Below are positions 1 through 64,000 of a stretch of DNA of 64,000 bases, in pieces (within the stretch, counting starts at the first letter, position 1; each line of letters begins with the position of its first letter). Location: the IMG/VR virus record IMGVR_UViG_3300019458_000191, positions 25,914 to 89,913 of that record; one strand, given 5' to 3'. Below the pieces are notes generated by a model that had not been told where the DNA came from, ran no database searches, and worked only from the letters and a program-made list of their open reading frames with translations. The translations under genes were made by a program, and so were the position numbers. The DNA is from a virus.

Positions 1-2
1 AA

Positions 3-536
3 CTACCCGATTCTCTACCAAATAAATTTCCATTGATTGTTTCTATGGTAAAGGATGACCTTATGTTGAAGCCCGGTGAGATTGCCGAGGAATACATAGA
101 TGTATCTATGATTAATCTGGAATACATTGAACCTCCTGTTGGTGCTAAACCTTGGGGTGGGGAAGTCAGAGAAGTTGTTCCTGAAGGATACTATAATTGC
201 AACGAAGAAAAGTATAACAAATACTTCGGTTTTGGTCTTTCTCCTTGGTCCGAAATCATCGATAATCCTATTTTCAATGAAACGAATTTGGATGACTATG
301 AAATTTTGGCAGAAATTTTATGGGAATTGACTTTTTACGGATGGACACAGAAACAACAAGAAAACTTTCGATCTGAACTGGATGATAGACTTGAAGAATC
401 AAAGAAAGAAATCCAAGAAGGAAAATGTACAAAACTTCCAAAACAAGAAGGTGATAAATATACCGTTGTAATTCCTGATTGCGTGGCCAAATCATTTTCA
501 CGAAAGATAAATAATTTAGCAGAAGGCGCCGATTAA
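3..536 (+). CDS. Hypothetical acidic phage protein, 5' end outside window
   Basis: The frame is open from the first bases of the window to the stop at 536, so the true start probably lies upstream; an internal TTG (33) or ATG (45) could also be used. About 178 residues are visible. It is acidic, with a conserved-looking K-P-W-G-G motif near residue 50 followed by V-P-E-G-Y-Y, then a lysine/glutamate-rich helical C-terminal part. I recall related proteins of unknown function in phages and Bacteroidetes, but do not assign a function. It sits 4 bases upstream of the DHFR gene and is probably co-transcribed with it. Confidence 0.7.
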   Translation, partial: LPDSLPNKFPLIVSMVKDDLMLKPGEIAEEYIDVSMINLEYIEPPVGAKPWGGEVREVVPEGYYNCNEEKYNKYFGFGLSPWSEIIDNPIFNETNLDDYEILAEILWELTFYGWTQKQQENFRSELDDRLEESKKEIQEGKCTKLPKQEGDKYTVVIPDCVAKSFSRKINNLAEGAD

Positions 537-540
537 AATT

Positions 541-1167
541 ATGAAAGCAATAGCCGCAATGACATTGGATAGAGCCATTGGACACGATGGAAAATTGCCT
601 TGGCCAACATTAAAAGAAGATTTTCATTTCTTTAAAGGAATGACCAAAGGAAAGAAATTAGTGATGGGATCAAGGACATATAATTCTCTTCCTCAACCAT
701 TCTTAAAAGATAGAGAAATATACTCTATATCACGTAATAGAGTTCATGAATACACATCTGAATATCCTAATGCAAATTGTAAAGTTCATCACAAATCTTT
801 TCGTGATGATATTCCAAAGAACTTTCCTTTACAAGGCGAAGATGTATGGTTATGTGGCGGTGCAGAAATGTATAGAACATTTCTTCCATTGTGTAGTGAT
901 TTATATTTAACAATTGTGTTAGACCCATACGAAGGGGATGTATTCATGCCGGAATTTGATCATCTATTTTCGGAACAAAGATTAATTAAGGAATATAGAG
1001 ATATGTGGATAGTCCACTATTGGAATAGAACCTCATTGGTTCGTGAAACATATAGAGATGGATTCGATGCAAAATTAATAGGAAAGGTGGTTCAAAATCC
1101 AAATGAGAATCCGTCTTTAAGAAATGAATGGGATTTAGGATACAATAATGCACCGACGTTATTATGA
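541..1167 (+). CDS. Dihydrofolate reductase
   Basis: Reduces dihydrofolate to tetrahydrofolate with NADPH, regenerating the folate used by the thymidylate synthase encoded 370 bases downstream. The N-terminus shows the DHFR signature: A-I-G at 12-14, L-P-W at 19-21, an acidic residue (D27) at the position of the catalytic Asp, M-G-S-R-T at 42-46, and the C-G-G-A-E-M-Y cofactor loop. At 208 residues it is about 45 longer than the usual 160; the extra C-terminal tail (after about residue 160) has no recognised motif. Its stop overlaps the next start (ATGA), as expected in a translationally coupled operon. Call is firm for the catalytic domain; the tail is unexplained. Confidence 0.93.
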   Translation: MKAIAAMTLDRAIGHDGKLPWPTLKEDFHFFKGMTKGKKLVMGSRTYNSLPQPFLKDREIYSISRNRVHEYTSEYPNANCKVHHKSFRDDIPKNFPLQGEDVWLCGGAEMYRTFLPLCSDLYLTIVLDPYEGDVFMPEFDHLFSEQRLIKEYRDMWIVHYWNRTSLVRETYRDGFDAKLIGKVVQNPNENPSLRNEWDLGYNNAPTLL

Positions 1168-1529
1168 CCGACTTTCCCATAACAAATGAAGAGTTTGAGG
1201 CCCATCCTTGGAAAACAACCGAAATAGGAGAATACAAAGTTGATTACTATATATTACATACTTTTACTGATAGCAATTTGTATATCCGTATCACTCTTAA
1301 AGACCCTTCTTTTCATTCTTTCAGCCAGTCGGAAGCCATGGCAGAAGTTTTCAAAGTTAAAAATTATTTGTGTAATGAAGGATTTTTGGATGAAGAGATG
1401 GAAGGAACTAATTTTCCCGACGCCAATATAATAATTTATTCTATATTTGTTTATACAAAGAATAACGTCATAAAAGAAAATGTGTGGGATAAATTTTATG
1501 ATTGGTTAAAGAAAAAACTTTACGAATAA
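1164..1529 (+). CDS. Hypothetical protein between DHFR and thymidylate synthase
   Basis: A 121-residue soluble protein starting at an ATG that overlaps the DHFR stop codon by four bases. It has aromatic and acidic residues throughout, a predicted mixed alpha/beta character, and ends with a basic K-K-K-L tail. No motif or family is recognised. Its position, coupled to DHFR and followed within six bases by thymidylate synthase, says it is expressed with the folate/dTMP genes, but gives no function. Confidence 0.75.
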   Translation: MTDFPITNEEFEAHPWKTTEIGEYKVDYYILHTFTDSNLYIRITLKDPSFHSFSQSEAMAEVFKVKNYLCNEGFLDEEMEGTNFPDANIIIYSIFVYTKNNVIKENVWDKFYDWLKKKLYE

Positions 1530-1534
1530 AAAAG

Positions 1535-2620
1535 ATGAATATGAATAAAGTCGATGCAGAATATAATAGATTGGTAGAATTGGTTTTAAACGAAGGTAAA
1601 TTAAAGAAAAATAGAACGGGTATTGATACCATAGGTGTATTTGGTGCTCAATCTAAGTTTGATATTAATCTGGATGCATTTCCAATATTGACCACCAAAA
1701 AAGTATTCTTTAAAGGAATCGTTCATGAACTTTTATGGTTCATTAGTGGTGATAATAACATAAAATATTTAGTGGATAATAACGTTCACATTTGGGATGA
1801 ATGGGCATACGTAAAATTCCAAAAAGATAGTTGGTTGGGAAACAAGGAATATAGACATGAATTTCAAACTCAAGAAAAATTCATTCAGCGAATAAAGGAT
1901 TTGGATAAAGATGATTGGTTTGTTAAAAAATTCGGAGACTTAGGCGTGGGAACATACGGTGGAATGTGGAGAGATTTTCCTTATAGTGATTATTTTCAAG
2001 GAGCAGACTTGTCAGTTGAACTAGAATCAAGAGGCATAGACCAATTACAAAAAGTATTAAACAGTCTAAAATATAATCCGGATGATAGAAGAATGATTGT
2101 CAATTCGTGGCACCCATATTGGGTGGATAAATGTGCGTTGCCTCCGTGTCATTGTTTATTTCATTTTAATACAGAAGAATTGACTCACCAAGAAATGATA
2201 GATGAAGCCTTAAAGATATACATTAATGGTGACAAAGAATACCTCAACGGGTTATCATACAAACAATGTATCGATGATGCTTATATTCCTAAAAGAAGAT
2301 TGAATTGTTTGCTATATCAACGTTCGGCTGACTTGGGTTTAGGTATTCCTTTTAATATCACTTCTTATTGTTTATTGACAGCGATGATTGCTCACTGTGT
2401 AAGAATGGTGTCAGGAACATTTACACATACGTATGGAGACTTACATATTTATAAAAATCATATACCTTTTCTTTCTAAACAGATAACCAATTCTGGATAT
2501 GATTTACCACGTTTACGTATAAACACCAGCAGAAGAAATTTATTTGACTTGGTTTATGAAGACATTCAATTGGAAAATTATGTTTCTCAACCAACAATAA
2601 AGATGGACATCGCAGTATAA
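1535..2620 (+). CDS. thyA: Thymidylate synthase (folate-dependent, ThyA type)
   Basis: Methylates dUMP to dTMP using methylene-tetrahydrofolate; works with the upstream DHFR to supply dTTP. The open frame extends up to a TTG at 1502, but that would overlap the upstream gene; ATG 1535 gives 361 residues (a second ATG lies at 1541). Family features: R-x-G near residues 26-29, H-E-L-L-W-F near 64-69, paired arginines near 186-187, catalytic Cys at about 205 in P-P-C-H, and the R-S-A-D-L-G-L-G-I-P-F-N dUMP-binding segment followed by H-T-Y-G-D-L-H-I-Y. Bacterial ThyA is about 264 residues; the extra length is mostly an insertion around residues 100-150 and another near 215-250, as in the longer lactobacillus-type enzymes. 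Confidence 0.95.
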   Translation: MNMNKVDAEYNRLVELVLNEGKLKKNRTGIDTIGVFGAQSKFDINLDAFPILTTKKVFFKGIVHELLWFISGDNNIKYLVDNNVHIWDEWAYVKFQKDSWLGNKEYRHEFQTQEKFIQRIKDLDKDDWFVKKFGDLGVGTYGGMWRDFPYSDYFQGADLSVELESRGIDQLQKVLNSLKYNPDDRRMIVNSWHPYWVDKCALPPCHCLFHFNTEELTHQEMIDEALKIYINGDKEYLNGLSYKQCIDDAYIPKRRLNCLLYQRSADLGLGIPFNITSYCLLTAMIAHCVRMVSGTFTHTYGDLHIYKNHIPFLSKQITNSGYDLPRLRINTSRRNLFDLVYEDIQLENYVSQPTIKMDIAV

Positions 2621-2696
2621 ATAAGTGTAATTAATAAAAACAAAATACGTGGTTGTGGAACCCCGTAGATACTTATTATTAATGGAGTCGGCAAAT

Positions 2697-3830
2697 ATGA
2701 AAAAAATGAAAAAAGACCTCTTCAAATGCTTAAATAAGTTTAAGACCTTCTTACATCCCCTTCTCAAAAAAACCGAACGATACGAAAGACAAATAGTTGC
2801 ATCCCTTCTTATTTTAGTTTTGTCTCTATCTTATCTTTTCTTCTTTGGTGAACCAATGCCTTCCAAAAAATCCGTATTAAAAAAATTAGATAATGTAACA
2901 GTTTTAGTGGAAGTAAAAGGCGGAAGCGGAACAGGAACTTTATTTTCAAGAAAGGATGATAAAGGAAATTTAGTACATTTTGTTTGGACATCAGGTCACG
3001 TTATTGATGATGCAATGATTGGTCCTGATGAAAATATGAACGTTTCATTCTCTGACATTAAAATATCAAAGATGAATTTAGTAGGTGATGCAATGTTAGA
3101 GAAAATTTCTTACTCAGCCAAAGTAATAAAGTTTAGTGGAATAAAAGGCGACGATTTGGCTTTATTGGAATTAGTCGATAAAAATATATTTGTAGAAGAT
3201 GACAGTGTGGAATTTGCTTCTCCGATTTTAGTTGTTCCGGGAACATCTTTATATCATGTAGGATGTATGTATGGTTCTTCTGGATACAATTCCGTATCAG
3301 AAGGAATGTTAGCAAATAATGGTAGAATGATATACGGAAAAGTTTTTGACCAATCATCAACAACTGTTTTTCCGGGTTCATCGGGCGGCGGCATATTCAA
3401 TGAACGTGGTGAATATGTTGGAATGATTACAATGATGCGTGAAGCCAATATGAATTATTTTATTCCCGTTCGTAGAATGATGGTTTGGGCTCAAGATAAT
3501 CATTTGGAATGGGCGTTGAATAGAGACATTAGAATGCCGCGGGAGTGGGTAAGGCACAATCAAATGAAAGACGCTGAATTGGATTCCGAGTTAGAAAGAT
3601 TTCAATATTTTTCATTTAAACAGTGGAAAAAACAGCAAGATAAACAAAAAGATTTATCAGATCAAATTTCTAAATTAAAAGAAAATTTGGACTCCTTGAG
3701 AAAGGAATTAGGAAGAACGAATATCATTCATCAAGCTAAACCTACAAATTCCGTTCCATCTTTGAGATTCCATTTTTTTGGTCCTAACGATGAAGAAGAG
3801 GATAGTGATTACGACTGTGGCAGACATTGA
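2697..3830 (+). CDS. Membrane-anchored trypsin-like serine protease
   Basis: A 377-residue protein with a short basic N-terminus, one membrane segment at about residues 34-51 and a chymotrypsin-fold protease domain after it. The catalytic triad can be read: His101 in T-S-G-H-V, Asp153 before L-A-L-L, and Ser229 in G-S-S-G-G. A coiled-coil region follows (about 290-340) and the C-terminus is very acidic and ends with C-G-R-H. I chose ATG 2697 because a GGAG lies nine bases before it (2684-2687); frames open further upstream to GTG 2649 have no ribosome site. The target of cleavage is unknown; orientation (protease outside or inside) cannot be told. It is followed by a strong terminator, so it closes the first transcription unit. 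Confidence 0.85.
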   Translation: MKKMKKDLFKCLNKFKTFLHPLLKKTERYERQIVASLLILVLSLSYLFFFGEPMPSKKSVLKKLDNVTVLVEVKGGSGTGTLFSRKDDKGNLVHFVWTSGHVIDDAMIGPDENMNVSFSDIKISKMNLVGDAMLEKISYSAKVIKFSGIKGDDLALLELVDKNIFVEDDSVEFASPILVVPGTSLYHVGCMYGSSGYNSVSEGMLANNGRMIYGKVFDQSSTTVFPGSSGGGIFNERGEYVGMITMMREANMNYFIPVRRMMVWAQDNHLEWALNRDIRMPREWVRHNQMKDAELDSELERFQYFSFKQWKKQQDKQKDLSDQISKLKENLDSLRKELGRTNIIHQAKPTNSVPSLRFHFFGPNDEEEDSDYDCGRH

Positions 3831-3859
3831 TTTTTAGAATCTAACTAATAAATACCTCA

Positions 3860-3890
3860 CCCCCGTAGAATGGATTTCTACGGGGGTTTT
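3860..3890 (+). terminator. Intrinsic terminator after the protease gene
   Basis: A perfect 11-bp stem (3860-3870 with 3876-3886) has a five-base loop and is followed by TTTT-G-TTT. It separates the protease transcript from the promoter that starts three bases further on. Confidence 0.92.
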
Positions 3891-3892
3891 GT

Positions 3893-3921
3893 TTGACAGT
3901 GAATAGAGAGTATGTTATATT
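3893..3921 (+). promoter_or_regulatory. Sigma-70-type promoter directly before the Pth2-like gene
   Basis: TTGACA at 3893-3898, a 17-bp spacer, and TATATT at 3916-3921 preceded by TGT (an extended -10). The start codon of the next gene is at 3928, only six bases after the -10, which is where transcription itself should begin; no ribosome-binding site can fit in the transcript. Confidence 0.85.
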
Positions 3922-3927
3922 ACAATC

Positions 3928-4380
3928 ATGAACGATTACGTACTTTACATTTTAATGAGGAACGACCTTCCTAGTATGAATGTGGGTAGAGCCGCAGCAC
4001 AAGCATCTCACGCGTCTAATGCCTTTATTCATTCTTTTGGTAAACGAAATGATGTCAAAAAGTGGCAAAAACAAACATCACAAGGATTCGGAACGGCTAT
4101 CGTATTGTCAGCCGACAAAAAAACAATTCAATTCACCATAGATAATATTAATAAATGCAAAGATTGTCCGATTTCTTGGGTCACTGACCCTGAATACGGT
4201 ATGCCTGTAACAAAAGAAATATGGGAACATATTTCAATAGAATTACAGTCTGCTCAGCCCGTTGTTAAAGAAGATGGAATGGTGGTTTGGTTTAGAAAAG
4301 AAGATACTTGTGCATATATCTTTGGTAGTAAAGAAGACCTATTACCATTCTTAGGAGAACTACCATTATGGCCAAATTAA
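3928..4380 (+). CDS. Pth2-like (peptidyl-tRNA hydrolase II family) protein
   Basis: 150 residues. The N-terminus matches the Pth2 pattern: Y-I-L-M-R-N-D-L, then G-R-A-A-A-Q-A-S-H-A at about 20-29, the conserved segment that carries the catalytic His and Gln/Ala helix in this family. Pth2 enzymes cleave the ester bond of peptidyl-tRNA and recycle tRNA; some family members with this fold act on other substrates, and the C-terminal half here is divergent, so the activity is inferred from the N-terminal motif only. It is the first gene of a new transcription unit and appears to be made from a leaderless mRNA. Its end overlaps the next gene by 13 bases. Confidence 0.68.
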   Translation: MNDYVLYILMRNDLPSMNVGRAAAQASHASNAFIHSFGKRNDVKKWQKQTSQGFGTAIVLSADKKTIQFTIDNINKCKDCPISWVTDPEYGMPVTKEIWEHISIELQSAQPVVKEDGMVVWFRKEDTCAYIFGSKEDLLPFLGELPLWPN

Positions 4381-4586
4381 AGAATTTTCTAATTCTTTTG
4401 TTTTTCAATTACTATACAATAGGAATAGCATTCCTAATATTTATTTTTGTTGCTATAAAAACAGGAAAACATATAAATTACAATCTCTTTTATTCCTCAC
4501 ATGTTGAGGAAAGGGTAAAACCGTTAGAAAAAAGAATAGAAAGATTAGAGTCGTTGATGACAAATGGGCCAATTCGATTACAATAA
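4368..4586 (+). CDS. Small membrane protein with coiled-coil tail
   Basis: 72 residues: basic start, one long hydrophobic segment at about residues 6-30, then a charged helical stretch with heptad-like spacing (about 45-66). It overlaps both neighbours (13 bases upstream, 23 downstream). No family recognised. The layout, inner-membrane anchor plus short cytoplasmic or periplasmic coiled coil, is common among small phage proteins that modify host membranes, but that role is only a guess. Confidence 0.65.
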   Translation: MAKLKNFLILLFFNYYTIGIAFLIFIFVAIKTGKHINYNLFYSSHVEERVKPLEKRIERLESLMTNGPIRLQ

Positions 4587-5007
4587 AAAAAGATACTGGT
4601 ATCATTTATCCTACAATTTTTCTACGCCAGAAATCGAAATCTTTCCTTGGGATAATTGGAGGCGCCGGGCAGGCTCAGAACCAAGTGGCAATCGTCTTTG
4701 TGTTTGTCCTTCTGTGGCCCATTGTTTAACGGCTTTACCACATAGACCACTTTATCATATTTATCGAACATTCTCCAAAATAATTGCAGAAGAACCAGAA
4801 GGAGTTTATGATTCTGAAGTAACTAAAGAAGCATGGATTGTTAAAAAAATAAAACTCAAAAAAATAGGTTTTATAGATTTGGATAAAATTTCAGAAGAGT
4901 TAGGATGGCGACCAATAGAAGCTGCAGTGGTTCCAAGAATCGATTGGTCCAGACGAGCATTAAAAGAATGGAATCAAATAAGCAATTTATATATGGATGT
5001 ATGTTAG
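4564..5007 (+). CDS. Conserved phage protein of unknown function
   Basis: 147 residues, starting with a Tyr-rich segment (Y-W-Y-H-L-S-Y) and then R-L-C-V-C-P-S-V-A-H-C-L-T-A-L. I recall a widespread family of small phage proteins with a similar R-I-C-V-s-x-s-I-x-x-C-L-x-A motif, which leads me to trust the gene, but no biochemical function is known to me. Three cysteines and one histidine are close together (about 46-55) and might bind metal. It overlaps the coding sequences on both sides. Confidence 0.7.
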   Translation: MGQFDYNKKRYWYHLSYNFSTPEIEIFPWDNWRRRAGSEPSGNRLCVCPSVAHCLTALPHRPLYHIYRTFSKIIAEEPEGVYDSEVTKEAWIVKKIKLKKIGFIDLDKISEELGWRPIEAAVVPRIDWSRRALKEWNQISNLYMDVC

Positions 5008-5207
5008 ACCCAAACCACAAATTATTAAAATTATTTAGAGACGGTAGAAATGGATTTTTCTTTCTAATCGGAAGTATGTTATTGGCTAGGTTTACTTTTC
5101 TTGTCGGTATCTTACCTGACATTAAATGGATGATACTGTGGGATTTAATTACCTACTTGACTTCTTTTATTTGGGGTGTATATTTAGTCCTTAGAACAAT
5201 TAAATGA
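5001..5207 (+). CDS. Small two-helix membrane protein
   Basis: 68 residues from ATG 5001, which overlaps the previous stop by seven bases (ATGTTAG). Two hydrophobic segments (about 18-33 and 38-62) separated by a short polar turn. A frame open further upstream would overlap the preceding gene by 100 bases, so I prefer the late start. No family recognised. It is coupled to the DNA ligase gene by an ATGA overlap. Confidence 0.65.
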   Translation: MLDPNHKLLKLFRDGRNGFFFLIGSMLLARFTFLVGILPDIKWMILWDLITYLTSFIWGVYLVLRTIK

Positions 5208-6358
5208 ACGTTATGAAACAACTCCCTACTCTATTTGCCCGTGGAAACAATGGTAAAGTTCTTGAATGGTCCGTAGAAGTTCAAGGTAACAAATACCGAT
5301 TTATTACTGGTGCACAGGGATTTAAGCAAGTTACTTCTGAATGGTCTGTAGCAGAACCAAAGAATGTTGGCCGAACGAACGCAACCACTGCCGAAGAACA
5401 AGCCTTTTCTGAAGCTAAATCTCATTGGGAAAAGAAAATCAAGAGAAATGGATATTGGGAAAACATTGGCGATATCGACAAGACTACTTTTGTTGAACCG
5501 ATGTTGGCTAAAAACTTAAAAGATAGAATTGATAAGATTGATTGGAATGAAGGTGTTCTGGTACAGAACAAGTTTAATGGATTTCGGTGTGTAGCAACTT
5601 TTGATGGAGAAAATGTAGTATTAAAATCAAGGAAAGGAGAATTATACGTTTCTGTACCTCATATTAATATCGATCTAAAAAAGTTTTTTGAAACATATCC
5701 TGACGCAATACTGGACGGAGAATTGTTTAATAACGATTTGAGACAAAATTTAAATGAAATATCTAAACTTGTTCGTAAAACTAAAAACATTACGGATGAA
5801 GATTTACTACGAAGTGAAAAATTAGTTAGATTTTTTGTTTATGATGGATACAATATGACAAGTGACTTGGGACCAGAAGTCGGTTATATTATTAGAAAAC
5901 AATGGATAGATGATGTTCTCCCAAAATTTTCTAAATTTTATCATCCCGTTAAAACCTTAATAGCTCACTCAATAAATGAAGTAGATTCTATTTTTGGAGA
6001 ATATGTAAAGGATTGTCAAGAAGGTGTTATTGTCAGAATTCCGAATTCTTCTTATGAGAATAAACGTTCATCATCCTTGCTCAAATATAAACCCATCGAC
6101 GATGCTGAAGCCACCATTATTGATATTAAAGAAGGAACGGGAAATTGGTCCGGAACAGGAAAAATAATTACACTTCAATGGGAAGGAAAGTCATTTGATG
6201 CGACGTTTAAAGGAACGTATGAAGAAGGCGTCGAGTTTTTGAAAAATAAAAAGAAGTGGATAGGTAAAGAAGTAAAATTCATTTACAATTCTCTTACTGG
6301 TTTGGGAATACCTAACTATGCGAGGGTGGATATTAATAATTGCACTCCTGAAAAGTAA
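5204..6358 (+). CDS. ATP-dependent DNA ligase with N-terminal WGR-like domain
   Basis: 384 residues. Residues 1-80 look like a WGR domain (L-F-A-R-G start and aromatic pattern), a nucleic-acid-binding module. The nucleotidyltransferase core begins near 95: the adenylated lysine is K123 in Q-N-K-F-N-G (a K-x-N-G variant of K-x-D-G), motif III is I-L-D-G-E-L at 169-174, motif IV E-G-V-I-V-R at 273-278, and motif V L-L-K-Y-K-P at 292-297. An OB-fold domain follows. It would seal nicks during phage replication. WGR-ligase fusions with K-x-N-G occur in large phages and some viruses. It is the last gene of a tightly overlapping run from 3928. Confidence 0.92.
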   Translation: MNVMKQLPTLFARGNNGKVLEWSVEVQGNKYRFITGAQGFKQVTSEWSVAEPKNVGRTNATTAEEQAFSEAKSHWEKKIKRNGYWENIGDIDKTTFVEPMLAKNLKDRIDKIDWNEGVLVQNKFNGFRCVATFDGENVVLKSRKGELYVSVPHINIDLKKFFETYPDAILDGELFNNDLRQNLNEISKLVRKTKNITDEDLLRSEKLVRFFVYDGYNMTSDLGPEVGYIIRKQWIDDVLPKFSKFYHPVKTLIAHSINEVDSIFGEYVKDCQEGVIVRIPNSSYENKRSSSLLKYKPIDDAEATIIDIKEGTGNWSGTGKIITLQWEGKSFDATFKGTYEEGVEFLKNKKKWIGKEVKFIYNSLTGLGIPNYARVDINNCTPEK

Positions 6359-6367
6359 TTGGTTATA

Positions 6368-6433
6368 ATGAATTTAATCCCTTGTCTTTCAAACATCTAC
6401 GCTTGGAGAGAATGGAATAAATTTAAAGATTGA
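6368..6433 (+). CDS. Possible 21-residue micropeptide
   Basis: An ATG-started frame in the 129-base gap after the ligase gives 21 residues with three Trp/Tyr and a charged end; its stop codon overlaps the -35 box of the next promoter. There is no clear ribosome site. It may be a chance frame; reported because nothing else fills this gap. Confidence 0.22.
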   Translation: MNLIPCLSNIYAWREWNKFKD

Positions 6434-6457
6434 CATTTTACTGTTTTGTGGTAATTT
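6430..6457 (+). promoter_or_regulatory. Sigma-70-type promoter for the DEDD exonuclease operon
   Basis: TTGACA at 6430-6435, 16-bp spacer, TAATTT at 6452-6457 with TGG in front (extended -10). Expected start near 6464, leaving a leader of about 24 bases with a weak A-G-A-G ribosome site before ATG 6488. Confidence 0.65.
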
Positions 6458-6487
6458 TCATTTGAGAGATTTTATCCAAAAGAGTTT

Positions 6488-7120
6488 ATGTATATTGCTT
6501 TAGACAACGAAATGGGTGGAGTAACCTTAGATTACTCGTTACTAACAACTTATCTAGTTGTTTTAGATGAAAATTTAAACAAAGTAGATGAATTGGAACT
6601 GGCCTTAAAACCCAACGACGGTATCTATCGTGTTTGTGGACGTGCAATGGAAGTTAATAAAATTGATTTGAAAGAACACGACAAAGTTGCCATCTACTAC
6701 AAAGAAGCTGGTAGCCTACTGTATCAATTTTTAAATAAAAATGCCTCGACCTCTCGAATTCCTTTGGTTCCCGGTGTAGGAAAAATTAATCGATTGACTC
6801 CAATCGGTCATGGGATTTATGGAGATATTGCATTCTTGACTCACTATCTAATGAAAGAAGAAACTTGGGAAACATTCGTTTCTTATAGAAAATTAGATAC
6901 CCAAGCTGTGGCACAATTTTTGAAAGCTTGTGGAAAAATTCCTGATACGGTGTCTGGAAGTTTGGAATCTTTAGCAAAACATTTTGAAATAATTACTGAA
7001 GGAGCCAATGGAAATGTTTCTTATGTCGGTCTATATGATTGTATCGTTAGTTTACATAATGCCAAAGTAGATACTATGTTAACGGTTGAAGTGTTCAAGA
7101 AAATGAAGGAACTTATTTAA
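6488..7120 (+). CDS. DnaQ-like 3'-5' exonuclease (DEDDh)
   Basis: 210 residues. The four acidic residues of the DEDD family can be placed: D6 and E8 in D-N-E-M-G-G, D113 in G-H-G-I-Y-G-D, and D195 after H190 (the DEDDh histidine) near the C-terminus, with D137 in the R-K-L-D-T-Q helix. The fold is that of RNase T and DnaQ epsilon; it likely trims DNA or RNA 3' ends in phage replication or nucleotide recycling. The polymerase in this window has its own exonuclease domain, so this is probably not its proofreading subunit. The stop overlaps the next start (TAATG). Confidence 0.82.
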   Translation: MYIALDNEMGGVTLDYSLLTTYLVVLDENLNKVDELELALKPNDGIYRVCGRAMEVNKIDLKEHDKVAIYYKEAGSLLYQFLNKNASTSRIPLVPGVGKINRLTPIGHGIYGDIAFLTHYLMKEETWETFVSYRKLDTQAVAQFLKACGKIPDTVSGSLESLAKHFEIITEGANGNVSYVGLYDCIVSLHNAKVDTMLTVEVFKKMKELI

Positions 7121-7794
7121 TGATTAATACATTAAAAATTAAGGAAACAGAAGACAGAAAAGTTTATGTATCTTCGGATACTCACTTTAATCACGATCGA
7201 GAATTTATTTGGGGAGTCCGGGGATATATAAACAACCAAGACCATACTGATTCTATCATAAATGACATAAATTCTTTGGTTAGACCACAAGATGTTCTAA
7301 TTCATTGTGGAGATTTTTGTTTAAATACAACACGAGAAATGCTAGATTCTGTATTGGATAGAATCCACTGTCAGACAATTTATTATATTTGGGGAAATCA
7401 TAATAATCCTCTTCAAAAAGTTTACAATGAATTGTGTGTTAAATTATTGCCTCAATGTGAATCGGATTTTCCAATCACGGAAATTTATCCGTTAAGATAT
7501 AAAAATCTAGTTTTTGTTGGAAATTATCTTGAAGCCTTTATCAATGGTAGAGCATACGTTTTTTGTCATTATCCAATTTACGTATGGAATAATGTGAAAG
7601 ATGGAGTAATTCATTGTTGTGGACATTCTCATTACACTCTTCCATTGTCTCAGGCCGAAGATTTAACAGCGAAAATTTTAGATGTTGGTTGGGATGGTTT
7701 TAAACAACCATACTCTCCGAAGGAAATTCTCGCCATTTGTGAAAAAAAGGGATTACAAAAGGTTGACCACCATAAATTCAAAAATAAGGTTTAA
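7120..7794 (+). CDS. Calcineurin-like metallophosphoesterase
   Basis: 224 residues with the ordered metal-binding blocks of the superfamily: D20-x-H22 near the N-terminus, G-D at 64-65, G-N-H at 92-94, an F-C-H-Y-P block near 148, and G-H-S-H near 172. It follows the exonuclease with a one-base overlap. Phage relatives are often annotated as phosphoesterases; substrates may be nucleic acid ends, cyclic or 5' nucleotides, or phosphoproteins. Nothing here decides among them. Confidence 0.85.
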   Translation: MINTLKIKETEDRKVYVSSDTHFNHDREFIWGVRGYINNQDHTDSIINDINSLVRPQDVLIHCGDFCLNTTREMLDSVLDRIHCQTIYYIWGNHNNPLQKVYNELCVKLLPQCESDFPITEIYPLRYKNLVFVGNYLEAFINGRAYVFCHYPIYVWNNVKDGVIHCCGHSHYTLPLSQAEDLTAKILDVGWDGFKQPYSPKEILAICEKKGLQKVDHHKFKNKV

Positions 7795-7797
7795 TAT

Positions 7798-8028
7798 ATG
7801 ACTACAAATACAACATTTGAACAAACTTGTTTGTCCGCAGCAGAAGAAATTACTAAATTATTAGACGTATTGGGATTTACTTCTGATGAATCACATACTG
7901 ATGTAAAAGAAAGAATTGCTGAAATCATCAGTCGTAATGTTCAATTAGATTCCGTTACATCTCTTGAACAATCTTCTTTGTCTGTAGAAGAACGTTCTCC
8001 GTTGTTAAAAGACGAAGTGCCATTTTAA
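7798..8028 (+). CDS. Small acidic hypothetical protein
   Basis: 76 residues, acidic, predicted helical, rich in Ser/Thr/Glu. No motif or family recognised. Sits three bases after the phosphoesterase and four before the P-loop protein, so it is almost certainly translated as part of that operon. Possible inhibitor or adaptor, purely speculative. Confidence 0.6.
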   Translation: MTTNTTFEQTCLSAAEEITKLLDVLGFTSDESHTDVKERIAEIISRNVQLDSVTSLEQSSLSVEERSPLLKDEVPF

Positions 8029-8032
8029 ATCA

Positions 8033-8584
8033 ATGTACAATACATTAGTTTGTAATTTTCTTGGTGGACCTGGTACCGGAAAATCAACAATGGCTGGAAG
8101 TGTATATTCCGAACTTAAATGGAGAGGAATAGAAACAGAAATAGTTTTTGAATTTGCGAAGGAATTAGTTTGGGAAAAGAGAACAGAAACATTCAAAGAC
8201 CAAATTTATATATTCGGTGAACAATATCACAGAATCTTTAGGCTGTTGAATCAAGTCGAAGTCATTGTAGTCGATAGTCCATTACTTCTTACTCCAATTT
8301 ATGACCAAGAACATAGGTCTAATCTTGAGAGTCTTTCCGTAAATGAATTCAATAGATTTAATAACTATAATATTTTCATTTCTAGGGAAAAGCCATACAA
8401 TCCTAATGGAAGAAATCAAGATGAAAATGGAGCCATAGAAAAAGATTGTGAAATTCTTAGATTATTAAATCGGTATAATGTTCAATTTGATGTTCTTCCC
8501 GGAAGAAGAGATAGTATTATTCCAATTTGTGACAGAATTACCACTCAATTGCTTCCAACTTTATCCAGAATACATCATGAATAA
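8033..8584 (+). CDS. P-loop NTPase/kinase, NadR- or AAA_28-like
   Basis: 183 residues. Walker A G-G-P-G-T-G-K-S at 11-18, followed by a kinase-like core: V-V-D-S-P at about 81-85 (Walker B/substrate loop), and a lid region with R-E-K-P-Y and R-N-Q. The pattern fits the NadR-like nucleoside/nicotinamide-riboside kinase group (often called AAA_28) found in large phages. It could phosphorylate a nucleoside or nicotinamide riboside for the phage, but substrate residues cannot be assigned. The next gene starts inside its last codons. Confidence 0.7.
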   Translation: MYNTLVCNFLGGPGTGKSTMAGSVYSELKWRGIETEIVFEFAKELVWEKRTETFKDQIYIFGEQYHRIFRLLNQVEVIVVDSPLLLTPIYDQEHRSNLESLSVNEFNRFNNYNIFISREKPYNPNGRNQDENGAIEKDCEILRLLNRYNVQFDVLPGRRDSIIPICDRITTQLLPTLSRIHHE

Positions 8585-9257
8585 TTATATGGATATAAAA
8601 GTCAGGGAACATGGCGGAATTATTTACGTAACGGCCCCAAATCAATACATTTTATGCGATACATTCATGAGAATGCAAGAATTCTATGAATCTCCGATAC
8701 CATGTCTTCGTGGAAATTATTTCGCCGAAGAAACATTCAGAGACGAATACGCAAAGAAGTTTCAGAAGTTTAATTACCATACTACATGGGTTGGATTTAA
8801 TGTTCCCGGAAATATAGTTAAGGAATTTTACAAAAAATTTCATGATTTATCCATGAAAGAACAAGTCTTAAAGAATCTTCTAAAACCATTTCTAAAATCC
8901 AATAAAAAATTCTACATCATTGGAACAATAGAAAGTGATAGGGAAGGTACCCTTGAACATGAAATTGCTCATGCTAGATATTATTTGAATCGAAGTTATC
9001 GACTCGCACAAAACAAAGTTTTTCGGTCGATGCCAAGATATATTCAAGAATATTTCATCAATGCGTTAATACAAATGAAATATGATAAATCGGTGGGTAT
9101 TGATGAAACTCAGGCATATCTCTGTTCAACTTTGGATTTGTGGTATTTGAAGAAAAATTTTAGAGTCAAAGAAATGTCATGGATAAGAAACAAATTGATT
9201 CACCTTCGTTCCCTCCCTTATCTATTCAAATTTCGGAAAAATTTTCCGAGATTGTAA
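8577..9257 (+). CDS. Putative zinc metallopeptidase (HExxH) phage protein
   Basis: 226 residues from ATG 8577, which overlaps the previous stop by eight bases; an open frame starting at 8478 would overlap by more than 100 bases and is unlikely. The sequence E-H-E-I-A-H-A at 127-133 holds an HExxH zinc-binding motif (H128, E129, H132) inside a predicted helix; the following Y-Y-L-N-R helix would carry more of the active site. A third ligand is not certain. Basic C-terminus. I recall similar conserved phage proteins of unknown role. The peptidase activity is inference from one motif. Confidence 0.6.
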   Translation: MNNYMDIKVREHGGIIYVTAPNQYILCDTFMRMQEFYESPIPCLRGNYFAEETFRDEYAKKFQKFNYHTTWVGFNVPGNIVKEFYKKFHDLSMKEQVLKNLLKPFLKSNKKFYIIGTIESDREGTLEHEIAHARYYLNRSYRLAQNKVFRSMPRYIQEYFINALIQMKYDKSVGIDETQAYLCSTLDLWYLKKNFRVKEMSWIRNKLIHLRSLPYLFKFRKNFPRL

Positions 9258-9281
9258 TTAGTTAAATATATTTATAAGAGT

Positions 9282-9872
9282 ATGAGAAATGCTTGTATTC
9301 TTATCATATCCTTTATATTCATTATAACTGGATGTTCCATCAGACATTACAAAACCATGTCTCAATCATTTCAATTGGGCGTTCCTATTTTACAAACTAC
9401 CAATCAAGTTAAATATGTAGAATTGACTTATGAAAAGGTCGAAACTTTCATGGCTTCTTCTGGAATCAATACAACATTAAAAAATACATCCGATCAACAC
9501 TTTTTAGCTGTAGATGAAAATTGGATAACAAACACAGTGATCACAGAGTATAAACAATTCTTAAAAGATTTAAATCTGGAAAATAAATATGAATCCGAAG
9601 TAAATGATTGTGACGATTATTCTCGTACATTTACATTTTTTTGTAAAATAAAATCTCGAAGAACCAATGATTTTAGATATAGCATGGCCGTTGCTGACGT
9701 GTTTTATCACGTTGCAGGAAACAAAAGAAATCCCCATGCAATAAATGGAATCATTGTATTGACAAGCGAAGGAAAGTTAAAATTGGTTTATATCGAACCA
9801 CAAACCGGAATCATTTTCGCTGAATCCGAAAAATCAAATATATCAAAGAATGTTTATTTCTGGTCTATGTGA
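9282..9872 (+). CDS. Phage lipoprotein with transglutaminase-like/BTLCP-like domain
   Basis: 196 residues. A signal peptide ends in I-T-G-C, a lipobox with Cys18 as the lipidated residue, so the protein should be attached to a membrane facing the periplasm or surface. The mature part has N-D-C-D-D-Y-S near 107-113, an H-A-I-N block near 145 and a conserved acidic/aromatic strand later. This Cys-His order resembles bacterial transglutaminase-like cysteine proteinases (BTLCP), which suggests a cysteine peptidase or amidase. A phage lipoprotein could act in superinfection exclusion or lysis. No standard Shine-Dalgarno; a TATTTATA lies five bases before the ATG. Confidence 0.62.
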   Translation: MRNACILIISFIFIITGCSIRHYKTMSQSFQLGVPILQTTNQVKYVELTYEKVETFMASSGINTTLKNTSDQHFLAVDENWITNTVITEYKQFLKDLNLENKYESEVNDCDDYSRTFTFFCKIKSRRTNDFRYSMAVADVFYHVAGNKRNPHAINGIIVLTSEGKLKLVYIEPQTGIIFAESEKSNISKNVYFWSM

Positions 9873-9877
9873 CCTAA

Positions 9878-9906
9878 TTGACAAAACGGTTATGTTATGT
9901 CATAAT
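9878..9906 (+). promoter_or_regulatory. Sigma-70-type promoter directly before the DUF3307 gene
   Basis: TTGACA at 9878-9883, 17-bp spacer, CATAAT at 9901-9906 preceded by TGT. ATG 9914 is seven bases past the -10, so the transcript should start at or within a base or two of the start codon. Confidence 0.82.
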
Positions 9907-9913
9907 ACAGTAT

Positions 9914-10354
9914 ATGATGACGCAAATCCTACTTCATTTGATAGGTGATTACTGGCTTCAATCCGATTGGATGGCCTTAAACAAATCAAAAAAGACATTG
10001 AATTGCCTTGTTCACTGTTTAATTTATACTTCTTTGTTTTTGTTTCTGACTACATCGGTTTGGGCACTATTATTCATCTTTCTGACACACTTTCTAATTG
10101 ATAGATTTCCAATTATCGTAAGAAAATTAATTTATTGGAAAAATCATTTTCCGAAGGGTTATCCAAGATGGGAACTGTGTGCTACAACGGGATATTATGA
10201 TGATTCTCCATACAATCCCATGAAACCTTCTTCTGATATTATTAAGAAAATAGGGCCACCACGACATTTCTTTATTACTGTTTGGTTATATATTGTTTCC
10301 GATAATGCACTTCATTTGCTTTGTAATTTCTTGGTATTAACTTATCTTGTATGA
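9914..10354 (+). CDS. DUF3307-family membrane protein
   Basis: 147 residues from ATG 9914 (a second ATG follows at once, 9917). An upstream TTG in frame is inside the -35 box of the promoter and cannot be the start. The N-terminus H-L-I-G-D-Y-W-L-Q-S-D-W-M-A with later H-C-L-I-Y matches the DUF3307 family of multi-pass membrane proteins common in phages. Three hydrophobic segments (about 30-55, 58-75 and 125-145) are visible. Function unknown. Its last codon overlaps the next gene (ATGA). Confidence 0.78.
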   Translation: MMTQILLHLIGDYWLQSDWMALNKSKKTLNCLVHCLIYTSLFLFLTTSVWALLFIFLTHFLIDRFPIIVRKLIYWKNHFPKGYPRWELCATTGYYDDSPYNPMKPSSDIIKKIGPPRHFFITVWLYIVSDNALHLLCNFLVLTYLV

Positions 10355-10698
10355 CTGAAGGTTATTACAATCATAATATTGACCCAATTTTTGAAGCCAT
10401 ACGGATTTTATCCAGTAGGCATTATTTAGATGATGGAAAAACCCTTGTATCATCTAAGCTTTGGGGGAAAACTCTCTTTGAAGGTAAATTGCGGTCAGAA
10501 CGATGGTGGCAAAATAGGTTGGATAAACTGAAAGAAGACCGTTCCAAAGAGCCAACGATTGAATTATCCCTCGGACCTGAATCAGAACTTGTTGATTTTC
10601 CAACACCTTACGAAGTGGAATTTGACCTTCCAAATAAGATAGATTGTACCTCGTATTTTTCTTGGTTGGAACGAAAGAAATCCTTTGACAAGATATAA
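10351..10698 (+). CDS. Hypothetical protein before rIIA
   Basis: 115 residues, charged, coupled to the DUF3307 gene by a four-base overlap. The final codons overlap the -35 region of the rIIA promoter (10685). A Trp-rich C-terminal segment and several E/D-L-P runs are visible, but no family is recognised. Confidence 0.65.
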   Translation: MTEGYYNHNIDPIFEAIRILSSRHYLDDGKTLVSSKLWGKTLFEGKLRSERWWQNRLDKLKEDRSKEPTIELSLGPESELVDFPTPYEVEFDLPNKIDCTSYFSWLERKKSFDKI

Positions 10699-10712
10699 AA
10701 AGGTGGTATCCT
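10685..10712 (+). promoter_or_regulatory. Promoter for rIIA with an A/C-rich leader
   Basis: TTGACA at 10685-10690, 16-bp spacer, TATCCT at 10707-10712 with TGG before it. Expected transcript start near 10719, giving a leader of about 54 bases without a clear Shine-Dalgarno; the leader contains AAACAAAAACAATAAAC, nearly repeated in the rIIB leader. Confidence 0.7.
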
Positions 10713-10772
10713 ATACTCACAATCGATTTGAACGCTCGATTGAGAAACAAAAACAATAAACGCCCGAATAAA

Positions 10773-13172
10773 ATGATACCTACAATCCGAAACCAAGAAG
10801 TTAAGACGAACGCCACCGGCGAAACAATGTCAATGGGACTAGATGCCGAAGATATTCAACACCTTCTGCCGATTCTTCGTGACAGTCTTTATGCCAATAA
10901 GATTTTGGCTCCTATCCGTGAGTATTCTACCAATGCTCGTGATTCTCACACCGCCTTTGGAAAGGCCGGCCGCCCTATTAGGGTCACTCTTCCAACACGA
11001 TTCGAGCCAGAATTCCGTATTCGTGACTTTGGAACGTCGTTGTCATTGGATGAAGTCAAAAATACGTATCTGAAGTATTGCAAAAGCACCAAGAGAACGT
11101 CTAATGATTTCAACGGAGTCTATGGCCTTGGTTGTAAGTCGGCATTCGCTTATACTGACCAATTTACGGTTATCACCTATTTAGACGGTCAGCAAACGAT
11201 TATCAACATTCCCATCAGCGGCGAAGCACAGGTCATTGCTCAGGTTCCTACTACGGAAGAACAAGGATTGGAAATCGTTATTCCGGTTAATATCAAGGAT
11301 GTGGATGCTTGGCACGAAGAAGCCATGGCATTTTACGCTTACTGGTCCGTTCGTCCTACGATTGTCAATCAACGTCAAGATTTGTTTGAAAAATTCTTCT
11401 CTCCACTTCAAATCAAGCCCATCTTTTCTCAAGATGATTGGGAAGTTCGGCCGGGTGGATATAATAATCGTTCCAAGGCCGTTGCTGTCATGAGTTATGT
11501 TCCATATCCCATCAACTGGGAAACGGTCAAACGTAATTTCAGCGAAGAACAGACTCAAAAGTATGGAAAAATTCTTGGATTTGTTGAAAACAATTATGTG
11601 ACGTTCATGTTCTCCAACGGCACAGCAGACTTCACTCCTTCTCGTGAAGCCCTCCAATATACCGAAACAACGTTGGCCTCAATTTGTCATAAATTGGATA
11701 AGATTTCGGACGCCATTGAAAAGATTATTTCTGAAAGAATCTCTTCGGCAACTAATCTCTGGGAGGCCAAGTGCCTATACAATAAAGTATTTAATGGCTC
11801 CTCCTACGACCGGACAGAAGGTAATTTTTATGGAAATCTCGGCCAAATTCAAACCATGATGTCTGGAAAACTCAAGTGGAATGGCATTGGAATCGATGAT
11901 GGTAAGTTTTCAGATATCCATCTTTGGGATAGAAATACCGGTAAAATCAAAGACGGAACACATTATGATTCTTCGACTGTGGTTCCAATCTTTTCAAGTA
12001 TTACTGTTGAAGATAATACCAAGAAAACCGTGATGGTTTCAGGAGTCGCTCGATACGGCAATCAAAGCCTTTTGGCTAGTGAACGGGCTCTCGTTCTTAT
12101 TCTCGACGCTGAAGATACTTACAAAGCAGCGGCCGGCAGGTACCTCTTCTTTGAAGCGTATTTGGATAAGAACATTAATACAATTTATGTGTTGGATCTA
12201 TCGAATCCCACTGTAAAGAAGGAATTCTACAAACATTATAAGTTTGATTCTGTTCCGGTGATTTTGGCCTCTCAAATTGAGAATCAGGTTAAGGCTTTTA
12301 TTGCTGCTAATAAGATTGTTCGGGCTGCTTCTGAACAAGTGAAGGCACCTTATATCGATATGGCTCCTTATTTCGATGCCGTCGATGGTAAGAAGGATGT
12401 GTATTATATCGATTTCGTTTGGAATAAAGATGTGGTTCCTCCAAAGGATGTTGTCGGTGGCATTTATATTCAGGCCACACAAAAAGAAGCCAATTACCTT
12501 GACCGTTCAATGGAAATTGGTGGTTCCGGTGGGTATCGTCGTCGATATCGCAGTAATTATTCTGCTAATGAAATGAAGAATTTGTTGCTGAATTTCGCAC
12601 GTCTATGTCGTATGACTGGAAAGAAGGTCGATAGAATTTATGGTATTCAACCACGAACGGTCGATTCTAAATGGTTTAAGGAAGAAATTGCTGATGGAAC
12701 TTGGGTGGATATGGCATCGGTTGCCGCGGCCGAATTTTCCAAATTGGATATGAGCAAAGCATCATTGGCGATGGATTACAAGAATTCATTAAATGAAAGT
12801 AATACAATTCGTATTGAAGTGGCCAGAACGTTGACGCCCCTTATTTCTGATACGAATAATCCGATTCACAAATACGTGAGTATGGTTTCATCGGAACTTA
12901 GTAATTATTCTCATGTTCCGGCAATGGCAGAAAGTCTTTTGGACAAGAACGACAAGAATTTCAAAATCGTATCTGCTGGTACACAAATCGAAAAGGTTGT
13001 GAAGTCGATTAAGAAATTGTATCCTATGATTTCTATGTTTCCTTCCAATCATTATCTCTTCATGGAAGACGAAGAGAAGATTAAGAGGGTAGACCTGAAG
13101 GCTATTGCCGAATACATTAACGCTATGGATACCGTGAAAGCGGCTCAATCCCAACAACCAGTTGCTGTTTGA
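10773..13172 (+). CDS. rIIA: rIIA-like protein with GHKL-type ATPase domain
   Basis: 799 residues from ATG 10773; frames open upstream to TTG 10728 lie in the A-rich leader. The N-terminal third is a GHKL (histidine-kinase/Hsp90-like) ATP-binding domain: N-box E50-Y-S-T-N54, D85 in I-R-D-F-G, and a glycine-rich lid G-V-Y-G-L-G-C-K-S-A at 115-124. Length and order match T4 rIIA, a membrane-associated protein that with rIIB affects lysis timing and exclusion by host or prophage systems. Codons are visibly richer in G/C at third positions than in neighbouring genes. The rIIB gene follows under its own promoter. Confidence 0.88.
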   Translation: MIPTIRNQEVKTNATGETMSMGLDAEDIQHLLPILRDSLYANKILAPIREYSTNARDSHTAFGKAGRPIRVTLPTRFEPEFRIRDFGTSLSLDEVKNTYLKYCKSTKRTSNDFNGVYGLGCKSAFAYTDQFTVITYLDGQQTIINIPISGEAQVIAQVPTTEEQGLEIVIPVNIKDVDAWHEEAMAFYAYWSVRPTIVNQRQDLFEKFFSPLQIKPIFSQDDWEVRPGGYNNRSKAVAVMSYVPYPINWETVKRNFSEEQTQKYGKILGFVENNYVTFMFSNGTADFTPSREALQYTETTLASICHKLDKISDAIEKIISERISSATNLWEAKCLYNKVFNGSSYDRTEGNFYGNLGQIQTMMSGKLKWNGIGIDDGKFSDIHLWDRNTGKIKDGTHYDSSTVVPIFSSITVEDNTKKTVMVSGVARYGNQSLLASERALVLILDAEDTYKAAAGRYLFFEAYLDKNINTIYVLDLSNPTVKKEFYKHYKFDSVPVILASQIENQVKAFIAANKIVRAASEQVKAPYIDMAPYFDAVDGKKDVYYIDFVWNKDVVPPKDVVGGIYIQATQKEANYLDRSMEIGGSGGYRRRYRSNYSANEMKNLLLNFARLCRMTGKKVDRIYGIQPRTVDSKWFKEEIADGTWVDMASVAAAEFSKLDMSKASLAMDYKNSLNESNTIRIEVARTLTPLISDTNNPIHKYVSMVSSELSNYSHVPAMAESLLDKNDKNFKIVSAGTQIEKVVKSIKKLYPMISMFPSNHYLFMEDEEKIKRVDLKAIAEYINAMDTVKAAQSQQPVAV

Positions 13173-13182
13173 TAAAAAAGAT

Positions 13183-13210
13183 TTGACTTCGGCCTAATAT
13201 GAGTTATATT
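13183..13210 (+). promoter_or_regulatory. Promoter for rIIB with an A-rich leader
   Basis: TTGACT at 13183-13188, 16-bp spacer, TATATT at 13205-13210. Expected start near 13217; the leader of about 40 bases to ATG 13258 is almost free of G and U runs and contains AAACAAAACAAAAACAATT-like sequence. No GGAGG is present. Confidence 0.72.
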
Positions 13211-13257
13211 AATCCGTAGTTTGAAACAAAACAAAAACAATTAAACAAAAAAGAACC

Positions 13258-14298
13258 ATGACATACTCACTTACCCCGAATGCTCTGACGGTTGTTACCA
13301 GTAACAACAAGGTTTTGATGACCCGTTCAGATAACCCTAATTGGCACCAGATTCTCTCTGCTTTGAAGCGTAACAACGAAGCAGATGTGGTGAATCTTAT
13401 GAATGTTCGTCGAACGGTTGAAACGTTCGGTTCGGACTTGGCTCCCGGTGCAATCACCATCCGTGACGGACAAGTTTTCTTCCGTGATGAATTATTGGCT
13501 GGCCTTGACGTTGACCGTATCCTAGAATTTTCTTGTAAGGGACTTCCGGTTGATGGTATGGTGGCCTTCTTGGAAAAGAAATTGGCAAATCCTTCTCGTC
13601 GTTCCATTGAATCCCTTTATTGGTTCCTTGAGAACGGTAATATGCCCATCACTCCCCGTGGTACGTTCCTTGCTTACAAGGGCGTTTCCAACGAATTCAA
13701 TTCGATTAGCACCGGCCGCGAACCTCTGATTAGTGGTGTTCGTAATTCCAATGGCTCCATTCTTAACTCTGTCGGTCAGACTGTTCACATGGAACGCCGA
13801 TACGTTACGGATGACTTCAATCAAGGTTGTGGACCTGGCCTCCATGCCGGTAGTATTAATTACGCCAAGGGATGGGGCCCCCGTGTTGTAATCGTGGAAA
13901 TCGACCCGGCTGACGTGGTTTCGGTTCCTTCATCTGAACACGAAAAACTTCGTTGTAATAAATATACGGTAATTGGTGAGTATGTTGCACCATTGTCTGA
14001 TACTTATACAGAGGAATTTCATCCTGAGTTGGCCAAGCCTAAGAAGGTTGTGGTTACACCTGAGATTCAGGCTCTTATCGACGAAGCTTATGAAGCTGGT
14101 CAGAAAGATGCTTCGCTCGATGAACCTACTTTGGATGATATCGAAACCGAAGAAGACACGGAAACTTACGATGACGGTTATGCCCGTGGTTTGAAAGACG
14201 GCCGTGGCCACAAGCGCAAGGTTTACTCAAATGATGAATTGGGAAATAGCGATTATGTGGACGGTTATCTCGACGGCTACCGCAGGGGCCGGAAGTAA
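13258..14298 (+). CDS. rIIB: rIIB-like protein
   Basis: 346 residues. The central part is the conserved rIIB domain: F-L-E-K-K-L-A-N-P-S near 102-111, L-Y-W-F-L-E-N near 120, T-P-R-G-T-F-L-A-Y-K-G-V near 132-143, and G-L-H-A-G-S near 196 followed by V-V-I-V-E-I-D-P. This domain is shared with T4 rIIB, partner of rIIA. The C-terminal 80 residues are acidic and end in a Gly/Tyr/Arg-rich tail with repeated G-Y-x-x-G-x-x-x-G-R units, not found in T4. Like rIIA it has higher GC3 than most genes here, which suggests strong expression. It ends at a terminator. Confidence 0.88.
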   Translation: MTYSLTPNALTVVTSNNKVLMTRSDNPNWHQILSALKRNNEADVVNLMNVRRTVETFGSDLAPGAITIRDGQVFFRDELLAGLDVDRILEFSCKGLPVDGMVAFLEKKLANPSRRSIESLYWFLENGNMPITPRGTFLAYKGVSNEFNSISTGREPLISGVRNSNGSILNSVGQTVHMERRYVTDDFNQGCGPGLHAGSINYAKGWGPRVVIVEIDPADVVSVPSSEHEKLRCNKYTVIGEYVAPLSDTYTEEFHPELAKPKKVVVTPEIQALIDEAYEAGQKDASLDEPTLDDIETEEDTETYDDGYARGLKDGRGHKRKVYSNDELGNSDYVDGYLDGYRRGRK

Positions 14299-14349
14299 AG
14301 AACTTCCCACAACGGCAGAGTCTTCAGCGTTCCCTCTGCCAAATAAACC

Positions 14350-14396
14350 GAGGGCATCCTCTCTTTCGGGTGAGATGGGTGCCCTCACTCTTTTAT
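14350..14396 (+). terminator. Terminator after rIIB
   Basis: GAGGGCA at 14350-14356 pairs with TGCCCTC at 14380-14386, with further internal pairing (TCTC/GAGA), then ACTCTTTTAT. A separate 7-bp hairpin (14314-14320 with 14334-14340) lies just upstream without a T run and may stabilise the 3' end. Confidence 0.8.
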
Positions 14397-14402
14397 AGAA
14401 AT

Positions 14403-14888
14403 ATGTCAGTTACATTTATTATCAATCCGAATCAAGAAGTCTCCAAGTCGGAGTCGGTCAAAGACCGTGTAATTGAATACGTAACAGAATATAAGATAAA
14501 ATCTATCGATGGTAAAAAATACGCCGGGTGGTACGGCAGTACCGAAACGGAATATTTTAGTATTGTTTTTGTTGGAGGCGTTGTTTCTATTTCCTTAGCA
14601 GAACGTCAAATGAAGATAGGTGAGGATTATTGTTTACCCCTTATAGTTTCACGATTGAAATCGGTAGCGATAACCAACGATAACAATAAAAAATTAGTAG
14701 TATTGGGTAACTACAATTATAAACATGCAAATAAGGATTTAGATAGAGTATCATTTAAAGATGTCATGAAGCCTCTTGGTTGGAAATTTGCATCTAAAAA
14801 AGTAAAGGTTCAATACGATTTGATTGAATCGGATTTTTATGAAAAATCAGAAGAAGAAATTTTACCACCTATTAATATTGTAATATGA
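14403..14888 (+). CDS. Hypothetical protein after rIIB
   Basis: 161 residues from ATG 14403; an earlier in-frame ATG (14370) lies inside the terminator and is rejected. Mixed alpha/beta composition, no motif recognised. Its end overlaps the following gene by four bases (ATGA). Expression would need read-through of the rIIB terminator or an unseen promoter. Confidence 0.65.
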   Translation: MSVTFIINPNQEVSKSESVKDRVIEYVTEYKIKSIDGKKYAGWYGSTETEYFSIVFVGGVVSISLAERQMKIGEDYCLPLIVSRLKSVAITNDNNKKLVVLGNYNYKHANKDLDRVSFKDVMKPLGWKFASKKVKVQYDLIESDFYEKSEEEILPPINIVI

Positions 14889-15364
14889 AAAATAACTATA
14901 AAGACTGGTCCACCGATGACCTTAGAAAAGAAGCAGAAATAATCTGTGCAGAAATTTATAAACGTGAGAGAAAAGAAGATTCAAAGAAACAAAAGAATCG
15001 TAATATTAATGGAATTACTCCAAAAGATATTGTTGTTGAAATTTGGACGACCGATGGAGATGACCTTTATTATTCCTTTTATATTCTTTATGAAGGAAAA
15101 CGGTATGACATTTACTATGATGGAATTGCTGACTATGATAACAGATCAAAAGAAAATAATTGGGGATATCATTCTTGGTGGCCAATAAACCCGGATGAAG
15201 AAAATGATGAATACGCCACAAACGGTGCGTTCCTTTTTATTCCTGATGGTTTCAGTGAAGCAATGGAAAATGCTTATAATTTTAATGGAACAATAAAACA
15301 AGCAATTAAGAAATTGAAATCTTGTGGAATAACAAACGTTAACGAAAACATTATCCAACATTAA
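14885..15364 (+). CDS. Hypothetical acidic protein
   Basis: 159 residues, rich in Asp, Tyr and Asn, coupled to the previous gene by ATGA. It begins with a short charged helix (about 1-35) and has a central Y-Y-S-F-Y-I-L-Y strand-like part. No family recognised. Its stop is three bases before the receiver-domain gene. Confidence 0.65.
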   Translation: MKNNYKDWSTDDLRKEAEIICAEIYKRERKEDSKKQKNRNINGITPKDIVVEIWTTDGDDLYYSFYILYEGKRYDIYYDGIADYDNRSKENNWGYHSWWPINPDEENDEYATNGAFLFIPDGFSEAMENAYNFNGTIKQAIKKLKSCGITNVNENIIQH

Positions 15365-15367
15365 AAT

Positions 15368-15748
15368 ATGTCTTACTATCTCTTTTTGGATGATGTCCGT
15401 GATCCGAACAAATTTCTTAAATCCATTAGAACTTGGGTCATAGCTAGAGACTATAAGGAGTTCGTAAATATAATAACTAGAGATGGTCTTCCTGAATTCA
15501 TTTCTTTTGACCATGACCTAGCGTTTGAACACTATCCCCTTAATGACCCTCAACAAAATGGTACAACCATACCGTATAACGATTATACCGAAAAAACAGG
15601 TTATCACTGTGCTAAATGGTTAATCGAATACTGTATGGATATTAAAAAACCTTTGCCCAAGTTCCAAGTTCATTCAATGAATTCGGTCGGATCAGCAAAC
15701 ATTAAACAATTGCTCAATCGATTCAACGAAGTAAGAGATGATTTATAA
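15368..15748 (+). CDS. Cyclic-phosphate-processing receiver domain (cREC) protein
   Basis: 126 residues. The fold is receiver-like: L-F-L-D-D-V-R-D-P at 5-13 supplies the acidic pocket, followed by I-S-F-D-H-D-L at about 44-50 and a C-terminal F-Q-V-H-S-M-N-S-V-G block. This is the pattern of the cREC family described by sequence analysis as linked to RNA-end or cyclic-phosphate processing, widespread in phages. Here it sits near a polynucleotide-kinase-like P-loop gene, separated by a homing endonuclease, which fits an RNA-repair role. The activity is inferred from family and context. Confidence 0.75.
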   Translation: MSYYLFLDDVRDPNKFLKSIRTWVIARDYKEFVNIITRDGLPEFISFDHDLAFEHYPLNDPQQNGTTIPYNDYTEKTGYHCAKWLIEYCMDIKKPLPKFQVHSMNSVGSANIKQLLNRFNEVRDDL

Positions 15749-15787
15749 TAAGTAACTATAGATACTCCTGGTATCGGAATTAACTTA

Positions 15788-15820
15788 TTCATGATATTCA
15801 TGATATGTATTATCATGAAT
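15788..15820 (+). promoter_or_regulatory. Hairpin overlapping the start of a homing endonuclease gene
   Basis: TTCATGATA occurs twice in tandem (15788-15796, 15797-15805) and is then followed by its inverted form (10-bp stem 15796-15805 with 15811-15820, loop TGTAT). In RNA the stem would hide ATG 15815. A second weaker inverted repeat (AATAAGT 15747-15753, ACTTATT 15783-15789) flanks the intergenic gap. Confidence 0.5.
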
Positions 15821-16663
15821 TATAAACGAATTTGCCCGGATTGTAATAAGGGAATCATCCACTCAGGAAAATATGCAAAGGATAATTGTAATAGGTCAAT
15901 AAAAAGAAATTTGCCTTGTGTTTCGTGTGGACGAATAAGAATGAAAAATAATCCGAATTATTGGAATAAAATCGAAGAAGTAAAGAAGATTTTGAGTAAA
16001 AAATTGAGTGGAGAATTAAATCCAAATTATAAAGTTCCTATGTCAGAGGAACAAAAAGAAAAAATAAGAAAAAACGCAAAGGTATTAAAAGGCAAAGATA
16101 ATCTAAGTTATAGAAAAAGTTTTTATACTTGGTGGGTAGAAAAATACGGAAAAGAAGAAGCTGATAAAAAATTATTGGATTTTAAGAAAAAACATTCAGA
16201 ATCATCTTCTGGAAAAAATAATCCTATGCATGGAAAACCATCCCCACAAGGTTCAGGAAATGGCTGGTCAGGATGGTACAATAATTGGTATTTTAGAAGT
16301 TTACATGAATTATCATATATGATTAGAGTAATAGAAAGATTCAATCTATTATGGGAATCCGGAGAAAAACAAAATTATTCGATTTCTTACACAAATTATG
16401 ATGGCAAAGAAAAAACTTATTTTTCGGATTTCATTATAAACGGAAAATATATGATTGAATGTAAACCCAAGAAGTTACATAAAACACCTTCCGTCAAATT
16501 AAAAAAAGAAGCAGCTGAAAAATTTTGCGTATTAAGAGGATTAAAATATAAACTTGTATCTCCTAGACTTTTGTGTTATGATGTTATGGTAAAACTGTGG
16601 AAAGATGGAAAAATAAAATTTCTTGAAAAATATGAAAGAAAATTTAGAGAATATAAACCATAA
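15815..16663 (+). CDS. Homing endonuclease, zinc-ribbon and NUMOD3 type
   Basis: 282 residues from ATG 15815; two more ATGs (15791, 15800) are in frame but add an odd hydrophobic leader. Zinc-binding Cys pairs occur at the N-terminus (C-P-D-C and C-V-S-C), then a NUMOD3 DNA-binding motif (K-N-N-P-M-H-G-K) near 180, and a C-terminal nuclease-like domain with S-L-H-E, an acidic D-F-I-I strand and E-C-K-P-K, a PD-(D/E)xK arrangement. Such free-standing genes spread by cutting alleles that lack them. It is inserted between the cREC and P-loop kinase genes and overlaps the latter by 32 bases. Confidence 0.75.
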   Translation: MNYKRICPDCNKGIIHSGKYAKDNCNRSIKRNLPCVSCGRIRMKNNPNYWNKIEEVKKILSKKLSGELNPNYKVPMSEEQKEKIRKNAKVLKGKDNLSYRKSFYTWWVEKYGKEEADKKLLDFKKKHSESSSGKNNPMHGKPSPQGSGNGWSGWYNNWYFRSLHELSYMIRVIERFNLLWESGEKQNYSISYTNYDGKEKTYFSDFIINGKYMIECKPKKLHKTPSVKLKKEAAEKFCVLRGLKYKLVSPRLLCYDVMVKLWKDGKIKFLEKYERKFREYKP

Positions 16664-17117
16664 ATTAGTTCTTATCGTTTTAGTCGGACCTCCGGGCAGC
16701 GGTAAAAGTACTTGGGGTAAGAAATTTGCTCAAGACCATAATTTGAACTATATCAGTACCGACGAACTTCGTGCAAGATTTGGTTCAGGAGAAGATGATC
16801 AGACAGTAAGTGGTGCAGTTTTTGGTTATGTAAAAAGAATCATTCCACAACTTCTTTCCACAGGTAAAAGTGTGTTGATTGATGCAACAAGCATGAGTCG
16901 GAGAGATAGAAAAGATTATATTAAATTTGCTGATGCTGTTGGTGCATACAAAATTGCTATTGCATTTGAAGTTGACCGAAATACTCTCATTAAACGTAAT
17001 CAAGAAAGAGGCGAAAAAGGCGGAAGAAATGTACCCGTCGAAGTCATTGATAGATTTTTAGGAAAATATCAAAGACCGGATTCCTCCGAAGGATTTGATA
17101 AAGTTGTAATCAAATAA
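16632..17117 (+). CDS. P-loop kinase of the polynucleotide-kinase (AAA_33) type
   Basis: 161 residues from ATG 16632 (a TTG at 16623 is also in frame). Walker A G-P-P-G-S-G-K-S-T near 19-27, then S-T-D-E-L-R, a V-L-I-D-A-T-S Walker B-like strand, and a lid R-N-Q-E-R-G with R-N-V-P after it. This is the pattern of the T4 PseT kinase domain and relatives that phosphorylate 5' ends of RNA/DNA; some members phosphorylate other substrates. The cREC protein nearby supports RNA end repair, but no RNA ligase is present in this window. Confidence 0.75.
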   Translation: MKENLENINHKLVLIVLVGPPGSGKSTWGKKFAQDHNLNYISTDELRARFGSGEDDQTVSGAVFGYVKRIIPQLLSTGKSVLIDATSMSRRDRKDYIKFADAVGAYKIAIAFEVDRNTLIKRNQERGEKGGRNVPVEVIDRFLGKYQRPDSSEGFDKVVIK

Positions 17118-17120
17118 GGT

Positions 17121-17507
17121 ATGCCAAAGAAACCTGTAAAGACCGAAGATAACAATATTGTTTACGCCCTTCATTATAAGGGTAAATTATTAGGAACATT
17201 TAAATGGGAGGGTGGTGCATCATCAACACTACAGAGTTGGCGACCACCGAAGAAACTTTATTTTAAAGAACATCAAGCTAAGACGGGTGCAGCACACTTG
17301 CCCACAGATATCTTAGACGATGTAGAATTAGTCGAATATGTTCCGGTCAGGGTATTAAAAAGATTTTCTACTCAAGAAAGAAAAGATTATCTTCATAAGA
17401 AAGAAATCGAATTTAAGAAAAGTCAATTAGAGTATTCAAAAGCTTATCACAAGGATAGTATCAAAAAACATCAAAGAGAACTTGATGAATTATTAAAGAA
17501 ACAATAA
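17121..17507 (+). CDS. Hypothetical basic protein with helical C-terminus
   Basis: 128 residues, basic. N-terminal 75 residues are beta-like (W-E-G-G and W-R-P-P turns); residues 85-128 form a long, highly charged K/E helix probably a coiled coil. No family recognised. Starts three bases after the kinase stop and shares one base with the next small gene (TAATG). Confidence 0.65.
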   Translation: MPKKPVKTEDNNIVYALHYKGKLLGTFKWEGGASSTLQSWRPPKKLYFKEHQAKTGAAHLPTDILDDVELVEYVPVRVLKRFSTQERKDYLHKKEIEFKKSQLEYSKAYHKDSIKKHQRELDELLKKQ

Positions 17508-17635
17508 TGAAAAAACAAGCCGGAAAAGGAGACAAACCGAGAAATTGTTTTTCTAAAGAATTTAAGAAAAACTATGACAACATCAATTGGGGTCATGGTA
17601 AAAAACAGAAACCATCAAATAAAAAAGGAAATTAA
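17507..17635 (+). CDS. Conserved 42-residue basic phage miniprotein
   Basis: ATG overlaps the previous stop (TAATG) and the frame ends three bases before the next ATG. The product is 42 residues, strongly basic: G-K-G-D-K-P-R-N near 6-13, F-S-K-E-F-K-K-N-Y-D-N-I-N-W-G in the middle, and a Lys/Asn tail. I recognise this as a short protein type that recurs in many phages (GKG-x-KPR ... NYDxI-x-W/F-G). Function unknown; basic charge suggests binding to nucleic acid or to a host complex. Confidence 0.7.
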   Translation: MKKQAGKGDKPRNCFSKEFKKNYDNINWGHGKKQKPSNKKGN

Positions 17636-17638
17636 GTT

Positions 17639-18187
17639 ATGCCCGGACAAAATGAATTACCACCTGTTCCAACACCTGAACCAACTCCAGAAGAATTGGC
17701 AAAACGTGAAGAAGCTTTGAATAAACTTGACCAATTACAGGCCGAACTTGAAAGACGACTGGCTGAAAGACGACTGGCTGAAAGAGAAGAGGCCAAGAAA
17801 GAAGATATCTTCGAGGGAACATTAAAAGATATCACGGAAGAGTCTTGTTGCGATAATTCGGAATGTGATTCACAACATTTGCCTGAACTTCCAAACGAAT
17901 CCAACACGGTGTCTATAGAATGTCCTCTTAATTGGGATTCGTTGACCGAGAATTCTGTATTAGTGATTAAAATCGATTCTACGAATCCAATGCGGTTCGC
18001 TCAATTTCAGCACGCTTTGGTTGGTTCCCTTCTTCAACCAAGAAAAGAACTTTTAAAGGAGAAGAAAATTTCTGTCGTATTCATGGGCTCTCAAGATGAC
18101 ATGTCCGTTTTAGAAGAAAAGGATATGAATCGATTAGGATGGTATAAGAAGGAAAAGAGTCTAATTATCACTCCAGACGACATTTGA
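17639..18187 (+). CDS. Hypothetical protein, Pro/Glu-rich with coiled coil
   Basis: 182 residues. A proline-threonine-rich start (residues 7-20) leads to a charged helix (20-60) containing a duplicated R-R-L-A-E unit, made by a 15-bp tandem repeat in the DNA. A segment with C-C-D-x-x-E-C-D follows, then a compact C-terminal domain of about 90 residues. No family recognised. It is the last gene before the ClpP promoter. Confidence 0.65.
   Translation: MPGQNELPPVPTPEPTPEELAKREEALNKLDQLQAELERRLAERRLAEREEAKKEDIFEGTLKDITEESCCDNSECDSQHLPELPNESNTVSIECPLNWDSLTENSVLVIKIDSTNPMRFAQFQHALVGSLLQPRKELLKEKKISVVFMGSQDDMSVLEEKDMNRLGWYKKEKSLIITPDDI
17754..17783 (+). repeat. 15-bp tandem repeat, two copies
   Basis: GACGACTGGCTGAAA occurs at 17754-17768 and 17769-17783 in phase with the coding frame, duplicating five residues of the coiled coil. 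Confidence 0.9.
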
Positions 18188-18212
18188 CGCTAATATAATA
18201 AATCAATATTTA

Positions 18213-18242
18213 TTGGACTTTGCCCTTTCTGTATGATAGAAT
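18213..18242 (+). promoter_or_regulatory. Promoter for the ClpP-like gene
   Basis: TTGGAC at 18213-18218, 18-bp spacer, TAGAAT at 18237-18242 with TGA before it (extended -10). Transcription would start near 18249, leaving about 25 bases of leader with AGAAAGGG as ribosome site. Confidence 0.6.
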
Positions 18243-18267
18243 AAATACATATCATTAAGAAAGGGCA
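18221..18267 (+). promoter_or_regulatory. Inverted repeat spanning the ClpP promoter
   Basis: TGCCCTTTCT (18221-18230) is the exact inverse of AGAAAGGGCA (18258-18267), 27 bases apart. The left arm is in the promoter spacer, the right arm contains the Shine-Dalgarno of ATG 18274. It could be an operator or, in transcripts from upstream, a hairpin hiding the ribosome site. Confidence 0.6.
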
Positions 18268-18273
18268 CTTTTT

Positions 18274-18900
18274 ATGCAATGGAAAAAAAATCGAAAACCT
18301 TCTCGCCGATACAATCAAGACATGGATGATCTCGAAGATAATATAAAAGAATGGTTTGAGGAAAAGGATGATTCTCCATTACATAATAAAATATATCTTT
18401 ACGAAGACGTGACGCCACAGAGCATCCTTCGTCTAAATAAACAAATCGACTCTCTTACAAAAAGACTTCAGATACTTCAAATCAATGTATCTTTGCCTGC
18501 ACCCCCGGTCATTGAACTTCATATTTGTACCGACGGCGGCGATTTGTGTGCAGCTTTATCTACCGCAGATAAGATTTCAAAAAATGCTGTCCCAGTTCAT
18601 ACTTATTGTGAAGGATTAGTAGCTAGTGCGGGAACCATTATTTCTGTTTGTGGTTATAGACGTTTCATCAGTGAAAATTCCTGTATGTTAATTCATCAAT
18701 TAAGTTCTACCTCTTGGGGTAATTTTGAACAATTAAAAGATGATATGAAAAACAACGAAGTATTAATGAAAATATTGAAAAATGTTTATTTAAAGAAAAC
18801 TTCCATATCCGAAGAAGATTTATCGAATGTGTTAAAGAGGGATTTGTTTTTTACTTCAGAAGAATGTCTAAAAAGAGGATTGGTAGATACAATTGTTTGA
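18274..18900 (+). CDS. ClpP-like serine protease
   Basis: 208 residues. ClpP/crotonase fold with the catalytic triad readable: Ser118 in V-A-S-A-G-T, His141 in M-L-I-H-Q, and Asp190 in K-R-D-L. D-G-G-D-L near 87-91 matches the ClpP substrate-strand region. An N-terminal extension of about 35 charged residues replaces the usual axial loops. Phage ClpP relatives are often prohead or maturation proteases, but this one lies among early-type genes rather than near a capsid gene, so a role in remodelling host proteolysis is equally possible. No ClpX or ClpA is present in the window. Confidence 0.85.
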   Translation: MQWKKNRKPSRRYNQDMDDLEDNIKEWFEEKDDSPLHNKIYLYEDVTPQSILRLNKQIDSLTKRLQILQINVSLPAPPVIELHICTDGGDLCAALSTADKISKNAVPVHTYCEGLVASAGTIISVCGYRRFISENSCMLIHQLSSTSWGNFEQLKDDMKNNEVLMKILKNVYLKKTSISEEDLSNVLKRDLFFTSEECLKRGLVDTIV

Positions 18901-18906
18901 TTTGAG

Positions 18907-18935
18907 TTGACAATTATAAAAAGTCGTGGTATGGT
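18907..18935 (+). promoter_or_regulatory. Promoter for the HNH gene
   Basis: TTGACA at 18907-18912, 17-bp spacer, TATGGT at 18930-18935 with TGG before it. The leader of about 30 bases contains TAAACAAGAACAATT just before ATG 18972, close to the rIIA and rIIB leaders. Confidence 0.72.
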
Positions 18936-18971
18936 TTTATTGTAACGCAGATTCTCTAAACAAGAACAATT

Positions 18972-19613
18972 ATGAACGACATCACAAACAAGATAATCGT
19001 ATTGAAGTTGAACGCCTTATGGCAACCTGTAGGCTATTCTTCGGTAGCTAAGGCTATTGTTGATTTGGCTGCTGGCCAAAGTGCCAAGGCTCTTGACTTG
19101 GAATATGAAATGGGCGAAGATGGTGAACCAACCGGCGAACCTATCAGCATGAATCCGGTCGAATGGGATGAATGGATTAATTTGCCTGTTCGTCCATACG
19201 ACTTTTGTGTACATTATGCAAATGGCATGAAGGTTATGCGTGTTCCAACAGTCTTAATCGCTGTCAATTTTAATAAGATGCCTATAAAGAAATTCAATGG
19301 TAAGCCATCAAAAGATTCCATTTGGGCTCGTGACGGTGGAACGTGTCAATATACTGGCCGACAATTGAAAAAGGGCGAAGGTAATATCGACCACGTTGTT
19401 CCAAAAGACCGTGGTGGTAAAGACACATGGGAAAACATGGTTTTGGCTGACAAAGAAATCAATTCCAAGAAAGGTAATCGGTTAAACAGTGAACTCGGAT
19501 TGAAGTTGCTTCGTGACCCGAAGGCTCCGAAGTCTATGCCATTGTCTTCAATGATTAGAACGATCAGACATCGAGATTGGAGACACTTTTTAACGAATAT
19601 CGATGAAGAATAA
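18972..19613 (+). CDS. HNH endonuclease of the bacterial single-domain type
   Basis: 213 residues. An N-terminal domain of about 110 residues (V-L-K-L-N-A-L-W-Q-P-V start) matches that of bacterial HNH proteins with the same layout. The HNH site is C-Q-Y-T-G, I-D-H-V-V-P with H141, then W-E-N-M-V with N155, and N-S-K-K-G-N-R. The second cysteine of the usual C-x-x-C is a Thr-Gly, and the third/fourth cysteines are missing, so structural zinc may be lost. Codon use is GC-richer than neighbours, as in rIIA/rIIB. It could nick host DNA or act in packaging; homing is less likely given its own strong promoter. Confidence 0.85.
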   Translation: MNDITNKIIVLKLNALWQPVGYSSVAKAIVDLAAGQSAKALDLEYEMGEDGEPTGEPISMNPVEWDEWINLPVRPYDFCVHYANGMKVMRVPTVLIAVNFNKMPIKKFNGKPSKDSIWARDGGTCQYTGRQLKKGEGNIDHVVPKDRGGKDTWENMVLADKEINSKKGNRLNSELGLKLLRDPKAPKSMPLSSMIRTIRHRDWRHFLTNIDEE

Positions 19614-19638
19614 TGGGGAGTACTCCCCTAAAAATCAG

Positions 19639-19665
19639 AAAACCCTCCCACTCGGGAGGGTTTTT
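19639..19665. terminator. Bidirectional terminator between convergent gene blocks
   Basis: AAAACCCTCCC (19639-19649), loop ACTC, GGGAGGGTTTT (19654-19664). U-runs form on both strands, so it can end the plus HNH transcript and the minus VWA transcript. A 14-bp palindrome GGGGAGTACTCCCC lies at 19615-19628. The remainder of the gap to 19836 is AT-rich with nothing else recognised. Confidence 0.9.
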
Positions 19666-19836
19666 CGTTTATGTCTTTAATGACATATTACCTGTTTATA
19701 CCTTTAATTACATATTATTTTATACAACATATAGGCCAATGAATCAACATATCCAAAATGTTGAATCAATAAACATAACCTATTCACTTTATGTAGTAGT
19801 AAATATAATTTTGTGTAAACATCCATACTATCGGTC

Positions 19837-20475
19837 TTACTTGGATTCTGTATCTTTATCAAATAAGAAATTGGCTTTAATTGGAGCTGCTCGATAAGAC
19901 AAGGTTGACTTACTCAATTTGTCAAACATGACATTTACACCCTGAGAGTCTGCAACATAATCCAATGTAGTGCCAGCAGAATATCCAAGATTGGAACCAA
20001 CGGCCCAAGAATCTTGATTTGCACCAATGTAAACGAAATCCCAAGAATATACTTGGGTTTGATGATCTATTCTGTTCTTTACATCTTGATGATTGAATTT
20101 GATGCTGGCATTTTCTAATCCATCCGTAATAACGACAACCAACACTCGTTCAGGTCGTTCTTCTTCAGGTGTATTATGTAAACGTATACCCACATTATCA
20201 ACCGTTGTGCAAAAAGCATCATAGAGAGCAGTCCATCCTCTGGGTTCAAAATCTACATCCACCATATCTTTTAGTGTTTGTAAATCTTGATTCTCAAACA
20301 TTACGTCATACACGTCGTCAAATTTATAGGCTGAAACCTTACAAGGTGCGTCACCTAACTTTTCTCGTTGTTCTTTTATAAACGAATTCAATCCACCAAC
20401 AACATCCGAAGCAATTTTTCGCATCGAACCAGACCTATCAATCACAAATATGATTTCTGTATATCCTAATCTCAT
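19837..20475 (-). CDS. VWA-domain protein
   Basis: 212 residues, essentially one von Willebrand A domain. The metal-binding MIDAS residues are present: D13-x-S15-x-S17, a Thr in G-W-T-A-L-Y-D near 79, and D in I-T-D-G-L-E-N near 117. Such proteins hold Mg and mediate protein binding; in phages and bacteria they partner with AAA ATPases or serve in tellurite/stress gene sets. No MoxR ATPase is adjacent. Last gene of the minus block, ending at the bidirectional terminator. Confidence 0.85.
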   Translation of the reverse strand: MRLGYTEIIFVIDRSGSMRKIASDVVGGLNSFIKEQREKLGDAPCKVSAYKFDDVYDVMFENQDLQTLKDMVDVDFEPRGWTALYDAFCTTVDNVGIRLHNTPEEERPERVLVVVITDGLENASIKFNHQDVKNRIDHQTQVYSWDFVYIGANQDSWAVGSNLGYSAGTTLDYVADSQGVNVMFDKLSKSTLSYRAAPIKANFLFDKDTESK

Positions 20476-20492
20476 AATTAATTTTACCTTTC

Positions 20493-20579
20493 TTATTTTG
20501 TTTCCCGTTGTGAAATTTCTATTTTTTCTTCAAATTCAAAATTAATTTTTACCGGTGAAGTTGTGAATCCTGTTCTCAA
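20493..20579 (-). CDS. Possible 28-residue peptide
   Basis: A TTG-started frame in the 107-base gap between the VWA gene and the next upstream gene gives 28 residues with an amphipathic F-E-F-E-E-K-I-E-I core. GAGAG lies eight bases upstream of the TTG. Too short to judge; offered because the spacing is operon-like. Confidence 0.25.
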   Translation of the reverse strand: MRTGFTTSPVKINFEFEEKIEISQRETK

Positions 20580-20582
20580 TTA

Positions 20583-20849
20583 TTACTCTCTTTTTAGAGC
20601 ACCATGTTGTTCCATACAAGCGACACATAGTCCTGCCACTTTACGAATCATGTCTAATTTCTTTTCGGTGTCAGCAAATTCTGCTGCGAAGGCTTTTGTC
20701 TTATCGGAATAGCCGGAAATGTATAGAATAAATTCATCTACGGTTCGTTCTCCGTTTCCTGGTCTTCCACCAGATAATGTGTTTCCCCATTTTTTATCTT
20801 GATAGTCACGCTCTGTGTCTATTACTTTATATACTTCTTCTCTTTTCAT
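20583..20849 (-). CDS. Conserved small phage protein (ERDYQ...KW type)
   Basis: 88 residues. Begins M-K-R-E-E-V, then V-I-D-T-E-R-D-Y-Q-D-K-K-W-G, a V-D-E-F-I-L-Y-I helix, and ends I-R-K-V-A-G-L-C-V-A-C-M-E-Q-H-G. I recognise this pattern from many phage genomes, always as a protein of unknown function; the helical E-x-x-x-D spacing recalls MazG-like proteins but the metal motif is not clear. It ends two bases before... and is read just after the dehydratase gene, so it is co-transcribed with it. Confidence 0.75.
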   Translation of the reverse strand: MKREEVYKVIDTERDYQDKKWGNTLSGGRPGNGERTVDEFILYISGYSDKTKAFAAEFADTEKKLDMIRKVAGLCVACMEQHGALKRE

Positions 20850-20850
20850 A

Positions 20851-21996
20851 TTATTTTTTATCGTTATCTATCATGATTTTAACCAAGTGGTCAAATGATA
20901 TTTTGGGTGCCCATCCTAGTTCTTTTCTTACTCTCTTTGAATCACCCAACAACAAATCGACTTCAGCGGGTCTGTAAAACTTAGAATTAATTTTTACCAA
21001 TACAATTCCCCTCCACACATATATTTCGTTTATTCCTTCTCCAACCCATTCGCCCACTACTCCAAAACAGTCGAAGGCACGTTCAACAAATTCTTTGATG
21101 GTGTGTGTTTCTCCACTTGAAAGAACATAATCACTCAATTTTCTGGATAACCATTGAGTATATTTATCTCCGTAAATTTCCATCATATCACTTCTTACTA
21201 CCGCTAAATCTTCATTATAGACATCTTGGTTTAACATCCTCCATACACCATCCATAAAATCAGGAGAATAACTCCAATCTCTTTTTGCATAAATATTTCC
21301 TAATTCCAACGGAACAGGTTGAAGAACACCGGATTGATGTTCTTTCATGATTCGACAAACATTTTGAGTAATTTTCCTTGTTACAAATTCTTCACCACGT
21401 CGTTCGCCCTCGTGGTTAAACAACCATCCTTGGATTGCGTATAATCCATACGATTCACGATAAACCTTAACGACCATCCTAGCAGCCGTTTTAGATGCTC
21501 CGTATGGGCTGCGTGGTCTTTCTGGATGTGTTTCATCTTGGGGGGTCCGTACGACATCACCAAATTCTTCCGAAGAACCGGCATTATAAAATCGGCATGC
21601 TGGTTTGAACCTATAAATGGCTTCAAGACAATCCAATACAGCAGTTGAATTGGTTTCCCAAGTTTGGCGGGCAAAATCCCATGAGGATGCTACGAAAGAT
21701 TGTGCGGCGAAATTGATAAAGTAGTCAGGCTTCAATACTTCTATTAATTTGTAAATCGAATGAGAATCAGTCAAATCAAAATTAACTAAAATAAAACGGG
21801 GATAGTCAACCAAATGTTTTATGTTATCGTGATTTTCGACACTTAAACGTCTTGCCCCACCAACTACCGTTAAATCGGTATGTGATAAAAGATAATCAAC
21901 CATGTGGCTTCCATCTTGTCCAGTGACGCCTGTGACGAATGCAACTTTGCCAGAAAAATATCTGCCCTGTAAATCTTGTATATTGTGAACTTTCAT
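20851..21996 (-). CDS. GDP-mannose 4,6-dehydratase-like (extended SDR)
   Basis: 381 residues. Rossmann NAD(P)-binding start V-T-G-V-T-G-Q-D-G-S near 21-30, catalytic S-S-E in N-A-G-S-S-E-E-F-G, and Y-G-A-S-K (the Tyr-x-x-x-Lys pair) near 168-172, with the N-H-E-G/R-R-G-E-E-F-V-T-R-K segment typical of GMD enzymes. GMD converts GDP-mannose to GDP-4-keto-6-deoxymannose, precursor of fucose, rhamnose and perosamine. An approx. 45-residue insertion near 285-335 lengthens it. It adds a deoxysugar branch to the glycan genes elsewhere in this window. Confidence 0.85.
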   Translation of the reverse strand: MKVHNIQDLQGRYFSGKVAFVTGVTGQDGSHMVDYLLSHTDLTVVGGARRLSVENHDNIKHLVDYPRFILVNFDLTDSHSIYKLIEVLKPDYFINFAAQSFVASSWDFARQTWETNSTAVLDCLEAIYRFKPACRFYNAGSSEEFGDVVRTPQDETHPERPRSPYGASKTAARMVVKVYRESYGLYAIQGWLFNHEGERRGEEFVTRKITQNVCRIMKEHQSGVLQPVPLELGNIYAKRDWSYSPDFMDGVWRMLNQDVYNEDLAVVRSDMMEIYGDKYTQWLSRKLSDYVLSSGETHTIKEFVERAFDCFGVVGEWVGEGINEIYVWRGIVLVKINSKFYRPAEVDLLLGDSKRVRKELGWAPKISFDHLVKIMIDNDKK

Positions 21997-22001
21997 AACC
22001 G

Positions 22002-22028
22002 ATTATACGTATATCCTTATCTCCACAA
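22002..22028 (-). promoter_or_regulatory. Probable promoter of the dehydratase gene, very close to its start
   Basis: On the minus strand TATAAT (22002-22007) lies five bases before the ATG (21996). The best -35 is a weak TTGTGG at 22023-22028 with a short 15-bp spacer. Confidence 0.4.
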
Positions 22029-22036
22029 AGGAGTAA

Positions 22037-23062
22037 TTATATCAACATTAATGATTCTATCCACGCCATAGTAGAATCAACGTTGTAAGTTTCCAATCCT
22101 ATAATATTCAGCATCTGTAAGTTAATGTATTTACCGTAATAGGCAATATATAACTTCCAAATAATACTATCTATATTCGTTGGTTCTGCTTTGTATAAAA
22201 AATTTAGCCAAGAAATATCTTTGGACCCCACCATTGAAATTCCATTAGAAACAAAATCCGCCGCGACAATATTAAATGTTTCGGACATACTCACTTGTAA
22301 ACCAATATCCATTTCTCTTACAAGGGTTATGAAAGTTTGGTGATCCATCCAATGATGTTTAACTAAAATATGTTGAGTGCCTTCAAAACATCTTTCTATA
22401 TTTGTTAAAACCGATTCGCCTTTTTGTTCCGTTCTGTCTGAATTGATATGAAATTTTATTTTTTTACCAATTTTGTTACCAAAAGCAATAGATGCCATTG
22501 CTTGATAAAGTTGATTTTTCATTGGTCTGATTGCCCCGAAACAACCAATATTAATATATTCTGAATCACATGGTTTGCAATCTTCTATGGTGTATTCCGG
22601 CGGACAATAAATGTTTGGGTGATAAATAACAGTAATATCAAAACAATCCCTGAATGTATCTACGATATCTCGGCTATTTGCGGAAATAAATAATCGCTTT
22701 GGAAATTTTTTAGAAATTTCATGATATCTTTTTAACCAATCGATAGCAATACCCTCATTGGCCAAAAATGGAATCTTACTATGAATACGAACGAACCATC
22801 TTATTTTTGGATGAATCTTTACTAATATTTCCATTTTCTCAGGTACAACCCACAAAGCTTCAATAAATACGTGTGTAGGTTGATCTAAAGTTACTTCTCT
22901 ATCAATACAATTATTATCAACTACTGTAGTTGTTCTCGCTAAGATTCCGTGCTTTCTTAATTCATTACACACGAAATTACAAGAATTGATTAATCCATAA
23001 GATATTCCATAGGAATTATTTCTCTTCTTGCAGATAAATAGTATTTTTACTTTTCGGTCCAT
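22037..23062 (-). CDS. GT-B-fold glycosyltransferase
   Basis: 341 residues from ATG 23062; the frame is open to 23167, but that would run through the overlapping small gene. N-terminal I-L-F-I-C and later I-N-I-G-C-F-G-A-I-R-P-M-K-N-Q strand (start of the second Rossmann domain) and an S-E-T-F-N-I-V-A-A-D-F motif near 270-280, the position of the E-x7-E nucleotide-sugar site in GT4-type enzymes. Probably transfers a sugar to DNA, virion or lipid; acceptor unknown. Lies directly downstream of a small W-rich gene and upstream of the dehydratase. Confidence 0.75.
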   Translation of the reverse strand: MDRKVKILFICKKRNNSYGISYGLINSCNFVCNELRKHGILARTTTVVDNNCIDREVTLDQPTHVFIEALWVVPEKMEILVKIHPKIRWFVRIHSKIPFLANEGIAIDWLKRYHEISKKFPKRLFISANSRDIVDTFRDCFDITVIYHPNIYCPPEYTIEDCKPCDSEYINIGCFGAIRPMKNQLYQAMASIAFGNKIGKKIKFHINSDRTEQKGESVLTNIERCFEGTQHILVKHHWMDHQTFITLVREMDIGLQVSMSETFNIVAADFVSNGISMVGSKDISWLNFLYKAEPTNIDSIIWKLYIAYYGKYINLQMLNIIGLETYNVDSTMAWIESLMLI

Positions 23063-23211
23063 TTTATGTATTTGTATATTAGTTCTCCATCTTCGTCGAA
23101 ATAACAAGCCCACCGGCCATCCGGAAAAGAAAAGTCTCGTTTTCTCTTCCGACATGATTCCTCCCATTCTTTATACCAATCACTTTCCCACCAATTTTTA
23201 TTCTTTTCCAT
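23047..23211 (-). CDS. Small tryptophan-rich protein overlapping its neighbours
   Basis: 54 residues, ATG 23211 (another ATG at 23214). Rich in Trp, Lys and Glu with a compact F-P-D-G-R-W-A-C-Y-F-D-E-D-G-E turn that looks like real coding sequence. It overlaps the end of the acidic upstream gene by 14 bases and the glycosyltransferase start by 16, the usual packing in this genome. No family recognised. Confidence 0.6.
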   Translation of the reverse strand: MEKNKNWWESDWYKEWEESCRKRKRDFSFPDGRWACYFDEDGELIYKYIKWTEK

Positions 23212-23734
23212 CATAACCATCACCCTCGTCATCCTCATCTTCCCAAGGTGGTTTATCACCTTCGTTATCTGATTCACTATCGGAGTCTTCTTCATCTGAA
23301 AATTTTTGATAAAAATCTTCAAAATCATCCTCGGATAGACCGAGTAAATTTATAATAGCATTAATTATGTAACAATTATCGTATTTGCTTAATTGTTTTT
23401 CGGATATCTTCTTGGATAGAAGAGTTGCCAGATAAGTCAATTCCATCGTTTTTTTATCATTGGCATCAGGCTCTACTCTACCGTCGCGAATACGATTGAT
23501 TACTTTTTCTTGAGTTATGTCCCAAACTAAACCAGGAATTTCATGATTTTCTATAGCCAATTTGGTTTGTTCTATGACCAGTTCGGAGATCTTCTGGTTT
23601 AATTCGTCGTCTGATACACCATCTTTTTTGGCTTTGGCTTGTAATTTCTTTATTAATCGATTGTCGATTTTTTTCGCAATCGAAAAAGAAGCCAGTATGC
23701 CTTCTTCAGACAATATGTGTCTTGGACAATTCAT
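23198..23734 (-). CDS. Hypothetical helical protein with acidic tail
   Basis: 178 residues: helical N-terminal 140 residues with A-K-K and E-L-V-I-E-Q heptads, then about 35 residues that are nearly all Asp/Glu/Ser with G-D-G-Y at the end. Acidic tails on phage proteins often mimic DNA or neutralise basic partners; no specific family recognised. A TATTTATA (minus strand) lies three bases before its ATG. Confidence 0.65.
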   Translation of the reverse strand: MNCPRHILSEEGILASFSIAKKIDNRLIKKLQAKAKKDGVSDDELNQKISELVIEQTKLAIENHEIPGLVWDITQEKVINRIRDGRVEPDANDKKTMELTYLATLLSKKISEKQLSKYDNCYIINAIINLLGLSEDDFEDFYQKFSDEEDSDSESDNEGDKPPWEDEDDEGDGYDGKE

Positions 23735-23773
23735 GCCTATAAATATTTTTTAGATTGATTAAAAATCCAAAAA

Positions 23774-24487
23774 TCAAACTCGACTCGTTGTTTTTCTAGG
23801 CGACCCCTGCATTCTATCAGGGTCATTAAAATGAACATCTACCCTATTGTTACGTATATACCCACGTCCACAGATAAATGTGCAATTATAACAGAGAAGT
23901 TTTATATTCTCTAATTTATGATTTTTTGGATCTCCATCTTCAAAATTCAAAACAAGTGGCATTTTTTCATCAGTTATTCTTTTTTCGCTGAATCCACATT
24001 GTTCACACTCAGCTTTTTTTGTTCCACTTCTTATTAAAAGGTCTTTAAGTCTAAATGCAGGATAATTAGGAAATTCACCATTTAATATTTTATTTAATGG
24101 GTATTTACCTTTATTTGGGTCCCAGTATCTTTTCTTTGACCCCTTTCCCCAAGGATTCGTTTTAAAAATACCATACTTAATTGCATATTTTTTGTATGTC
24201 GTGTAATCTACACCCAAATATCTTGCACAAGCTGCAGCACAATCATTCTTTTGTTGAGCTTCTAATATCTCTGATTCCAACAAAGGTCTTCTACTTCCCT
24301 TACTTTTTAATCTTGTTGGGGGCTGGGGTAGTATTCCGGAATCATTAAGTATATCTTCCGGCAATTGAAGTTCATCCATGACTTTTTTTGTGGTTAAATC
24401 ATGGATTTGTTTCTTCATCTCTAGTATGTCTGATACTAGAGCATGAAGAACCTTCTGTTCATTACTTTGGCTTATCGGAGTTTCCAT
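23774..24487 (-). CDS. HNH-like zinc-ribbon protein with HTH-like segment
   Basis: 237 residues. Coiled-coil start (15-45), then a segment A-A-C-A-R-Y-L-G-V-D-Y-T-T-Y-K-K-Y-A that resembles the helix-turn-helix used in NUMOD-type DNA recognition (about 84-101), and a C-terminal zinc region C-E-Q-C-G with later L-C-Y-N-C. Between them D-G-D-P-K-N-H-K-L-E-N-I-K-L-L matches the HNH beta-alpha-metal core, but the first catalytic histidine appears to be Asn (L-N-F-E-D-G-D). It may be a degenerate homing endonuclease or a DNA-binding relative of one. Confidence 0.65.
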   Translation of the reverse strand: METPISQSNEQKVLHALVSDILEMKKQIHDLTTKKVMDELQLPEDILNDSGILPQPPTRLKSKGSRRPLLESEILEAQQKNDCAAACARYLGVDYTTYKKYAIKYGIFKTNPWGKGSKKRYWDPNKGKYPLNKILNGEFPNYPAFRLKDLLIRSGTKKAECEQCGFSEKRITDEKMPLVLNFEDGDPKNHKLENIKLLCYNCTFICGRGYIRNNRVDVHFNDPDRMQGSPRKTTSRV

Positions 24488-24824
24488 CTTCCCCTCTCAT
24501 AGATTCTAACTTTAAATCTACACCATGTTTTTTCATGAAATTCATTCTTAGTAATTCTGCTTTTCTGTGACAACCAGCATTAACTAAAACGAAATAACTG
24601 TTCAATACTACAGGTACATTTAATTTATTACCCACTTTTTCAGAACATTCCATTACTATTGCTAGTTTAAAGTCAGGTTGCCCTAACTTTTTTTCTATAG
24701 CTCTAGTTGCTGCTTCCATGTAAACATCATCAAATATTGATGCATTTATTTCAAATTGTTCTTTCCAATTCAAACATTTGACGACAATCTTCTTAATCTC
24801 CGACGATTTCATAGATTCCTTCAT
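24462..24824 (-). CDS. Hypothetical protein upstream of the HNH-like gene
   Basis: 120 residues (or 116 if ATG 24812, which has AAGGA just before it, is used). Alpha/beta composition with a C-H-R-K-A-E-L-L segment near 91. TATAAT directly abuts ATG 24824 on the minus strand, which could be a -10 element and would favour the later start. Overlaps the next gene by 26 bases. No family recognised. Confidence 0.6.
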   Translation of the reverse strand: MKESMKSSEIKKIVVKCLNWKEQFEINASIFDDVYMEAATRAIEKKLGQPDFKLAIVMECSEKVGNKLNVPVVLNSYFVLVNAGCHRKAELLRMNFMKKHGVDLKLESMRGEDGNSDKPK

Positions 24825-24871
24825 ATTATATCCGATTTTGTTTCCTCTAGCTAATGATGATATTAGTTATC

Positions 24872-26524
24872 TTATAAATCCCCGAAATCATAATTAACGT
24901 TGGTGATGGATAAATCTCCATCATTCAATAAGTCTAAATTCTTCAGTTTTTCCTGAAGGTTTTTGCATACCTTTTCTTCTACGGTTTTGGCAACAAAAAC
25001 AATTTTTTGAATACTTTTCGTTTTGGCATCATCTCTCCATACTCTTCCCGTCGCTTGTCTCATTAAGACAGCCGAATAATTTGGTGATATTAATGCCAGT
25101 CTAGGATGATTTCCCTCCAAATCATGAAGGGAAAGTCCTGCTCCACCTGATGCTATGTTAATTAGAATAACTCGTTGATTATTATTTTGAAAGTTCTCGA
25201 CGTTCTTTTGACGAACATCATCTTTCGTTTTACCATCAAAAATACAACTCGTCTTCAATCTTCTTGCGATTGCATCTATGGTTTCTGTAAAATTTAAAAA
25301 TACGGCAACAGACATGCCATTTTCCAGCCCTTCTTCTATTATTTCTATAAAAAGAGGAACCTTAATTAATTCAATTTGTTGTCTAGCTCTTAAAACGGCA
25401 GTAAGTTCGCTGGCCTTGTCTCGTTTTATTAGAGCATGTAATTTTCTTAATTCCTTTTCCATCGTTGCGTGCACAGAATTAATTTCTTCAGCTTGAATAT
25501 CATCCATGTCATAACAATCAGCAATAATGTCTGATTCTGGAAATCCAGGAATAGTATCTCGTGTCAACCTTACGCCACGATGTTCAAAAATATCTTTGTT
25601 TAATTTTTTTAATACTTTTTCTTTAATCTTTTTATCTTCTGTAAACATTAATCCGAATCGGCCCTTAAACACTCCATGTTCATATAACCATTCATAATAT
25701 TGTTTTGGACCAGAAAATAATTTTATTGCAGTTCCAACGGTTCTCAATTCTAAAGGATTAGTAGCGTTTGTAGCCGAACAAAACAACATTTTAAATTTTT
25801 GTTTAATAGCTTCTACACATGTTTTAGAATTTTGTGTTTTGAAGTTCTTTAGTTTTTGTGATTCATCCCATATAATAAGAGTATCTTTAGGAATTTTCCA
25901 TGTAAATTTTTCACGGTGGGTCTTTCGATTCATTACATACGAGGCTATTGGAGAATCTTTCTTTCCTGTTCTTAATTGTTCATAATTAATGATACCAATT
26001 AAAGAATCTTTCATTTTAAAGTGTTTACATATAACTCTTTTCCATGAGGCCATAACTGCCTTCGGACAAACTACGACGATTTTATGATTTATTTCTCTTG
26101 CTACTGCACAAGCAACATAGGTTTTGCCGATACCTAAATCGGAACCATCTATTGCAGAATTCCATTTATTAATTGCGGATACGAGTTTACTAACCGAATC
26201 TATCTGCCAAGGTCTTAGACCGGATATATCTTTGACTTTATATGGAGGTAGCCAAAAATCCTCTTCTGGGGGAGGGGTCTTCTCTTTTGGTTGTGTAAAT
26301 GATTTAAAATCTAAGCACGTCTTTTTTGTTTCGGCTAAAAACCAATCATTTTCATTTTCTTTAAATACAGAAAATCCTTCTTCTCTTAATTTAAATTTCG
26401 CACCCTTCCAGTAAGCAAAAAAAGCCGACCTATATTCAATTGGAATGAGCCAAATCCGTCTCCACATCGTCTTTTCTTTCTCGACGACCTGATACGGTTC
26501 TGACCATTCAATCGATATTTCCAT
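24872..26524 (-). CDS. SNF2-type helicase/ATPase
   Basis: 550 residues. Superfamily 2 motifs in order: L-R-P-W-Q (Q-like motif, 103-107), Walker A L-G-I-G-K-T at 130-135, motif Ia V-V-V-C-P-K, motif II D-E-S-Q at 220-223, motif III S-A-T near 245, motif V G-G-A-G-L-S-L near 450-456 and motif VI R-Q-A-T-G-R-V-W-R near 487-495. The first 95 residues are a phage-specific extension. SNF2 proteins translocate on duplex DNA; phage members, like T4 UvsW-type helicases, may remodel forks or recombination intermediates. Motif II D-E-S-Q rather than D-E-A-H is seen in many phage versions. Confidence 0.88.
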   Translation of the reverse strand: MEISIEWSEPYQVVEKEKTMWRRIWLIPIEYRSAFFAYWKGAKFKLREEGFSVFKENENDWFLAETKKTCLDFKSFTQPKEKTPPPEEDFWLPPYKVKDISGLRPWQIDSVSKLVSAINKWNSAIDGSDLGIGKTYVACAVAREINHKIVVVCPKAVMASWKRVICKHFKMKDSLIGIINYEQLRTGKKDSPIASYVMNRKTHREKFTWKIPKDTLIIWDESQKLKNFKTQNSKTCVEAIKQKFKMLFCSATNATNPLELRTVGTAIKLFSGPKQYYEWLYEHGVFKGRFGLMFTEDKKIKEKVLKKLNKDIFEHRGVRLTRDTIPGFPESDIIADCYDMDDIQAEEINSVHATMEKELRKLHALIKRDKASELTAVLRARQQIELIKVPLFIEIIEEGLENGMSVAVFLNFTETIDAIARRLKTSCIFDGKTKDDVRQKNVENFQNNNQRVILINIASGGAGLSLHDLEGNHPRLALISPNYSAVLMRQATGRVWRDDAKTKSIQKIVFVAKTVEEKVCKNLQEKLKNLDLLNDGDLSITNVNYDFGDL

Positions 26525-26530
26525 CGAAGT

Positions 26531-26827
26531 TTAATCTCCGTATTCTTCTTTTTGGAAATTCGTCACTTCATGAACATCGCAACGAACATGGGTTTTATCT
26601 TTATTTAAAACACCTATATTTACCTTTTCGGCCATAGCACGAGTAAACATGACTCCCTGAGGGTCATCATAACCATGACCTAAATCAATAAGATGTTGAA
26701 TAAATTCGGCTTTAGAATGGCCTGTTAGAGGTTTCACCATTTCCGAAAGATGTCTAACAACATCAGAAACAGTATTGTGATAAACTACCCGCTTCAATAG
26801 TGGGTCTTGGACATAGAATTTGCTCAT
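26531..26827 (-). CDS. Hypothetical protein upstream of the helicase
   Basis: 98 residues, helical with an H-L-I-D-L-G-H-G-Y-D-D-P turn near 65. AGGA lies six bases before the ATG. Reads straight into the helicase gene with a six-base gap. I recall similar small conserved phage proteins but no function. Confidence 0.65.
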   Translation of the reverse strand: MSKFYVQDPLLKRVVYHNTVSDVVRHLSEMVKPLTGHSKAEFIQHLIDLGHGYDDPQGVMFTRAMAEKVNIGVLNKDKTHVRCDVHEVTNFQKEEYGD

Positions 26828-26932
26828 AATTTTTCCTATATGTATATTACGTTGATTTAACTGTAAACGGTTACAATTCTTATATCAACATATAATATCA
26901 AAACTTATTTGTGGACTATGAGCCAACTTAAT
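26828..26932 (-). promoter_or_regulatory. 105-base gap with a possible promoter
   Basis: The minus strand reads TTTACA then, 15 bases on, TATACA before AGGAAAAATTATG. The spacer is short for sigma-70, so the promoter is uncertain. TTGATA-rich sequence further upstream is an alternative. Nothing else is recognised. Confidence 0.35.
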
Positions 26933-27901
26933 TTATTTCCACTTTAACTCTCTTTTGATTTTATCAACACGGTCTTTGTCCGATTGGTCCATAGTTTTTG
27001 AAACTTCTTGTAAAAGTTCGGTGATAGTATATTCCTTTTCGGTGCCGGCCGCAGCTTCTCTTTCTTTCATTAGTTCGATAGAATCAATGAGTTTATGTAA
27101 TGTGTCTTTGTATCCATCAGATACGTGTGTAGGAACTAAGTTGGCAAACTTTACTGCACCCGGAGCAATACCCTTTACGAGTTGAATCAACCAACTAAAT
27201 CCGATTTCGAATATAGAAAAGATTGATCCTACAACAGGATTCGCCGAAGCAGCAAGTCTCAACACTAAATATAAAACTAAGAAAATGACAATAAACCAAA
27301 CAATACTAAAGAATAGTCTTTTAATTCCGTAGAATATGGCACCTAATCCGAACCAACTATCCATTTCATTAAGAGTGGCTTTATATTGGTCTGCCTTCAA
27401 AGCATTATTCTCTGCCAACTTTAGATATTTATCCAATTCGGCAACTTTTGAAGCAGCCAAATCTTTCATTTGTACGTTTAATGATTGAATTTCTGCGTCT
27501 TTTACAGACAATGCATCTCTTCCTCGTTTTTGTTCAGAAAATATTTCGGAAAGTAGTTTATCTACAATTGCAATTACTTCTTTTACTTCATTAAAATCCG
27601 GTTTATTAGCCAAAACCTTTACACGGTCATTCATTTCTCTAGCAACATCAACTTCTTTTGGTGGGTCTTGAACCTTCTTTAATGCGTAATCGGTTCCTTC
27701 AGCCAAGGCACCAATATGATTGAGTCTTTCTTGGTCGGTGGCAGCCATTCCTCTTTCAATTTTAGTAAATTGTTCCTTGGCTTCGCTGTTTTTCTTATAA
27801 GAATCGCCTATGACTCCCTTATTTTTACTAAGAAGAGAACCACATCCCACCAACACAAAAATCAAAAAACCTGTAATGACGCCGCCAATATATTGTTTCA
27901 T
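26933..27901 (-). CDS. Lipoprotein-like protein with coiled coil and membrane segment
   Basis: 322 residues. A signal peptide ends with L-V-G-C (lipobox, Cys20). A long charged coiled coil covers about 35-170, a hydrophobic membrane segment lies near 190-218, and a second amphipathic/helical part follows with a charged tail. The mix of lipid anchor, coiled coil and membrane helix recalls spanin-type or tape-like envelope proteins but the order is unusual. AGAGG is nine bases before the ATG. It starts a run of minus-strand genes that may encode virion or envelope factors. Confidence 0.7.
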   Translation of the reverse strand: MKQYIGGVITGFLIFVLVGCGSLLSKNKGVIGDSYKKNSEAKEQFTKIERGMAATDQERLNHIGALAEGTDYALKKVQDPPKEVDVAREMNDRVKVLANKPDFNEVKEVIAIVDKLLSEIFSEQKRGRDALSVKDAEIQSLNVQMKDLAASKVAELDKYLKLAENNALKADQYKATLNEMDSWFGLGAIFYGIKRLFFSIVWFIVIFLVLYLVLRLAASANPVVGSIFSIFEIGFSWLIQLVKGIAPGAVKFANLVPTHVSDGYKDTLHKLIDSIELMKEREAAAGTEKEYTITELLQEVSKTMDQSDKDRVDKIKRELKWK

Positions 27902-27928
27902 AGTATTAACCTCTTTCTTATAAATAGA

Positions 27929-28306
27929 CTATCCCTTTAAAAGAGACTTTTTATTTTCTATACCGTAACGTTGTTCAAGGGATTCGGGGTCAACTATTCC
28001 CATTTTAGCTTTAAGAATCGCTAATGCCGCGACCGGAGACATCAGCCCGCAATTGAATCCTATAATTCCATGTTGTTTACAAAAATCTTCAAGAGTTTTT
28101 ATATCTTTTTCTTTATGACTTAATTTTGGTTGAGGATTGGCATCCGGATTAGATTCCGACTCCTTCTTCTGAACCATTATCTTATGTGGGTCAAATTCAT
28201 TGTTAGGAGTGGCTACTGGGGGTACCTGATTTAATTTTTGTGCCATAACTTGATTAAAATCCGGAACTTTTACGAATGTAGGTTTATAATCTTCTATTTC
28301 TTCCAT
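27929..28306 (-). CDS. Hypothetical protein
   Basis: 125 residues. The first 70 are low-complexity (P, N, E, K), the last 55 a compact helical domain with D-F-C-K-Q-H-G-I-I-G-F-N-C-G near 72-87. No family recognised. Five bases after the metallopeptidase stop, so co-translated with it. Confidence 0.6.
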   Translation of the reverse strand: MEEIEDYKPTFVKVPDFNQVMAQKLNQVPPVATPNNEFDPHKIMVQKKESESNPDANPQPKLSHKEKDIKTLEDFCKQHGIIGFNCGLMSPVAALAILKAKMGIVDPESLEQRYGIENKKSLLKG

Positions 28307-28311
28307 AACAA

Positions 28312-29637
28312 TTATTCTATACCAGCTTGGTTATATTTGTCTCCGAGCCAATTTACATTATTAAGTTGTTTTTCTAAATTAACCTGTAATTTAGTTGCTA
28401 ATTCTTCTACAAAATTATCGGGTATAGTTTCTCCTGAAGTTAACATTTTATTGTAAGCTCTAAGGATACCATCTTTTATCATTTTCATTAAAAGAGATTT
28501 AAGATATTTTTTGGATTTATTTCTGTCAGAAACTTGTAAATTTTCATCCACTCCGACCAATTGTCTTTTCTTCCAATCTGGAACAGGAGAAATTTTTGGT
28601 TTTGCTCCAATACCATACAAAGCTTTCTTTTTATCTTCAATGGATTTTAAATGAATTGCACGGTCTTTAGCTTGTTGAGAATTGTCACCATCATCTTTAT
28701 TTTTTTCTCCGTAAACGAATTCTTCATACGAAACGGTTTTATCTTTATCTCTTCCTCCACCAGTATATGGATTGAATAATACATCCTTTAAATCGAATCC
28801 TTCATCATTAGCGATCGTTTTCAATATTGGTAGTATATGATTTAATCCTATTTTCTTTAATTGATTAGATTTGTTCCAAAAAGTAATAATGAGTTGACCG
28901 TCCATTTTAAAAATTCTACCTAAAACTGAATCATTATAACTGAGAGTAGGCCTCATGTCAGAATTTTCTGCATCAAATTCGCCTCTTTCCAAATTTTCTT
29001 TATATCCTGCTATTGTATCAACTAATCCACCATGAGTTTCATAATCCCATGTATGTTTTGTAAGATTAATTTTTCCATCTAAGAAAACTGTATGGGCTTT
29101 TGTGTTTCCTCGTAACCAATGAACCTCACTGTTTTCAAAATATATTATGAATGGACCTACACAACAAGAATTATCATCAAATTGACAATCAGCGAATTCT
29201 TCGGGATGTTCATTTAACTTTTCTTTTTTTTTAAAGTTACCGGTTTTAATTCCGTCTTCCCAATCTCTAAAAATCATATTTCCCAAAAGATATGCTTGTT
29301 TTTCCATCTTTCTCATGTGAGGGTCTTTTTGAGCATATCCGGGACCAAGATTATCATTATTACCTTTATTGAGCTGTTCGTGTTCATGTTGCCAGTGATG
29401 AATAATTTCGTGTGCAAAAGAACGAAGAATATCTTTTGGATGTCTATCAGTAATGTTTAGTTTAACAATTCCCGTTTCAGGCTCGTAATGTGCTGTTTTA
29501 CCTAAAAGTTTGCCGGAATTTTTTATATCTTCTACCAAAATAACTTTGGGAGTCTTTTTTAAATCCAATCGTTCTCTTAGATAGAGATAGAGACTCGCTA
29601 GATTTTCTTTAAACTCTTGTTTTTGTTCTGGTTTCAT
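28312..29637 (-). CDS. Large zinc metallopeptidase-like phage protein
   Basis: 441 residues. The N-terminal domain has H76-E-I-I-H80-H in a helix (R-S-F-A-H-E-I-I-H-H-W), with E112 in E-K-Q-A-Y as a likely third zinc ligand: a gluzincin-like site. The rest (about 150-340) looks like a second beta-rich domain with C-C and N-P-Y-T-G-G-G-R-D, and the tail is helical. Probably a virion-associated or assembly peptidase, since it is encoded amid large acidic proteins, but the substrate is unknown. Confidence 0.68.
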   Translation of the reverse strand: MKPEQKQEFKENLASLYLYLRERLDLKKTPKVILVEDIKNSGKLLGKTAHYEPETGIVKLNITDRHPKDILRSFAHEIIHHWQHEHEQLNKGNNDNLGPGYAQKDPHMRKMEKQAYLLGNMIFRDWEDGIKTGNFKKKEKLNEHPEEFADCQFDDNSCCVGPFIIYFENSEVHWLRGNTKAHTVFLDGKINLTKHTWDYETHGGLVDTIAGYKENLERGEFDAENSDMRPTLSYNDSVLGRIFKMDGQLIITFWNKSNQLKKIGLNHILPILKTIANDEGFDLKDVLFNPYTGGGRDKDKTVSYEEFVYGEKNKDDGDNSQQAKDRAIHLKSIEDKKKALYGIGAKPKISPVPDWKKRQLVGVDENLQVSDRNKSKKYLKSLLMKMIKDGILRAYNKMLTSGETIPDNFVEELATKLQVNLEKQLNNVNWLGDKYNQAGIE

Positions 29638-29661
29638 TACTAATAAATATAAATTCTCCGT

Positions 29662-30525
29662 CTATTCCATTGGTTTTATTGATGGAATGGGTTTAACTTC
29701 ATAAGGTATATCAGGATGAAAATAATCACTAAAACTAAGGTTATCATCATCCAAAAAAGCATCCAAATCCATAACTTCTTCAAAAGATTTTTTATCCGGT
29801 GGGGGACCTGATAAAATATGTCTTAATTGAGCATAAGATATTCCGAGTTTGTCAGCTGCCACTTGTAATCTGTTTGGTGGATATTTAGTTAATACCGCCC
29901 GTTTGGCTTCTGGAGAAAAATGTTGTAATTTTCTCAATTTATTTATTTGTTCATCTGATAATTTGGATTGGGTGGTGGTATTTTTTCTATTAAATACTTC
30001 ATCATAAGAAAAAAATCTATTTGGAATACCTATGAATTCGAAAACGGTATTTTTAATGTTTGCTCCTAGTAAAACAAAAGCATTATGAATTTGAGTTTCA
30101 TATCGTCGAACATTAAAATGATTTTCCCAAAAAGAACACATGTAATACCCTTTATTATCCATGTCTTCCCATATTCTACCAGAAACCATAACCTGGGAAT
30201 CAACTCTCTCGTCAGTTGCAATGATTCCTGCATCCCTTAATGGTTCAAGTAAGAAATGGTGCGTAAAATTTTCTTTGTGCCAGTTTAAATTTCCAGCATT
30301 ACTTTCTTCGTAATCTTCCGCTGCATCATCATCATCCAAAAAAATTTTTAACTTTTTGGGACTAGCAGCCACTACAAAAGGCCGGCCATAAAAATCACTG
30401 TCTATAACAGAAAATAATCCAACTACATCATCTCTATTTTCCCATGAATAACCGTTTCCATTATATTCTATGTAGTCCGGGTCTTCATTCAATAATTTTT
30501 TGAATGGAAGTGGCATACATGACAT
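29662..30525 (-). CDS. Hypothetical acidic protein with C-terminal HTH-like segment
   Basis: 287 residues, acidic, with D-D-D-D near 64-67. Residues 219-240 (V-A-A-D-K-L-G-I-S-Y-A-Q-L-R) look like a helix-turn-helix, and the C-terminus is again acidic and Pro-rich. Start ATG 30525 shares bases with the previous stop (TAATG); ATG 30516 is a close alternative. No family recognised; the HTH-like part may be structural. Confidence 0.6.
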   Translation of the reverse strand: MSCMPLPFKKLLNEDPDYIEYNGNGYSWENRDDVVGLFSVIDSDFYGRPFVVAASPKKLKIFLDDDDAAEDYEESNAGNLNWHKENFTHHFLLEPLRDAGIIATDERVDSQVMVSGRIWEDMDNKGYYMCSFWENHFNVRRYETQIHNAFVLLGANIKNTVFEFIGIPNRFFSYDEVFNRKNTTTQSKLSDEQINKLRKLQHFSPEAKRAVLTKYPPNRLQVAADKLGISYAQLRHILSGPPPDKKSFEEVMDLDAFLDDDNLSFSDYFHPDIPYEVKPIPSIKPME

Positions 30526-31274
30526 TATTCCGTCATATTTGGTTCTGTCTGAACCGACCGGGCGTGGTCATCTTTTTGAACTCTGGCTTGAGTAGGAGCC
30601 ACAACTTTCATTGAATGACATTCATCTACATCTTTTTCATGACATTTGCATTCACATTCCGGAGGACAGTCACAAGCAAATTTTGGATCTCCTGTACATG
30701 GGCACTTATCTCCTTCTTCTAAAGTCATTTCATCTAATACTTCACGAACCAACGTTTTAATCAAATTTACGTGGGATTCTTGAAGTTTGGGGGTGCCATC
30801 TATCTTACCAGAAGAATTTGGACCGCCTTGACCGTCAGCAGTGGCACTAATTTCCTTTGGTGTTCCATCGATTTTACCTGAGGAATTTGATCCACCTTGT
30901 TTTTGACCTTCGCCGGAAACAACGTCACCACCAACGGAATGAGATGCAACGCTTTTATCTACCATTCCGGCAGCAGTAATTTTATCTTCTGCATGGCCAC
31001 CAACTTTAGTCATACCAGAAACAGCACCATCAGCACATTTGCCACTGGTAGGTTTTCCTACCTGAATAATTTTGGCCAATCCAACCATACCACGTACACG
31101 GGGTATTTTCATAGACCCATCATCGTATTTTAATTCTGTATCATCCACATCGTCTTTTTCTAAACCTATTCCTGGAGATGAATTATCAAAATGATTATGT
31201 TCCTCGTTTATATCCGAAGATTTCTTACCATAAAACTCTCGGTAACTTAAAATTTTATTGTTTTTATTTTCCAT
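30525..31274 (-). CDS. Hypothetical protein with internal repeat and Cys cluster
   Basis: 249 residues. Residues 125-165 hold two nearly identical 15-residue units with S-S-G-K-I-D-G-T-P-K. After a short helix, residues 191-220 contain eight cysteines and two histidines in C-x-C and C-x-C-x-C spacing, like metallothioneins or small zinc knuckles. The N-terminal part is acidic. Function unknown; metal or redox binding is plausible. Overlaps the preceding gene by 11 bases. Confidence 0.65.
   Translation of the reverse strand: MENKNNKILSYREFYGKKSSDINEEHNHFDNSSPGIGLEKDDVDDTELKYDDGSMKIPRVRGMVGLAKIIQVGKPTSGKCADGAVSGMTKVGGHAEDKITAAGMVDKSVASHSVGGDVVSGEGQKQGGSNSSGKIDGTPKEISATADGQGGPNSSGKIDGTPKLQESHVNLIKTLVREVLDEMTLEEGDKCPCTGDPKFACDCPPECECKCHEKDVDECHSMKVVAPTQARVQKDDHARSVQTEPNMTE
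30615..30704 (-). other. Cysteine cluster (8 Cys, 2 His in 30 residues)
   Basis: Within the preceding protein, residues 191-220 read as C-P-C, then C-x-C, C-x-C-x-C-H and C-H. No known family matched by eye; listed separately because it is the densest Cys cluster in the window. Confidence 0.7.
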
Positions 31275-31833
31275 ATCGTTTTTCCTGTTTCTCTTTGAGT
31301 TTTTCTTGGATTATATCACAAATAGATCGAGGCGTTCTTTCTACTTGTTTTTTTCTTTCTATTATCATTTGGTCAAGAAGCTTAACAGTTTCTTTCACTT
31401 TCATTTTTTCATCATCGATGTTTAACATACCTAACCTACTGTAATATTGAGGGTCTTGTTTTAAATTGTTTAATACTGCTTGTTTAGCAATACTCTTATC
31501 TCTCTTCACCATGTTATTCAATTCATATTGAAGTGCCATGAGGATTTCATCTGGAGACGGAGTAATCTTTTTTGAAAATATTTGATTTACTTGATTATCA
31601 ATGGAAGCTGAATCAGGACCAAGAGGGGGTTGAATATTGTCCGAATCTAAATCTTGAGAACCGCTTGGTTGATTTCCTATATGATTTACTCCCTTTTCAG
31701 AAGCCGAAAATGAAGAAGGGTTTTGAGTAATATTTCCGCCAGCAGGAGTACCGTAACCAGGCCCAACAGAAGATATACCAGCGGCACCACCCGGTGCACC
31801 ATCAAATGTATTTTCTATCGTGAATTTGTCCAT
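31264..31833 (-). CDS. Hypothetical protein, Gly/Ser-rich then helical
   Basis: 189 residues: a Gly/Ala/Pro/Ser-rich flexible first half (to about 85) and a helical second half ending in K-E-K-Q-E-K-R-Y-G-K. Starts four bases after a TATAAATA on the plus strand (TATTTATA on its own strand) inside a short palindrome CCATAC...GTATGG. It overlaps the next gene by 11 bases. No family recognised. Confidence 0.6.
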   Translation of the reverse strand: MDKFTIENTFDGAPGGAAGISSVGPGYGTPAGGNITQNPSSFSASEKGVNHIGNQPSGSQDLDSDNIQPPLGPDSASIDNQVNQIFSKKITPSPDEILMALQYELNNMVKRDKSIAKQAVLNNLKQDPQYYSRLGMLNIDDEKMKVKETVKLLDQMIIERKKQVERTPRSICDIIQEKLKEKQEKRYGK

Positions 31834-31885
31834 ACACTATAAATAGTATGGACTTAGGAGAAAGGAGGAACAAGTTAGTGAGATT

Positions 31886-32149
31886 TTATAATTCTTCTAT
31901 AAGAATTTTTTTAGATGTCAGTTCTATCATTATTTCTTTACCATTAATAGATGTTTCTTCGAGATAAAAAATCGTATGTTCACCGACAATATTTATAGAC
32001 TTCACTTGTTTTATGGGATTTAATTTACTATGATTACATAAGTTACTAGCTTTACGTATATTCATATTATTATTGAAATAATCTATCCAATATTGTTTAT
32101 TTTTTATTGGAACTTTGGTACCAAATGATGATATATCATCCGGCATCAT
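31886..32149 (-). CDS. Hypothetical protein
   Basis: 87 residues from ATG 32149 (or 32146), which overlaps the stop of the upstream gene and has GGAG nine bases before it; longer starts to 32242 would overlap the neighbour by over 100 bases. Lysine/isoleucine-rich with I-N-I-V-G-E-H-T-I-F-Y strands. No family recognised. Confidence 0.55.
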   Translation of the reverse strand: MMPDDISSFGTKVPIKNKQYWIDYFNNNMNIRKASNLCNHSKLNPIKQVKSINIVGEHTIFYLEETSINGKEIMIELTSKKILIEEL

Positions 32150-32375
32150 ACGTTCTATCTCCATCTTTATCCTCAATTGGTTTTCCATCAGAAGGAAGAG
32201 AAGTATCCCATTGGAATTTTGGTCTGAAATCTCCGTCACCATCAGAATACAACGTCACGTTACGTGAAGACCCCAATCCACCAAGTTGTTGCATGTATTT
32301 CAACATAGCAAGAAAATGAGGAATCCATCTCTCTTCCATACTACACTCAATAGTAAATGTTTTACTGTTTCTCAT
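32136..32375 (-). CDS. Conserved small phage protein (SDGDGDFRP motif)
   Basis: 79 residues from ATG 32375. Contains F-L-A-M-L-K-Y-M-Q-Q-L-G-G-L-G-S-S-R and then S-D-G-D-G-D-F-R-P-K-F near 53-63, a pattern I recognise from many large phages; function unknown, with a calcium-binding-like acidic loop. The upstream zinc-finger gene and downstream gene are packed against it. Confidence 0.75.
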   Translation of the reverse strand: MRNSKTFTIECSMEERWIPHFLAMLKYMQQLGGLGSSRNVTLYSDGDGDFRPKFQWDTSLPSDGKPIEDKDGDRTYDAG

Positions 32376-32395
32376 GTTTCTCTCCGTGACAGTTC

Positions 32396-32590
32396 TTACA
32401 TAAAAGAACACAATAAACAAAGTAAAGGTTTTTTATAATACCACCTTCTTTTTAATAATTTATCTCTTTCCGGATTATTTTTTACCCAATGTTTATCTCT
32501 ACATCTCGTAGAACAAAATTTCTTATTAGGATGTTTTGTAGATAGTAAAAAATCAGAATTACAAAATAAACATTTAACTAATGTCTCCAT
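32396..32590 (-). CDS. Small zinc-finger protein
   Basis: 64 residues. C-L-F-C near 7-10, then K-F-C-S-T-R-C-R-D-K-H-W near 24-35, giving a treble-clef-like C-x2-C...C-x3-C site, and a basic tail with a further C-L-L-C pair at the end. Similar small zinc proteins occur in phages and mobile elements, some as HNH fragments or RNA binders. Overlaps the upstream gene by 17 bases. Confidence 0.65.
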   Translation of the reverse strand: METLVKCLFCNSDFLLSTKHPNKKFCSTRCRDKHWVKNNPERDKLLKRRWYYKKPLLCLLCSFM

Positions 32591-32864
32591 TTTCCTTTAT
32601 CTTCTCGTTTTCGTAATCCGAAACAGGTCTTCTATATAATTCCAATTTTATACACTCTAATACACCAATTAAATCATTAGCAGTCTGATATCCGCGTTGA
32701 AGATTCAAAATTCTATTACAAACCGTTGATATGACGTAATTTATTTCTCCCACCGAATATAATGGTTTGCGTTCATCAAAAAGATTTTCCTCTGTGAGTT
32801 TTCGAACAATAGTATCTATTAATTCGTCGTATTTCTTTCGGTCTTCTGGTTTAATATAAGGCAT
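32574..32864 (-). CDS. DUF6899-like conserved phage protein
   Basis: 96 residues. The pattern M-P-Y-I-K-P-E-D-R-K at the start, G-E-I-N-Y-V-I-S, G-V-L-E-C-I-K-L-E-L-Y-R-R, and a Y-E-N-E-K-I-K-E-N-G-D end is the widely conserved DUF6899 family of phages. Function unknown. One base separates it from the ASCH gene stop. Confidence 0.85.
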   Translation of the reverse strand: MPYIKPEDRKKYDELIDTIVRKLTEENLFDERKPLYSVGEINYVISTVCNRILNLQRGYQTANDLIGVLECIKLELYRRPVSDYENEKIKENGDIS

Positions 32865-32865
32865 A

Positions 32866-33207
32866 TTATTCGAAACTTTTACATTTGAGTTGAATTACGG
32901 TGACAGTAGAAGTCAAATCCAAATCAGGATAATAATCTCTCAATCCTTCAAATAAATCCGTTCTCGACACAAACCCATCTTTTATATATTCGTCTTCGGT
33001 TATGTCATTGAGTGTAGTATGACGAACGTTGACTACTTCTGCTTCCATGCACCAATTTACATCGGGACAAGCCAAAATAACTTTACCGGGTTTATAATCT
33101 CTATGACCTTCTCGAATTGTGATAGTTTTTTCTCCACTCATTGCTACATCTATAAGAGATTCTGACAGGAGAAGACATTGTAAAGGTTTTTTTAATTTAG
33201 ACTCCAT
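32866..33207 (-). CDS. ASCH-domain protein
   Basis: 113 residues, a single small beta-barrel ASCH (PUA-like) domain: S-G-E-K-T-I-T-I-R-E-G-H-R-D-Y near 29-43 and P-G-K-V-I-L near 45. ASCH domains bind RNA or act on cytidine nucleosides (some are N4-acetylcytidine amidohydrolases). In phages this domain is often single-gene and its role is unknown. Overlaps the next upstream gene by 11 bases. Confidence 0.8.
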   Translation of the reverse strand: MESKLKKPLQCLLLSESLIDVAMSGEKTITIREGHRDYKPGKVILACPDVNWCMEAEVVNVRHTTLNDITEDEYIKDGFVSRTDLFEGLRDYYPDLDLTSTVTVIQLKCKSFE

Positions 33208-33385
33208 AATTTATTTTAACTAAATATTTTTTTGTTATTGATTGAGAATGAGCCAGAGAAACTTCAGCAACAGGAGTTCCCGGAGGATAAATAGTTTCGA
33301 TGGTAACTGGTCCCTTTTCTTTAACAAGAGTTAACAATCCATTGATTATTTCCTCAGACGTATCAAATGATAATGTCTCACTCAT
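33197..33385 (-). CDS. Small hypothetical protein
   Basis: 62 residues, compact alpha/beta composition (helix 8-23, two strand-like parts). No family recognised. ATG overlaps the previous stop by four bases and its own stop overlaps the ASCH start, so translational coupling is likely. Confidence 0.6.
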   Translation of the reverse strand: MSETLSFDTSEEIINGLLTLVKEKGPVTIETIYPPGTPVAEVSLAHSQSITKKYLVKINYGV

Positions 33386-33720
33386 ACTGGTTCCATGTAT
33401 TCTACAGGTATTCCAAATTCTGTAGCAATCTTTATTTCAGCATTGACTCCGGTTGATTCCTTATATCCATCAACCATCAAAACTATAAGTTTTTGACAAC
33501 GAGCAATCATTGCCACATCGAATGCTTTCCAGAATTCCCAATGACCTGGCAAACTTGCATCAACCGACATTGGATGACATTGAGAAATAGGAGCAAAAAC
33601 AAAATGACCTTCACACATCAATTTTGAAGCTGCTCTATTTGATGCATGAAATCTTTCTTCTTGAACAGATTTATCTTTATGAGAATACGGACAGGCTAAA
33701 TATATGAGGGAATTATTCAT
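33382..33720 (-). CDS. DUF1937-family (nucleoside 2-deoxyribosyltransferase-like) protein
   Basis: 112 residues. Y-L-A-C-P-Y-S-H near 7-14, P-I-S-Q-C-H-P near 44-50, W-E-F-W-K-A-F-D near 62-69 and L-I-V-L-M-V-D-G-Y then S-T-G-V-N-A-E-I match DUF1937, a Rossmann-like clan with nucleoside deoxyribosyltransferases. It may process nucleosides or sense nucleotide-like signals. A second NDT-like gene lies at 34280-35026. Confidence 0.82.
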   Translation of the reverse strand: MNNSLIYLACPYSHKDKSVQEERFHASNRAASKLMCEGHFVFAPISQCHPMSVDASLPGHWEFWKAFDVAMIARCQKLIVLMVDGYKESTGVNAEIKIATEFGIPVEYMEPV

Positions 33721-33721
33721 A

Positions 33722-34114
33722 TCAATTCGAATTAGGATTTAATGCTCCTGTTAAATGAATAAGTTCCACCGAATTATATGGTTGAACTATTAAATTAATG
33801 GCCAATGTTGCTGGCTCCAAAAAATATACATGTGTTCGATATGATTGTATTATTTTCATATCTTCGAGTGTCAGTAATTCTTTATCGATATTTGATGACA
33901 CTTTAGTTCGTGTTTCAGAATTCATCGGTTCAAATGCCGATGCACGTAACTCTCTATCAATTAATTCTTTCAAAGTCTTAACAAGAACACTATTTTCATA
34001 CCTTGAAAGAGTGTCTGATTTTTCCGTTGTATTATTTGACCAAGAAGGTCTTGGAATCCAAGCAAACAAACAAGTCAAAAATGATGCTTTAGTAAAAAAT
34101 TGTCTTCTATTCAT
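33722..34114 (-). CDS. Tat-signal protein, possible baseplate/sheath-like fold
   Basis: 130 residues. The N-terminus N-R-R-Q-F-F-T-K-A with a hydrophobic core and A-W-I-P cleavage-like stretch is a twin-arginine (Tat) signal, unusual for a phage. The remaining 95 residues show L-R-A-S-A-F-E-P-M-N then I-V-Q-P-Y-N-S-V-E-L-I-H-L, faintly like the C-terminal domain of tail-sheath-related proteins (weak). A very strong ribosome site (AAGGAGGT, six bases from ATG) marks heavy translation. Confidence 0.65.
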   Translation of the reverse strand: MNRRQFFTKASFLTCLFAWIPRPSWSNNTTEKSDTLSRYENSVLVKTLKELIDRELRASAFEPMNSETRTKVSSNIDKELLTLEDMKIIQSYRTHVYFLEPATLAINLIVQPYNSVELIHLTGALNPNSN

Positions 34115-34275
34115 TGTTGACCTCCTTCAAAGCAAGTTCATACATGTTCATTAGTGTAGAGCTTAATGTTTCGCCTCCATGAAAGACTTCTAATTTTTTG
34201 TAAAGATTCAAGGTCGATTCTTGATTTTGCTTCTTTTCCATTCTTTCTAACTATTATTTCAACTTCATTTTTCAT
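34107..34275 (-). pseudogene. Small gene read across two frames (possible frameshift)
   Basis: Two short frames overlap: one runs 34275-34138 (45 residues, begins M-K-N-E-V-E-I-I-V-R) and the other 34241-34107 (44 residues, ends A-L-K-E-V-N-N-E). The first starts four bases after the upstream gene's stop; the second ends overlapping the Tat gene start. Removing one A from the A6 run around 34191-34196 would fuse them into one 55-residue protein. It may be two overlapping genes, a programmed +1 shift, or an indel or sequencing error; the type pseudogene marks this uncertainty. Confidence 0.5.
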
Positions 34276-34279
34276 AATT

Positions 34280-35026
34280 TTATCGTAATTCAGGTTTCAA
34301 AAGTTTCCAACGGTCGCTGTTAATTCTTACAATATTATCATCGATGTTTTCTACCATCGTCATGACTTCTTCAACGTTATTGTAGATGTATTTATGAGGA
34401 ACAGCACCCATTATCCACAATGGAGTCTTTTTCTTACCACCTTCAATAGAAAGGAACAAAGGTTTCTTTTCACGAATGACAGTGGTTATTTCTTCGGCAC
34501 TTCCCCACGATGCTTTCTCTGGAATGATATGAGCTATAAAGAAATCACAAATATCACACAATCTTAAATCATGAGAACGAACCTGCCACATTCTCTGTTG
34601 AACCAAATCATATTGTTCTGTTTCCATCCAGTGATGCATTTCATCTCGTGACCTTTCATCTTCTGGAATTTCATTAATGAATGGTTTGTGATATGGGTCG
34701 AAAAAGGTAATATTCCTATTGGCGAGCCTCTGTTTTATAACATCTCTCCATCCCCGGCCGTCTGAATATTGCATGTGACCAATCAGATAACAGCGAGTTC
34801 TAAACAAAACGTTTTCTTTTGTTTTAACAGATGATTGTTGGTCTTCTGCATTACCAAACAATAATTTTTTGTGTTCATTTTCCATAGGAATTTTATAATT
34901 CTGGTTTTTAATAACCCGGCAACCTTCTTCTTCTAAAGAACGAATCCGAATGTCAAACCACTCTCCGGTGGCATCATTTCGTTGTAACCACCAAGGCGGA
35001 TCACCGGCTGACAGTTTTGTTGACAT
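34280..35026 (-). CDS. Nucleoside 2-deoxyribosyltransferase-like protein
   Basis: 248 residues. After a 75-residue N-terminal extension, the pattern Y-L-I-G-H-M-Q, D-G-R-G-W-R-D, F-F-D-P-Y, R-S-H-D-L-R-L-C-D-I-C-D-F-F-I-A-H and G-S-A-E-E-I is that of NDT-like nucleoside deoxyribosyltransferase/TIR-clan folds seen in phages. These enzymes exchange bases on deoxynucleosides; phage ones may salvage or alter nucleotides. Conserved active-site Glu cannot be placed with certainty. Confidence 0.65.
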   Translation of the reverse strand: MSTKLSAGDPPWWLQRNDATGEWFDIRIRSLEEEGCRVIKNQNYKIPMENEHKKLLFGNAEDQQSSVKTKENVLFRTRCYLIGHMQYSDGRGWRDVIKQRLANRNITFFDPYHKPFINEIPEDERSRDEMHHWMETEQYDLVQQRMWQVRSHDLRLCDICDFFIAHIIPEKASWGSAEEITTVIREKKPLFLSIEGGKKKTPLWIMGAVPHKYIYNNVEEVMTMVENIDDNIVRINSDRWKLLKPELR

Positions 35027-35028
35027 TA

Positions 35029-35259
35029 TTAGTCGGTAACTGTCACAAACTCCAGAGCTAATCCACGTTGTTGTGCAAAATCCATCAAATCAGGTAATTC
35101 ACGAACCGGACGATAGTTTACTGCAACTTCAAGAGTTTTGCAAAAACGGGTTGGATGATTTTCAATCACGTTTGCACCACGCAACCATTGATGGGTGTGG
35201 TATTTTTGAATAAATTCGGCTAGGGCCTGACGGTCTTTTTCGTTTGTTGGTAATTTCAT
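35029..35259 (-). CDS. Small hypothetical protein
   Basis: 76 residues. Predicted helix (10-28) then a strand-turn (E-V-A-V-N-Y-R-P-V) and another helix. AGGA nine bases before the ATG. Lies between the clamp loader and the NDT-like gene; no family recognised. Confidence 0.6.
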   Translation of the reverse strand: MKLPTNEKDRQALAEFIQKYHTHQWLRGANVIENHPTRFCKTLEVAVNYRPVRELPDLMDFAQQRGLALEFVTVTD

Positions 35260-35293
35260 AATTTTTTCTTTCCTACATTAATAATATCGAACA

Positions 35294-36265
35294 TTACTTC
35301 AAATGTTTCAAGATTTTATATACACACGCCAAAAACGTTAAGTCTCTGGCCTTTGGAATGACAAGTGAAGATTGATACAGTGATTCGGCCAACTCTACAA
35401 TGATTAAAGCATCCTTTCCCTTTCCGTAAGAATCGACCTTTTCAAACAATTGTTTATACAAAGCATCAAATGAATTTGGGTCAAAATCAGCAACCAACTG
35501 ACGTATCTCTCCGAATGAAGATAGTTTCGGAGACTTTAGAATTTCGACAATCTTTTCAATGAAGTCGTTATTGACAATTGATTGTTTTGATATCTTTATG
35601 ACACCATTCACCGTTGACTGTTGAGCAAAATTAAGTACTTTTCTCATGTCAGGATGAAAAGAGTTTATAATAAAAACAATATCTTCTTGTGTAAATTGTA
35701 CATTTTCAATTGTTAAGATTTCGGCCAATTTAACGGCCCCTTCCTTTTTACTGGAAGGACGGATTTCAAACCCCTGAGTCCTTGAAATTAACGCTGGAAT
35801 TATCTTTTCTACATAATTACATGTTAAAATAAACCGTGTATGAGCCGAATATGTTTCCAACAAATTTCTAAGAACAGATTGTGCATTAAGAGTCAAGAAG
35901 TCGGCTTCATCCAATATGATGACCTTTAATGGTCTAAATCCAGCGGAATAAGCAAAATTCTTAATCTTGTCTCTAATTGTTTCAATACCATTTTCATCCG
36001 ATGCATTAATTGTCATTACATCACATGGTATATGTTGAACGATTAATTTAGCCAATGTAGTCTTTCCGGTACCAGCAGGCCCACTGAATAAAAGATTTGG
36101 AATATCTTTCTTTTCTATGAAAAGTTTGATTTGTTCTTTTATATCCGAGTGTCCGACATATTCATCCAATGTCGCAGGCCGATATTTCTCAACCCAAAGA
36201 GTATGTTTTTCTCTTTTGGCTAAGGTTTTATCTAAACGTGATTCATCTTCAAAAAAATCATTCAT
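35294..36265 (-). CDS. Clamp-loader ATPase (T4 gp44/RFC-small type)
   Basis: 323 residues. AAA+ motor that opens the sliding clamp: W-V-E-K-Y-R-P near 24-30, Walker A G-P-A-G-T-G-K-T at 62-69, Walker B I-L-D-E-A-D at 117-122, sensor/arginine-finger S-R-T near 158-160. The order and length match T4 gp44. T4 uses a second subunit (gp62), which I do not see here. Encoded two genes below the clamp, which it loads. Confidence 0.92.
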   Translation of the reverse strand: MNDFFEDESRLDKTLAKREKHTLWVEKYRPATLDEYVGHSDIKEQIKLFIEKKDIPNLLFSGPAGTGKTTLAKLIVQHIPCDVMTINASDENGIETIRDKIKNFAYSAGFRPLKVIILDEADFLTLNAQSVLRNLLETYSAHTRFILTCNYVEKIIPALISRTQGFEIRPSSKKEGAVKLAEILTIENVQFTQEDIVFIINSFHPDMRKVLNFAQQSTVNGVIKISKQSIVNNDFIEKIVEILKSPKLSSFGEIRQLVADFDPNSFDALYKQLFEKVDSYGKGKDALIIVELAESLYQSSLVIPKARDLTFLACVYKILKHLK

Positions 36266-36267
36266 AA

Positions 36268-36504
36268 TTATGATGGAATTGATACACCACGTTCTTTTAA
36301 TACCGAATCCAAAGCAACCGTGGATAATCTATGAACCTCTTCACCTTCAGGAGAAGTCGATACCACCAATCTACCTTTCTTTGCTTCATCGACGGCCCAA
36401 CGATAGATGCTTAGTGCATCTTGCATTACTTCTGTATCCGTCTGATTCAGTTCCGCCATGAGTTTATTCATGAATGGAGAACTGACTGTAATCGATATAT
36501 CCAT
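36268..36504 (-). CDS. Small RHH-like protein between clamp and clamp loader
   Basis: 78 residues from ATG 36504, just after the clamp stop (an earlier ATG at 36522 would overlap the clamp). Strand M-D-I-S-I-T-V followed by helices with T-E-V-M-Q-D-A-L and a G-R-L-V-V-S turn resemble a ribbon-helix-helix (CopG-type) fold. It may be a small DNA-binding regulator or an alternative to the missing gp62; neither is proven. Confidence 0.55.
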   Translation of the reverse strand: MDISITVSSPFMNKLMAELNQTDTEVMQDALSIYRWAVDEAKKGRLVVSTSPEGEEVHRLSTVALDSVLKERGVSIPS

Positions 36505-36505
36505 A

Positions 36506-37252
36506 TCAGTCTTCGGTATCAACCTTAATCATGTAATACTTGGAAGTGAGTCCGGTGTCAGCGTATTCAACAAACGCTATTCCAGCTTCTGATACCTTTA
36601 ATACTGCATCCTTACCTTCGGAATTAGCCGTGATAATTTCTTTTAATACTTTGGCGGAAAAACTAATTGGTTTGGTAACTTTATCCTTTCCATCAACTGT
36701 TTCAACATCCAAAGAAATTCTATTGATGTTAGAATTTACACTATATCCGAGAACCATTTCCAGTCGTCCACGTTTCTTACTCATTGCCAATGTAAATAAT
36801 TCAACATCCGATAAAGCACCTTTAGCTTTAAAGAATCGACTAATGAAATCTTCAGACAACTTGATTTCAACATCCGACAGAGGCAATGTTTTCAAATTTG
36901 GAGATTGATGAATGACCGACAAATCTCCAGCAACGATAGACATTTCTGATTTATCATCCGCCATAAGAACGGAAGTCACTCTATTTACATCATCAGGGTC
37001 AGTCGCCAACGTAAATGTAACATCCGAACCAAGTACATTCAACATTCTCGTTATAAGAGACGTATCCAAAACGCCCAATTCAGTATCTTTAAATGCATCG
37101 AAGTTTTCCAACGTTACATTGGCCATGAACTTTCTACAACTGGTCATTGCAGTGGTTGACAATTTGTTTTCCTTACTCAACCAACGAACTTGATTAAGAA
37201 GGCCGTTGAGGTAATACTTTTTGATAAATGATTCTAATCTTGATTTTTCCAT
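36506..37252 (-). CDS. Sliding clamp (T4 gp45 type)
   Basis: 248 residues. Family-B phage clamp: L-N-G-L-L-N-Q-V-R-W-L near 16-26, F-M-A-N-V-T-L-E-N-F near 42-51, two repeated clamp domains with C-terminal E-Y-A-D-T-G-L-T-S-K-Y-Y. Length is near T4 gp45 (228). It is the processivity factor for the polymerase encoded at 40593-43238. A promoter with an A/C-rich leader precedes it. Confidence 0.88.
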   Translation of the reverse strand: MEKSRLESFIKKYYLNGLLNQVRWLSKENKLSTTAMTSCRKFMANVTLENFDAFKDTELGVLDTSLITRMLNVLGSDVTFTLATDPDDVNRVTSVLMADDKSEMSIVAGDLSVIHQSPNLKTLPLSDVEIKLSEDFISRFFKAKGALSDVELFTLAMSKKRGRLEMVLGYSVNSNINRISLDVETVDGKDKVTKPISFSAKVLKEIITANSEGKDAVLKVSEAGIAFVEYADTGLTSKYYMIKVDTED

Positions 37253-37276
37253 ATAAGTGTATGTGTTGTTTATTTT

Positions 37277-37305
37277 ACTATAACCGATTAATACTTGGCT
37301 GTCGA
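37277..37305 (-). promoter_or_regulatory. Promoter for the sliding clamp operon
   Basis: Minus strand TCGACA (37300-37305), 17-bp spacer, TATAGT (37277-37282). Transcript start near 37270; the leader of about 18 bases is A/C-rich (ends C-A-C-A-T-A-C-A-C-T-T-A-T) with no Shine-Dalgarno. Confidence 0.65.
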
Positions 37306-37309
37306 ATTT

Positions 37310-37861
37310 TTATACTAAGAAGGAATCTAAAGTGATTCCTTCGCTCTTTGGTTTATTTATATTTGCTTCAGACGGAATACAAAGAGATATATTGATGTTA
37401 AATTTTACAGTAAATGATGAAAGTTGTTTTTCTACAAATCGTTTTAGTTCTTCGGTATTCTCAGGGGGAGGGGTACTACCAGGAACAGGACCATAAGGGC
37501 CTCTTCGACCATTTTTACCACCTGGAAGAGGCATGGCTACGGATTTGATATCATTTTCCAATATCACCAATTTCATTGATTGAATACTTTGTTCTATCCA
37601 ATGGACGGTACTCCAATTTCTCCAATCGTCTTTTACTGCCAATCCAAGAAGATACATGCCGTCTGCATTTTTATACACATAACAAGTTCCTGGTTTAATT
37701 TCCTTTAAATGACATTTCTGTTTATAATCCGAAAACATTTCTGGATATCTCTTTTTAAATTCTAATGCTATTCCTGCACCCATTGCACCGACACAATTGA
37801 TGGTATTTACGTAGGCATCGGCCTTAATATTAAAAATGGAATCATCTAAAATCTTGAACAT
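37310..37861 (-). CDS. Macro-domain protein (DarG-like)
   Basis: 183 residues, a single macro domain: A-Y-V-N-T-I-N-C-V-G-A-M-G-A-G-I-A at 16-32 is the ADP-ribose phosphate-binding loop, and L-P-G-G-K-N-G-R-R-G-P near 112 the second loop. The NxINCVGxMGxGIA pattern is closest to the DarG/ALC1-like group that removes ADP-ribose from DNA or proteins. A phage could use it to reverse a DarT-type or other ADP-ribosylating defence. Just downstream of a MazG-like gene. Confidence 0.82.
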   Translation of the reverse strand: MFKILDDSIFNIKADAYVNTINCVGAMGAGIALEFKKRYPEMFSDYKQKCHLKEIKPGTCYVYKNADGMYLLGLAVKDDWRNWSTVHWIEQSIQSMKLVILENDIKSVAMPLPGGKNGRRGPYGPVPGSTPPPENTEELKRFVEKQLSSFTVKFNINISLCIPSEANINKPKSEGITLDSFLV

Positions 37862-37862
37862 A

Positions 37863-38114
37863 TCAATTCTCTATCCTTGGGATTACAACGTCTTCGGCCA
37901 TTCGTTGTGCTCTGGCTGCGATTTGTACTAATTCATGATACATTGATTTGTAATCTCTGAGTTTATTCTTTTTCTTGACTTCATCCCAAAGTTCATCCAC
38001 TTCTTCATTTAATAAACTAAATCCTTCGTGAGTAGAATGAACTTTTTCTGGATGTCTTTCACGTAGTTGTGAAAGCTTCTTCGTAACATCCTTTAAAAAA
38101 TTATCAGGCTTCAT
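37863..38114 (-). CDS. MazG-like nucleotide pyrophosphohydrolase
   Basis: 83 residues, all-alpha. E-G-F-S-L-L-N-E-E-V-D-E-L-W-D-E-V near 31-45 supplies the E-E-x-x-E metal helix; H-E-L-V-Q-I-A-A near 62 and A-E-D near 76 the second acidic helix. This is the minimal MazG-like domain; phage members hydrolyse non-canonical NTPs or (p)ppGpp-like signals. The last Asp helix is short, so activity is likely but not certain. Confidence 0.7.
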   Translation of the reverse strand: MKPDNFLKDVTKKLSQLRERHPEKVHSTHEGFSLLNEEVDELWDEVKKKNKLRDYKSMYHELVQIAARAQRMAEDVVIPRIEN

Positions 38115-38150
38115 TCCTCAACGTATAACCTAATCGAAAAAATACACAGT

Positions 38151-38579
38151 TCAAGATTTTATAACTTCTTTAACAACGAAAGAGTCAGCACGTTCACCAC
38201 AATCGAACGATAAAGCCATAGGAATCAACCATCGAAGATTGGGCATGACATTGGAAGGAAGGAATTGAGTAGAATATATTCCAACAGTTTCATCCGTTGT
38301 TGTTGTTGGTTCTTCGGTAAGGAATCCAGAATAACAATAGACGTAATAGTTTTTATCATCATGTAATTGACAAAATAATTTCCAATTATTGAATGATATG
38401 TCAGTTTCTTCCTTAAATTCCCTCATCATTGCATCGATTGGAGACTCATTAAGTTCTATTTTTCCGCCAATACCATTTAACTTTCCTTTTTGCCAATCCG
38501 GCTTCTTCTTCTCTATCAAAGCCACCTGTAATCCTCCGGGCCATTTATAAAATCCAAATCCTAAAACGTAGGGTATCAT
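38151..38579 (-). CDS. Nudix hydrolase
   Basis: 142 residues with a full Nudix box: G39, E45, R53-E54, E57-E58 in the G-x5-E-x7-R-E-x-x-E-E pattern, in a strand-turn-helix. The final G of the box is Asp (D60), a common variant. Nudix enzymes clean nucleotide pools or decap RNA/dinucleotides; phage members can act on NAD-capped RNA or dNTPs. Its start overlaps the HAD gene stop by four bases. Confidence 0.88.
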   Translation of the reverse strand: MIPYVLGFGFYKWPGGLQVALIEKKKPDWQKGKLNGIGGKIELNESPIDAMMREFKEETDISFNNWKLFCQLHDDKNYYVYCYSGFLTEEPTTTTDETVGIYSTQFLPSNVMPNLRWLIPMALSFDCGERADSFVVKEVIKS

Positions 38580-39031
38580 ACGGCATTAAAATACTTAATA
38601 ATTTGTTCGGCGTCTTGTTCGGTAATTCCCTTATGAGAATCGGTTCTAAGCGATACGACTTTTTTGGAACCAAAATTCCAATCCATATCATCCAATGCTA
38701 AATGTTGTGTTACATCAGAATGATTATTTAACCAATGTCTTACTTGGTCTGCTCGTTCAGGAACTTCCTCGTCTCTTATTGTTGATCCAACAACCCTCGA
38801 CCTACAACACACACCAGCGGATAATAACATAAATTCAAACCCCTCCAATGTCATTACTCGTGGAACAATCATATATCTCCAAGACGACGATATCACAATT
38901 TGAAGGTCAGGAACACTCAACAACACATAGTTCAGATTTTCTACACACATTGAGTCGAATCCACAATATCCGTTTCTTTGTGGTTGTAATTTATTAAGAA
39001 CACCATCTATGTCTAGGAATAATACTTTCAT
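38576..39031 (-). CDS. HAD-superfamily phosphatase (HAD_18/Swiss-army-knife type)
   Basis: 151 residues. D-I-D-G-V-L near 7-12 carries the nucleophile, S-S-S-W-R near 48-52 is motif II-like, and a late D-D-M-D-W acidic pair is motif IV-like. This short, cap-less HAD type was linked to RNA-repair gene sets (Swiss Army Knife), and here it sits near Nudix and MazG-like genes. Substrate unknown. Coupled to the Nudix gene by ATGA. Confidence 0.78.
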   Translation of the reverse strand: MKVLFLDIDGVLNKLQPQRNGYCGFDSMCVENLNYVLLSVPDLQIVISSSWRYMIVPRVMTLEGFEFMLLSAGVCCRSRVVGSTIRDEEVPERADQVRHWLNNHSDVTQHLALDDMDWNFGSKKVVSLRTDSHKGITEQDAEQIIKYFNAV

Positions 39032-39046
39032 AAAAATTTAAATTGT

Positions 39047-39859
39047 CTAATAATCGAAAAATTGTTTTGATAAAGACTCATCGGCCTTTTTAAATTCGGA
39101 AACATTCTTTCTGTTGTGATTCACCACAGATAAATCGAATTTTGGCTTCTCCGTCATCTTTTCAAATCCATCATCTGTTTGTTTCTTCCACTCCAAATCA
39201 ATCTCTTTTGGATAATCTAATGTCCATTCTACTGTTGATTTTGTCAACATTTTTCGAGAGAGTTTATTTAAAGGCATAATGTATCGGAACTGTTTTCCAC
39301 GTATCCTAATAATTCCTTTTGATTTGATAAAATCTTTCGTTAACCAAAAAACTTTTTCTTTGCCGATTTGTTTAGCGTTTTCTTTACACAATTCCTTTGC
39401 CGATCGGGGATGAATCTTTTCTCCGTCGGGACCAATGTAAACATCCGTCCAAATGAATCCTCCATATAAAAAATTTGCCGATTGATAGACGTATCCAACC
39501 TTTCCAACAATTCCATCTGCCCAAGTAAATAGAAATTTTCTTTCTGGTGTGTTGACCTTCATCCAAGAAATCACAGCAGATAACATCTGAGATTCAGAGT
39601 TTCTTGGCATCGAAGGCTCCATACACATCTTACCTATTTCATAGTAATCCTTAGTTGTCAATGTAGGAAATAGTTTCCGAATTGTAGCAAGGGGCTGGGT
39701 ACCCCACCCTAACGTCAATACTCCAACCAGTTTTTCTTTGAGATAGATACCAAGAAAGTGCTTTGTTAATTTCGGCATAACTTTAGAATAATGATGTTTA
39801 TGGATAAATTCTCCGGCGAGAAACTTATCTATACATTTTATTGTAAAACTATATTTCAT
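39047..39859 (-). CDS. Mom-like DNA-modification protein (GNAT-related)
   Basis: 270 residues. The central part, Y-E-I-G-K-M-C-M-E-P, then N-S-E-S-Q-M-L-S-A-V, and F-T-W-A-D-G-I-V-G-K-V-G-Y-V-Y-Q-S-A-N-F-L-Y-G-G near 125-148, matches the Mu Mom family of GNAT-like enzymes that alter adenine. It probably protects phage DNA from host restriction. The C-terminal 100 residues are a basic/acidic tail not seen in Mu Mom. Located next to the polymerase and a homing endonuclease. Confidence 0.75.
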   Translation of the reverse strand: MKYSFTIKCIDKFLAGEFIHKHHYSKVMPKLTKHFLGIYLKEKLVGVLTLGWGTQPLATIRKLFPTLTTKDYYEIGKMCMEPSMPRNSESQMLSAVISWMKVNTPERKFLFTWADGIVGKVGYVYQSANFLYGGFIWTDVYIGPDGEKIHPRSAKELCKENAKQIGKEKVFWLTKDFIKSKGIIRIRGKQFRYIMPLNKLSRKMLTKSTVEWTLDYPKEIDLEWKKQTDDGFEKMTEKPKFDLSVVNHNRKNVSEFKKADESLSKQFFDY

Positions 39860-39860
39860 T

Positions 39861-40589
39861 TTAATATTCTTTTAATTTATCTGTAAAAACATTATATCTA
39901 AAAAATCTACAATTCATAATCCTTTTTATTTCTATCATTCTTTTTTCATCTTTTTCTTTTAATTTATTACTTGCATAATAGTGATGAGATTCATCATATT
40001 CCACTACAATATTTCTTTTTTTATCGTATCCATCTACATAATAACCTAATTGATTTACATAAAATTCTCCACCATTTAATGCGTGTTGTAACCTCCATCC
40101 TTTCTTTTTATTGAGTGTATCCAAATATTTACATCCTAGCTCATTAAATCGAAGAGATTGAATTCTGTATTTCTTTTTAATTCTATCTATCAAAGACTTC
40201 CTCATTTTTATTTTAGACTCTATACTATGTTTTCTTCCATAAAACGCATTATTTTTACCTTTATGTTTTCCCAAATTAATTATACTCAATTTCTCTTTTG
40301 TTTTCTGTGTGTGATGTTTTCCTAACATCGTAGGTATTCTTAATTTTGCAGAACATTTTTTACACAATTTTCTATTTCTTTTTCCTGAATTATAGCTGTT
40401 ATAATTTTTGTAGTAACTTTTTGTCTTACACCCACAACAAATTTTTAAAAATGGTCCTTTAGTTTTTTCTTTTAATAAAAGACATCGTTTACATATAGAT
40501 TTTTTTCTCACAGACCGGTTCAAAGATGATTTAGTTTTATATATTACAACTTTTTTACATTTTGGACAAGATTTCTTATTCTCGTTCAT
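39861..40589 (-). CDS. Homing endonuclease, zinc-finger NUMOD3 Vsr-like type
   Basis: 242 residues. Four Cys-pair zinc knuckles in the first 95 residues (C-P-K-C, C-K-R-C, C-C-G-C, C-K-K-C), a NUMOD3 region (G-K-N-N-A-F-Y-G-R-K-H-S near 116), and a C-terminal Vsr/PD-(D/E)xK-like nuclease with V-D-G-Y-D, V-E-Y-D-E-S-H and M-N-C-R-F-F-R-Y-N. Sits directly downstream of the polymerase gene, a common insertion site for such genes. Confidence 0.75.
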   Translation of the reverse strand: MNENKKSCPKCKKVVIYKTKSSLNRSVRKKSICKRCLLLKEKTKGPFLKICCGCKTKSYYKNYNSYNSGKRNRKLCKKCSAKLRIPTMLGKHHTQKTKEKLSIINLGKHKGKNNAFYGRKHSIESKIKMRKSLIDRIKKKYRIQSLRFNELGCKYLDTLNKKKGWRLQHALNGGEFYVNQLGYYVDGYDKKRNIVVEYDESHHYYASNKLKEKDEKRMIEIKRIMNCRFFRYNVFTDKLKEY

Positions 40590-40592
40590 AGT

Positions 40593-43238
40593 TTAAAATT
40601 CAAAAAAATTCTCAGCAGTCTTCATAGAACTATTGGGAAACTGCCATCTAAATACGTTATAGAAATCTATTAATTTACTCTTCAGTTCCTTTTCAAACAT
40701 TGCTGTTCTATCAATATTCTCGGTTATAAAATCCATCATCTTCTTTGGGTCATTTCCATCGGCCTTCATAGCAATAACATCTATACCGAAGGAGTTTTTC
40801 TTCAAATATACCCATTTTATCTTCTGTCCATGATGAATTGGTTCTACGGATTTATCCATCTCCCACTTATTTAATAAATCGTTGTAATAAATACACGCTT
40901 TTACTTGAGCTGGAGTACCTTTTATTATTTGAAACGGTTTTCTTGACTCTGGATTGTAATTGTGTTTACCATCCTGACTAACAAATTTCACCGATGTATT
41001 TTTTGCAATGGCAATAACGTCGATGTTCTTAATCGAATCCTTGAATGTCAAAATATCTTCGTCTAGTTTTTGTTGTGATACACCTTGTAAAAGATTTCTT
41101 AAAAATCCTTCCATGAATTTTCTAAATTCTGCCGGAAACGATGTTCTAACCACGTCAATACCCTTAACTTCTAACTCCGGCTCTTTTAATAAGGATCCTT
41201 CTTTGTGAATAATCCACTGAGCGTATCTCTTCTTTGCTAACCATACCGATGTTTTAGAAATAACTTCTTGTTTTGCATCAAACGTATGTTTATCCAAGTT
41301 AAAAAATCTCTTAGCCATTACATTATAGAATTGATTCACGAATAACTGAACTTCGGTAGTAACCGTCATGATAGCATCGGTCATCTTTGTATCATCATTA
41401 AAGTCTATGTCTGGAAAAATCTTTTTGATGATTGGTTTTGAATCCACGAAGCATGAATCGGTATCTGTATAAATAACCCAATCTCCGTTTTCGGTTTCTA
41501 AGGCTCTTTTATAATATTCATTAATGGCCTTGGCCGTCGTTTGAATAATAGATACACCCGTTGTAGTAACGGCTTCAGCATTATCTACATCATAGCATCG
41601 AAAGACAGGAAGACCTAACACACCATACAACGAATTAAGCAAAATCTTCCAAACTTGTTGTCTCTGATTATTAAAGAAATATCCTTCCATATCTCCCGAT
41701 TTCCTACAATCTGCAGCCACTTTTCTCATATCTTTTCTTTGTTGGAACCACTTACTAAGAATCTCCGGGATAACTCCACGTTTATCTTGTCTATATAGAA
41801 TTCCATTAGAACTAAGGGAATAGTTGGAATTTTTTACTAATTCACTAAAGTCTTGTGACTTATATTCGACTCCACCAACCTTATAAGATTCGTATTTGTT
41901 TCTGACCCACAAATCAATATCAAATTTACAAAGACCGGCTTCAATAAAATCAGGTAAAGGCACATCCGTATCGATTCTATTATATTCTTCTGTTAAGTTC
42001 TTTGTTCTTAACTTTTTACCTTCTTCAGTCAATTTCACGCCAGTAATTTTTCCAGCTTTTGTTTCCGGTGATATATTGAGGCTGATAAGAATATTGGGAT
42101 ACATGGAGGTTAAATCCAAATCAAATACCCAATCATATTTTCCTGGCACAGGTTCTTTTACGAATGCACCACTAAATCCTTCTTCTCCTTCTTCTAACTG
42201 TTCTTCATATTCTTCTCTTCCAGTAAGAGATTTATTTGGAGCAATAGTTCCTCCATTTCTTTTTAAGAACATTAGAATGGCCCCTTCAAGATATCTACTC
42301 GACATGCCGAAACTATCATAGGATACGTGTCCTACGTGACAAATACGACGAGCCAGGTCAATAAATTGAAGTTTTTTGTCCAGTGCAGCAACGATTCTAA
42401 CGTCATTCAAGTTATACTCAATAAATTTATTGATATCAGTTCTAAAAAGGTCGGTAAGATTACCTTTATATTGAATCTTATCCATTCCCACAACTTTTTT
42501 ACCGATTGGACCTAAAGCATAGGATGGTTCATTTTTTCCACTAAATTTCTTATATAATGTTAAATAATCCAAACACGATATACCAGCAACCACTAATAAT
42601 TTTTTATGTGGATTTACATAACATAATCCGACCGGAGAAAGACACTTGGCCGTCTTTGCATTAATACAATTTTTCATTCTAGTATAGAGATACGGCATAT
42701 CAAACCCATCAATGTTCCATCCCGTTACGATTGAAAAATTCCATTCATGCCATTTTTCTAAAAATGTCATTAACATAGTTTCTTCATCAGTAAATGAAGA
42801 AACAGTAACATCTTTCTGATTACTATTCTCAACTCGGCCAGATTCATCACACACAAATACATGATATTGATTCGTAGTACAATCTAATACTGCAATAGAC
42901 ACTATGGCCTTGTCAGCGACTTCCATGTTCGGAAATCCGCCTTCGATATCAATTTCGATATCGATTATACCGATTCTATGACCTGTAGATGGTTCATCTT
43001 CATCATACAAATCAACCAAAGTTCGAGTTTCTGGAGAAACATCGGATTCAAACAAATCTGTATCCTTGTCATCGTAATTGACAACTTTGGTTAATTCGTC
43101 ACCATAAATGGAACGATACCTTCCTCCAACTTGTTTCTTAAACGCATACTTCTGATATGGAAAGGTTTTCAATCCTTTCATATCATCCCACAAATATACT
43201 GTGGAAGTCCTTCTATCTATGTAGATGTTCTGATACAC
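40593..43238 (-). CDS. Family B DNA polymerase (T4 gp43 type)
   Basis: 881 residues, near T4 gp43 (898). Starts at GTG 43238, 26 bases inside the previous gene; the N-terminus Y-I-D-R-R-T and L-W-D-D-M-K-G fits jumbo-phage gp43 homologues. Exonuclease residues D93 and E95 in I-D-I-E-I-D, G-W-N-I-D-G-F-D-M (ExoII) and Y-N-L-N-D-V (ExoIII) are intact, as are motif A D-L-T-S-M-Y-P, K-x3-N-S-L-Y-G (motif B), Y-T-D-T-D-S (motif C) and K-K-R-Y. It should copy the genome with proofreading. Expressed from the promoter near 43.8 kb. Confidence 0.95.
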   Translation of the reverse strand: MYQNIYIDRRTSTVYLWDDMKGLKTFPYQKYAFKKQVGGRYRSIYGDELTKVVNYDDKDTDLFESDVSPETRTLVDLYDEDEPSTGHRIGIIDIEIDIEGGFPNMEVADKAIVSIAVLDCTTNQYHVFVCDESGRVENSNQKDVTVSSFTDEETMLMTFLEKWHEWNFSIVTGWNIDGFDMPYLYTRMKNCINAKTAKCLSPVGLCYVNPHKKLLVVAGISCLDYLTLYKKFSGKNEPSYALGPIGKKVVGMDKIQYKGNLTDLFRTDINKFIEYNLNDVRIVAALDKKLQFIDLARRICHVGHVSYDSFGMSSRYLEGAILMFLKRNGGTIAPNKSLTGREEYEEQLEEGEEGFSGAFVKEPVPGKYDWVFDLDLTSMYPNILISLNISPETKAGKITGVKLTEEGKKLRTKNLTEEYNRIDTDVPLPDFIEAGLCKFDIDLWVRNKYESYKVGGVEYKSQDFSELVKNSNYSLSSNGILYRQDKRGVIPEILSKWFQQRKDMRKVAADCRKSGDMEGYFFNNQRQQVWKILLNSLYGVLGLPVFRCYDVDNAEAVTTTGVSIIQTTAKAINEYYKRALETENGDWVIYTDTDSCFVDSKPIIKKIFPDIDFNDDTKMTDAIMTVTTEVQLFVNQFYNVMAKRFFNLDKHTFDAKQEVISKTSVWLAKKRYAQWIIHKEGSLLKEPELEVKGIDVVRTSFPAEFRKFMEGFLRNLLQGVSQQKLDEDILTFKDSIKNIDVIAIAKNTSVKFVSQDGKHNYNPESRKPFQIIKGTPAQVKACIYYNDLLNKWEMDKSVEPIHHGQKIKWVYLKKNSFGIDVIAMKADGNDPKKMMDFITENIDRTAMFEKELKSKLIDFYNVFRWQFPNSSMKTAENFFEF

Positions 43239-43542
43239 TGTAAATTAAATCTAATACATCTTGTTGATTGTGAAAGTATTTATACATCGAAGTAAAACGA
43301 TAATCTTCGATAAAATCTTCTAATGTTTTATACTGTTGTTTATAGTCGTCTCCGGGTTCAACCATAAATTCATCTGCAACCTGAGTTAAAATTTGATAGG
43401 AACAGTGAATATCACCATTGAACCAAATTTGTAAAACAACTTGTTCTTTTGGTTCATTTAATAATGGAAACCTCCAGATAAACTCATAAAAGTTATATCG
43501 GTATGTGGTAAAATGTAAATTAGTTAGGTGGGGTATTCTCAT
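43213..43542 (-). CDS. Small hypothetical protein before the polymerase
   Basis: 109 residues from ATG 43542, inside the end of the upstream gene. Aromatic-rich (F, Y, W) in the first half, helical and acidic in the second with D-Y-K-Q-Q-Y-K-T-L-E-D-F. No family recognised. Overlaps the polymerase by 26 bases. Confidence 0.6.
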   Translation of the reverse strand: MRIPHLTNLHFTTYRYNFYEFIWRFPLLNEPKEQVVLQIWFNGDIHCSYQILTQVADEFMVEPGDDYKQQYKTLEDFIEDYRFTSMYKYFHNQQDVLDLIYSVSEHLHR

Positions 43543-43822
43543 TTTGAGTGATATTAGTTGGTTCCGGCAAAACAGGCAATTCAATAATGTGTTCTAATTC
43601 ATGAGTCACCTTTAGAAACAATTGTTCTAATAATGGTTTGTATTCATCTTTTATTTCAGGCACAATTCGCTGGATGTGTTCCACAATGTATTTTACATTG
43701 TAAGACAATAACATATCCCTAGTTATTTCGTAGGGAAGTTTGGATGGAAACTTAACGTTTACAAGATAGAGTAATAGACATAACTCGTCTTCATTAATGG
43801 ATGTCAATTGAACCATTGTCAT
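43520..43822 (-). CDS. Hypothetical first gene of the polymerase operon
   Basis: 100 residues from ATG 43822 (ATG 43816 is next). Helical, leucine-rich, with Pro-rich acidic end. No family recognised. A promoter sits just upstream with no room for a leader. The frame extends to 43873, but the promoter position argues against that start. Confidence 0.62.
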   Translation of the reverse strand: MTMVQLTSINEDELCLLLYLVNVKFPSKLPYEITRDMLLSYNVKYIVEHIQRIVPEIKDEYKPLLEQLFLKVTHELEHIIELPVLPEPTNITQNENTPPN

Positions 43823-43828
43823 TCTGCA

Positions 43829-43857
43829 ACTGTACACCAATATTTTAATTTCGTCAA
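43829..43857 (-). promoter_or_regulatory. Promoter for the polymerase operon
   Basis: Minus strand TTGACG (43852-43857), 17-bp spacer, TACAGT (43829-43834); ATG 43822 is six bases past the -10. The -35 lies inside the end of the upstream FecR-like gene. Confidence 0.72.
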
Positions 43858-44615
43858 CGTAAATTAATACCAACGAGCTTTCGGTTTATTTGTGCAAACA
43901 AAACTTCTGAACGAATTGGATGATCATATTTTGGAATGCGAGAATTCAAGTTAACCAAGTCATCACCTGTGGGTTGTTTTTTGGATAGCTGATATTTTCT
44001 CGTATCACCACGCATAGGAAATCGATTAGGAAAAACGGTGAGTGACCTCGACCTTTCAACAATACTAGGGCTGCCTCTATTAGCATAAACGGATACGGTT
44101 CCTGAATAAGAATATACTAACAGACGTTCCGAATCAACATTTAACAAAACTGTAGAAGCGTCGGTGATTTCTACATCTCCAAATGGCGTCGAAACAATAG
44201 TAGATGATTCGGCAACGGGAGGTTTAGTAGAATTAATCACTAATTCTCCTGATACAAGATTCAATATCAATGAATGTTTTCCGGCTTTTAATTCTTGTGG
44301 CGGTGCGGTAAGGTTTTTAACTTCTTGGTCGAATTGAACAATGTTTAATGTTGTGTTTGTGTCCACTTTGGCAATTAATTCATTGGAAAAATACAAAATA
44401 GATTGATTTGTGTTGGAATATAAACCCAACAAATTATTTACTTCATACGTGTGACCTATTTTCCAAGTAACTGTAGTGTATTGTTCACTGATTTGACCGG
44501 AATAAACATACACCACACCAGACCTGAATTCGGCAGCCGGTTCACAGATTTCAAATACTTGAGCGGGTATTGATATTGACAGCATCAATAAAAACAAAAA
44601 TAAAAACTTTTTCAT
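43854..44615 (-). CDS. Secreted FecR-like protein
   Basis: 253 residues. A 17-19 residue hydrophobic signal peptide precedes a beta-rich protein. The middle part, with G-L-Y-S-N, L-Y-F-S-N, D-T-N-T-T-L-N-I-V and A-G-K-H-S-L-I-L-N-L-V-S-G-E-L, resembles FecR/OmpA-adjacent beta-helix domains used in outer-membrane signalling. AAGGAG precedes the ATG. Its promoter is superimposed on the divergent nuclease promoter. Surface or periplasmic role expected; partner unknown. Confidence 0.65.
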   Translation of the reverse strand: MKKFLFLFLLMLSISIPAQVFEICEPAAEFRSGVVYVYSGQISEQYTTVTWKIGHTYEVNNLLGLYSNTNQSILYFSNELIAKVDTNTTLNIVQFDQEVKNLTAPPQELKAGKHSLILNLVSGELVINSTKPPVAESSTIVSTPFGDVEITDASTVLLNVDSERLLVYSYSGTVSVYANRGSPSIVERSRSLTVFPNRFPMRGDTRKYQLSKKQPTGDDLVNLNSRIPKYDHPIRSEVLFAQINRKLVGINLR

Positions 44616-44638
44616 ATAATAACTCTCCTTATTCTAAA

Positions 44639-44667
44639 TTGACTTACTAACGTATCAAATATATACT
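44639..44667 (+). promoter_or_regulatory. Plus-strand promoter of the Cas4/RecB-like nuclease
   Basis: TTGACT (44639-44644), 17-bp spacer, TATACT (44662-44667); ATG 44676 is eight bases past the -10. Almost fully overlaps the minus-strand promoter. Confidence 0.75.
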
Positions 44668-44672
44668 GTAAA
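44644..44672 (-). promoter_or_regulatory. Minus-strand promoter of the FecR-like gene
   Basis: TTTACA (44667-44672) and TAGTAA (44644-44649), 17-bp spacer on the minus strand. Leader includes the AAGGAG ribosome site (44625-44630 on plus). Confidence 0.6.
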
Positions 44673-44675
44673 CAA

Positions 44676-45632
44676 ATGGAAGAATCAAATAAAATAGATG
44701 AAGTGTCTTCTCCTAAAATTACTGAGGTTATTTCGGAAGGAGTTAAAAAAAAGAAAAAGGTAAGTTATTCCCAATTTAAGGATTGGTTTAATTGTCCCCA
44801 TAAATGGTATCTTGACCATGTAAAAGGATTAAGAAAATCCGAAGGATCCGTTAATACATGTTTTGGAACTGCCATTCACGAATCTCTTCAGAAGTATATC
44901 GAAGTAATGTATAAAGAAAGCGTTGTCAAAGCCGATGCACTAGAATTGTATCCTTTATTTGAATCAACTTTTAAAAGTGAACTAGAAAAAGAAAAGATAG
45001 TATCGACCACCGAAGAATTTGAAGAATTTTGTAAAGATGGTCAAGCAATTCTTGATGCTTTTTTGAATGTCAGTAACCGAATGAAACATTTTCCGTCTCA
45101 CAAATATGAATTTTTTGGAATTGAAGATGAAATTAGAATGCCTATTAAAAACAATATCGAATTCATTTGTTACATTGACGTTATATTAAAAGAAAAACAT
45201 ACAGGCAGATTTAAAATTTTTGATATCAAAACCAGCCGAATGGGATGGAACAAATATCAGAAAGAAGACCCATCTAAAATTTCTCAAATATTATTGTATA
45301 AATCTTTTTTTAGTAGAAAATACAATATTCCAATTGATAAGATTGACGTGGAATTTTTCATCGTTAAAAGAAAATTGTATGAAGATTATCCATATCCTCA
45401 GAGTCACATTCAACCATTCGTTCCTAAACATACGAGCAAAACAATGACTGATACGATCAATGTTTTCGTTCAGTTTGTAACGGAATGTTTTACTTCCGAA
45501 GGAGAGTATAATGATGACCTATCTTTGTATCCTAAGATACCTGGAAAAAACAAAAAGAACTGTAAATACTGTCCTCACTATAAAAAGGAATGTGATGCCA
45601 AGTCATCACTTACAAAAGAAGAATCCGATTAA
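44676..45632 (+). CDS. RecB/Cas4-like PD-(D/E)xK nuclease with Fe-S cluster motif
   Basis: 318 residues. N-terminal N-C-P-H-K-W (C40) and G-T-A-I-H (H68), active-site D168, D183 and K185 in D-I-K-T-S, and C-terminal C-K-Y-C-P-H-Y-K-K-E-C give the AddB/Cas4 layout of one N-terminal plus three C-terminal cysteines for a 4Fe-4S cluster. It is a DNA exonuclease for recombination or end processing. Its transcript appears leaderless. Confidence 0.85.
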   Translation: MEESNKIDEVSSPKITEVISEGVKKKKKVSYSQFKDWFNCPHKWYLDHVKGLRKSEGSVNTCFGTAIHESLQKYIEVMYKESVVKADALELYPLFESTFKSELEKEKIVSTTEEFEEFCKDGQAILDAFLNVSNRMKHFPSHKYEFFGIEDEIRMPIKNNIEFICYIDVILKEKHTGRFKIFDIKTSRMGWNKYQKEDPSKISQILLYKSFFSRKYNIPIDKIDVEFFIVKRKLYEDYPYPQSHIQPFVPKHTSKTMTDTINVFVQFVTECFTSEGEYNDDLSLYPKIPGKNKKNCKYCPHYKKECDAKSSLTKEESD

Positions 45633-45693
45633 TTTCTTCGAAATAAAATAACGATTTTCTCGATTTCATACATACTTAAACTCGTAAGGATTA

Positions 45694-45705
45694 ACGTATT
45701 TACGT
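45694..45705 (+). promoter_or_regulatory. Short inverted repeat before the RHH gene
   Basis: ACGTA-TT-TACGT at 45694-45705, eight bases before ATG 45714. RHH proteins often repress their own gene at such sites; this is only a candidate operator. Confidence 0.3.
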
Positions 45706-45713
45706 AGAAAAGT

Positions 45714-45923
45714 ATGAAAAAAGACACTCGTATAGCAACCACCGCCAAGTTAGAAAACGACTTGTATGATGAATTTAAGATTCAAACCGTAAGAAAGAAA
45801 CTCACCCTTCAAACATTTGTAGAAAAATGTGTCCATCTTTATACTACTAATGGAAAATTTCGAGATTTGGTTGATGATTTCTCGTTACCAAAGTTAAGCA
45901 CGAGTGGTTCTTTTGGCTCGTAA
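45714..45923 (+). CDS. Ribbon-helix-helix (CopG-like) DNA-binding protein
   Basis: 69 residues. The pattern I-A-T-T-A-K-L-E-N-D-L-Y-D-E-F-K, then K-L-T-L-Q-T-F-V-E-K-C-V, fits an RHH fold: an N-terminal strand and two helices that pair to bind DNA. C-terminal tail is Ser/Gly-rich. It probably controls its own or nearby genes. It is the first gene of the glycan island. Confidence 0.7.
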   Translation: MKKDTRIATTAKLENDLYDEFKIQTVRKKLTLQTFVEKCVHLYTTNGKFRDLVDDFSLPKLSTSGSFGS

Positions 45924-45966
45924 TTTCTTCCGACAACAAAAAAGTTTTAATTCCGATACAATAACT

Positions 45967-47448
45967 ATGAAAAAGAAAATTTTGTTACTCTCCGACGATT
46001 TAAGAATGCATTCTGGCGTTGCAACAATGTCCAGAGAATTGGTTTTGGGAACTCTTCATAAATACGATTGGGTTCAAATAGCTGGTGCTATACAACATCC
46101 AGAAAAAGGAAAAATCATTAACATGGATGCTGCATGCGTTCAAATGACGGGAGTAAAAGATGCCAAGTTGGTGTTATATCCTGTCGATGGTTATGGAAAC
46201 GAAGACATTCTTTTTAACATCATCGATAAAGAAAAGCCTGATGCAATCATGCACTTTACCGACCCTCGTTTTTGGGGATGGTTATATGCCATTGAAAGAC
46301 AACTTCGTAGTTTTATTCCATTAACTTATCTAAATATTTGGGATGATATTCCGTATCCAATGTATAATCGGCCGTTCTATGAATCTTGTGATTTGTTAAT
46401 GTCAATCAGTAAACAAACCTATAACATCAATAAACATGTTATGGGAGAAGAAAATTGTTGCACGGTAAATGACACAGAAATGAAAGGAAGAACACTTCTT
46501 CATTATGTTCCACATGGAATTAATGCCAAAACATTTCGTCCTTTTCTAAAAGACGACCAGGTTCTTCTAAAGAAACGAAAAGAACTGTTTGGTGGTAAGG
46601 ATTATGACTTTACGATTTTTTACAATAGCCGAAACGTTCAAAGAAAGCGAACAAGCAACATCTTATTAGCATACAAAACCTTTTGTGATAATCTTCCAAA
46701 AGAAAAAGCTGATAAGTGTGTTTTAGTTCTTCACACCGAACCAAGACAAGATGCAGGAACGGATTTGATTGCTGTTAAGGAAGCATTTTGTCCTGATTAC
46801 GATGTTATATTTTCAACGGCACGATTGACACCGGATGATATGAATTTCATGTATAACATCGCCGATGTAACTATTAATCTTTCATCAAACGAAGGTTTTG
46901 GTCTTTCTACGGCAGAATCATTAATGTCTGGTACGCCAATCATCGTTGCTGTCACCGGAGGTTTACAAGACCAAATCGGACAAGTAAAAGATGATGGTTC
47001 GGAGATTGTGTTTGATAAAAACTTTGGTTCAAATAACTGCGGAAAATATAAGAAACATGGTGTTTGGGTGAAGCCTGTATGGCCAGCTACACGAGTTATT
47101 CAAGGTTCGGTTCCAACTCCATATATTTTCGATGACCTTGCTAAATGGGAAGACGCAGCAGAAGCAATGTTATATTGGTATCTAATGCCTAAAGAAAAAA
47201 GAGTGGCTTGTGGATTAGAAGGAAGACGTTGGTGTTTAAACGAAGGTGGATTGAATGCCGAAAATATGTGTAATCAATTTGTAACTTGTATGGATTACAC
47301 TTTAGAAAAATTCCGACCAGTAAAACAAGTCGGATTATTCACCGATAAAGATTACGTCGGCCATTTGATGCCAGGAAATATGGGATTTGAACTTCCTGTT
47401 TTTGATAAAGAAAAATTAAAACAAGAAGCGGAATCCGTTGTAGTATAA
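45967..47448 (+). CDS. Glycosyltransferase, GT-B fold
   Basis: 493 residues from ATG 45967; an upstream ATG (45904) would overlap the RHH gene. L-L-L-S-D-D-L then S-G-V-A near 18-21 (N-domain), P-H-G-I-N in the hinge, I-F-Y-N-S-R-N-V-Q-R-K-R (start of the C-domain), and S-S-N-E-G-F-G-L-S-T-A-E-S near 320-332, the E-x7-E site for the sugar-nucleotide of GT4 enzymes. Two Trp-rich motifs between are unusual. Acceptor unknown. Confidence 0.85.
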   Translation: MKKKILLLSDDLRMHSGVATMSRELVLGTLHKYDWVQIAGAIQHPEKGKIINMDAACVQMTGVKDAKLVLYPVDGYGNEDILFNIIDKEKPDAIMHFTDPRFWGWLYAIERQLRSFIPLTYLNIWDDIPYPMYNRPFYESCDLLMSISKQTYNINKHVMGEENCCTVNDTEMKGRTLLHYVPHGINAKTFRPFLKDDQVLLKKRKELFGGKDYDFTIFYNSRNVQRKRTSNILLAYKTFCDNLPKEKADKCVLVLHTEPRQDAGTDLIAVKEAFCPDYDVIFSTARLTPDDMNFMYNIADVTINLSSNEGFGLSTAESLMSGTPIIVAVTGGLQDQIGQVKDDGSEIVFDKNFGSNNCGKYKKHGVWVKPVWPATRVIQGSVPTPYIFDDLAKWEDAAEAMLYWYLMPKEKRVACGLEGRRWCLNEGGLNAENMCNQFVTCMDYTLEKFRPVKQVGLFTDKDYVGHLMPGNMGFELPVFDKEKLKQEAESVVV

Positions 47449-47452
47449 TTAC

Positions 47453-47482
47453 TTTACAAAACTGTAGCGTATAAGTTATATT
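47453..47482 (+). promoter_or_regulatory. Promoter before dUTPase
   Basis: TTTACA at 47453-47458, 18-bp spacer, TATATT at 47477-47482; ATG 47490 is seven bases past the -10. Confidence 0.68.
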
Positions 47483-47489
47483 AAGTGTT

Positions 47490-48119
47490 ATGAAAGGCAT
47501 ACCACTCGGAGAAGTAAAATATAAAGTTTCTATAGAATTGACGAGTGGCTATGCAAAAGTTCCGTCACGAGCAAGTAATGGTGCAGCAGGATACGATTTA
47601 TATGCAACGGAGGATACGTTGTTAAATTCAATGGAAAGAAAATTATTAAATACTGGCGTGAAAGTTTCTATACCGAAGGGATTTTATGGAAGACTTGCAC
47701 CCAGAAGTGGTTTAGCACTAAAAAACGGCTTAGATGTGTTAGCCGGGGTTATAGATTCGGATTATACAGGAGAGGTTGGTGTGTTGTTGATCAATCTCTC
47801 CTGTGATCCGATAACAATAAAAACAGGTGATAGAATCGCCCAAATAATTTTTGAAAAGTGTTTCGATGTTGATTTTACCATTGTTGATGAATTACCTAAG
47901 ACGGATAGAGGGACGGATGGATTTGGAAGTACCGGTATTAATGACGAAGAAGTAAAAAATTCAGTCACAAAACGTGATGGTGGATTTAACCATCCACACT
48001 TAAAAAAAGAAGATATAAAAGGTTCTTTATTAGAAAGATTTAATAGAACAAACGTGGATGTTCCTAAACCTGCGAGTTATGAAAAACAGGTTAAAGAACG
48101 AGAACAAGGAATGAAATGA
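47490..48119 (+). CDS. dut: dUTPase with C-terminal extension
   Basis: 209 residues. Trimeric dUTPase motifs: A-G-Y-D-L-Y-A near 30-36, P-R-S-G-L-A near 70-75, G-V-I-D-S-D-Y near 86-92, G-D-R-I-A-Q near 112-117, and R-G-T-D-G-F-G-S-T-G near 137-146. These cut dUTP to dUMP, feeding thymidylate synthase and keeping U out of DNA. The usual length is about 150; about 60 extra residues after the last motif are charged and unrecognised. It sits oddly between two glycosyltransferase genes. Confidence 0.93.
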   Translation: MKGIPLGEVKYKVSIELTSGYAKVPSRASNGAAGYDLYATEDTLLNSMERKLLNTGVKVSIPKGFYGRLAPRSGLALKNGLDVLAGVIDSDYTGEVGVLLINLSCDPITIKTGDRIAQIIFEKCFDVDFTIVDELPKTDRGTDGFGSTGINDEEVKNSVTKRDGGFNHPHLKKEDIKGSLLERFNRTNVDVPKPASYEKQVKEREQGMK

Positions 48120-48343
48120 AAAAAGTTTTACAGCCAGAAGTCAAAGAGATATCAGAATTTCGTTGTGACATTCATAATGATAGAGAAGCTTGTGTTCAAT
48201 TGACTTTGGCCGCTGGTTATGGAAGTAAATATGATTTACAAGAAATAAGATTGGATTTATGCGACGAGTGTGCTGACAATCTTATACACGATTTAAAATT
48301 AAGATTCGGTGACGTAGTTAAATTGAAAGATATTGTATTATGA
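48116..48343 (+). CDS. Small zinc-knuckle protein
   Basis: 75 residues. C-D-I-H near 17-20 and L-C-D-E-C near 48-52 form a possible zinc site; Y-G-S-K-Y-D in between. I recall similar small phage proteins of unknown function. Overlaps neighbours by four bases on each side (ATGA). Confidence 0.65.
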   Translation: MKKVLQPEVKEISEFRCDIHNDREACVQLTLAAGYGSKYDLQEIRLDLCDECADNLIHDLKLRFGDVVKLKDIVL

Positions 48344-49668
48344 GTAAACCTATTTGTGTATTTCAAGCTCCACTCTGGACAAGAAGTGGATACGGTGATT
48401 GGGCTATGGCTGTAGCAAAGAGTCTCAACCGATATGATAAATTCGACTTACATTTAATTCCTACTCGTTGGGGTGGATGTAGCAGAAAACATTTATCAAG
48501 TCAAGTGTTAGATAATGAAGAGCTACAGTTATTTAATAAGGTACTAAGAACACAGTTGACTCGTCAACCCGAATTGTATATTCAATGTACAATTCCACCG
48601 GAATTTCAGCCTGTTGGTAAATTCAATATTGGTATGACTGCTGGTATTGAAACTACCGTGGCTCGTGGAGATTGGATTGAAGGATTAAACAGAATGAATA
48701 TGAATATTGTCACTTCCGTTCATTCTAAGAATGTTCTTGAGGGAGCATCTTATACAAAGAATGTTCCTAATCAACCACCCGTTCAACTAAAATCCGTTAA
48801 GCCGATGGAAGTTGTATTTTGGGGTGCTGACACGACAATCTATAAAAAAACTGATGAAAAGGTAGAATCCATTGAATCAACGCTGAATGATATTCCGGAA
48901 GATTTCTGTTTCTTGTTTGTTGGACAATGGACTAGTGCAAATCTCTTTAATGACCGAAAAGACATTGGCAATCTTATCAAAACTTTCAGTGAAACCTTCA
49001 GAAATTGGAAGGGCAGTCAAAAGCCACCAGCACTCATTCTGAAGTCGAGTGGTGCGGCAATTTGTAACGGAGACAAATACGAAATGATTAATAAGTTAAA
49101 GGCTATTCGTCTTCTTATTGCTGGTAGTCCAGAAAAAGTTTCGGAACTTCCTAATGTATATTTGGTTTACGGAGATTTAACCGATAAAGAAATGAATGCT
49201 TTGTATAACCACGATAAGGTCAAAGTTCATGTTTCTTTTACTCACGGAGAAGGATACGGGCATCCTCTTCTTTTGGCATCATTGAGTGGAAAACCACTTA
49301 TGGCTCCAAATTGGAGCGGTCATCTTGACTTTTTGAATCCTAAATATACAAAATTATTGGATGGACAATTGGCTCAACTTCCTCCAGATGCAGTCAACGA
49401 ATGGTTGATTGCAGAATCAGGATGGTTCAATGTAAATTATAGTCAGGCCCAAGATTCATTAAAGAATGCATTCTATCATTACGGTGCATATCTTGAAAAG
49501 GCCGAAAATCTACGTCTCGAAAACAGTGAAAAGTTTTCGATGAAATCAATGGATGTTCTTTTACACGGAGTATTAGACAAATACGTTCCTAAATTTGCTG
49601 TTGAACAAAAATTAGTTCTTCCAAAATTAAAGAAAGTAGAATTGCCTAAATTGGTTAAGAAGGATTAA
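48340..49668 (+). CDS. Glycosyltransferase, GT-B fold
   Basis: 442 residues. R-S-G-Y-G-D near 15-20 (N-domain loop), F-L-F-V-G-Q-W and later T-H-G-E-G-Y-G-H-P-L-L-L-A near 302-313 (nucleotide-sugar site), and a Leu-Pro-Lys-rich tail. Probably works in series with the GT at 45967 on the same glycan. Coupled to upstream gene by ATGA. Confidence 0.82.
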   Translation: MSKPICVFQAPLWTRSGYGDWAMAVAKSLNRYDKFDLHLIPTRWGGCSRKHLSSQVLDNEELQLFNKVLRTQLTRQPELYIQCTIPPEFQPVGKFNIGMTAGIETTVARGDWIEGLNRMNMNIVTSVHSKNVLEGASYTKNVPNQPPVQLKSVKPMEVVFWGADTTIYKKTDEKVESIESTLNDIPEDFCFLFVGQWTSANLFNDRKDIGNLIKTFSETFRNWKGSQKPPALILKSSGAAICNGDKYEMINKLKAIRLLIAGSPEKVSELPNVYLVYGDLTDKEMNALYNHDKVKVHVSFTHGEGYGHPLLLASLSGKPLMAPNWSGHLDFLNPKYTKLLDGQLAQLPPDAVNEWLIAESGWFNVNYSQAQDSLKNAFYHYGAYLEKAENLRLENSEKFSMKSMDVLLHGVLDKYVPKFAVEQKLVLPKLKKVELPKLVKKD

Positions 49669-49669
49669 T

Positions 49670-50011
49670 ATGACTCCGGAAACACAAATATTGTTAAATT
49701 TACACCGATATTTTTTACAAACACGGCAATGTGGTCATACTACCGCTTTAGTTCGTGGTGCTGAGAATGTTGATGCTAAGGTTCTTGTTCATTCTCTGGG
49801 AATGAAAGATATTCTTAAAAAAGTCAGTAAAAATAAAAAAGACTTAGATACTATTACTTTTTCCGACCTTAATAATGGAAGCATACTGGCAGGATTTAAA
49901 AAACCATTGGTAATTGATAATGCTACCATGACCATTTTATTAAAGTATGCTTTGGAAAGAATTGCCCATCTCGAAAAGGAGAATTATGCTCTTAAAGAAA
50001 TGGTCAAATAA
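49670..50011 (+). CDS. Hypothetical protein with Walker-like start
   Basis: 113 residues. R-Q-C-G-H-T-T-A near 18-25 is a P-loop-like turn, but the Lys is missing, so ATPase activity is unlikely. The C-terminus is a coiled-coil-like helix. No family assigned; sits between two glycosyltransferases. Confidence 0.6.
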   Translation: MTPETQILLNLHRYFLQTRQCGHTTALVRGAENVDAKVLVHSLGMKDILKKVSKNKKDLDTITFSDLNNGSILAGFKKPLVIDNATMTILLKYALERIAHLEKENYALKEMVK

Positions 50012-50013
50012 AT

Positions 50014-50694
50014 ATGAAAATAAGTTATTTGGTAACGTGTAAAAATGAAACCACCACCCTTGATGAATTACTAAATTTAGTTTGGGTGGCTGCCTGTTCC
50101 ATGCCTGAGGATGAAGTAGTGATTGTTGATGATTTTTCGGATAATCCAGAAACTCAAAAGATTCTCGATAACTATAAGAGTAAAGAAAGAGTAAGATTAC
50201 TTCAACACCCTCTTAATAATAACTACGGAGAACATAAAAATTGGGGAACACAACAATGTAAGGGTGATTACGTTTTTCAAATTGATGGCGACGAGTTACC
50301 TTCTTCAAATTTAGTCGGCGAAACCCTCCACGAAATAATAAAAAGTAATCCGACCATAGAACTCATTTTTGTTCCAAGAGTTAACGACTTTAATGGTGTT
50401 ACACCATCTCATGCTTCTCAGTGGGGATGGAGAATAACATATTCTAAAGAATCGAACAAACCAATTGTTAATTGGCCAGATTATCAAGGAAGAATATACA
50501 AAAGAGAATATCCAAGAATTCATTGGTTCAAAAGACTACATGAATGCATACAAGGAATGAATGAATATAGCCTTCTTCCATGTGATGATGAATCTTTATC
50601 TTTATTACATCGTAAAACAATAGAGAAACAAATTGCAACAAATTTGGGTTACAACAAAAATTTTACCGAATCTGAAAATAAGGGACAAGGATAA
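50014..50694 (+). CDS. Family 2-type (GT-A) glycosyltransferase
   Basis: 226 residues. V-D-D-F-S-D near 38-43 and Q-I-D-G-D-E near 89-94 are the two GT2 acid motifs (the second is the D-x-D). No membrane segment, so it probably works on a soluble or phage-encoded acceptor. Its end overlaps nothing and the next gene starts at once. Confidence 0.82.
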   Translation: MKISYLVTCKNETTTLDELLNLVWVAACSMPEDEVVIVDDFSDNPETQKILDNYKSKERVRLLQHPLNNNYGEHKNWGTQQCKGDYVFQIDGDELPSSNLVGETLHEIIKSNPTIELIFVPRVNDFNGVTPSHASQWGWRITYSKESNKPIVNWPDYQGRIYKREYPRIHWFKRLHECIQGMNEYSLLPCDDESLSLLHRKTIEKQIATNLGYNKNFTESENKGQG

Positions 50695-50695
50695 T

Positions 50696-52597
50696 ATGAA
50701 GACTGTTCACAAACCTTGGGGAAGAGAAGAATGGTTAGAATTAAACGACCGTTATTGTTATAAAAGAATATACATTAACGCCGGATATAAAACCAGCTAT
50801 CAATATCATAATTTCAAAAGAGAAACGAATTATATCATTTCTGGAGAAGCTGAAATATGGTTAGAAAATGATAATGGAGTAGTTGAAAAGAAGATAATGA
50901 AGGCAGGAGAATATTTCAATGTCACCCCTCCAAAAAAACATCGAGTCATTGCAATAACCGACATAGTTCTTCAAGAAGTATCAACTCCTGAAGTTGATGA
51001 TGTTATTAGAATCGAAGATGATGCCAAAAGAAAAGACGGAAGAATCGAATCGGAACATAAAACTCCGGCCGTTCTTATTTTATCTGCTGGTTTGGGAACT
51101 AGATTGAAAAAACTTACCGAACATATCAATAAGTCTCTAGTTCCTCTTAACAATAAAGCCGTATTATCACATATCATCGAAAAATTTCCAAAGGAATATG
51201 ATATAGTTATTGCTATTGGTCATAAAGGAGATTTAATAAAGGAGTATTGTAGTTTAGCACACTCAGATCGAAAAATAACTTATGTAGATGTAGATAATTT
51301 TGATGGACCTGGGTCTGGACCCGGACACTCTACATTAAAATGTAAGGATTATTTACAACGACCATTTTACTTAACCACTGCTGATTGTATATTAACCGAT
51401 TCTTTGCCTCACTTGGATGGTAATTGGTTGGGATGTCATCCAACTTCTTATCCTGAAAAATATTCTACTGTTATGGTCGATGAAAATAATGAAGTCGTTT
51501 CATTTGTAAACAAATCAGAACATGGTCATGATTTGGCATTCATTGGATTGGCTGGAATAATGGATTATTCTGTATTTTGGAAATCATTAGAGACACATAT
51601 ACAAAAAGGTGAAGTAGTTTCGGCTTGGTCCGACCCATCGGAATATTCACAATTAAAAGTAAAAACCTTAGAGTGGTTAGATGTAGGTAATTTGGATGAC
51701 TTAGATACAGCGAGAAAGGTATTAAACGAATCTCCATTATCTCTTTCCAAAGATGTAGGAGAATTTACTTATAAAGTAGGTAATAAATTTCTAAAATTTA
51801 ACCATGACCGAAAAATAACTGAAAACAGAACTATCCGTGCAAAACATTTGTTTGGATTGATTCCTTCAGATTTCCGTTCTACGGAGCATTTCATATCTTA
51901 TAATTGGTCCGAAGGGAAGACCTTATATCAATACGATAATGTAGAATTATATCAAAAATTTTTGGTGTGGTTTTCATCAATTGCAAAAGATGCTGTATTA
52001 GAATGTGAATCCATTAAAGAATTTTACATAGACAAAACCAATGATAGAATTAAAAAATTCACACAAAAATACGGAGAAAAATATTATAAAGAATCATTGT
52101 GTATAAATGGAAAACTCTATCCATCTTTAAAATCCTTGTGGGAAGTAAATAAATCGGATTGGTTCATCTTTTCTCGGAGATATAAACAATTTCACGGCGA
52201 CCTACAGTTTGATAATATCATATACAATTCTTCAAAATCATTTAGTTATTTGGATTGGAGAGATTCTTTCGGAAAAAATGTAGATGGTGGAGACGTTTGT
52301 TATGATATAGCTAAACTGTATGGTGGTATGTTAATACCCTATGATAAAATGAAAGATAATAGAAACGTATCTTTAGTAGAAAGTTTCCCGAGTGTCGATT
52401 ATACCATTCTTACGAACGAAAAGTTAATATCAATGTTACCTCAATTTTTTAGTTGGGCATTCGGTCATGGTATAACAAAAGAAGGATTGAATAGATTAAC
52501 TGCAATCATATTCATTAATATGGCTCCACTTCACGATGAAGTATTCGGGAAGGCTTTATGGTGTAAAGGAATACAAATGCTTCATGAAAATAACTAA
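50696..52597 (+). CDS. Cupin + sugar nucleotidyltransferase + APH-like kinase fusion
   Basis: 633 residues from ATG 50696. Domain 1 (1-115): type II mannose-6-phosphate-isomerase-like cupin (K-P-W-G start, Q-Y-H, E-D-D). Domain 2 (about 125-340): nucleotidyltransferase with L-S-A-G-L-G-T-R-L at 129-137 and a T-A-D site near 228-230. Domain 3 (about 350-633): aminoglycoside-phosphotransferase/choline-kinase-like fold, H-G-D-L at 500-503, N507 and D520 in L-D-W-R-D. Such an enzyme could isomerise or bind, phosphorylate and activate one sugar or alcohol in one chain. This domain order is unusual. Confidence 0.85.
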   Translation: MKTVHKPWGREEWLELNDRYCYKRIYINAGYKTSYQYHNFKRETNYIISGEAEIWLENDNGVVEKKIMKAGEYFNVTPPKKHRVIAITDIVLQEVSTPEVDDVIRIEDDAKRKDGRIESEHKTPAVLILSAGLGTRLKKLTEHINKSLVPLNNKAVLSHIIEKFPKEYDIVIAIGHKGDLIKEYCSLAHSDRKITYVDVDNFDGPGSGPGHSTLKCKDYLQRPFYLTTADCILTDSLPHLDGNWLGCHPTSYPEKYSTVMVDENNEVVSFVNKSEHGHDLAFIGLAGIMDYSVFWKSLETHIQKGEVVSAWSDPSEYSQLKVKTLEWLDVGNLDDLDTARKVLNESPLSLSKDVGEFTYKVGNKFLKFNHDRKITENRTIRAKHLFGLIPSDFRSTEHFISYNWSEGKTLYQYDNVELYQKFLVWFSSIAKDAVLECESIKEFYIDKTNDRIKKFTQKYGEKYYKESLCINGKLYPSLKSLWEVNKSDWFIFSRRYKQFHGDLQFDNIIYNSSKSFSYLDWRDSFGKNVDGGDVCYDIAKLYGGMLIPYDKMKDNRNVSLVESFPSVDYTILTNEKLISMLPQFFSWAFGHGITKEGLNRLTAIIFINMAPLHDEVFGKALWCKGIQMLHENN

Positions 52598-53222
52598 AGA
52601 CACAAGAATATACTGTTCATTTTCCTTAAAAGCAGGAAATAATGGATGTCATTTCTTTAATTCCCATTTTCAAACCCATAAAATTGATGCAATCTACCGT
52701 TCATTCTCCGTTAATAACATTTATGATGCTTTATTTTCAGCCAAAACACTAAAGTTTTCAGGGTGTGGAATATCAATGCCCTTTAAAATTACGGCATGTG
52801 AATACGTCGATGAATTAAATTGGACGGTAGAACGGTGTGGTGCCCTAAATACGGTCGTATTTGACGATGGAAAATCAATTGGCTACAATACCGATTTTGT
52901 TGCCGCTTATCGGATGTTGGGTATTTATAATCCAGATAATAGAAAAATATATATTCTTGGATCAGGCGGGTTATCAAAAGCATACCAATCTGCGTGTAGA
53001 GACAAAAAAATAGAATTTATTATTTTAAATAGACAAAACATTAATAAAGTGTTTGAGTTAAAGAACGAGATTATCTTTAATTGCACTCCATTGTTTTTGG
53101 ATGTAAAAAATAATGTCTATATCGATTGTTCGGTAGATACAGAAAGAGGACATGAATTCTTTTTATATCAAGCCTGTGAACAATTTAAACTTTATACGGG
53201 ATATGAAATATCAAATACCTAA
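52584..53222 (+). CDS. Shikimate-dehydrogenase-like oxidoreductase
   Basis: 212 residues from ATG 52584 (overlaps the previous gene by 14 bases). I-S-M-P-F-K near 63-68, G-A-L-N-T at 86-90, G-Y-N-T-D at 100-104 and a Rossmann G-S-G-G-L-S-K-A at 127-134 place K68, N89 and D104 exactly as the catalytic K65, N86 and D102 of AroE. Length is shorter (272 in E. coli AroE), the C-terminal lobe is cut. It probably reduces a ketose or cyclic keto acid related to the sugar pathway rather than shikimate. Confidence 0.78.
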   Translation: MKITKDTRIYCSFSLKAGNNGCHFFNSHFQTHKIDAIYRSFSVNNIYDALFSAKTLKFSGCGISMPFKITACEYVDELNWTVERCGALNTVVFDDGKSIGYNTDFVAAYRMLGIYNPDNRKIYILGSGGLSKAYQSACRDKKIEFIILNRQNINKVFELKNEIIFNCTPLFLDVKNNVYIDCSVDTERGHEFFLYQACEQFKLYTGYEISNT

Positions 53223-54186
53223 ACTTTTCGTCGGACCTGTTTCAAAAAATACCGTCGATTCAGTAATTGAGTATTCTAATGAACATGATGTTCCTCTTGG
53301 TTTAATTCCTTCCCGAAGACAAATTGATTGGAATGGTGGATATGTAAATGGGTGGAACACCGAAACTTTTTGTGAATACGTTCGTGCCAAAACAAAAAAT
53401 GTAATCATTCAACGAGATCACGGTGGTTCCAATCAAGGAATATTAGATGATGACGGTGAAAGGTCTTTTTTGGAAGATAACGTGTTCATGGATATAATCC
53501 ACATAGACCCTTGGAAATTGAATATTAATTTCGATGATGGTATTAGGGAAACAATACATTGGTTAAATAGATTAGATAATCCTAACGTAAAGTTTGAAAT
53601 AGGAACCGAACAATCGATTCGAAAAATGGATATAGAATTGGCTGAAAGGTTTCTAAAAAGAGTGGCAAAATCTACTCCCGGTAGAATTTTTTCTAAGATT
53701 CAATATTTTGTTATTCAATCCGGAACGTCTTTGATGGAAAATTCTCAAACCGGAACATATTGTCCGGACACATTATTAGATTTCGTTGCCCTTTCGAGAA
53801 AAAATCTATTATACACTAAAGAACATAACGGAGATTATATTTCATCCAAGGAAATACGTAATAAATTTAAATTAGGATTGGATTCTATCAATCTCGCTCC
53901 GGAGTTCGGTATGATTGAAACTTCTTGTATTTTAAAGGAATTAGATGAAGAAGGAGAAGAAGATTTACTGAATCATTTTTATTCTATTTGTTATAAATCT
54001 GACACTTGGCGTAAATGGATAGGGAAAGATTTTGATGTAAATGATAAAGAAAGATTGATTAAAATCTGTGGGCACTATTTGTTTTCGACACCTGGATTCG
54101 AAAAAATTAAATACAATATGAGAGATTTGGATAAAGAAATAAAATTCAAAATGAAAGAAAGAATACATGAAATCGTTAAACAATAA
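53203..54186 (+). CDS. GatZ/KbaZ-like class II aldolase-family protein
   Basis: 327 residues from ATG 53203, overlapping the previous stop by 20 bases. The opening S-R-R-Q-I-D-W-N-G-G-Y and V-I-I-Q-R-D-H-G-G-S-N-Q-G near 80-92, then later I-H-I-D-P and F-E-I-G-T-E recall the tagatose-bisphosphate aldolase non-catalytic subunit GatZ/KbaZ (TIM barrel). Family members chaperone or act as aldolases. Here it may condense or split a ketose-phosphate; no catalytic GatY partner is in the window. Confidence 0.72.
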   Translation: MKYQIPKLFVGPVSKNTVDSVIEYSNEHDVPLGLIPSRRQIDWNGGYVNGWNTETFCEYVRAKTKNVIIQRDHGGSNQGILDDDGERSFLEDNVFMDIIHIDPWKLNINFDDGIRETIHWLNRLDNPNVKFEIGTEQSIRKMDIELAERFLKRVAKSTPGRIFSKIQYFVIQSGTSLMENSQTGTYCPDTLLDFVALSRKNLLYTKEHNGDYISSKEIRNKFKLGLDSINLAPEFGMIETSCILKELDEEGEEDLLNHFYSICYKSDTWRKWIGKDFDVNDKERLIKICGHYLFSTPGFEKIKYNMRDLDKEIKFKMKERIHEIVKQ

Positions 54187-54559
54187 AGCCAAGACCATCT
54201 TTTGTGATATTGACGGGACAATCCTCAACCATGCAGGAAAAATAGACGACCTTATTTATCAACTTAGAAAGCCAGAATATCAATTGGGTGCTAAACTTTT
54301 AGAAGGAGTGAAGGAACGATTTCAAGAGTGGGAAGAGAGAGGATATAACATTATTCTCACTACCGGCAGGCGAGAGTCTTTAAGAGAAGTGACCGAAAAA
54401 CAATTGTTAAGATTAGGAATCAGTTATGACCAATTAATAATGGGTATTGGCGGAGGTCAACGAGTTCTTATCAATGACTTAAAACCTAACAGTACCGAAC
54501 CTACTGCTATAGCCATTTGTTTGAAACGTGACGGGGGTATGAAGAATGTCAAAATATGA
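54167..54559 (+). CDS. HAD phosphatase of capsule-locus type
   Basis: 130 residues. D-I-D-G-T-I near 14-19 (nucleophile), L-T-T-G-R-R-E-S near 64-71, and L-I-N-D-L-K-P late. These single-domain HADs occur in capsule and LPS loci of bacteria. Substrate likely a sugar phosphate. Overlaps both neighbours by 4-20 bases. Confidence 0.78.
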   Translation: MKSLNNKAKTIFCDIDGTILNHAGKIDDLIYQLRKPEYQLGAKLLEGVKERFQEWEERGYNIILTTGRRESLREVTEKQLLRLGISYDQLIMGIGGGQRVLINDLKPNSTEPTAIAICLKRDGGMKNVKI

Positions 54560-55029
54560 TAAAAATGATATCACATAGAGGTAATGTTCATGGTCCTGAC
54601 TTAAACAAAGAAAATCATCCTGATTATATCTTGGAAGCTGTGAAATTGGGATTTGATGTAGAAATAGATGTATGGAGACTTCCTAATGGTAAGTGGTGGC
54701 TCGGGCACGATGAACCACAATACACCGTTACTATGGAATTTTTAAGAAATCCGGTATTTTGGTGTCATGTAAAAAATTCGGATGCATTAAATTATTTTAG
54801 AGAACATAGTAATCACTGCCATTATTTTTGGCACCAATCGGATGATTATGTACTTACATCAAGAGGAATCGTATGGGTTCATTCTAAGAAACATCTTATA
54901 CCAAAATCAGTTTGTGTTTTGCCTGAATTAGGAATACACGGGGATATTCGACAATGTTATGGAGTATGTAGTGACTTCATTGAAAAATACAAATACACTC
55001 TATATGAAACAGCCAATAAAGAAGATTAA
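54556..55029 (+). CDS. GDPD/PI-PLC-like TIM-barrel protein
   Basis: 157 residues. S-H-R-G-N at the start (the R-G/HR signature of glycerophosphodiester phosphodiesterases), E-I-D-V-W near 36-40 and G-H-D-E-P near 50-54 match GDPD motifs, but the barrel is short and the C-terminal third is unlike classic GDPDs. Similar proteins occur in capsule loci. It may cut a phosphodiester-linked precursor. Confidence 0.68.
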   Translation: MIKMISHRGNVHGPDLNKENHPDYILEAVKLGFDVEIDVWRLPNGKWWLGHDEPQYTVTMEFLRNPVFWCHVKNSDALNYFREHSNHCHYFWHQSDDYVLTSRGIVWVHSKKHLIPKSVCVLPELGIHGDIRQCYGVCSDFIEKYKYTLYETANKED

Positions 55030-55567
55030 ATTAGTAATATTAGACATAGACGGTGTATTAACGGATGGAACAAAGGTATATGATTTAAACGGGAAAGTCA
55101 TTGGAAAAAGATTCAATGATAAAGATTTCACTGCAATAAAAAGACTGAAAGCATCGGGAGTGAAAGTATGTTTTTTAACTGGAGACTTAAATGTAAACGA
55201 AGAAGTTGCAAAGAAACGGGGCATTGACTTATTCTTTTCAAGAACTGCTGACGGTTCATTAAGTAAAAAATCGTTTTTACCAACTTTATATGAAGTGTAT
55301 GATGCCGACCAGTCTTCTACGGTATATGTGGGCGATGATTTGTTTGATTTAGATATTATCGAAGAACTCACATGGACATACTGCCCAAAAGATGCCATTT
55401 TTGACATTAAAATGAATTGTCATAATGTTTTAAGGGTAAATGGTGGTGAGGGCGTAGTTGCAGACTTATATCTCGAATTAGTTACGAAAGGAATGATAAT
55501 TCCTGCTTCTCTTGAAACTATTATAGAAATAGATAGAATCGAGTCAATGACAGCTTTAAAGAAATGA
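55004..55567 (+). CDS. KdsC-like HAD phosphatase, copy 1
   Basis: 187 residues from ATG 55004 (overlaps previous gene by 26 bases). Matches KDO-8-phosphate phosphatase: D-I-D-G-V-L-T-D-G near 14-22, F-L-T-G-D near 60-64, K-K-S-F near 92, and V-G-D-D-L-F-D near 110. About half identical to the gene at 60187. Would remove a phosphate from a keto-sugar acid or related. No KdsA synthase seen here. Confidence 0.82.
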   Translation: MKQPIKKIKLVILDIDGVLTDGTKVYDLNGKVIGKRFNDKDFTAIKRLKASGVKVCFLTGDLNVNEEVAKKRGIDLFFSRTADGSLSKKSFLPTLYEVYDADQSSTVYVGDDLFDLDIIEELTWTYCPKDAIFDIKMNCHNVLRVNGGEGVVADLYLELVTKGMIIPASLETIIEIDRIESMTALKK

Positions 55568-56367
55568 AAGACCTTATTATATATGGTAACTTGATTCGTG
55601 ATAAGATTCATCTTTGTGAAGATGAATTTGTGATGGGTCAACCCAATAATAATTGCCATATAATAGATTCGGTTGGTGGAATAGGCAATCACGTAAAAAC
55701 CATCGAATTAACAGGATTAGATTTATCTTATTCCACAAAGTTCATAATGGGCACCGAATATGATCCCATATCTCAAGCAACGGTGATTGTGGATAAAAAG
55801 GACGGTAAAAAAAGAAAGACGAGTTCGGTAAAATGGGGTGCCGACACGAGATTAAGTGCAGAATACATACAACATGAGTCGGCTCAATGGCATCATATTT
55901 CTTATTTAGATGCTCTTCCGAAAATAACCGTAGAAGATGTTATTCAAATGGGAAATTCTTGTGAATTTGTTTCGGTAGATTTTTGTGGAGCAAATTTTCC
56001 TTATGATGAACGAATTTTTAACTGGTTGGATTTTATCATAACATCCGATACAGAAATAAATAAAATACCTCCACATTTACATCACAAGTGTATAATACAT
56101 TCACCGACTGAAACTATATATTTTGATGAAGTGCATGGATTTCAACATATAAAAAATCCTATTCCCTTCGACGAAGATATTTGTATATTAGGAGCAGGAG
56201 ATGCTTATTGTGTATCTTTTATCTTTCAATTCTTAAAAACGAGGTCTATGAAAGAATCGATAAAATTTGCTCATACAAATGCTTACAAATATTTAGTTTT
56301 AAAATTTCCTAATAATGGTTATGAAGAAAAAATACAACCTCTTAATTCCGATTGCTGGATTAGGTAG
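55564..56367 (+). CDS. PfkB-family sugar kinase
   Basis: 267 residues. G-G-I-G-N-H near 38-43 (sugar-binding N-motif) and L-G-A-G-D-A at 209-214 with D213 as the catalytic base of PfkB/ribokinase enzymes. It phosphorylates a sugar for the pathway. The lid strand is short. Overlaps the next gene by 53 bases, which is unusual; the downstream start may be ATG 56321. Confidence 0.82.
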   Translation: MKDLIIYGNLIRDKIHLCEDEFVMGQPNNNCHIIDSVGGIGNHVKTIELTGLDLSYSTKFIMGTEYDPISQATVIVDKKDGKKRKTSSVKWGADTRLSAEYIQHESAQWHHISYLDALPKITVEDVIQMGNSCEFVSVDFCGANFPYDERIFNWLDFIITSDTEINKIPPHLHHKCIIHSPTETIYFDEVHGFQHIKNPIPFDEDICILGAGDAYCVSFIFQFLKTRSMKESIKFAHTNAYKYLVLKFPNNGYEEKIQPLNSDCWIR

Positions 56368-57496
56368 TAGGTTCGTAAAAGAAAACTACTTCCTTCCAAA
56401 GCCTCTAATTTTAGTAAACAATCGTTCCATCATTGAATGGACAATGGATTGTGTTGACCATTCAAACTGTAATATCATCTTTATAGTCCGTAGAGAACAT
56501 ATTGTAGATTTTAACATCGATGGATATCTCCGAGCGAAATTTGGAAATGATATAACAATAATCGAAGTGGATAAAACGACTGAGGGCGCAGTATGTTCGT
56601 GCCTATTAGCCGAATCACATATTGATAACGACCTTCCTCTAATTATCCATTGTTCGGATATTTATTTTGAACCAAAATTTGACCCGGCTTCATTGGACGG
56701 TCTTCTCATGGATGGTGTAATATTGACTTTCAAATCCAATAGCAAAAATTACAGTTATGTAGAACTAAATGAAGAATCGGTCGTTACTAAAACAGCCGAA
56801 AAACAGGTTATTAGTCCAAATGCAGCCGTTGGTATCTATTGGTATAAACGAGGAAGTGATTTTGTCAAGTATGCAAAGAATATGATTCAGAGAAACATCC
56901 GAACGAATAATGAATTTTTCATTTGTCCGCTTTACAATATATTCATAGAAAATGGACATAAGATTCTTACAAAGCCGGTAGAAAAAATGCATGTATTTGG
57001 AACACCCGAAGAACTTAGATTCTTTGTAAATAACAGTCTTCGAACATGGCCTGATAGAAAACATACTGTTGCTTTGTGTAGTGACCATTCAGGATTTGAA
57101 ACGAAGGAAGAATTCAAAAAGATTTTGACTTTTCATGGAATATCGTATGTTGATTTTGGTGTTCATGATAAAACTATAGATAGAGATTATTATGAATATG
57201 TTCATGCAGCCGCAGATGCGGTCACGAATGGTCAATGTAATTTTGGCTTTGGATTTTGTCGAAGTGGGCAAGGTGTAAATATAACTGCAAATAAGATGAA
57301 AGGTATTCGTTCTGCTTGGGTGAACGATGGTTATTTGGCAGAAATGGCAATAAGACACAATTGTTGTAACTTTTTTTCGTTACCTGCAAAATACAATACA
57401 GCCGATACTTTCCGAGACATAGCTCTGGCATGGAAAAACTCTACGTTTGATGGTGGAAGACATCAGCAGAGAGTTTATAAAATAGAAACATTATAA
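56315..57496 (+). CDS. Sugar nucleotidyltransferase + RpiB isomerase fusion
   Basis: 393 residues from ATG 56315 (or ATG 56321). Domain 1 (about 8-240): nucleotidyltransferase with P-I-A-G-L-G-S-R-F at 12-20 and a C-S-D-I site at 113-116. Domain 2 (about 250-393): ribose-5-phosphate isomerase B (RpiB) fold with C-S-D-H-S-G at 255-260 and C315 in G-F-C-R-S-G-Q-G near the active site, then A-N-K-M-K-G. It would isomerise and activate a pentose/hexose phosphate. I do not know of this fusion elsewhere. Confidence 0.84.
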   Translation: MVMKKKYNLLIPIAGLGSRFVKENYFLPKPLILVNNRSIIEWTMDCVDHSNCNIIFIVRREHIVDFNIDGYLRAKFGNDITIIEVDKTTEGAVCSCLLAESHIDNDLPLIIHCSDIYFEPKFDPASLDGLLMDGVILTFKSNSKNYSYVELNEESVVTKTAEKQVISPNAAVGIYWYKRGSDFVKYAKNMIQRNIRTNNEFFICPLYNIFIENGHKILTKPVEKMHVFGTPEELRFFVNNSLRTWPDRKHTVALCSDHSGFETKEEFKKILTFHGISYVDFGVHDKTIDRDYYEYVHAAADAVTNGQCNFGFGFCRSGQGVNITANKMKGIRSAWVNDGYLAEMAIRHNCCNFFSLPAKYNTADTFRDIALAWKNSTFDGGRHQQRVYKIETL

Positions 57497-57501
57497 TACT
57501 A

Positions 57502-58416
57502 ATGTCTATAAAAATAACAACTAAAAAATTTGTAGGTCGTTCTACAAAAATACATAAAGGAAAGTATAATTACACCCACGTAAAATATGAAGGATGTTTT
57601 AAAAAAGTTTGTATTAAATGTCCAGAACATGGAAATTTTTTTCAGTTAGCATCAACCCATTTACAAGGAAGTGGATGTCCAAAATGTAAACACAACACTC
57701 AATGGGGTTCTGACAAATGCAGAGCAGAAAAATTCTTTATTAAAGTTAAAAAAATACACAATGGTATATACGATTACAAAAAATCAAAATATAAAAATAT
57801 ATATTCTAAAATAGAGATAGTGTGTCCTACACATGGTTCTTTTTGGCAAAGACCATATAATCATTTAAAAAATAAATGTACATACTGTGCAAAGAATTTC
57901 AAATTAAATAGAAGGAATTTTATTCTTAAATCTAATGAAATACACAAAAATAAATACAATTACTCTTTAATTGATTATAAGAACATAAGAACAAAAGTTT
58001 GTATTAAATGTCCAGAACATGGAAATTTTTTTCAATTTCCTGATTCTCATTTGAGAGGAAAAGGATGTCCAAAATGCTCATACACCATATCGAAACCAGA
58101 AACCAAATTTCTTGATTATTTAAAAATAAAAAATAGAAATGTTTACGTAAAACCATTCAAAGTGGATGGAATCAATTACAAAACAAATACTATTTATGAA
58201 TTTCTAGGAGATTACTGGCATGGGAATCCAGAAAAATATAAAGCAAAAAATATAAATCACCATAATAAAAAATCGTTTGGAAAATTGTATAAAGATACTT
58301 TAAAAAAATTTGATAGATTAAAAAACATGGGTTACAATATAAAATATATTTGGGAAAATGATTGGAAAAAATTTAAAAAATTTCCCAACAAAAAATTAAA
58401 AATATATGATTTTTGA
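57502..58416 (+). CDS. Zinc-finger homing endonuclease with repeated units
   Basis: 304 residues. Three DUF723-type zinc knuckles, each I-H-x-x-K-Y-x-Y and C-P-x-H-G-x-F-x-Q, from about 20 to 195, followed by a C-terminal nuclease-like domain Y-E-F-L-G-D-Y-W-H-G-N-P (Vsr/PD-(D/E)xK). A 42-bp exact repeat lies inside. Closely related to the gene at 62966. Confidence 0.75.
   Translation: MSIKITTKKFVGRSTKIHKGKYNYTHVKYEGCFKKVCIKCPEHGNFFQLASTHLQGSGCPKCKHNTQWGSDKCRAEKFFIKVKKIHNGIYDYKKSKYKNIYSKIEIVCPTHGSFWQRPYNHLKNKCTYCAKNFKLNRRNFILKSNEIHKNKYNYSLIDYKNIRTKVCIKCPEHGNFFQFPDSHLRGKGCPKCSYTISKPETKFLDYLKIKNRNVYVKPFKVDGINYKTNTIYEFLGDYWHGNPEKYKAKNINHHNKKSFGKLYKDTLKKFDRLKNMGYNIKYIWENDWKKFKKFPNKKLKIYDF
57603..57644 (+). 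repeat. 42-bp exact direct repeat, copy 1
   Basis: Identical to 57993-58034, 390 bases downstream, covering the zinc-knuckle codons. Sign of recent repeat duplication or gene conversion. Confidence 0.88.
57993..58034 (+). repeat. 42-bp exact direct repeat, copy 2
   Basis: Second copy of the 42-bp repeat at 57603-57644. Confidence 0.88.
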
Positions 58417-59131
58417 AAATGTAATTACATACTTGCATCAATGGCCTGATTTCAAAATCAATATCATAGATGTTGGTTGTCACAAAGCAGGATTTCTACA
58501 CGGATTTAAACGTAAATTAACAAAGGATAGTTTTTGGGTAGGTATTGATGCGTGTGATTATGGTATCGGCGGACAATACGATGTATTCGTAAATAAAGCC
58601 GTTGATAATGTAGCAAAAGACGAAATTCGACAATTTAATGAGTATGTAGAATCAGGATGCAATTCTCTTCTTCCTATGAATATGGAAATTCTAACGGGAG
58701 ATAATTCCGAATACGAAAAGAAATGGTATATTGGAAAAACAGCCGAACAATTATCCGTGGTGAAAGAACAAAAGACTGTAACAAGAGACGTAAATGTATC
58801 TTCATTACATTCGATTCTATCTTTCATGCCACGGTTTACAAATGAAATGATTCACTTTATAAAAATCGACACTCAAGGAAATGATATTAATGTTGTTAAG
58901 AGCATGAAAGAATTCAGAGATAAAACATTATTCATTCAAATGGAGTGTGTTTCCAGTCACAATAAGAATATAGTTTTATATAAAGGACAACAAATCATGG
59001 AAGATGATATAAAAGATATGGAAGAAATGGGATTCATGGTTTATGATTTTGTAGATTATGGAGCCAATAGAACAGCTGGACCAGAAGCCGATGTTGTATT
59101 CTATAACAAAAAATTAGTGGAGATGGAATGA
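58406..59131 (+). CDS. FkbM-like methyltransferase
   Basis: 241 residues. I-I-D-V-G-C near 20-25 (SAM-binding), V-G-I-D-A near 45, and H-F-I-K-I-D-T-Q-G-N-D near 150-160 match the FkbM O-methyltransferase family that methylates sugars. Start overlaps the endonuclease gene by 11 bases. Confidence 0.75.
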   Translation: MIFENVITYLHQWPDFKINIIDVGCHKAGFLHGFKRKLTKDSFWVGIDACDYGIGGQYDVFVNKAVDNVAKDEIRQFNEYVESGCNSLLPMNMEILTGDNSEYEKKWYIGKTAEQLSVVKEQKTVTRDVNVSSLHSILSFMPRFTNEMIHFIKIDTQGNDINVVKSMKEFRDKTLFIQMECVSSHNKNIVLYKGQQIMEDDIKDMEEMGFMVYDFVDYGANRTAGPEADVVFYNKKLVEME

Positions 59132-59451
59132 AAATAACAGAAGGAAAAAAATTCAAAAATGGCTGGTACATTGGGGCATTTGAACCATCAATTTTGAATA
59201 CCAAGGATTTTGAGGTATCACATCAATTTCATAAAAAAGGATTTGTATCCACACCCCACTATCATAAAATTTCTAATGAATATAATTATATTGTTAATGG
59301 TTCGGTTTTAGTTAATCATCAACATCATTTAAAAAGAGGGGATACGTTCATTTACGAACCAAACGAAATTTCGGATGTAGAATTCTTAGAAGACACAGAT
59401 ATGATAGTGGTTCGAGTTCCTTCTGCACCCGGAGATAAATACGAAGTATGA
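59128..59451 (+). CDS. Cupin-fold protein
   Basis: 107 residues, one beta-barrel cupin: H-Y-H near 44-46, a G near 58 and R-G-D near 70-72 in the usual metal-binding layout. May be an isomerase or epimerase of the sugar pathway. ATGA overlaps on both sides. Confidence 0.72.
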   Translation: MKITEGKKFKNGWYIGAFEPSILNTKDFEVSHQFHKKGFVSTPHYHKISNEYNYIVNGSVLVNHQHHLKRGDTFIYEPNEISDVEFLEDTDMIVVRVPSAPGDKYEV

Positions 59452-60185
59452 GAGTTGCATTATGTTTGTCAGGACAACCAAGATTTGTAGAAAAGGCATA
59501 CCCTTATATCTACAATCATCTTATTGTCCCTAATTGTGCGGATGTTTTCTTTCATACATGGTTCTCAAAAGATGATGTAAATAAAGCATATCGAAATGAT
59601 ACCGGTTGGACAAATCATCCAAACAATAAAATTCCAGAAAATACTGAAGAGATTCTTTTAGGTCTTTACAAACCAAAATCTCACTTGTTTGAGAAACAAA
59701 GAACCTTCAAAAATAAGTCATGGAACGTAGATAAAACGATTCAAAAATTTTGTAGTCATCTTGAAAGAGATTACTTTGTAAATATGATGCATTGTATGTG
59801 GTATAGCATACACAAATCCAATGCTGTCAAAGAGATTTATAGATATGAACAGGACATAGTTTACGATTATGTTATACGATGTAGATTCGACGCCATCGTG
59901 CCACGTCCGTTATTATGTTCTGAATTAGACCCTAATATTCTTCATTTGAGTCATGACAGACAACAACCAAATATGTTAGATGATTGGTTCGCTGTGTCTT
60001 CGACAAAAAATATGAACGTATATACAGATTGTTACAATTTAATGGATGCGGCGTATGAAATAGGAATGAAACGAGATGGATTGGTATGTAATGAAATTTT
60101 AATACATGATGTGGTTAAACAATTCAACATACCTACAACAATAATACCGAATTTTAAAATTGAATTCGTAAGACCTTGGACATAA
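59448..60185 (+). CDS. Putative glycosyltransferase
   Basis: 245 residues. A-L-C-L-S-G-Q-P-R near 4-12 and A-D-V-F-F-H-T-W near 31-38 followed by C-R-F-D-A near 145 are the pattern of a glycosyltransferase family seen in capsule loci. No D-x-D clear. No function assigned beyond GT-like. Confidence 0.68.
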   Translation: MRVALCLSGQPRFVEKAYPYIYNHLIVPNCADVFFHTWFSKDDVNKAYRNDTGWTNHPNNKIPENTEEILLGLYKPKSHLFEKQRTFKNKSWNVDKTIQKFCSHLERDYFVNMMHCMWYSIHKSNAVKEIYRYEQDIVYDYVIRCRFDAIVPRPLLCSELDPNILHLSHDRQQPNMLDDWFAVSSTKNMNVYTDCYNLMDAAYEIGMKRDGLVCNEILIHDVVKQFNIPTTIIPNFKIEFVRPWT

Positions 60186-60186
60186 T

Positions 60187-60747
60187 ATGATAAAATTAGC
60201 AATTCTTGATATCGACGGTGTTCTTACTGATGGAACAAAAGTAGTCAACGTGGATGGACAATCCATCGAAAAACAATTCAATGACAAGGATTTTGTTGCT
60301 ATAAAGAAACTTCAAGCATCAGGCGTATCGGTGTGTTTTTTAAGTGGAGACAAAAACGTTAATGAAGCCGTAGCAAAAAAGAGAAGCATCGATTTCTATT
60401 TTGCACATACCGGTGCAGGTCACATGAGTAAAAAGGATTTCTTACCAATGTTGCTAAATAAATATAAAGCCACAAAGGATGAAACCGTTTACATAGGAGA
60501 TGATTATATAGATGTTGAGATAATGAAAGAATTGACACACACCTATTGTCCTATGGATGCAACAGAAGAAACAAAAGAAGCAGCAAATACTATGTTATTG
60601 AGACGTGGTGGTGAAGGAGTAATATCAGATTTATATCATGATTTAGTTAATGAAAACTTAATAAATCCTTGCACATTCCAACAATTTCTTGAAGTAGATA
60701 GAATCGAAAAAGAAAAAAGAGAAAGACTCGTCAGAAATATGTTATGA
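60187..60747 (+). CDS. KdsC-like HAD phosphatase, copy 2
   Basis: 186 residues, close paralogue of the gene at 55004: D-I-D-G-V-L-T-D-G near 8-16, N-D-K-D-F, F-L-S-G-D, I-G-D-D-Y-I-D. By eye about half the residues match copy 1. Its presence after a GT gene suggests a separate branch or a later duplication. Confidence 0.82.
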   Translation: MIKLAILDIDGVLTDGTKVVNVDGQSIEKQFNDKDFVAIKKLQASGVSVCFLSGDKNVNEAVAKKRSIDFYFAHTGAGHMSKKDFLPMLLNKYKATKDETVYIGDDYIDVEIMKELTHTYCPMDATEETKEAANTMLLRRGGEGVISDLYHDLVNENLINPCTFQQFLEVDRIEKEKRERLVRNML

Positions 60748-61394
60748 TAATTACTAATGTATCGCGTTTGGGAGATTTTCTTCTAACTCTTCCTGTTGCT
60801 TCTTGGATTCACAAAAATCAAGGAGAAAAGATACATTTTGTCTTGAGCGATAATTTTCCTCTATATAAAAAGATAGAACCTCTATTGCGTCTTCAACCAT
60901 TCACCGAAAATGTTTCTTATGTAAATGTTGGAACCAATGCTTTCGACCCCTCTCATTGGTGCTTTAATCCTCAACAATTTTGTATCGAAGGTAACTATCT
61001 AAACATGGGATTTTGGGAATATCCTGGAAAATATTTACCACAATTTTATGCCGAAAGATATGGATTAGGAGTAGATAATGATTTTGTTATTACTGTTGGA
61101 AACAATGATGTCGAAAAGACGGAACCATATTCTGTGTGGATAGAATCGTCTCCATATCGTGAAGAGTATGGAAAATTAAAATCGATAGTTCCTTATGATT
61201 GTATCGAACTTAAATCAGATTTCATAAGTGACGCGGTGTATGCTAAAAATGCTGATACGGTGTATTCCACAATGGGTGGATTCATGATTATTTTGGATTT
61301 AATGAATGTTCATTGTAAGGTATATGCTCCAATGAATTTATTAGAAACAAAATATCTTTACTATCGTAATAATCACGAGTATTTTTGTTTATGA
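60744..61394 (+). CDS. Heptosyltransferase-like (GT9) protein
   Basis: 216 residues. N-V-S-R-L-G-D-F-L-L-T-L-P near 4-16 is the N-terminal motif of GT9 heptosyltransferases. The C-terminal half, normally with the donor site, is short (GT9 enzymes are 320-350 long), so it may be partial or need a partner. ATGA with the next gene. Confidence 0.7.
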   Translation: MIITNVSRLGDFLLTLPVASWIHKNQGEKIHFVLSDNFPLYKKIEPLLRLQPFTENVSYVNVGTNAFDPSHWCFNPQQFCIEGNYLNMGFWEYPGKYLPQFYAERYGLGVDNDFVITVGNNDVEKTEPYSVWIESSPYREEYGKLKSIVPYDCIELKSDFISDAVYAKNADTVYSTMGGFMIILDLMNVHCKVYAPMNLLETKYLYYRNNHEYFCL

Positions 61395-62182
61395 AAATAT
61401 TAGTTTGTATTCCTAATTACGGAACGGGAAATAGAGAACACTTAAAAAGAACTCTATTGGAATACTCTACATATAAAAATTATGAGTTGGAAATTCATCT
61501 TCTTTTAACTGATGAAATAGACGTTTCCGAGTTCACTACTCTTAAAATCATAAAACACTTTTATCCTAAAGACATCGGACATTTCTTGACTCACACTCAC
61601 AAACAGATTTTTACCCAAAACATAGAATTGTTTGATTACTTTTTATACATTGAAGATGATATTCTGTTGAGAGAGGTTTCCGTAGATTTGTTTATGGAAG
61701 AATCTAAAATTCTTCCTCCAAATTTTGTTTGTGGATTTCTTCGATTTGAATATAAAAAGGATGAAGATTATTGTTATTTGATAGACTGTCATCCAGAACA
61801 TTCTGTTCATAGAAATGGTAAAGGCATCATTAGAAACAATTATAACATTGTTGGTAATGACTATTTGGAATTACACAACGTTCATCAGGGGTGTTATCTT
61901 CTTTCTAAGGTTCAATTGCTGTTTGTAATTAAAAGTGGATGGTATTTTCATGACCATAGACACGGAGGATACGCTGGTATATTGGAATCTGCTGCATCGG
62001 ACGTTTATTTTAGGTGTGGAATAATAAAAGTCACACCAAGAAATAAAATAAATGAACTAATCATTCATCACTTGCCGAATAAATATGTAAATATGTTGCC
62101 GAATGTATATCGTGATGATATAGTTCCCGATGCCAATAAATTAAAGGTTATAGAAAATGAATCCAATCGTATTATATTGTAA
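61391..62182 (+). CDS. Glycosyltransferase, GT-A-like
   Basis: 263 residues from ATG 61391 (TTG 61385 is in frame). Y-I-E-D-D-I near 87-92 holds the D-x-D-like metal site, H-H-L-P-N-K near 222. The family is typical of phage and capsule loci; the donor is unknown. Overlaps the next gene by 26 bases. Confidence 0.68.
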   Translation: MKILVCIPNYGTGNREHLKRTLLEYSTYKNYELEIHLLLTDEIDVSEFTTLKIIKHFYPKDIGHFLTHTHKQIFTQNIELFDYFLYIEDDILLREVSVDLFMEESKILPPNFVCGFLRFEYKKDEDYCYLIDCHPEHSVHRNGKGIIRNNYNIVGNDYLELHNVHQGCYLLSKVQLLFVIKSGWYFHDHRHGGYAGILESAASDVYFRCGIIKVTPRNKINELIIHHLPNKYVNMLPNVYRDDIVPDANKLKVIENESNRIIL

Positions 62183-62963
62183 ATCCTATTGTAATGACGT
62201 TCAGAGAGTCAAAATACTTCTTGATTCTGTAGAAAAACACAACAAGGATGGCATTCCATTTTACATCTCCGTTCCTTCTACGGATATTACTATGTTTAAA
62301 ATGGTTTTAGGAGAACGGTCAACTTATACTCTCATCACCGACGAAGAAATTTTAGGAAACAACCTTGAACAATCATGGGTGAACCAACAAATTGTTAAGG
62401 TGTCCTTCTGGAAGTTGAAGAACTGTTTCAACTATCTAGTTTTAGATTCGGATAGTTATTTCATTCGTGACTTCTTCATCAAAGATTTCATTTATGACGG
62501 TGTAATTCCTTATACTGTAATTCATCAACAAAAAAATTTATTTGAATGGACGTGTAAAAATAAGAATATATTGGGATTTGACCCATCTATTTCATTTGGC
62601 GAATGTAGATATCCCATTATGGAATTATTTGGTAGGAAAGGAAAAATATATGATTTTGGTCCATGTCCGTTCATAAGCTCATGTTTAGTATGGGAATCTT
62701 TGGAAGAAAATTATATAAAACCAAATAATTTAAAAATTGAAGATTTAATACGGTTAATTTCTTCAGAATTTTCTTGGTATGGAGAAACTCTTTTAACATG
62801 GAAACCTATAGAACTACACCCTATAGAACCTCTGTTTAAAGTTATGCATTACTTGGATCAATACCAAGAATATAAACGATTAGGATATACAGAAAAACAT
62901 TGGTCAGAAAATTATTTAGGAATAGTTTGTCAAAGTTCTAGTGGGCTTCCGTTAAAATATTAA
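62157..62963 (+). CDS. DUF6492-type glycosyltransferase
   Basis: 268 residues. L-V-L-D-S-D-S-Y-F near 92-100 is the D-x-D-type motif of the DUF6492 glycosyltransferase family, and C-R-Y-P-I-M lies near 150. Last enzyme of the island before the second homing endonuclease. Confidence 0.75.
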   Translation: MNPIVLYCKSYCNDVQRVKILLDSVEKHNKDGIPFYISVPSTDITMFKMVLGERSTYTLITDEEILGNNLEQSWVNQQIVKVSFWKLKNCFNYLVLDSDSYFIRDFFIKDFIYDGVIPYTVIHQQKNLFEWTCKNKNILGFDPSISFGECRYPIMELFGRKGKIYDFGPCPFISSCLVWESLEENYIKPNNLKIEDLIRLISSEFSWYGETLLTWKPIELHPIEPLFKVMHYLDQYQEYKRLGYTEKHWSENYLGIVCQSSSGLPLKY

Positions 62964-62965
62964 TT

Positions 62966-64000
62966 ATGAATGATTTGACCATAAGAAAAAATCATTTTTT
63001 AAATAATTCCAATAAAATTCATAAAAATAAATATGATTATTTAAAATCCAATTATATTAATAATTCCACAAAAATAGAAATAATTTGTCCTTTTCATGGT
63101 TCTTTTTTTCAAGTTCCGTATAACCATTTATTAGGAAGGGGATGCAATAAATGTGCTATAGAAAATAAAAAACAACAAAACACAAAAACAACAAAACAAT
63201 TTATAATTGATGCTAGGAATATACACGGAAATAAATATGATTATTCTCTTGTAGAATATAAAAGATGGAACATTTTTGTTAAAATTATATGTAAAAAGGG
63301 CCATTGTTTTTTTCAAACTCCAAATAGTCATCTCAATGGAAACGGATGTTCTATTTGTTCAGGGAATATAAAGTCAAATACAGAAGAATTTATTAAAAAG
63401 GCCAAAAAAATTCACGGTAACAAGTATGGTTATCAATTTATATGTTATAAAAATAATAGAAAAAAATTAAAAATTGTTTGTTTCAAACACGGAATTTTTT
63501 ATCAATCCGCTCACGATCATCTCAGAGGTAATGGGTGCATAAAGTGTGGTATAAATATCATAATTAATAAATTGTCTTTATCTAGAAAAGAATTTATTAA
63601 TAAATCCAGAAAGATACATGGAAACAAATATGATTACACCAAAGTAAATTATATCAACTATTCTAGTAATATTGAAATAATTTGTAAAAACCACGGCTCT
63701 TTTTTTCAAACCCCCAATAATCACTTACAAGGAAAAGGATGTATAAAGTGTACATGGTTGATATCTAAGCCCGAAAAAGAATTTTTAAATTTACTAAATA
63801 TTCCTCTACGCAATATTCGTTTAAAAGAATGGAGGTCTAAATCGGTAGATGGTTACGACCCAAAAACAAATACTGTCTATGAATTTCTAGGAGATTACTG
63901 GCATGGAAATCCGAATATATTTTCACCAAATAAAATTAATAAAGACACTAAAAAATCATTCGGAGAATTATACAGAGATACTATATTAAAACTTGAAAAA
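62966..64000 (+). CDS. Zinc-finger homing endonuclease, cut by window end
   Basis: Open to the last base (345 codons seen). Four zinc-knuckle repeats (I-H-x-N-K-Y-x-Y plus C-x-x-H-G-x-F-x-Q) then Y-E-F-L-G-D-Y-W-H-G-N-P, as in the gene at 57502. Directly after the DUF6492 gene (two bases). The 3' end is outside the window. Confidence 0.72.
   Translation, partial: MNDLTIRKNHFLNNSNKIHKNKYDYLKSNYINNSTKIEIICPFHGSFFQVPYNHLLGRGCNKCAIENKKQQNTKTTKQFIIDARNIHGNKYDYSLVEYKRWNIFVKIICKKGHCFFQTPNSHLNGNGCSICSGNIKSNTEEFIKKAKKIHGNKYGYQFICYKNNRKKLKIVCFKHGIFYQSAHDHLRGNGCIKCGINIIINKLSLSRKEFINKSRKIHGNKYDYTKVNYINYSSNIEIICKNHGSFFQTPNNHLQGKGCIKCTWLISKPEKEFLNLLNIPLRNIRLKEWRSKSVDGYDPKTNTVYEFLGDYWHGNPNIFSPNKINKDTKKSFGELYRDTILKLEK

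What the first reader, a model, noticed from the sequence alone, without database searches (positions are those of the whole stretch)
50696..52597. Three-domain fusion: cupin, nucleotidyltransferase, APH-like kinase
A single 633-residue protein joins a sugar-phosphate-isomerase-like cupin, an activating nucleotidyltransferase and a choline/aminoglycoside-type kinase. The order suggests isomerise/bind, phosphorylate, then nucleotidylate one substrate. I know of no characterised enzyme with this layout.
Basis: partly seen in the sequence, partly recalled or inferred. Interest (0 to 1): 0.65.

Follow-up and report, generated by a model that had tools for sequence, protein, structure and literature searches.

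The report
Phage three-in-one sugar-activating enzyme
A phage gene fuses a sugar-binding cupin (probably an isomerase), a nucleotidyltransferase and a small-molecule kinase into one protein, and it travels with three more sugar-enzyme genes in dozens of distinct phages as what looks like a portable kit for making an unusual activated sugar.

Summary
Window 50696-52597 (+) encodes one 633-residue protein: PMI-type cupin (1-112), LicC-like nucleotidyltransferase (124-345) and APH-fold kinase (346-633). All catalytic motifs are invariant in 49 aligned relatives. AlphaFold gives mean pLDDT 90, with low confidence only at linker 113-120. It is not a chance fusion: 59 fetched loci carry it, in at least 45 distinct sequences, and two further phage contigs plus several bacteria carry the NTase-kinase unfused. 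All 59 fusions are accompanied by a shikimate-dehydrogenase-family gene. Wherever the contig continues, a GatZ/KbaZ-type ketose-phosphate epimerase/aldolase and a HAD phosphatase are present. The HAD belongs to one of two families that never co-occur. Best reading: an NDP-sugar (or polyol) pathway with the logic of MupP-AmgK-MurU and of the RB69 pentose-activation module: epimerise/isomerise a sugar phosphate, dephosphorylate, phosphorylate the activating position, nucleotidylate. RB69 and Serratia phage X20 carry the same NTase-kinase plus HAD pair. One bacterial copy lies in an O-antigen/capsule locus, and most of 20 sibling phage contigs lack a thymidylate-synthase-family gene, so glycan use is favoured over DNA modification. 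Substrate, nucleotide and product are unproven. New variant of a known kind.

The parts
50696..51031 (+). Domain 1 of the fusion (residues 1-112): PMI-type cupin, putative sugar-phosphate isomerase/epimerase; candidate metal ligands Q36, H38, E43, H82
   Evidence: PF01050 E 1.1e-7; profile hits to mannose-6-P isomerase 7zvm and other metal cupins; ligands conserved in all 48 fused rows; separate gene in L006 and in bacterial L094, L099-L102
51065..51730 (+). Domain 2 (residues 124-345): LicC/HddC-like nucleotidyltransferase; GxGxR, K146, D230, D329
   Evidence: PF00483; best solved relative LicC, E 1.1e-10 with profile; Foldseek TMt 0.82 to LicC; invariant residues
51731..52594 (+). Domain 3 (residues 346-633): APH/choline-kinase-fold small-molecule kinase; K367, HGDxxxxN 500-507, D520
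   Evidence: APH Pfam in relatives; structural match to RB69 ORF052c and a phage aminoglycoside phosphotransferase; residues 49/49
52584..53222 (+). Partner B: shikimate-dehydrogenase-family NAD(P) oxidoreductase, catalytic K84 and D120 (ORF numbering from 52536) invariant; overlaps the end of the fusion gene
   Evidence: PF08501 E 4.8e-13; present in all 59 three-domain loci and absent from the 2 two-domain loci; K84, N105, D120 46/46
53203..54186 (+). Partner C: GatZ/KbaZ-type TIM barrel, putative ketose-phosphate C4 epimerase or aldolase (residue numbers in the text count from base 53218)
   Evidence: AF2 pLDDT 95.5; Foldseek top hits 3txv and 2fiq; PF08013 in 14/47 members; D67, H68, E131, H203 align with GatZ D87, H88, E171, H257 and are 46/46 (PMC11907403)
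54167..54559 (+). Partner D: HAD-superfamily phosphatase
   Evidence: PF03767/PF08282; one of two mutually exclusive HAD families present in 45 of 47 distinct loci, the other two being contig ends

Best explanation
The fusion is the activating enzyme of a four-gene cassette that makes a nucleotide-activated sugar (or sugar-derived polyol). Proposed course: (1) the GatZ/KbaZ-type barrel C remodels a ketose phosphate, most likely by C4 epimerisation through retro-aldol/aldol chemistry; (2) the cupin domain interconverts ketose and aldose phosphate; (3) the HAD phosphatase removes the distal phosphate; (4) the APH-fold domain phosphorylates the position to be activated, probably the anomeric hydroxyl as AmgK does; (5) the NTase domain couples that sugar phosphate to an NTP; (6) the SDH-family enzyme B oxidises or reduces one intermediate at an unassigned point. 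The product feeds the glycosyltransferases encoded around it, for virion or host-surface glycan. Shown here: domains, intact catalytic residues, the conserved cassette, its co-occurrence in bacteria and its relation to the RB69/X20 module. Inferred: every reaction, their order, the substrate, the nucleotide and the final use.
For: Domains and intact residues. Cassette: of 47 distinct loci (<90% identity) found by the fusion alone, 45 carry B, 45 carry C and 45 carry a HAD; the two lacking C and HAD end too soon. The two HAD families never co-occur, which looks like replacement of a required phosphatase. B accompanies exactly the 59 three-domain loci and is absent from the two with an unfused NTase-kinase. 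In an even sample of 398 genomes from one phylum, the NTase-kinase and C occur in the same 7 genomes (chance about 3e-15 if independent). Cupin and NTase-kinase are adjacent separate genes in L006, L094 and L099-L102, in three genomes in one frame with a single stop inside the match. A Sinorhizobium plasmid pairs C with the same cupin type, plus an aminotransferase and a HAD. RB69 and X20 pair a sugar-phosphate isomerase, NTase-kinase and HAD; RB69 DNA carries arabinose (PMC6024577). MupP (HAD), AmgK (anomeric kinase) and MurU (NTase) are a characterised pathway with this logic (PMC5371407). GatZ/KbaZ epimerise fructose-6-P to tagatose-6-P (PMC11907403), and C keeps that active-site signature. 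L068 places the cassette in a locus with a Wzy_C polymerase. Neighbours include nucleotide-sugar epimerase, dTDP-sugar epimerase and DegT families.
Against: No activity was tested. The cupin lacks the full PMI motif (H-H-H and E-H-W become H-N-F and E-T-N), so isomerase activity is a guess. APH does not reach Pfam's cut-off on the window protein itself. C is diverged from GatZ (12-14% identity in the structural alignments). LicC-type NTases also accept non-sugar phosphates (choline phosphate), so the substrate could be a polyol or amino alcohol. B has no assigned step. No contig tested here was shown to be a complete genome.
Confidence: 0.68

Rival explanations
1. The activated sugar is used to glycosylate phage DNA bases as an anti-restriction modification, as in RB69, rather than a glycan.
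For: RB69 and Serratia phage X20 carry the same NTase-kinase plus HAD with a sugar-phosphate isomerase, next to their DNA polymerase. Enterococcus phage Planchet has an NTase-kinase beside a pyrimidine hydroxymethylase-type gene and glycosyltransferases. This phage also encodes a Mom-family protein. Inactivating the RB69-like gene TH1_060 in phage Thanatos almost abolishes propagation (PMC12838424).
Against: A thymidylate-synthase-family gene, the usual source of hydroxymethyl- or hydroxycytosine, was found in only 5 of 20 virus records carrying the fusion, two of these broken by stops. Records of 219 and 215 kb had none, though records may be fragments. The cassette sits among nucleotide-sugar and glycosyltransferase genes, and a bacterial copy lies in an O-antigen/capsule locus.
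Confidence: 0.18
2. The fusion activates a non-sugar alcohol (choline-, glycerol- or ribitol-like), as LicA/LicC do, and the product is a CDP-alcohol for phosphodiester decoration of a glycan.
For: LicC is the best solved relative by profile and has the best TM-score on target among the top hits. An APH/choline-kinase-like domain is fused to it. The neighbour at 54556-55029 resembles a glycerophosphodiester phosphodiesterase by eye (no Pfam match).
Against: The fixed partners C, B, HAD and a PMI-type cupin are sugar-phosphate enzyme families, with no choline uptake or LicD-like transferase seen in the cassette. RB69 relatives are linked to a pentose pathway.
Confidence: 0.2
3. The cupin is only a binding or regulatory domain and C is a catabolic aldolase, so the cassette scavenges host sugars rather than building a new one.
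For: The cupin lacks the full PMI motif; C belongs to a family first described from catabolic operons (PMC11907403).
Against: An NTase and conserved co-location with glycan genes indicate anabolism. Cupin metal ligands are strictly conserved, and the cupin is also paired with C without the NTase-kinase.
Confidence: 0.12

Closest known systems
RB69 ORF055c-ORF053c/052c-ORF051c and the Serratia phage X20 equivalent (candidate UDP-arabinose module)
   Same: NTase followed by APH-like kinase, a HAD gene immediately downstream, and a sugar-phosphate isomerase beside it
   Different: The isomerase is a separate SIS-fold protein rather than an N-terminal cupin; no C or SDH-family gene annotated in the stretches read; use is linked to DNA modification
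MupP-AmgK-MurU peptidoglycan recycling pathway (PMC5371407)
   Same: HAD phosphatase, anomeric sugar kinase and NTase acting in series on one sugar (APH-like fold of AmgK from general knowledge)
   Different: Separate proteins, no cupin, substrate N-acetylmuramic acid; the window protein scores far below the MurU models
LicC/LicA (phosphocholine pathway), including the LicCA fusion of Treponema denticola recalled from general knowledge
   Same: NTase and kinase of the same superfamilies in the same order
   Different: No cupin; substrate choline; the partner genes here are sugar enzymes
Type II GMP/PMI enzymes (ManC/AlgA)
   Same: Sugar NTase and PMI-type cupin in one chain
   Different: Order reversed (NTase then cupin), no kinase, and the PMI motif is altered here; far below the GMP_PMI cut-off (32 of 373 bits)
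GatZ/KbaZ ketose-6-phosphate C4 epimerases (for partner C)
   Same: Fold and the D-H-E-H signature (PMC11907403)
   Different: Shorter and strongly diverged; the window member has no Pfam match of its own

Membership tests
PMI-type cupin (PF01050) | Profile match above gathering cut-off | tested here: met
   32.4 bits against 23.6
PMI-type cupin (PF01050) | Metal ligands of the cupin barrel | tested here: met
   Q36, H38, E43, H82 in all 48 fused rows; assignment as ligands is from the cupin motif, not a structure with metal
Mannose-6-phosphate isomerase type II (GMP_PMI) | Equivalog model above cut-off; EHW motif | tested here: not met
   TIGR01479 32.3 of 373 bits; E-T-N in place of E-H-W
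LicC/HddC-like sugar nucleotidyltransferase superfamily | GxGxR loop, catalytic Lys, two metal Asp; fold | tested here: met
LicC (choline phosphate cytidylyltransferase) | Use of CTP and choline phosphate | not testable with these tools
   Needs an assay
APH/choline-kinase fold kinase | HxDxxxxN and metal Asp; Pfam APH | tested here: met
   Residues 49/49; Pfam above cut-off in family members L094 and L102, but no hit on the window protein itself
RB69-type phage sugar-activation module | NTase-kinase plus HAD plus sugar-phosphate isomerase | tested here: inconclusive
   NTase-kinase and HAD homologous; the isomerase here would be a cupin, activity unproven
MurU/AmgK | NCBIfam MurU equivalog cut-off | tested here: not met
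   22.6-24 bits against cut-offs of 370 and 250; the works-like claim is unaffected
GatZ/KbaZ (partner C) | Fold and D87/H88/E171/H257 signature | tested here: met
   PF08013 rings in only 14 of 47 members

The most novel reading that the evidence does not exclude
The cassette is a previously undescribed de novo pathway to a rare or unknown NDP-sugar. A GatZ-type epimerase, SDH-family oxidoreductase, HAD phosphatase and a trifunctional isomerase-kinase-nucleotidyltransferase convert a common ketose phosphate into an activated building block (for example a talose-, tagatose- or heptose-type sugar), exchanged between large phages and bacterial surface-polysaccharide loci.
Probability: 0.4. Interest if true: 0.72.

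Novelty: new variant of a known kind. Interest (0 to 1): 0.55.

Why it matters
If right, one gene does most of the work of turning a sugar phosphate into an activated sugar, and the same four-gene kit recurs across many uncultured phages. That gives a testable handle on how large phages remake virion or host-surface glycans, and possibly DNA. It also offers a compact enzyme for rare NDP-sugar synthesis and corrects the naming of several phage genes annotated as phosphoheptose isomerase, cysteine dioxygenase or nucleotidyltransferase.

Tried and rejected
Chance adjacency or misread ORF: rejected (59 three-domain loci). Frameshift or decayed domain: rejected (invariant motifs). First guess that C is a plain class II aldolase: narrowed, because C has Gln where class II FBA has its second zinc His and keeps the GatZ signature. 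Bacterial hit L069 as evidence of a bacterial cassette: set aside, since its neighbours match virus-contig clusters; L068 was kept because its flanks are O-antigen genes. The Ku80 hits and Pfam hits other than GatZ and F_bP_aldolase: judged chance. A literature search for the three-domain layout found nothing relevant. PDB Foldseek of the full model listed only NTases in its top 50, so kinase and cupin folds rest on profiles and the viral library.

Full report
WHAT IS THERE. The window is bases 25914-89913 of an 89,913-base virus record. Its genes include a phage DNA polymerase, rIIA/rIIB, DNA ligase and a DNA helicase, thymidylate synthase and DHFR. At 50696-52597 (+) a single ATG-started ORF encodes 633 residues. 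Pfam gives MannoseP_isomer at 2-108 and NTP_transferase from 127. Orthologues add a weak APH hit, and more distant bacterial members pass the APH cut-off. AlphaFold2 with 49 relatives gives mean pLDDT 90.3, with the only stretches below 50 in the linker at 113-120. Foldseek against the PDB places the NTase domain nearest LicC by TM-score on target (0.82) among LicC, RmlA and GalU. The viral library matches RB69 ORF053c and ORF052c, a phage aminoglycoside phosphotransferase, and viral cupins.

HOW WIDESPREAD. Protein searches in viral contigs returned 4 and then 63 loci. Clustering all ORFs put 61 loci in one family, 59 of them three-domain, falling into 47 distinct sequences below 90% identity. 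Two are unfused: L006, a marine single-cell virus contig where cupin and NTase-kinase are adjacent genes, and L065. Two MAG contigs carry the fusion. L069 looks viral by its neighbours. L068 has a WecA/MraY-like transferase by eye, a Wzy_C polymerase, and a nucleotide-sugar dehydrogenase by eye, i.e. a bacterial O-antigen or capsule locus.

THE CASSETTE. The loci were selected only by the fusion, so what lies beside it is informative. The next gene B (SDH family) is present in all 59 three-domain loci and absent from both two-domain ones. C is present in all but two loci, whose stored sequence ends just downstream. A HAD gene is also present in all but those same two loci, and comes from one of two families that never occur together. 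The HAD switch suggests replacement of a required phosphatase. Pairwise identities of A correlate with those of B (r 0.42), C (0.56) and the two HADs (0.66, 0.80), against 0.18 for a neighbouring epimerase family.

BACTERIAL VERSIONS. In 398 genomes sampled evenly from the phylum of the L069 MAG (named in its record as an alphaproteobacterium), the NTase-kinase and C were found in exactly the same seven genomes. The chance of identical sets, if independent, is about 3e-15, with the caveat that related genomes are not independent. In 395 genomes of the other phylum (that of the L068 Flavobacteriaceae MAG) the overlap is 2 of the 3 genomes with the NTase-kinase. In these bacteria the cupin is a separate gene next to the NTase-kinase, with C and a KdsC-like HAD nearby and no B detected. 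In three genomes the whole-length match runs through cupin and NTase-kinase with a single stop inside, an obvious route to the fusion. A Sinorhizobium plasmid has C followed by the same cupin type, then an aminotransferase and a HAD, without the NTase-kinase. That ties the cupin functionally to C.

PARTNER C. The window member has no Pfam hit of its own. The family hits GatZ_KbaZ-like in 14 of 47 members. AF2 gives a TIM barrel at pLDDT 95.5 whose best PDB matches are the GatZ/KbaZ structures 3txv and 2fiq. GatZ and KbaZ were long called aldolase chaperones but convert fructose-6-P to tagatose-6-P, with a predicted active site D87, H88, E171, H257 (PMC11907403). These align with D67, H68, E131 and H203 of C, all invariant in 46/46. 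A ketose-phosphate C4 epimerase or a related retro-aldol enzyme is therefore the best reading.

WHAT IT WORKS LIKE. Two known systems use the same set of enzyme types. In peptidoglycan recycling, MupP (HAD phosphatase), AmgK (anomeric sugar kinase) and MurU (NTase) act in series on MurNAc-6-P (PMC5371407). In RB69, whose DNA carries arabinose, ORF055c (sugar-phosphate isomerase), ORF053c/052c (NTase and kinase halves) and ORF051c lie together; ORF053c/052c and ORF055c are proposed to help make UDP-arabinose (PMC6024577). ORF051c is annotated phosphoheptose isomerase but is a HAD of the second cassette type (E 1.9e-22). Serratia phage X20 has the NTase-kinase in one 564-aa chain followed by the same HAD type (E 4.7e-23). 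Prochlorococcus phage P-TIM68 also combines this cupin, an NTase, a sugar kinase and the same HAD type. The recurrent set is isomerase or cupin, HAD, kinase, NTase.

MECHANISM AND LIMITS. The proposed order is: C remodels a ketose phosphate, the cupin isomerises it, HAD removes the distal phosphate, the kinase phosphorylates the activating hydroxyl, the NTase makes the NDP-sugar; B acts at an unassigned step. Only sequence, structure prediction and gene context support this. The cupin lacks the full PMI motif, so the isomerase step is the weakest link within the fusion.

GLYCAN OR DNA. DNA modification remains open because of the RB69 link, and because Planchet carries an NTase-kinase beside a hydroxymethylase-type gene. 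Against it, only 5 of 20 virus records with the fusion hold a thymidylate-synthase-family gene, two of these interrupted, while the cassette's neighbours are nucleotide-sugar enzymes. Fragmentary records weaken the absence.

VERDICT. Observation confirmed; interpretation partly supported and extended; a new variant of a known kind (a phage sugar-activation module) with an architecture for which no characterised example was found.

Noticed in passing
window 54959-57496: A second, separate set of the same enzyme kinds: KdsC-like HAD phosphatase, a PfkB-like kinase, and an NTase fused to an RpiB-type isomerase. It may activate a different sugar by the same logic.
   Followed up: partly
window 39047-39859 (-): A Mom-family protein (PF25680, E 3.6e-52), suggesting Mu-Mom-like DNA modification in this phage.
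   Followed up: no
L126 709-1095 (RB69 ORF051c); L114 6342-6680 (P-TIM68): Genes annotated 'phosphoheptose isomerase' are HAD-superfamily proteins of the cassette's second HAD type.
   Followed up: yes
L114 5911-6342 (P-TIM68): A cupin annotated 'putative nucleotidyltransferase' (KM359505) or 'cysteine dioxygenase' (NC_028955) belongs to the same cupin family as the fusion's first domain.
   Followed up: yes
window 1502-2620: Thymidylate synthase ORF of 372 aa against a 266-position model; an insertion may be present.
   Followed up: no
window 54556-55029: Short protein that looks by eye like a glycerophosphodiester phosphodiesterase (SHRGN, EIDV motifs) without a Pfam match; phrog_34507 of unknown function.
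   Followed up: no
L068 14347-17397: 1016-aa protein with PPDK_N and PEP-utiliser domains and an N-terminal part that looks NTase-like by eye, beside the bacterial cassette; reminiscent of Campylobacter Cj1416/Cj1418 from general knowledge.
   Followed up: no
window 62157-62963, 59448-60185, 50014-50694, 45904-47448: Several glycosyltransferase-type or glycan-related genes (DUF6492, weak DUF7796, GT2, GT4) flank the cassette.
   Followed up: no
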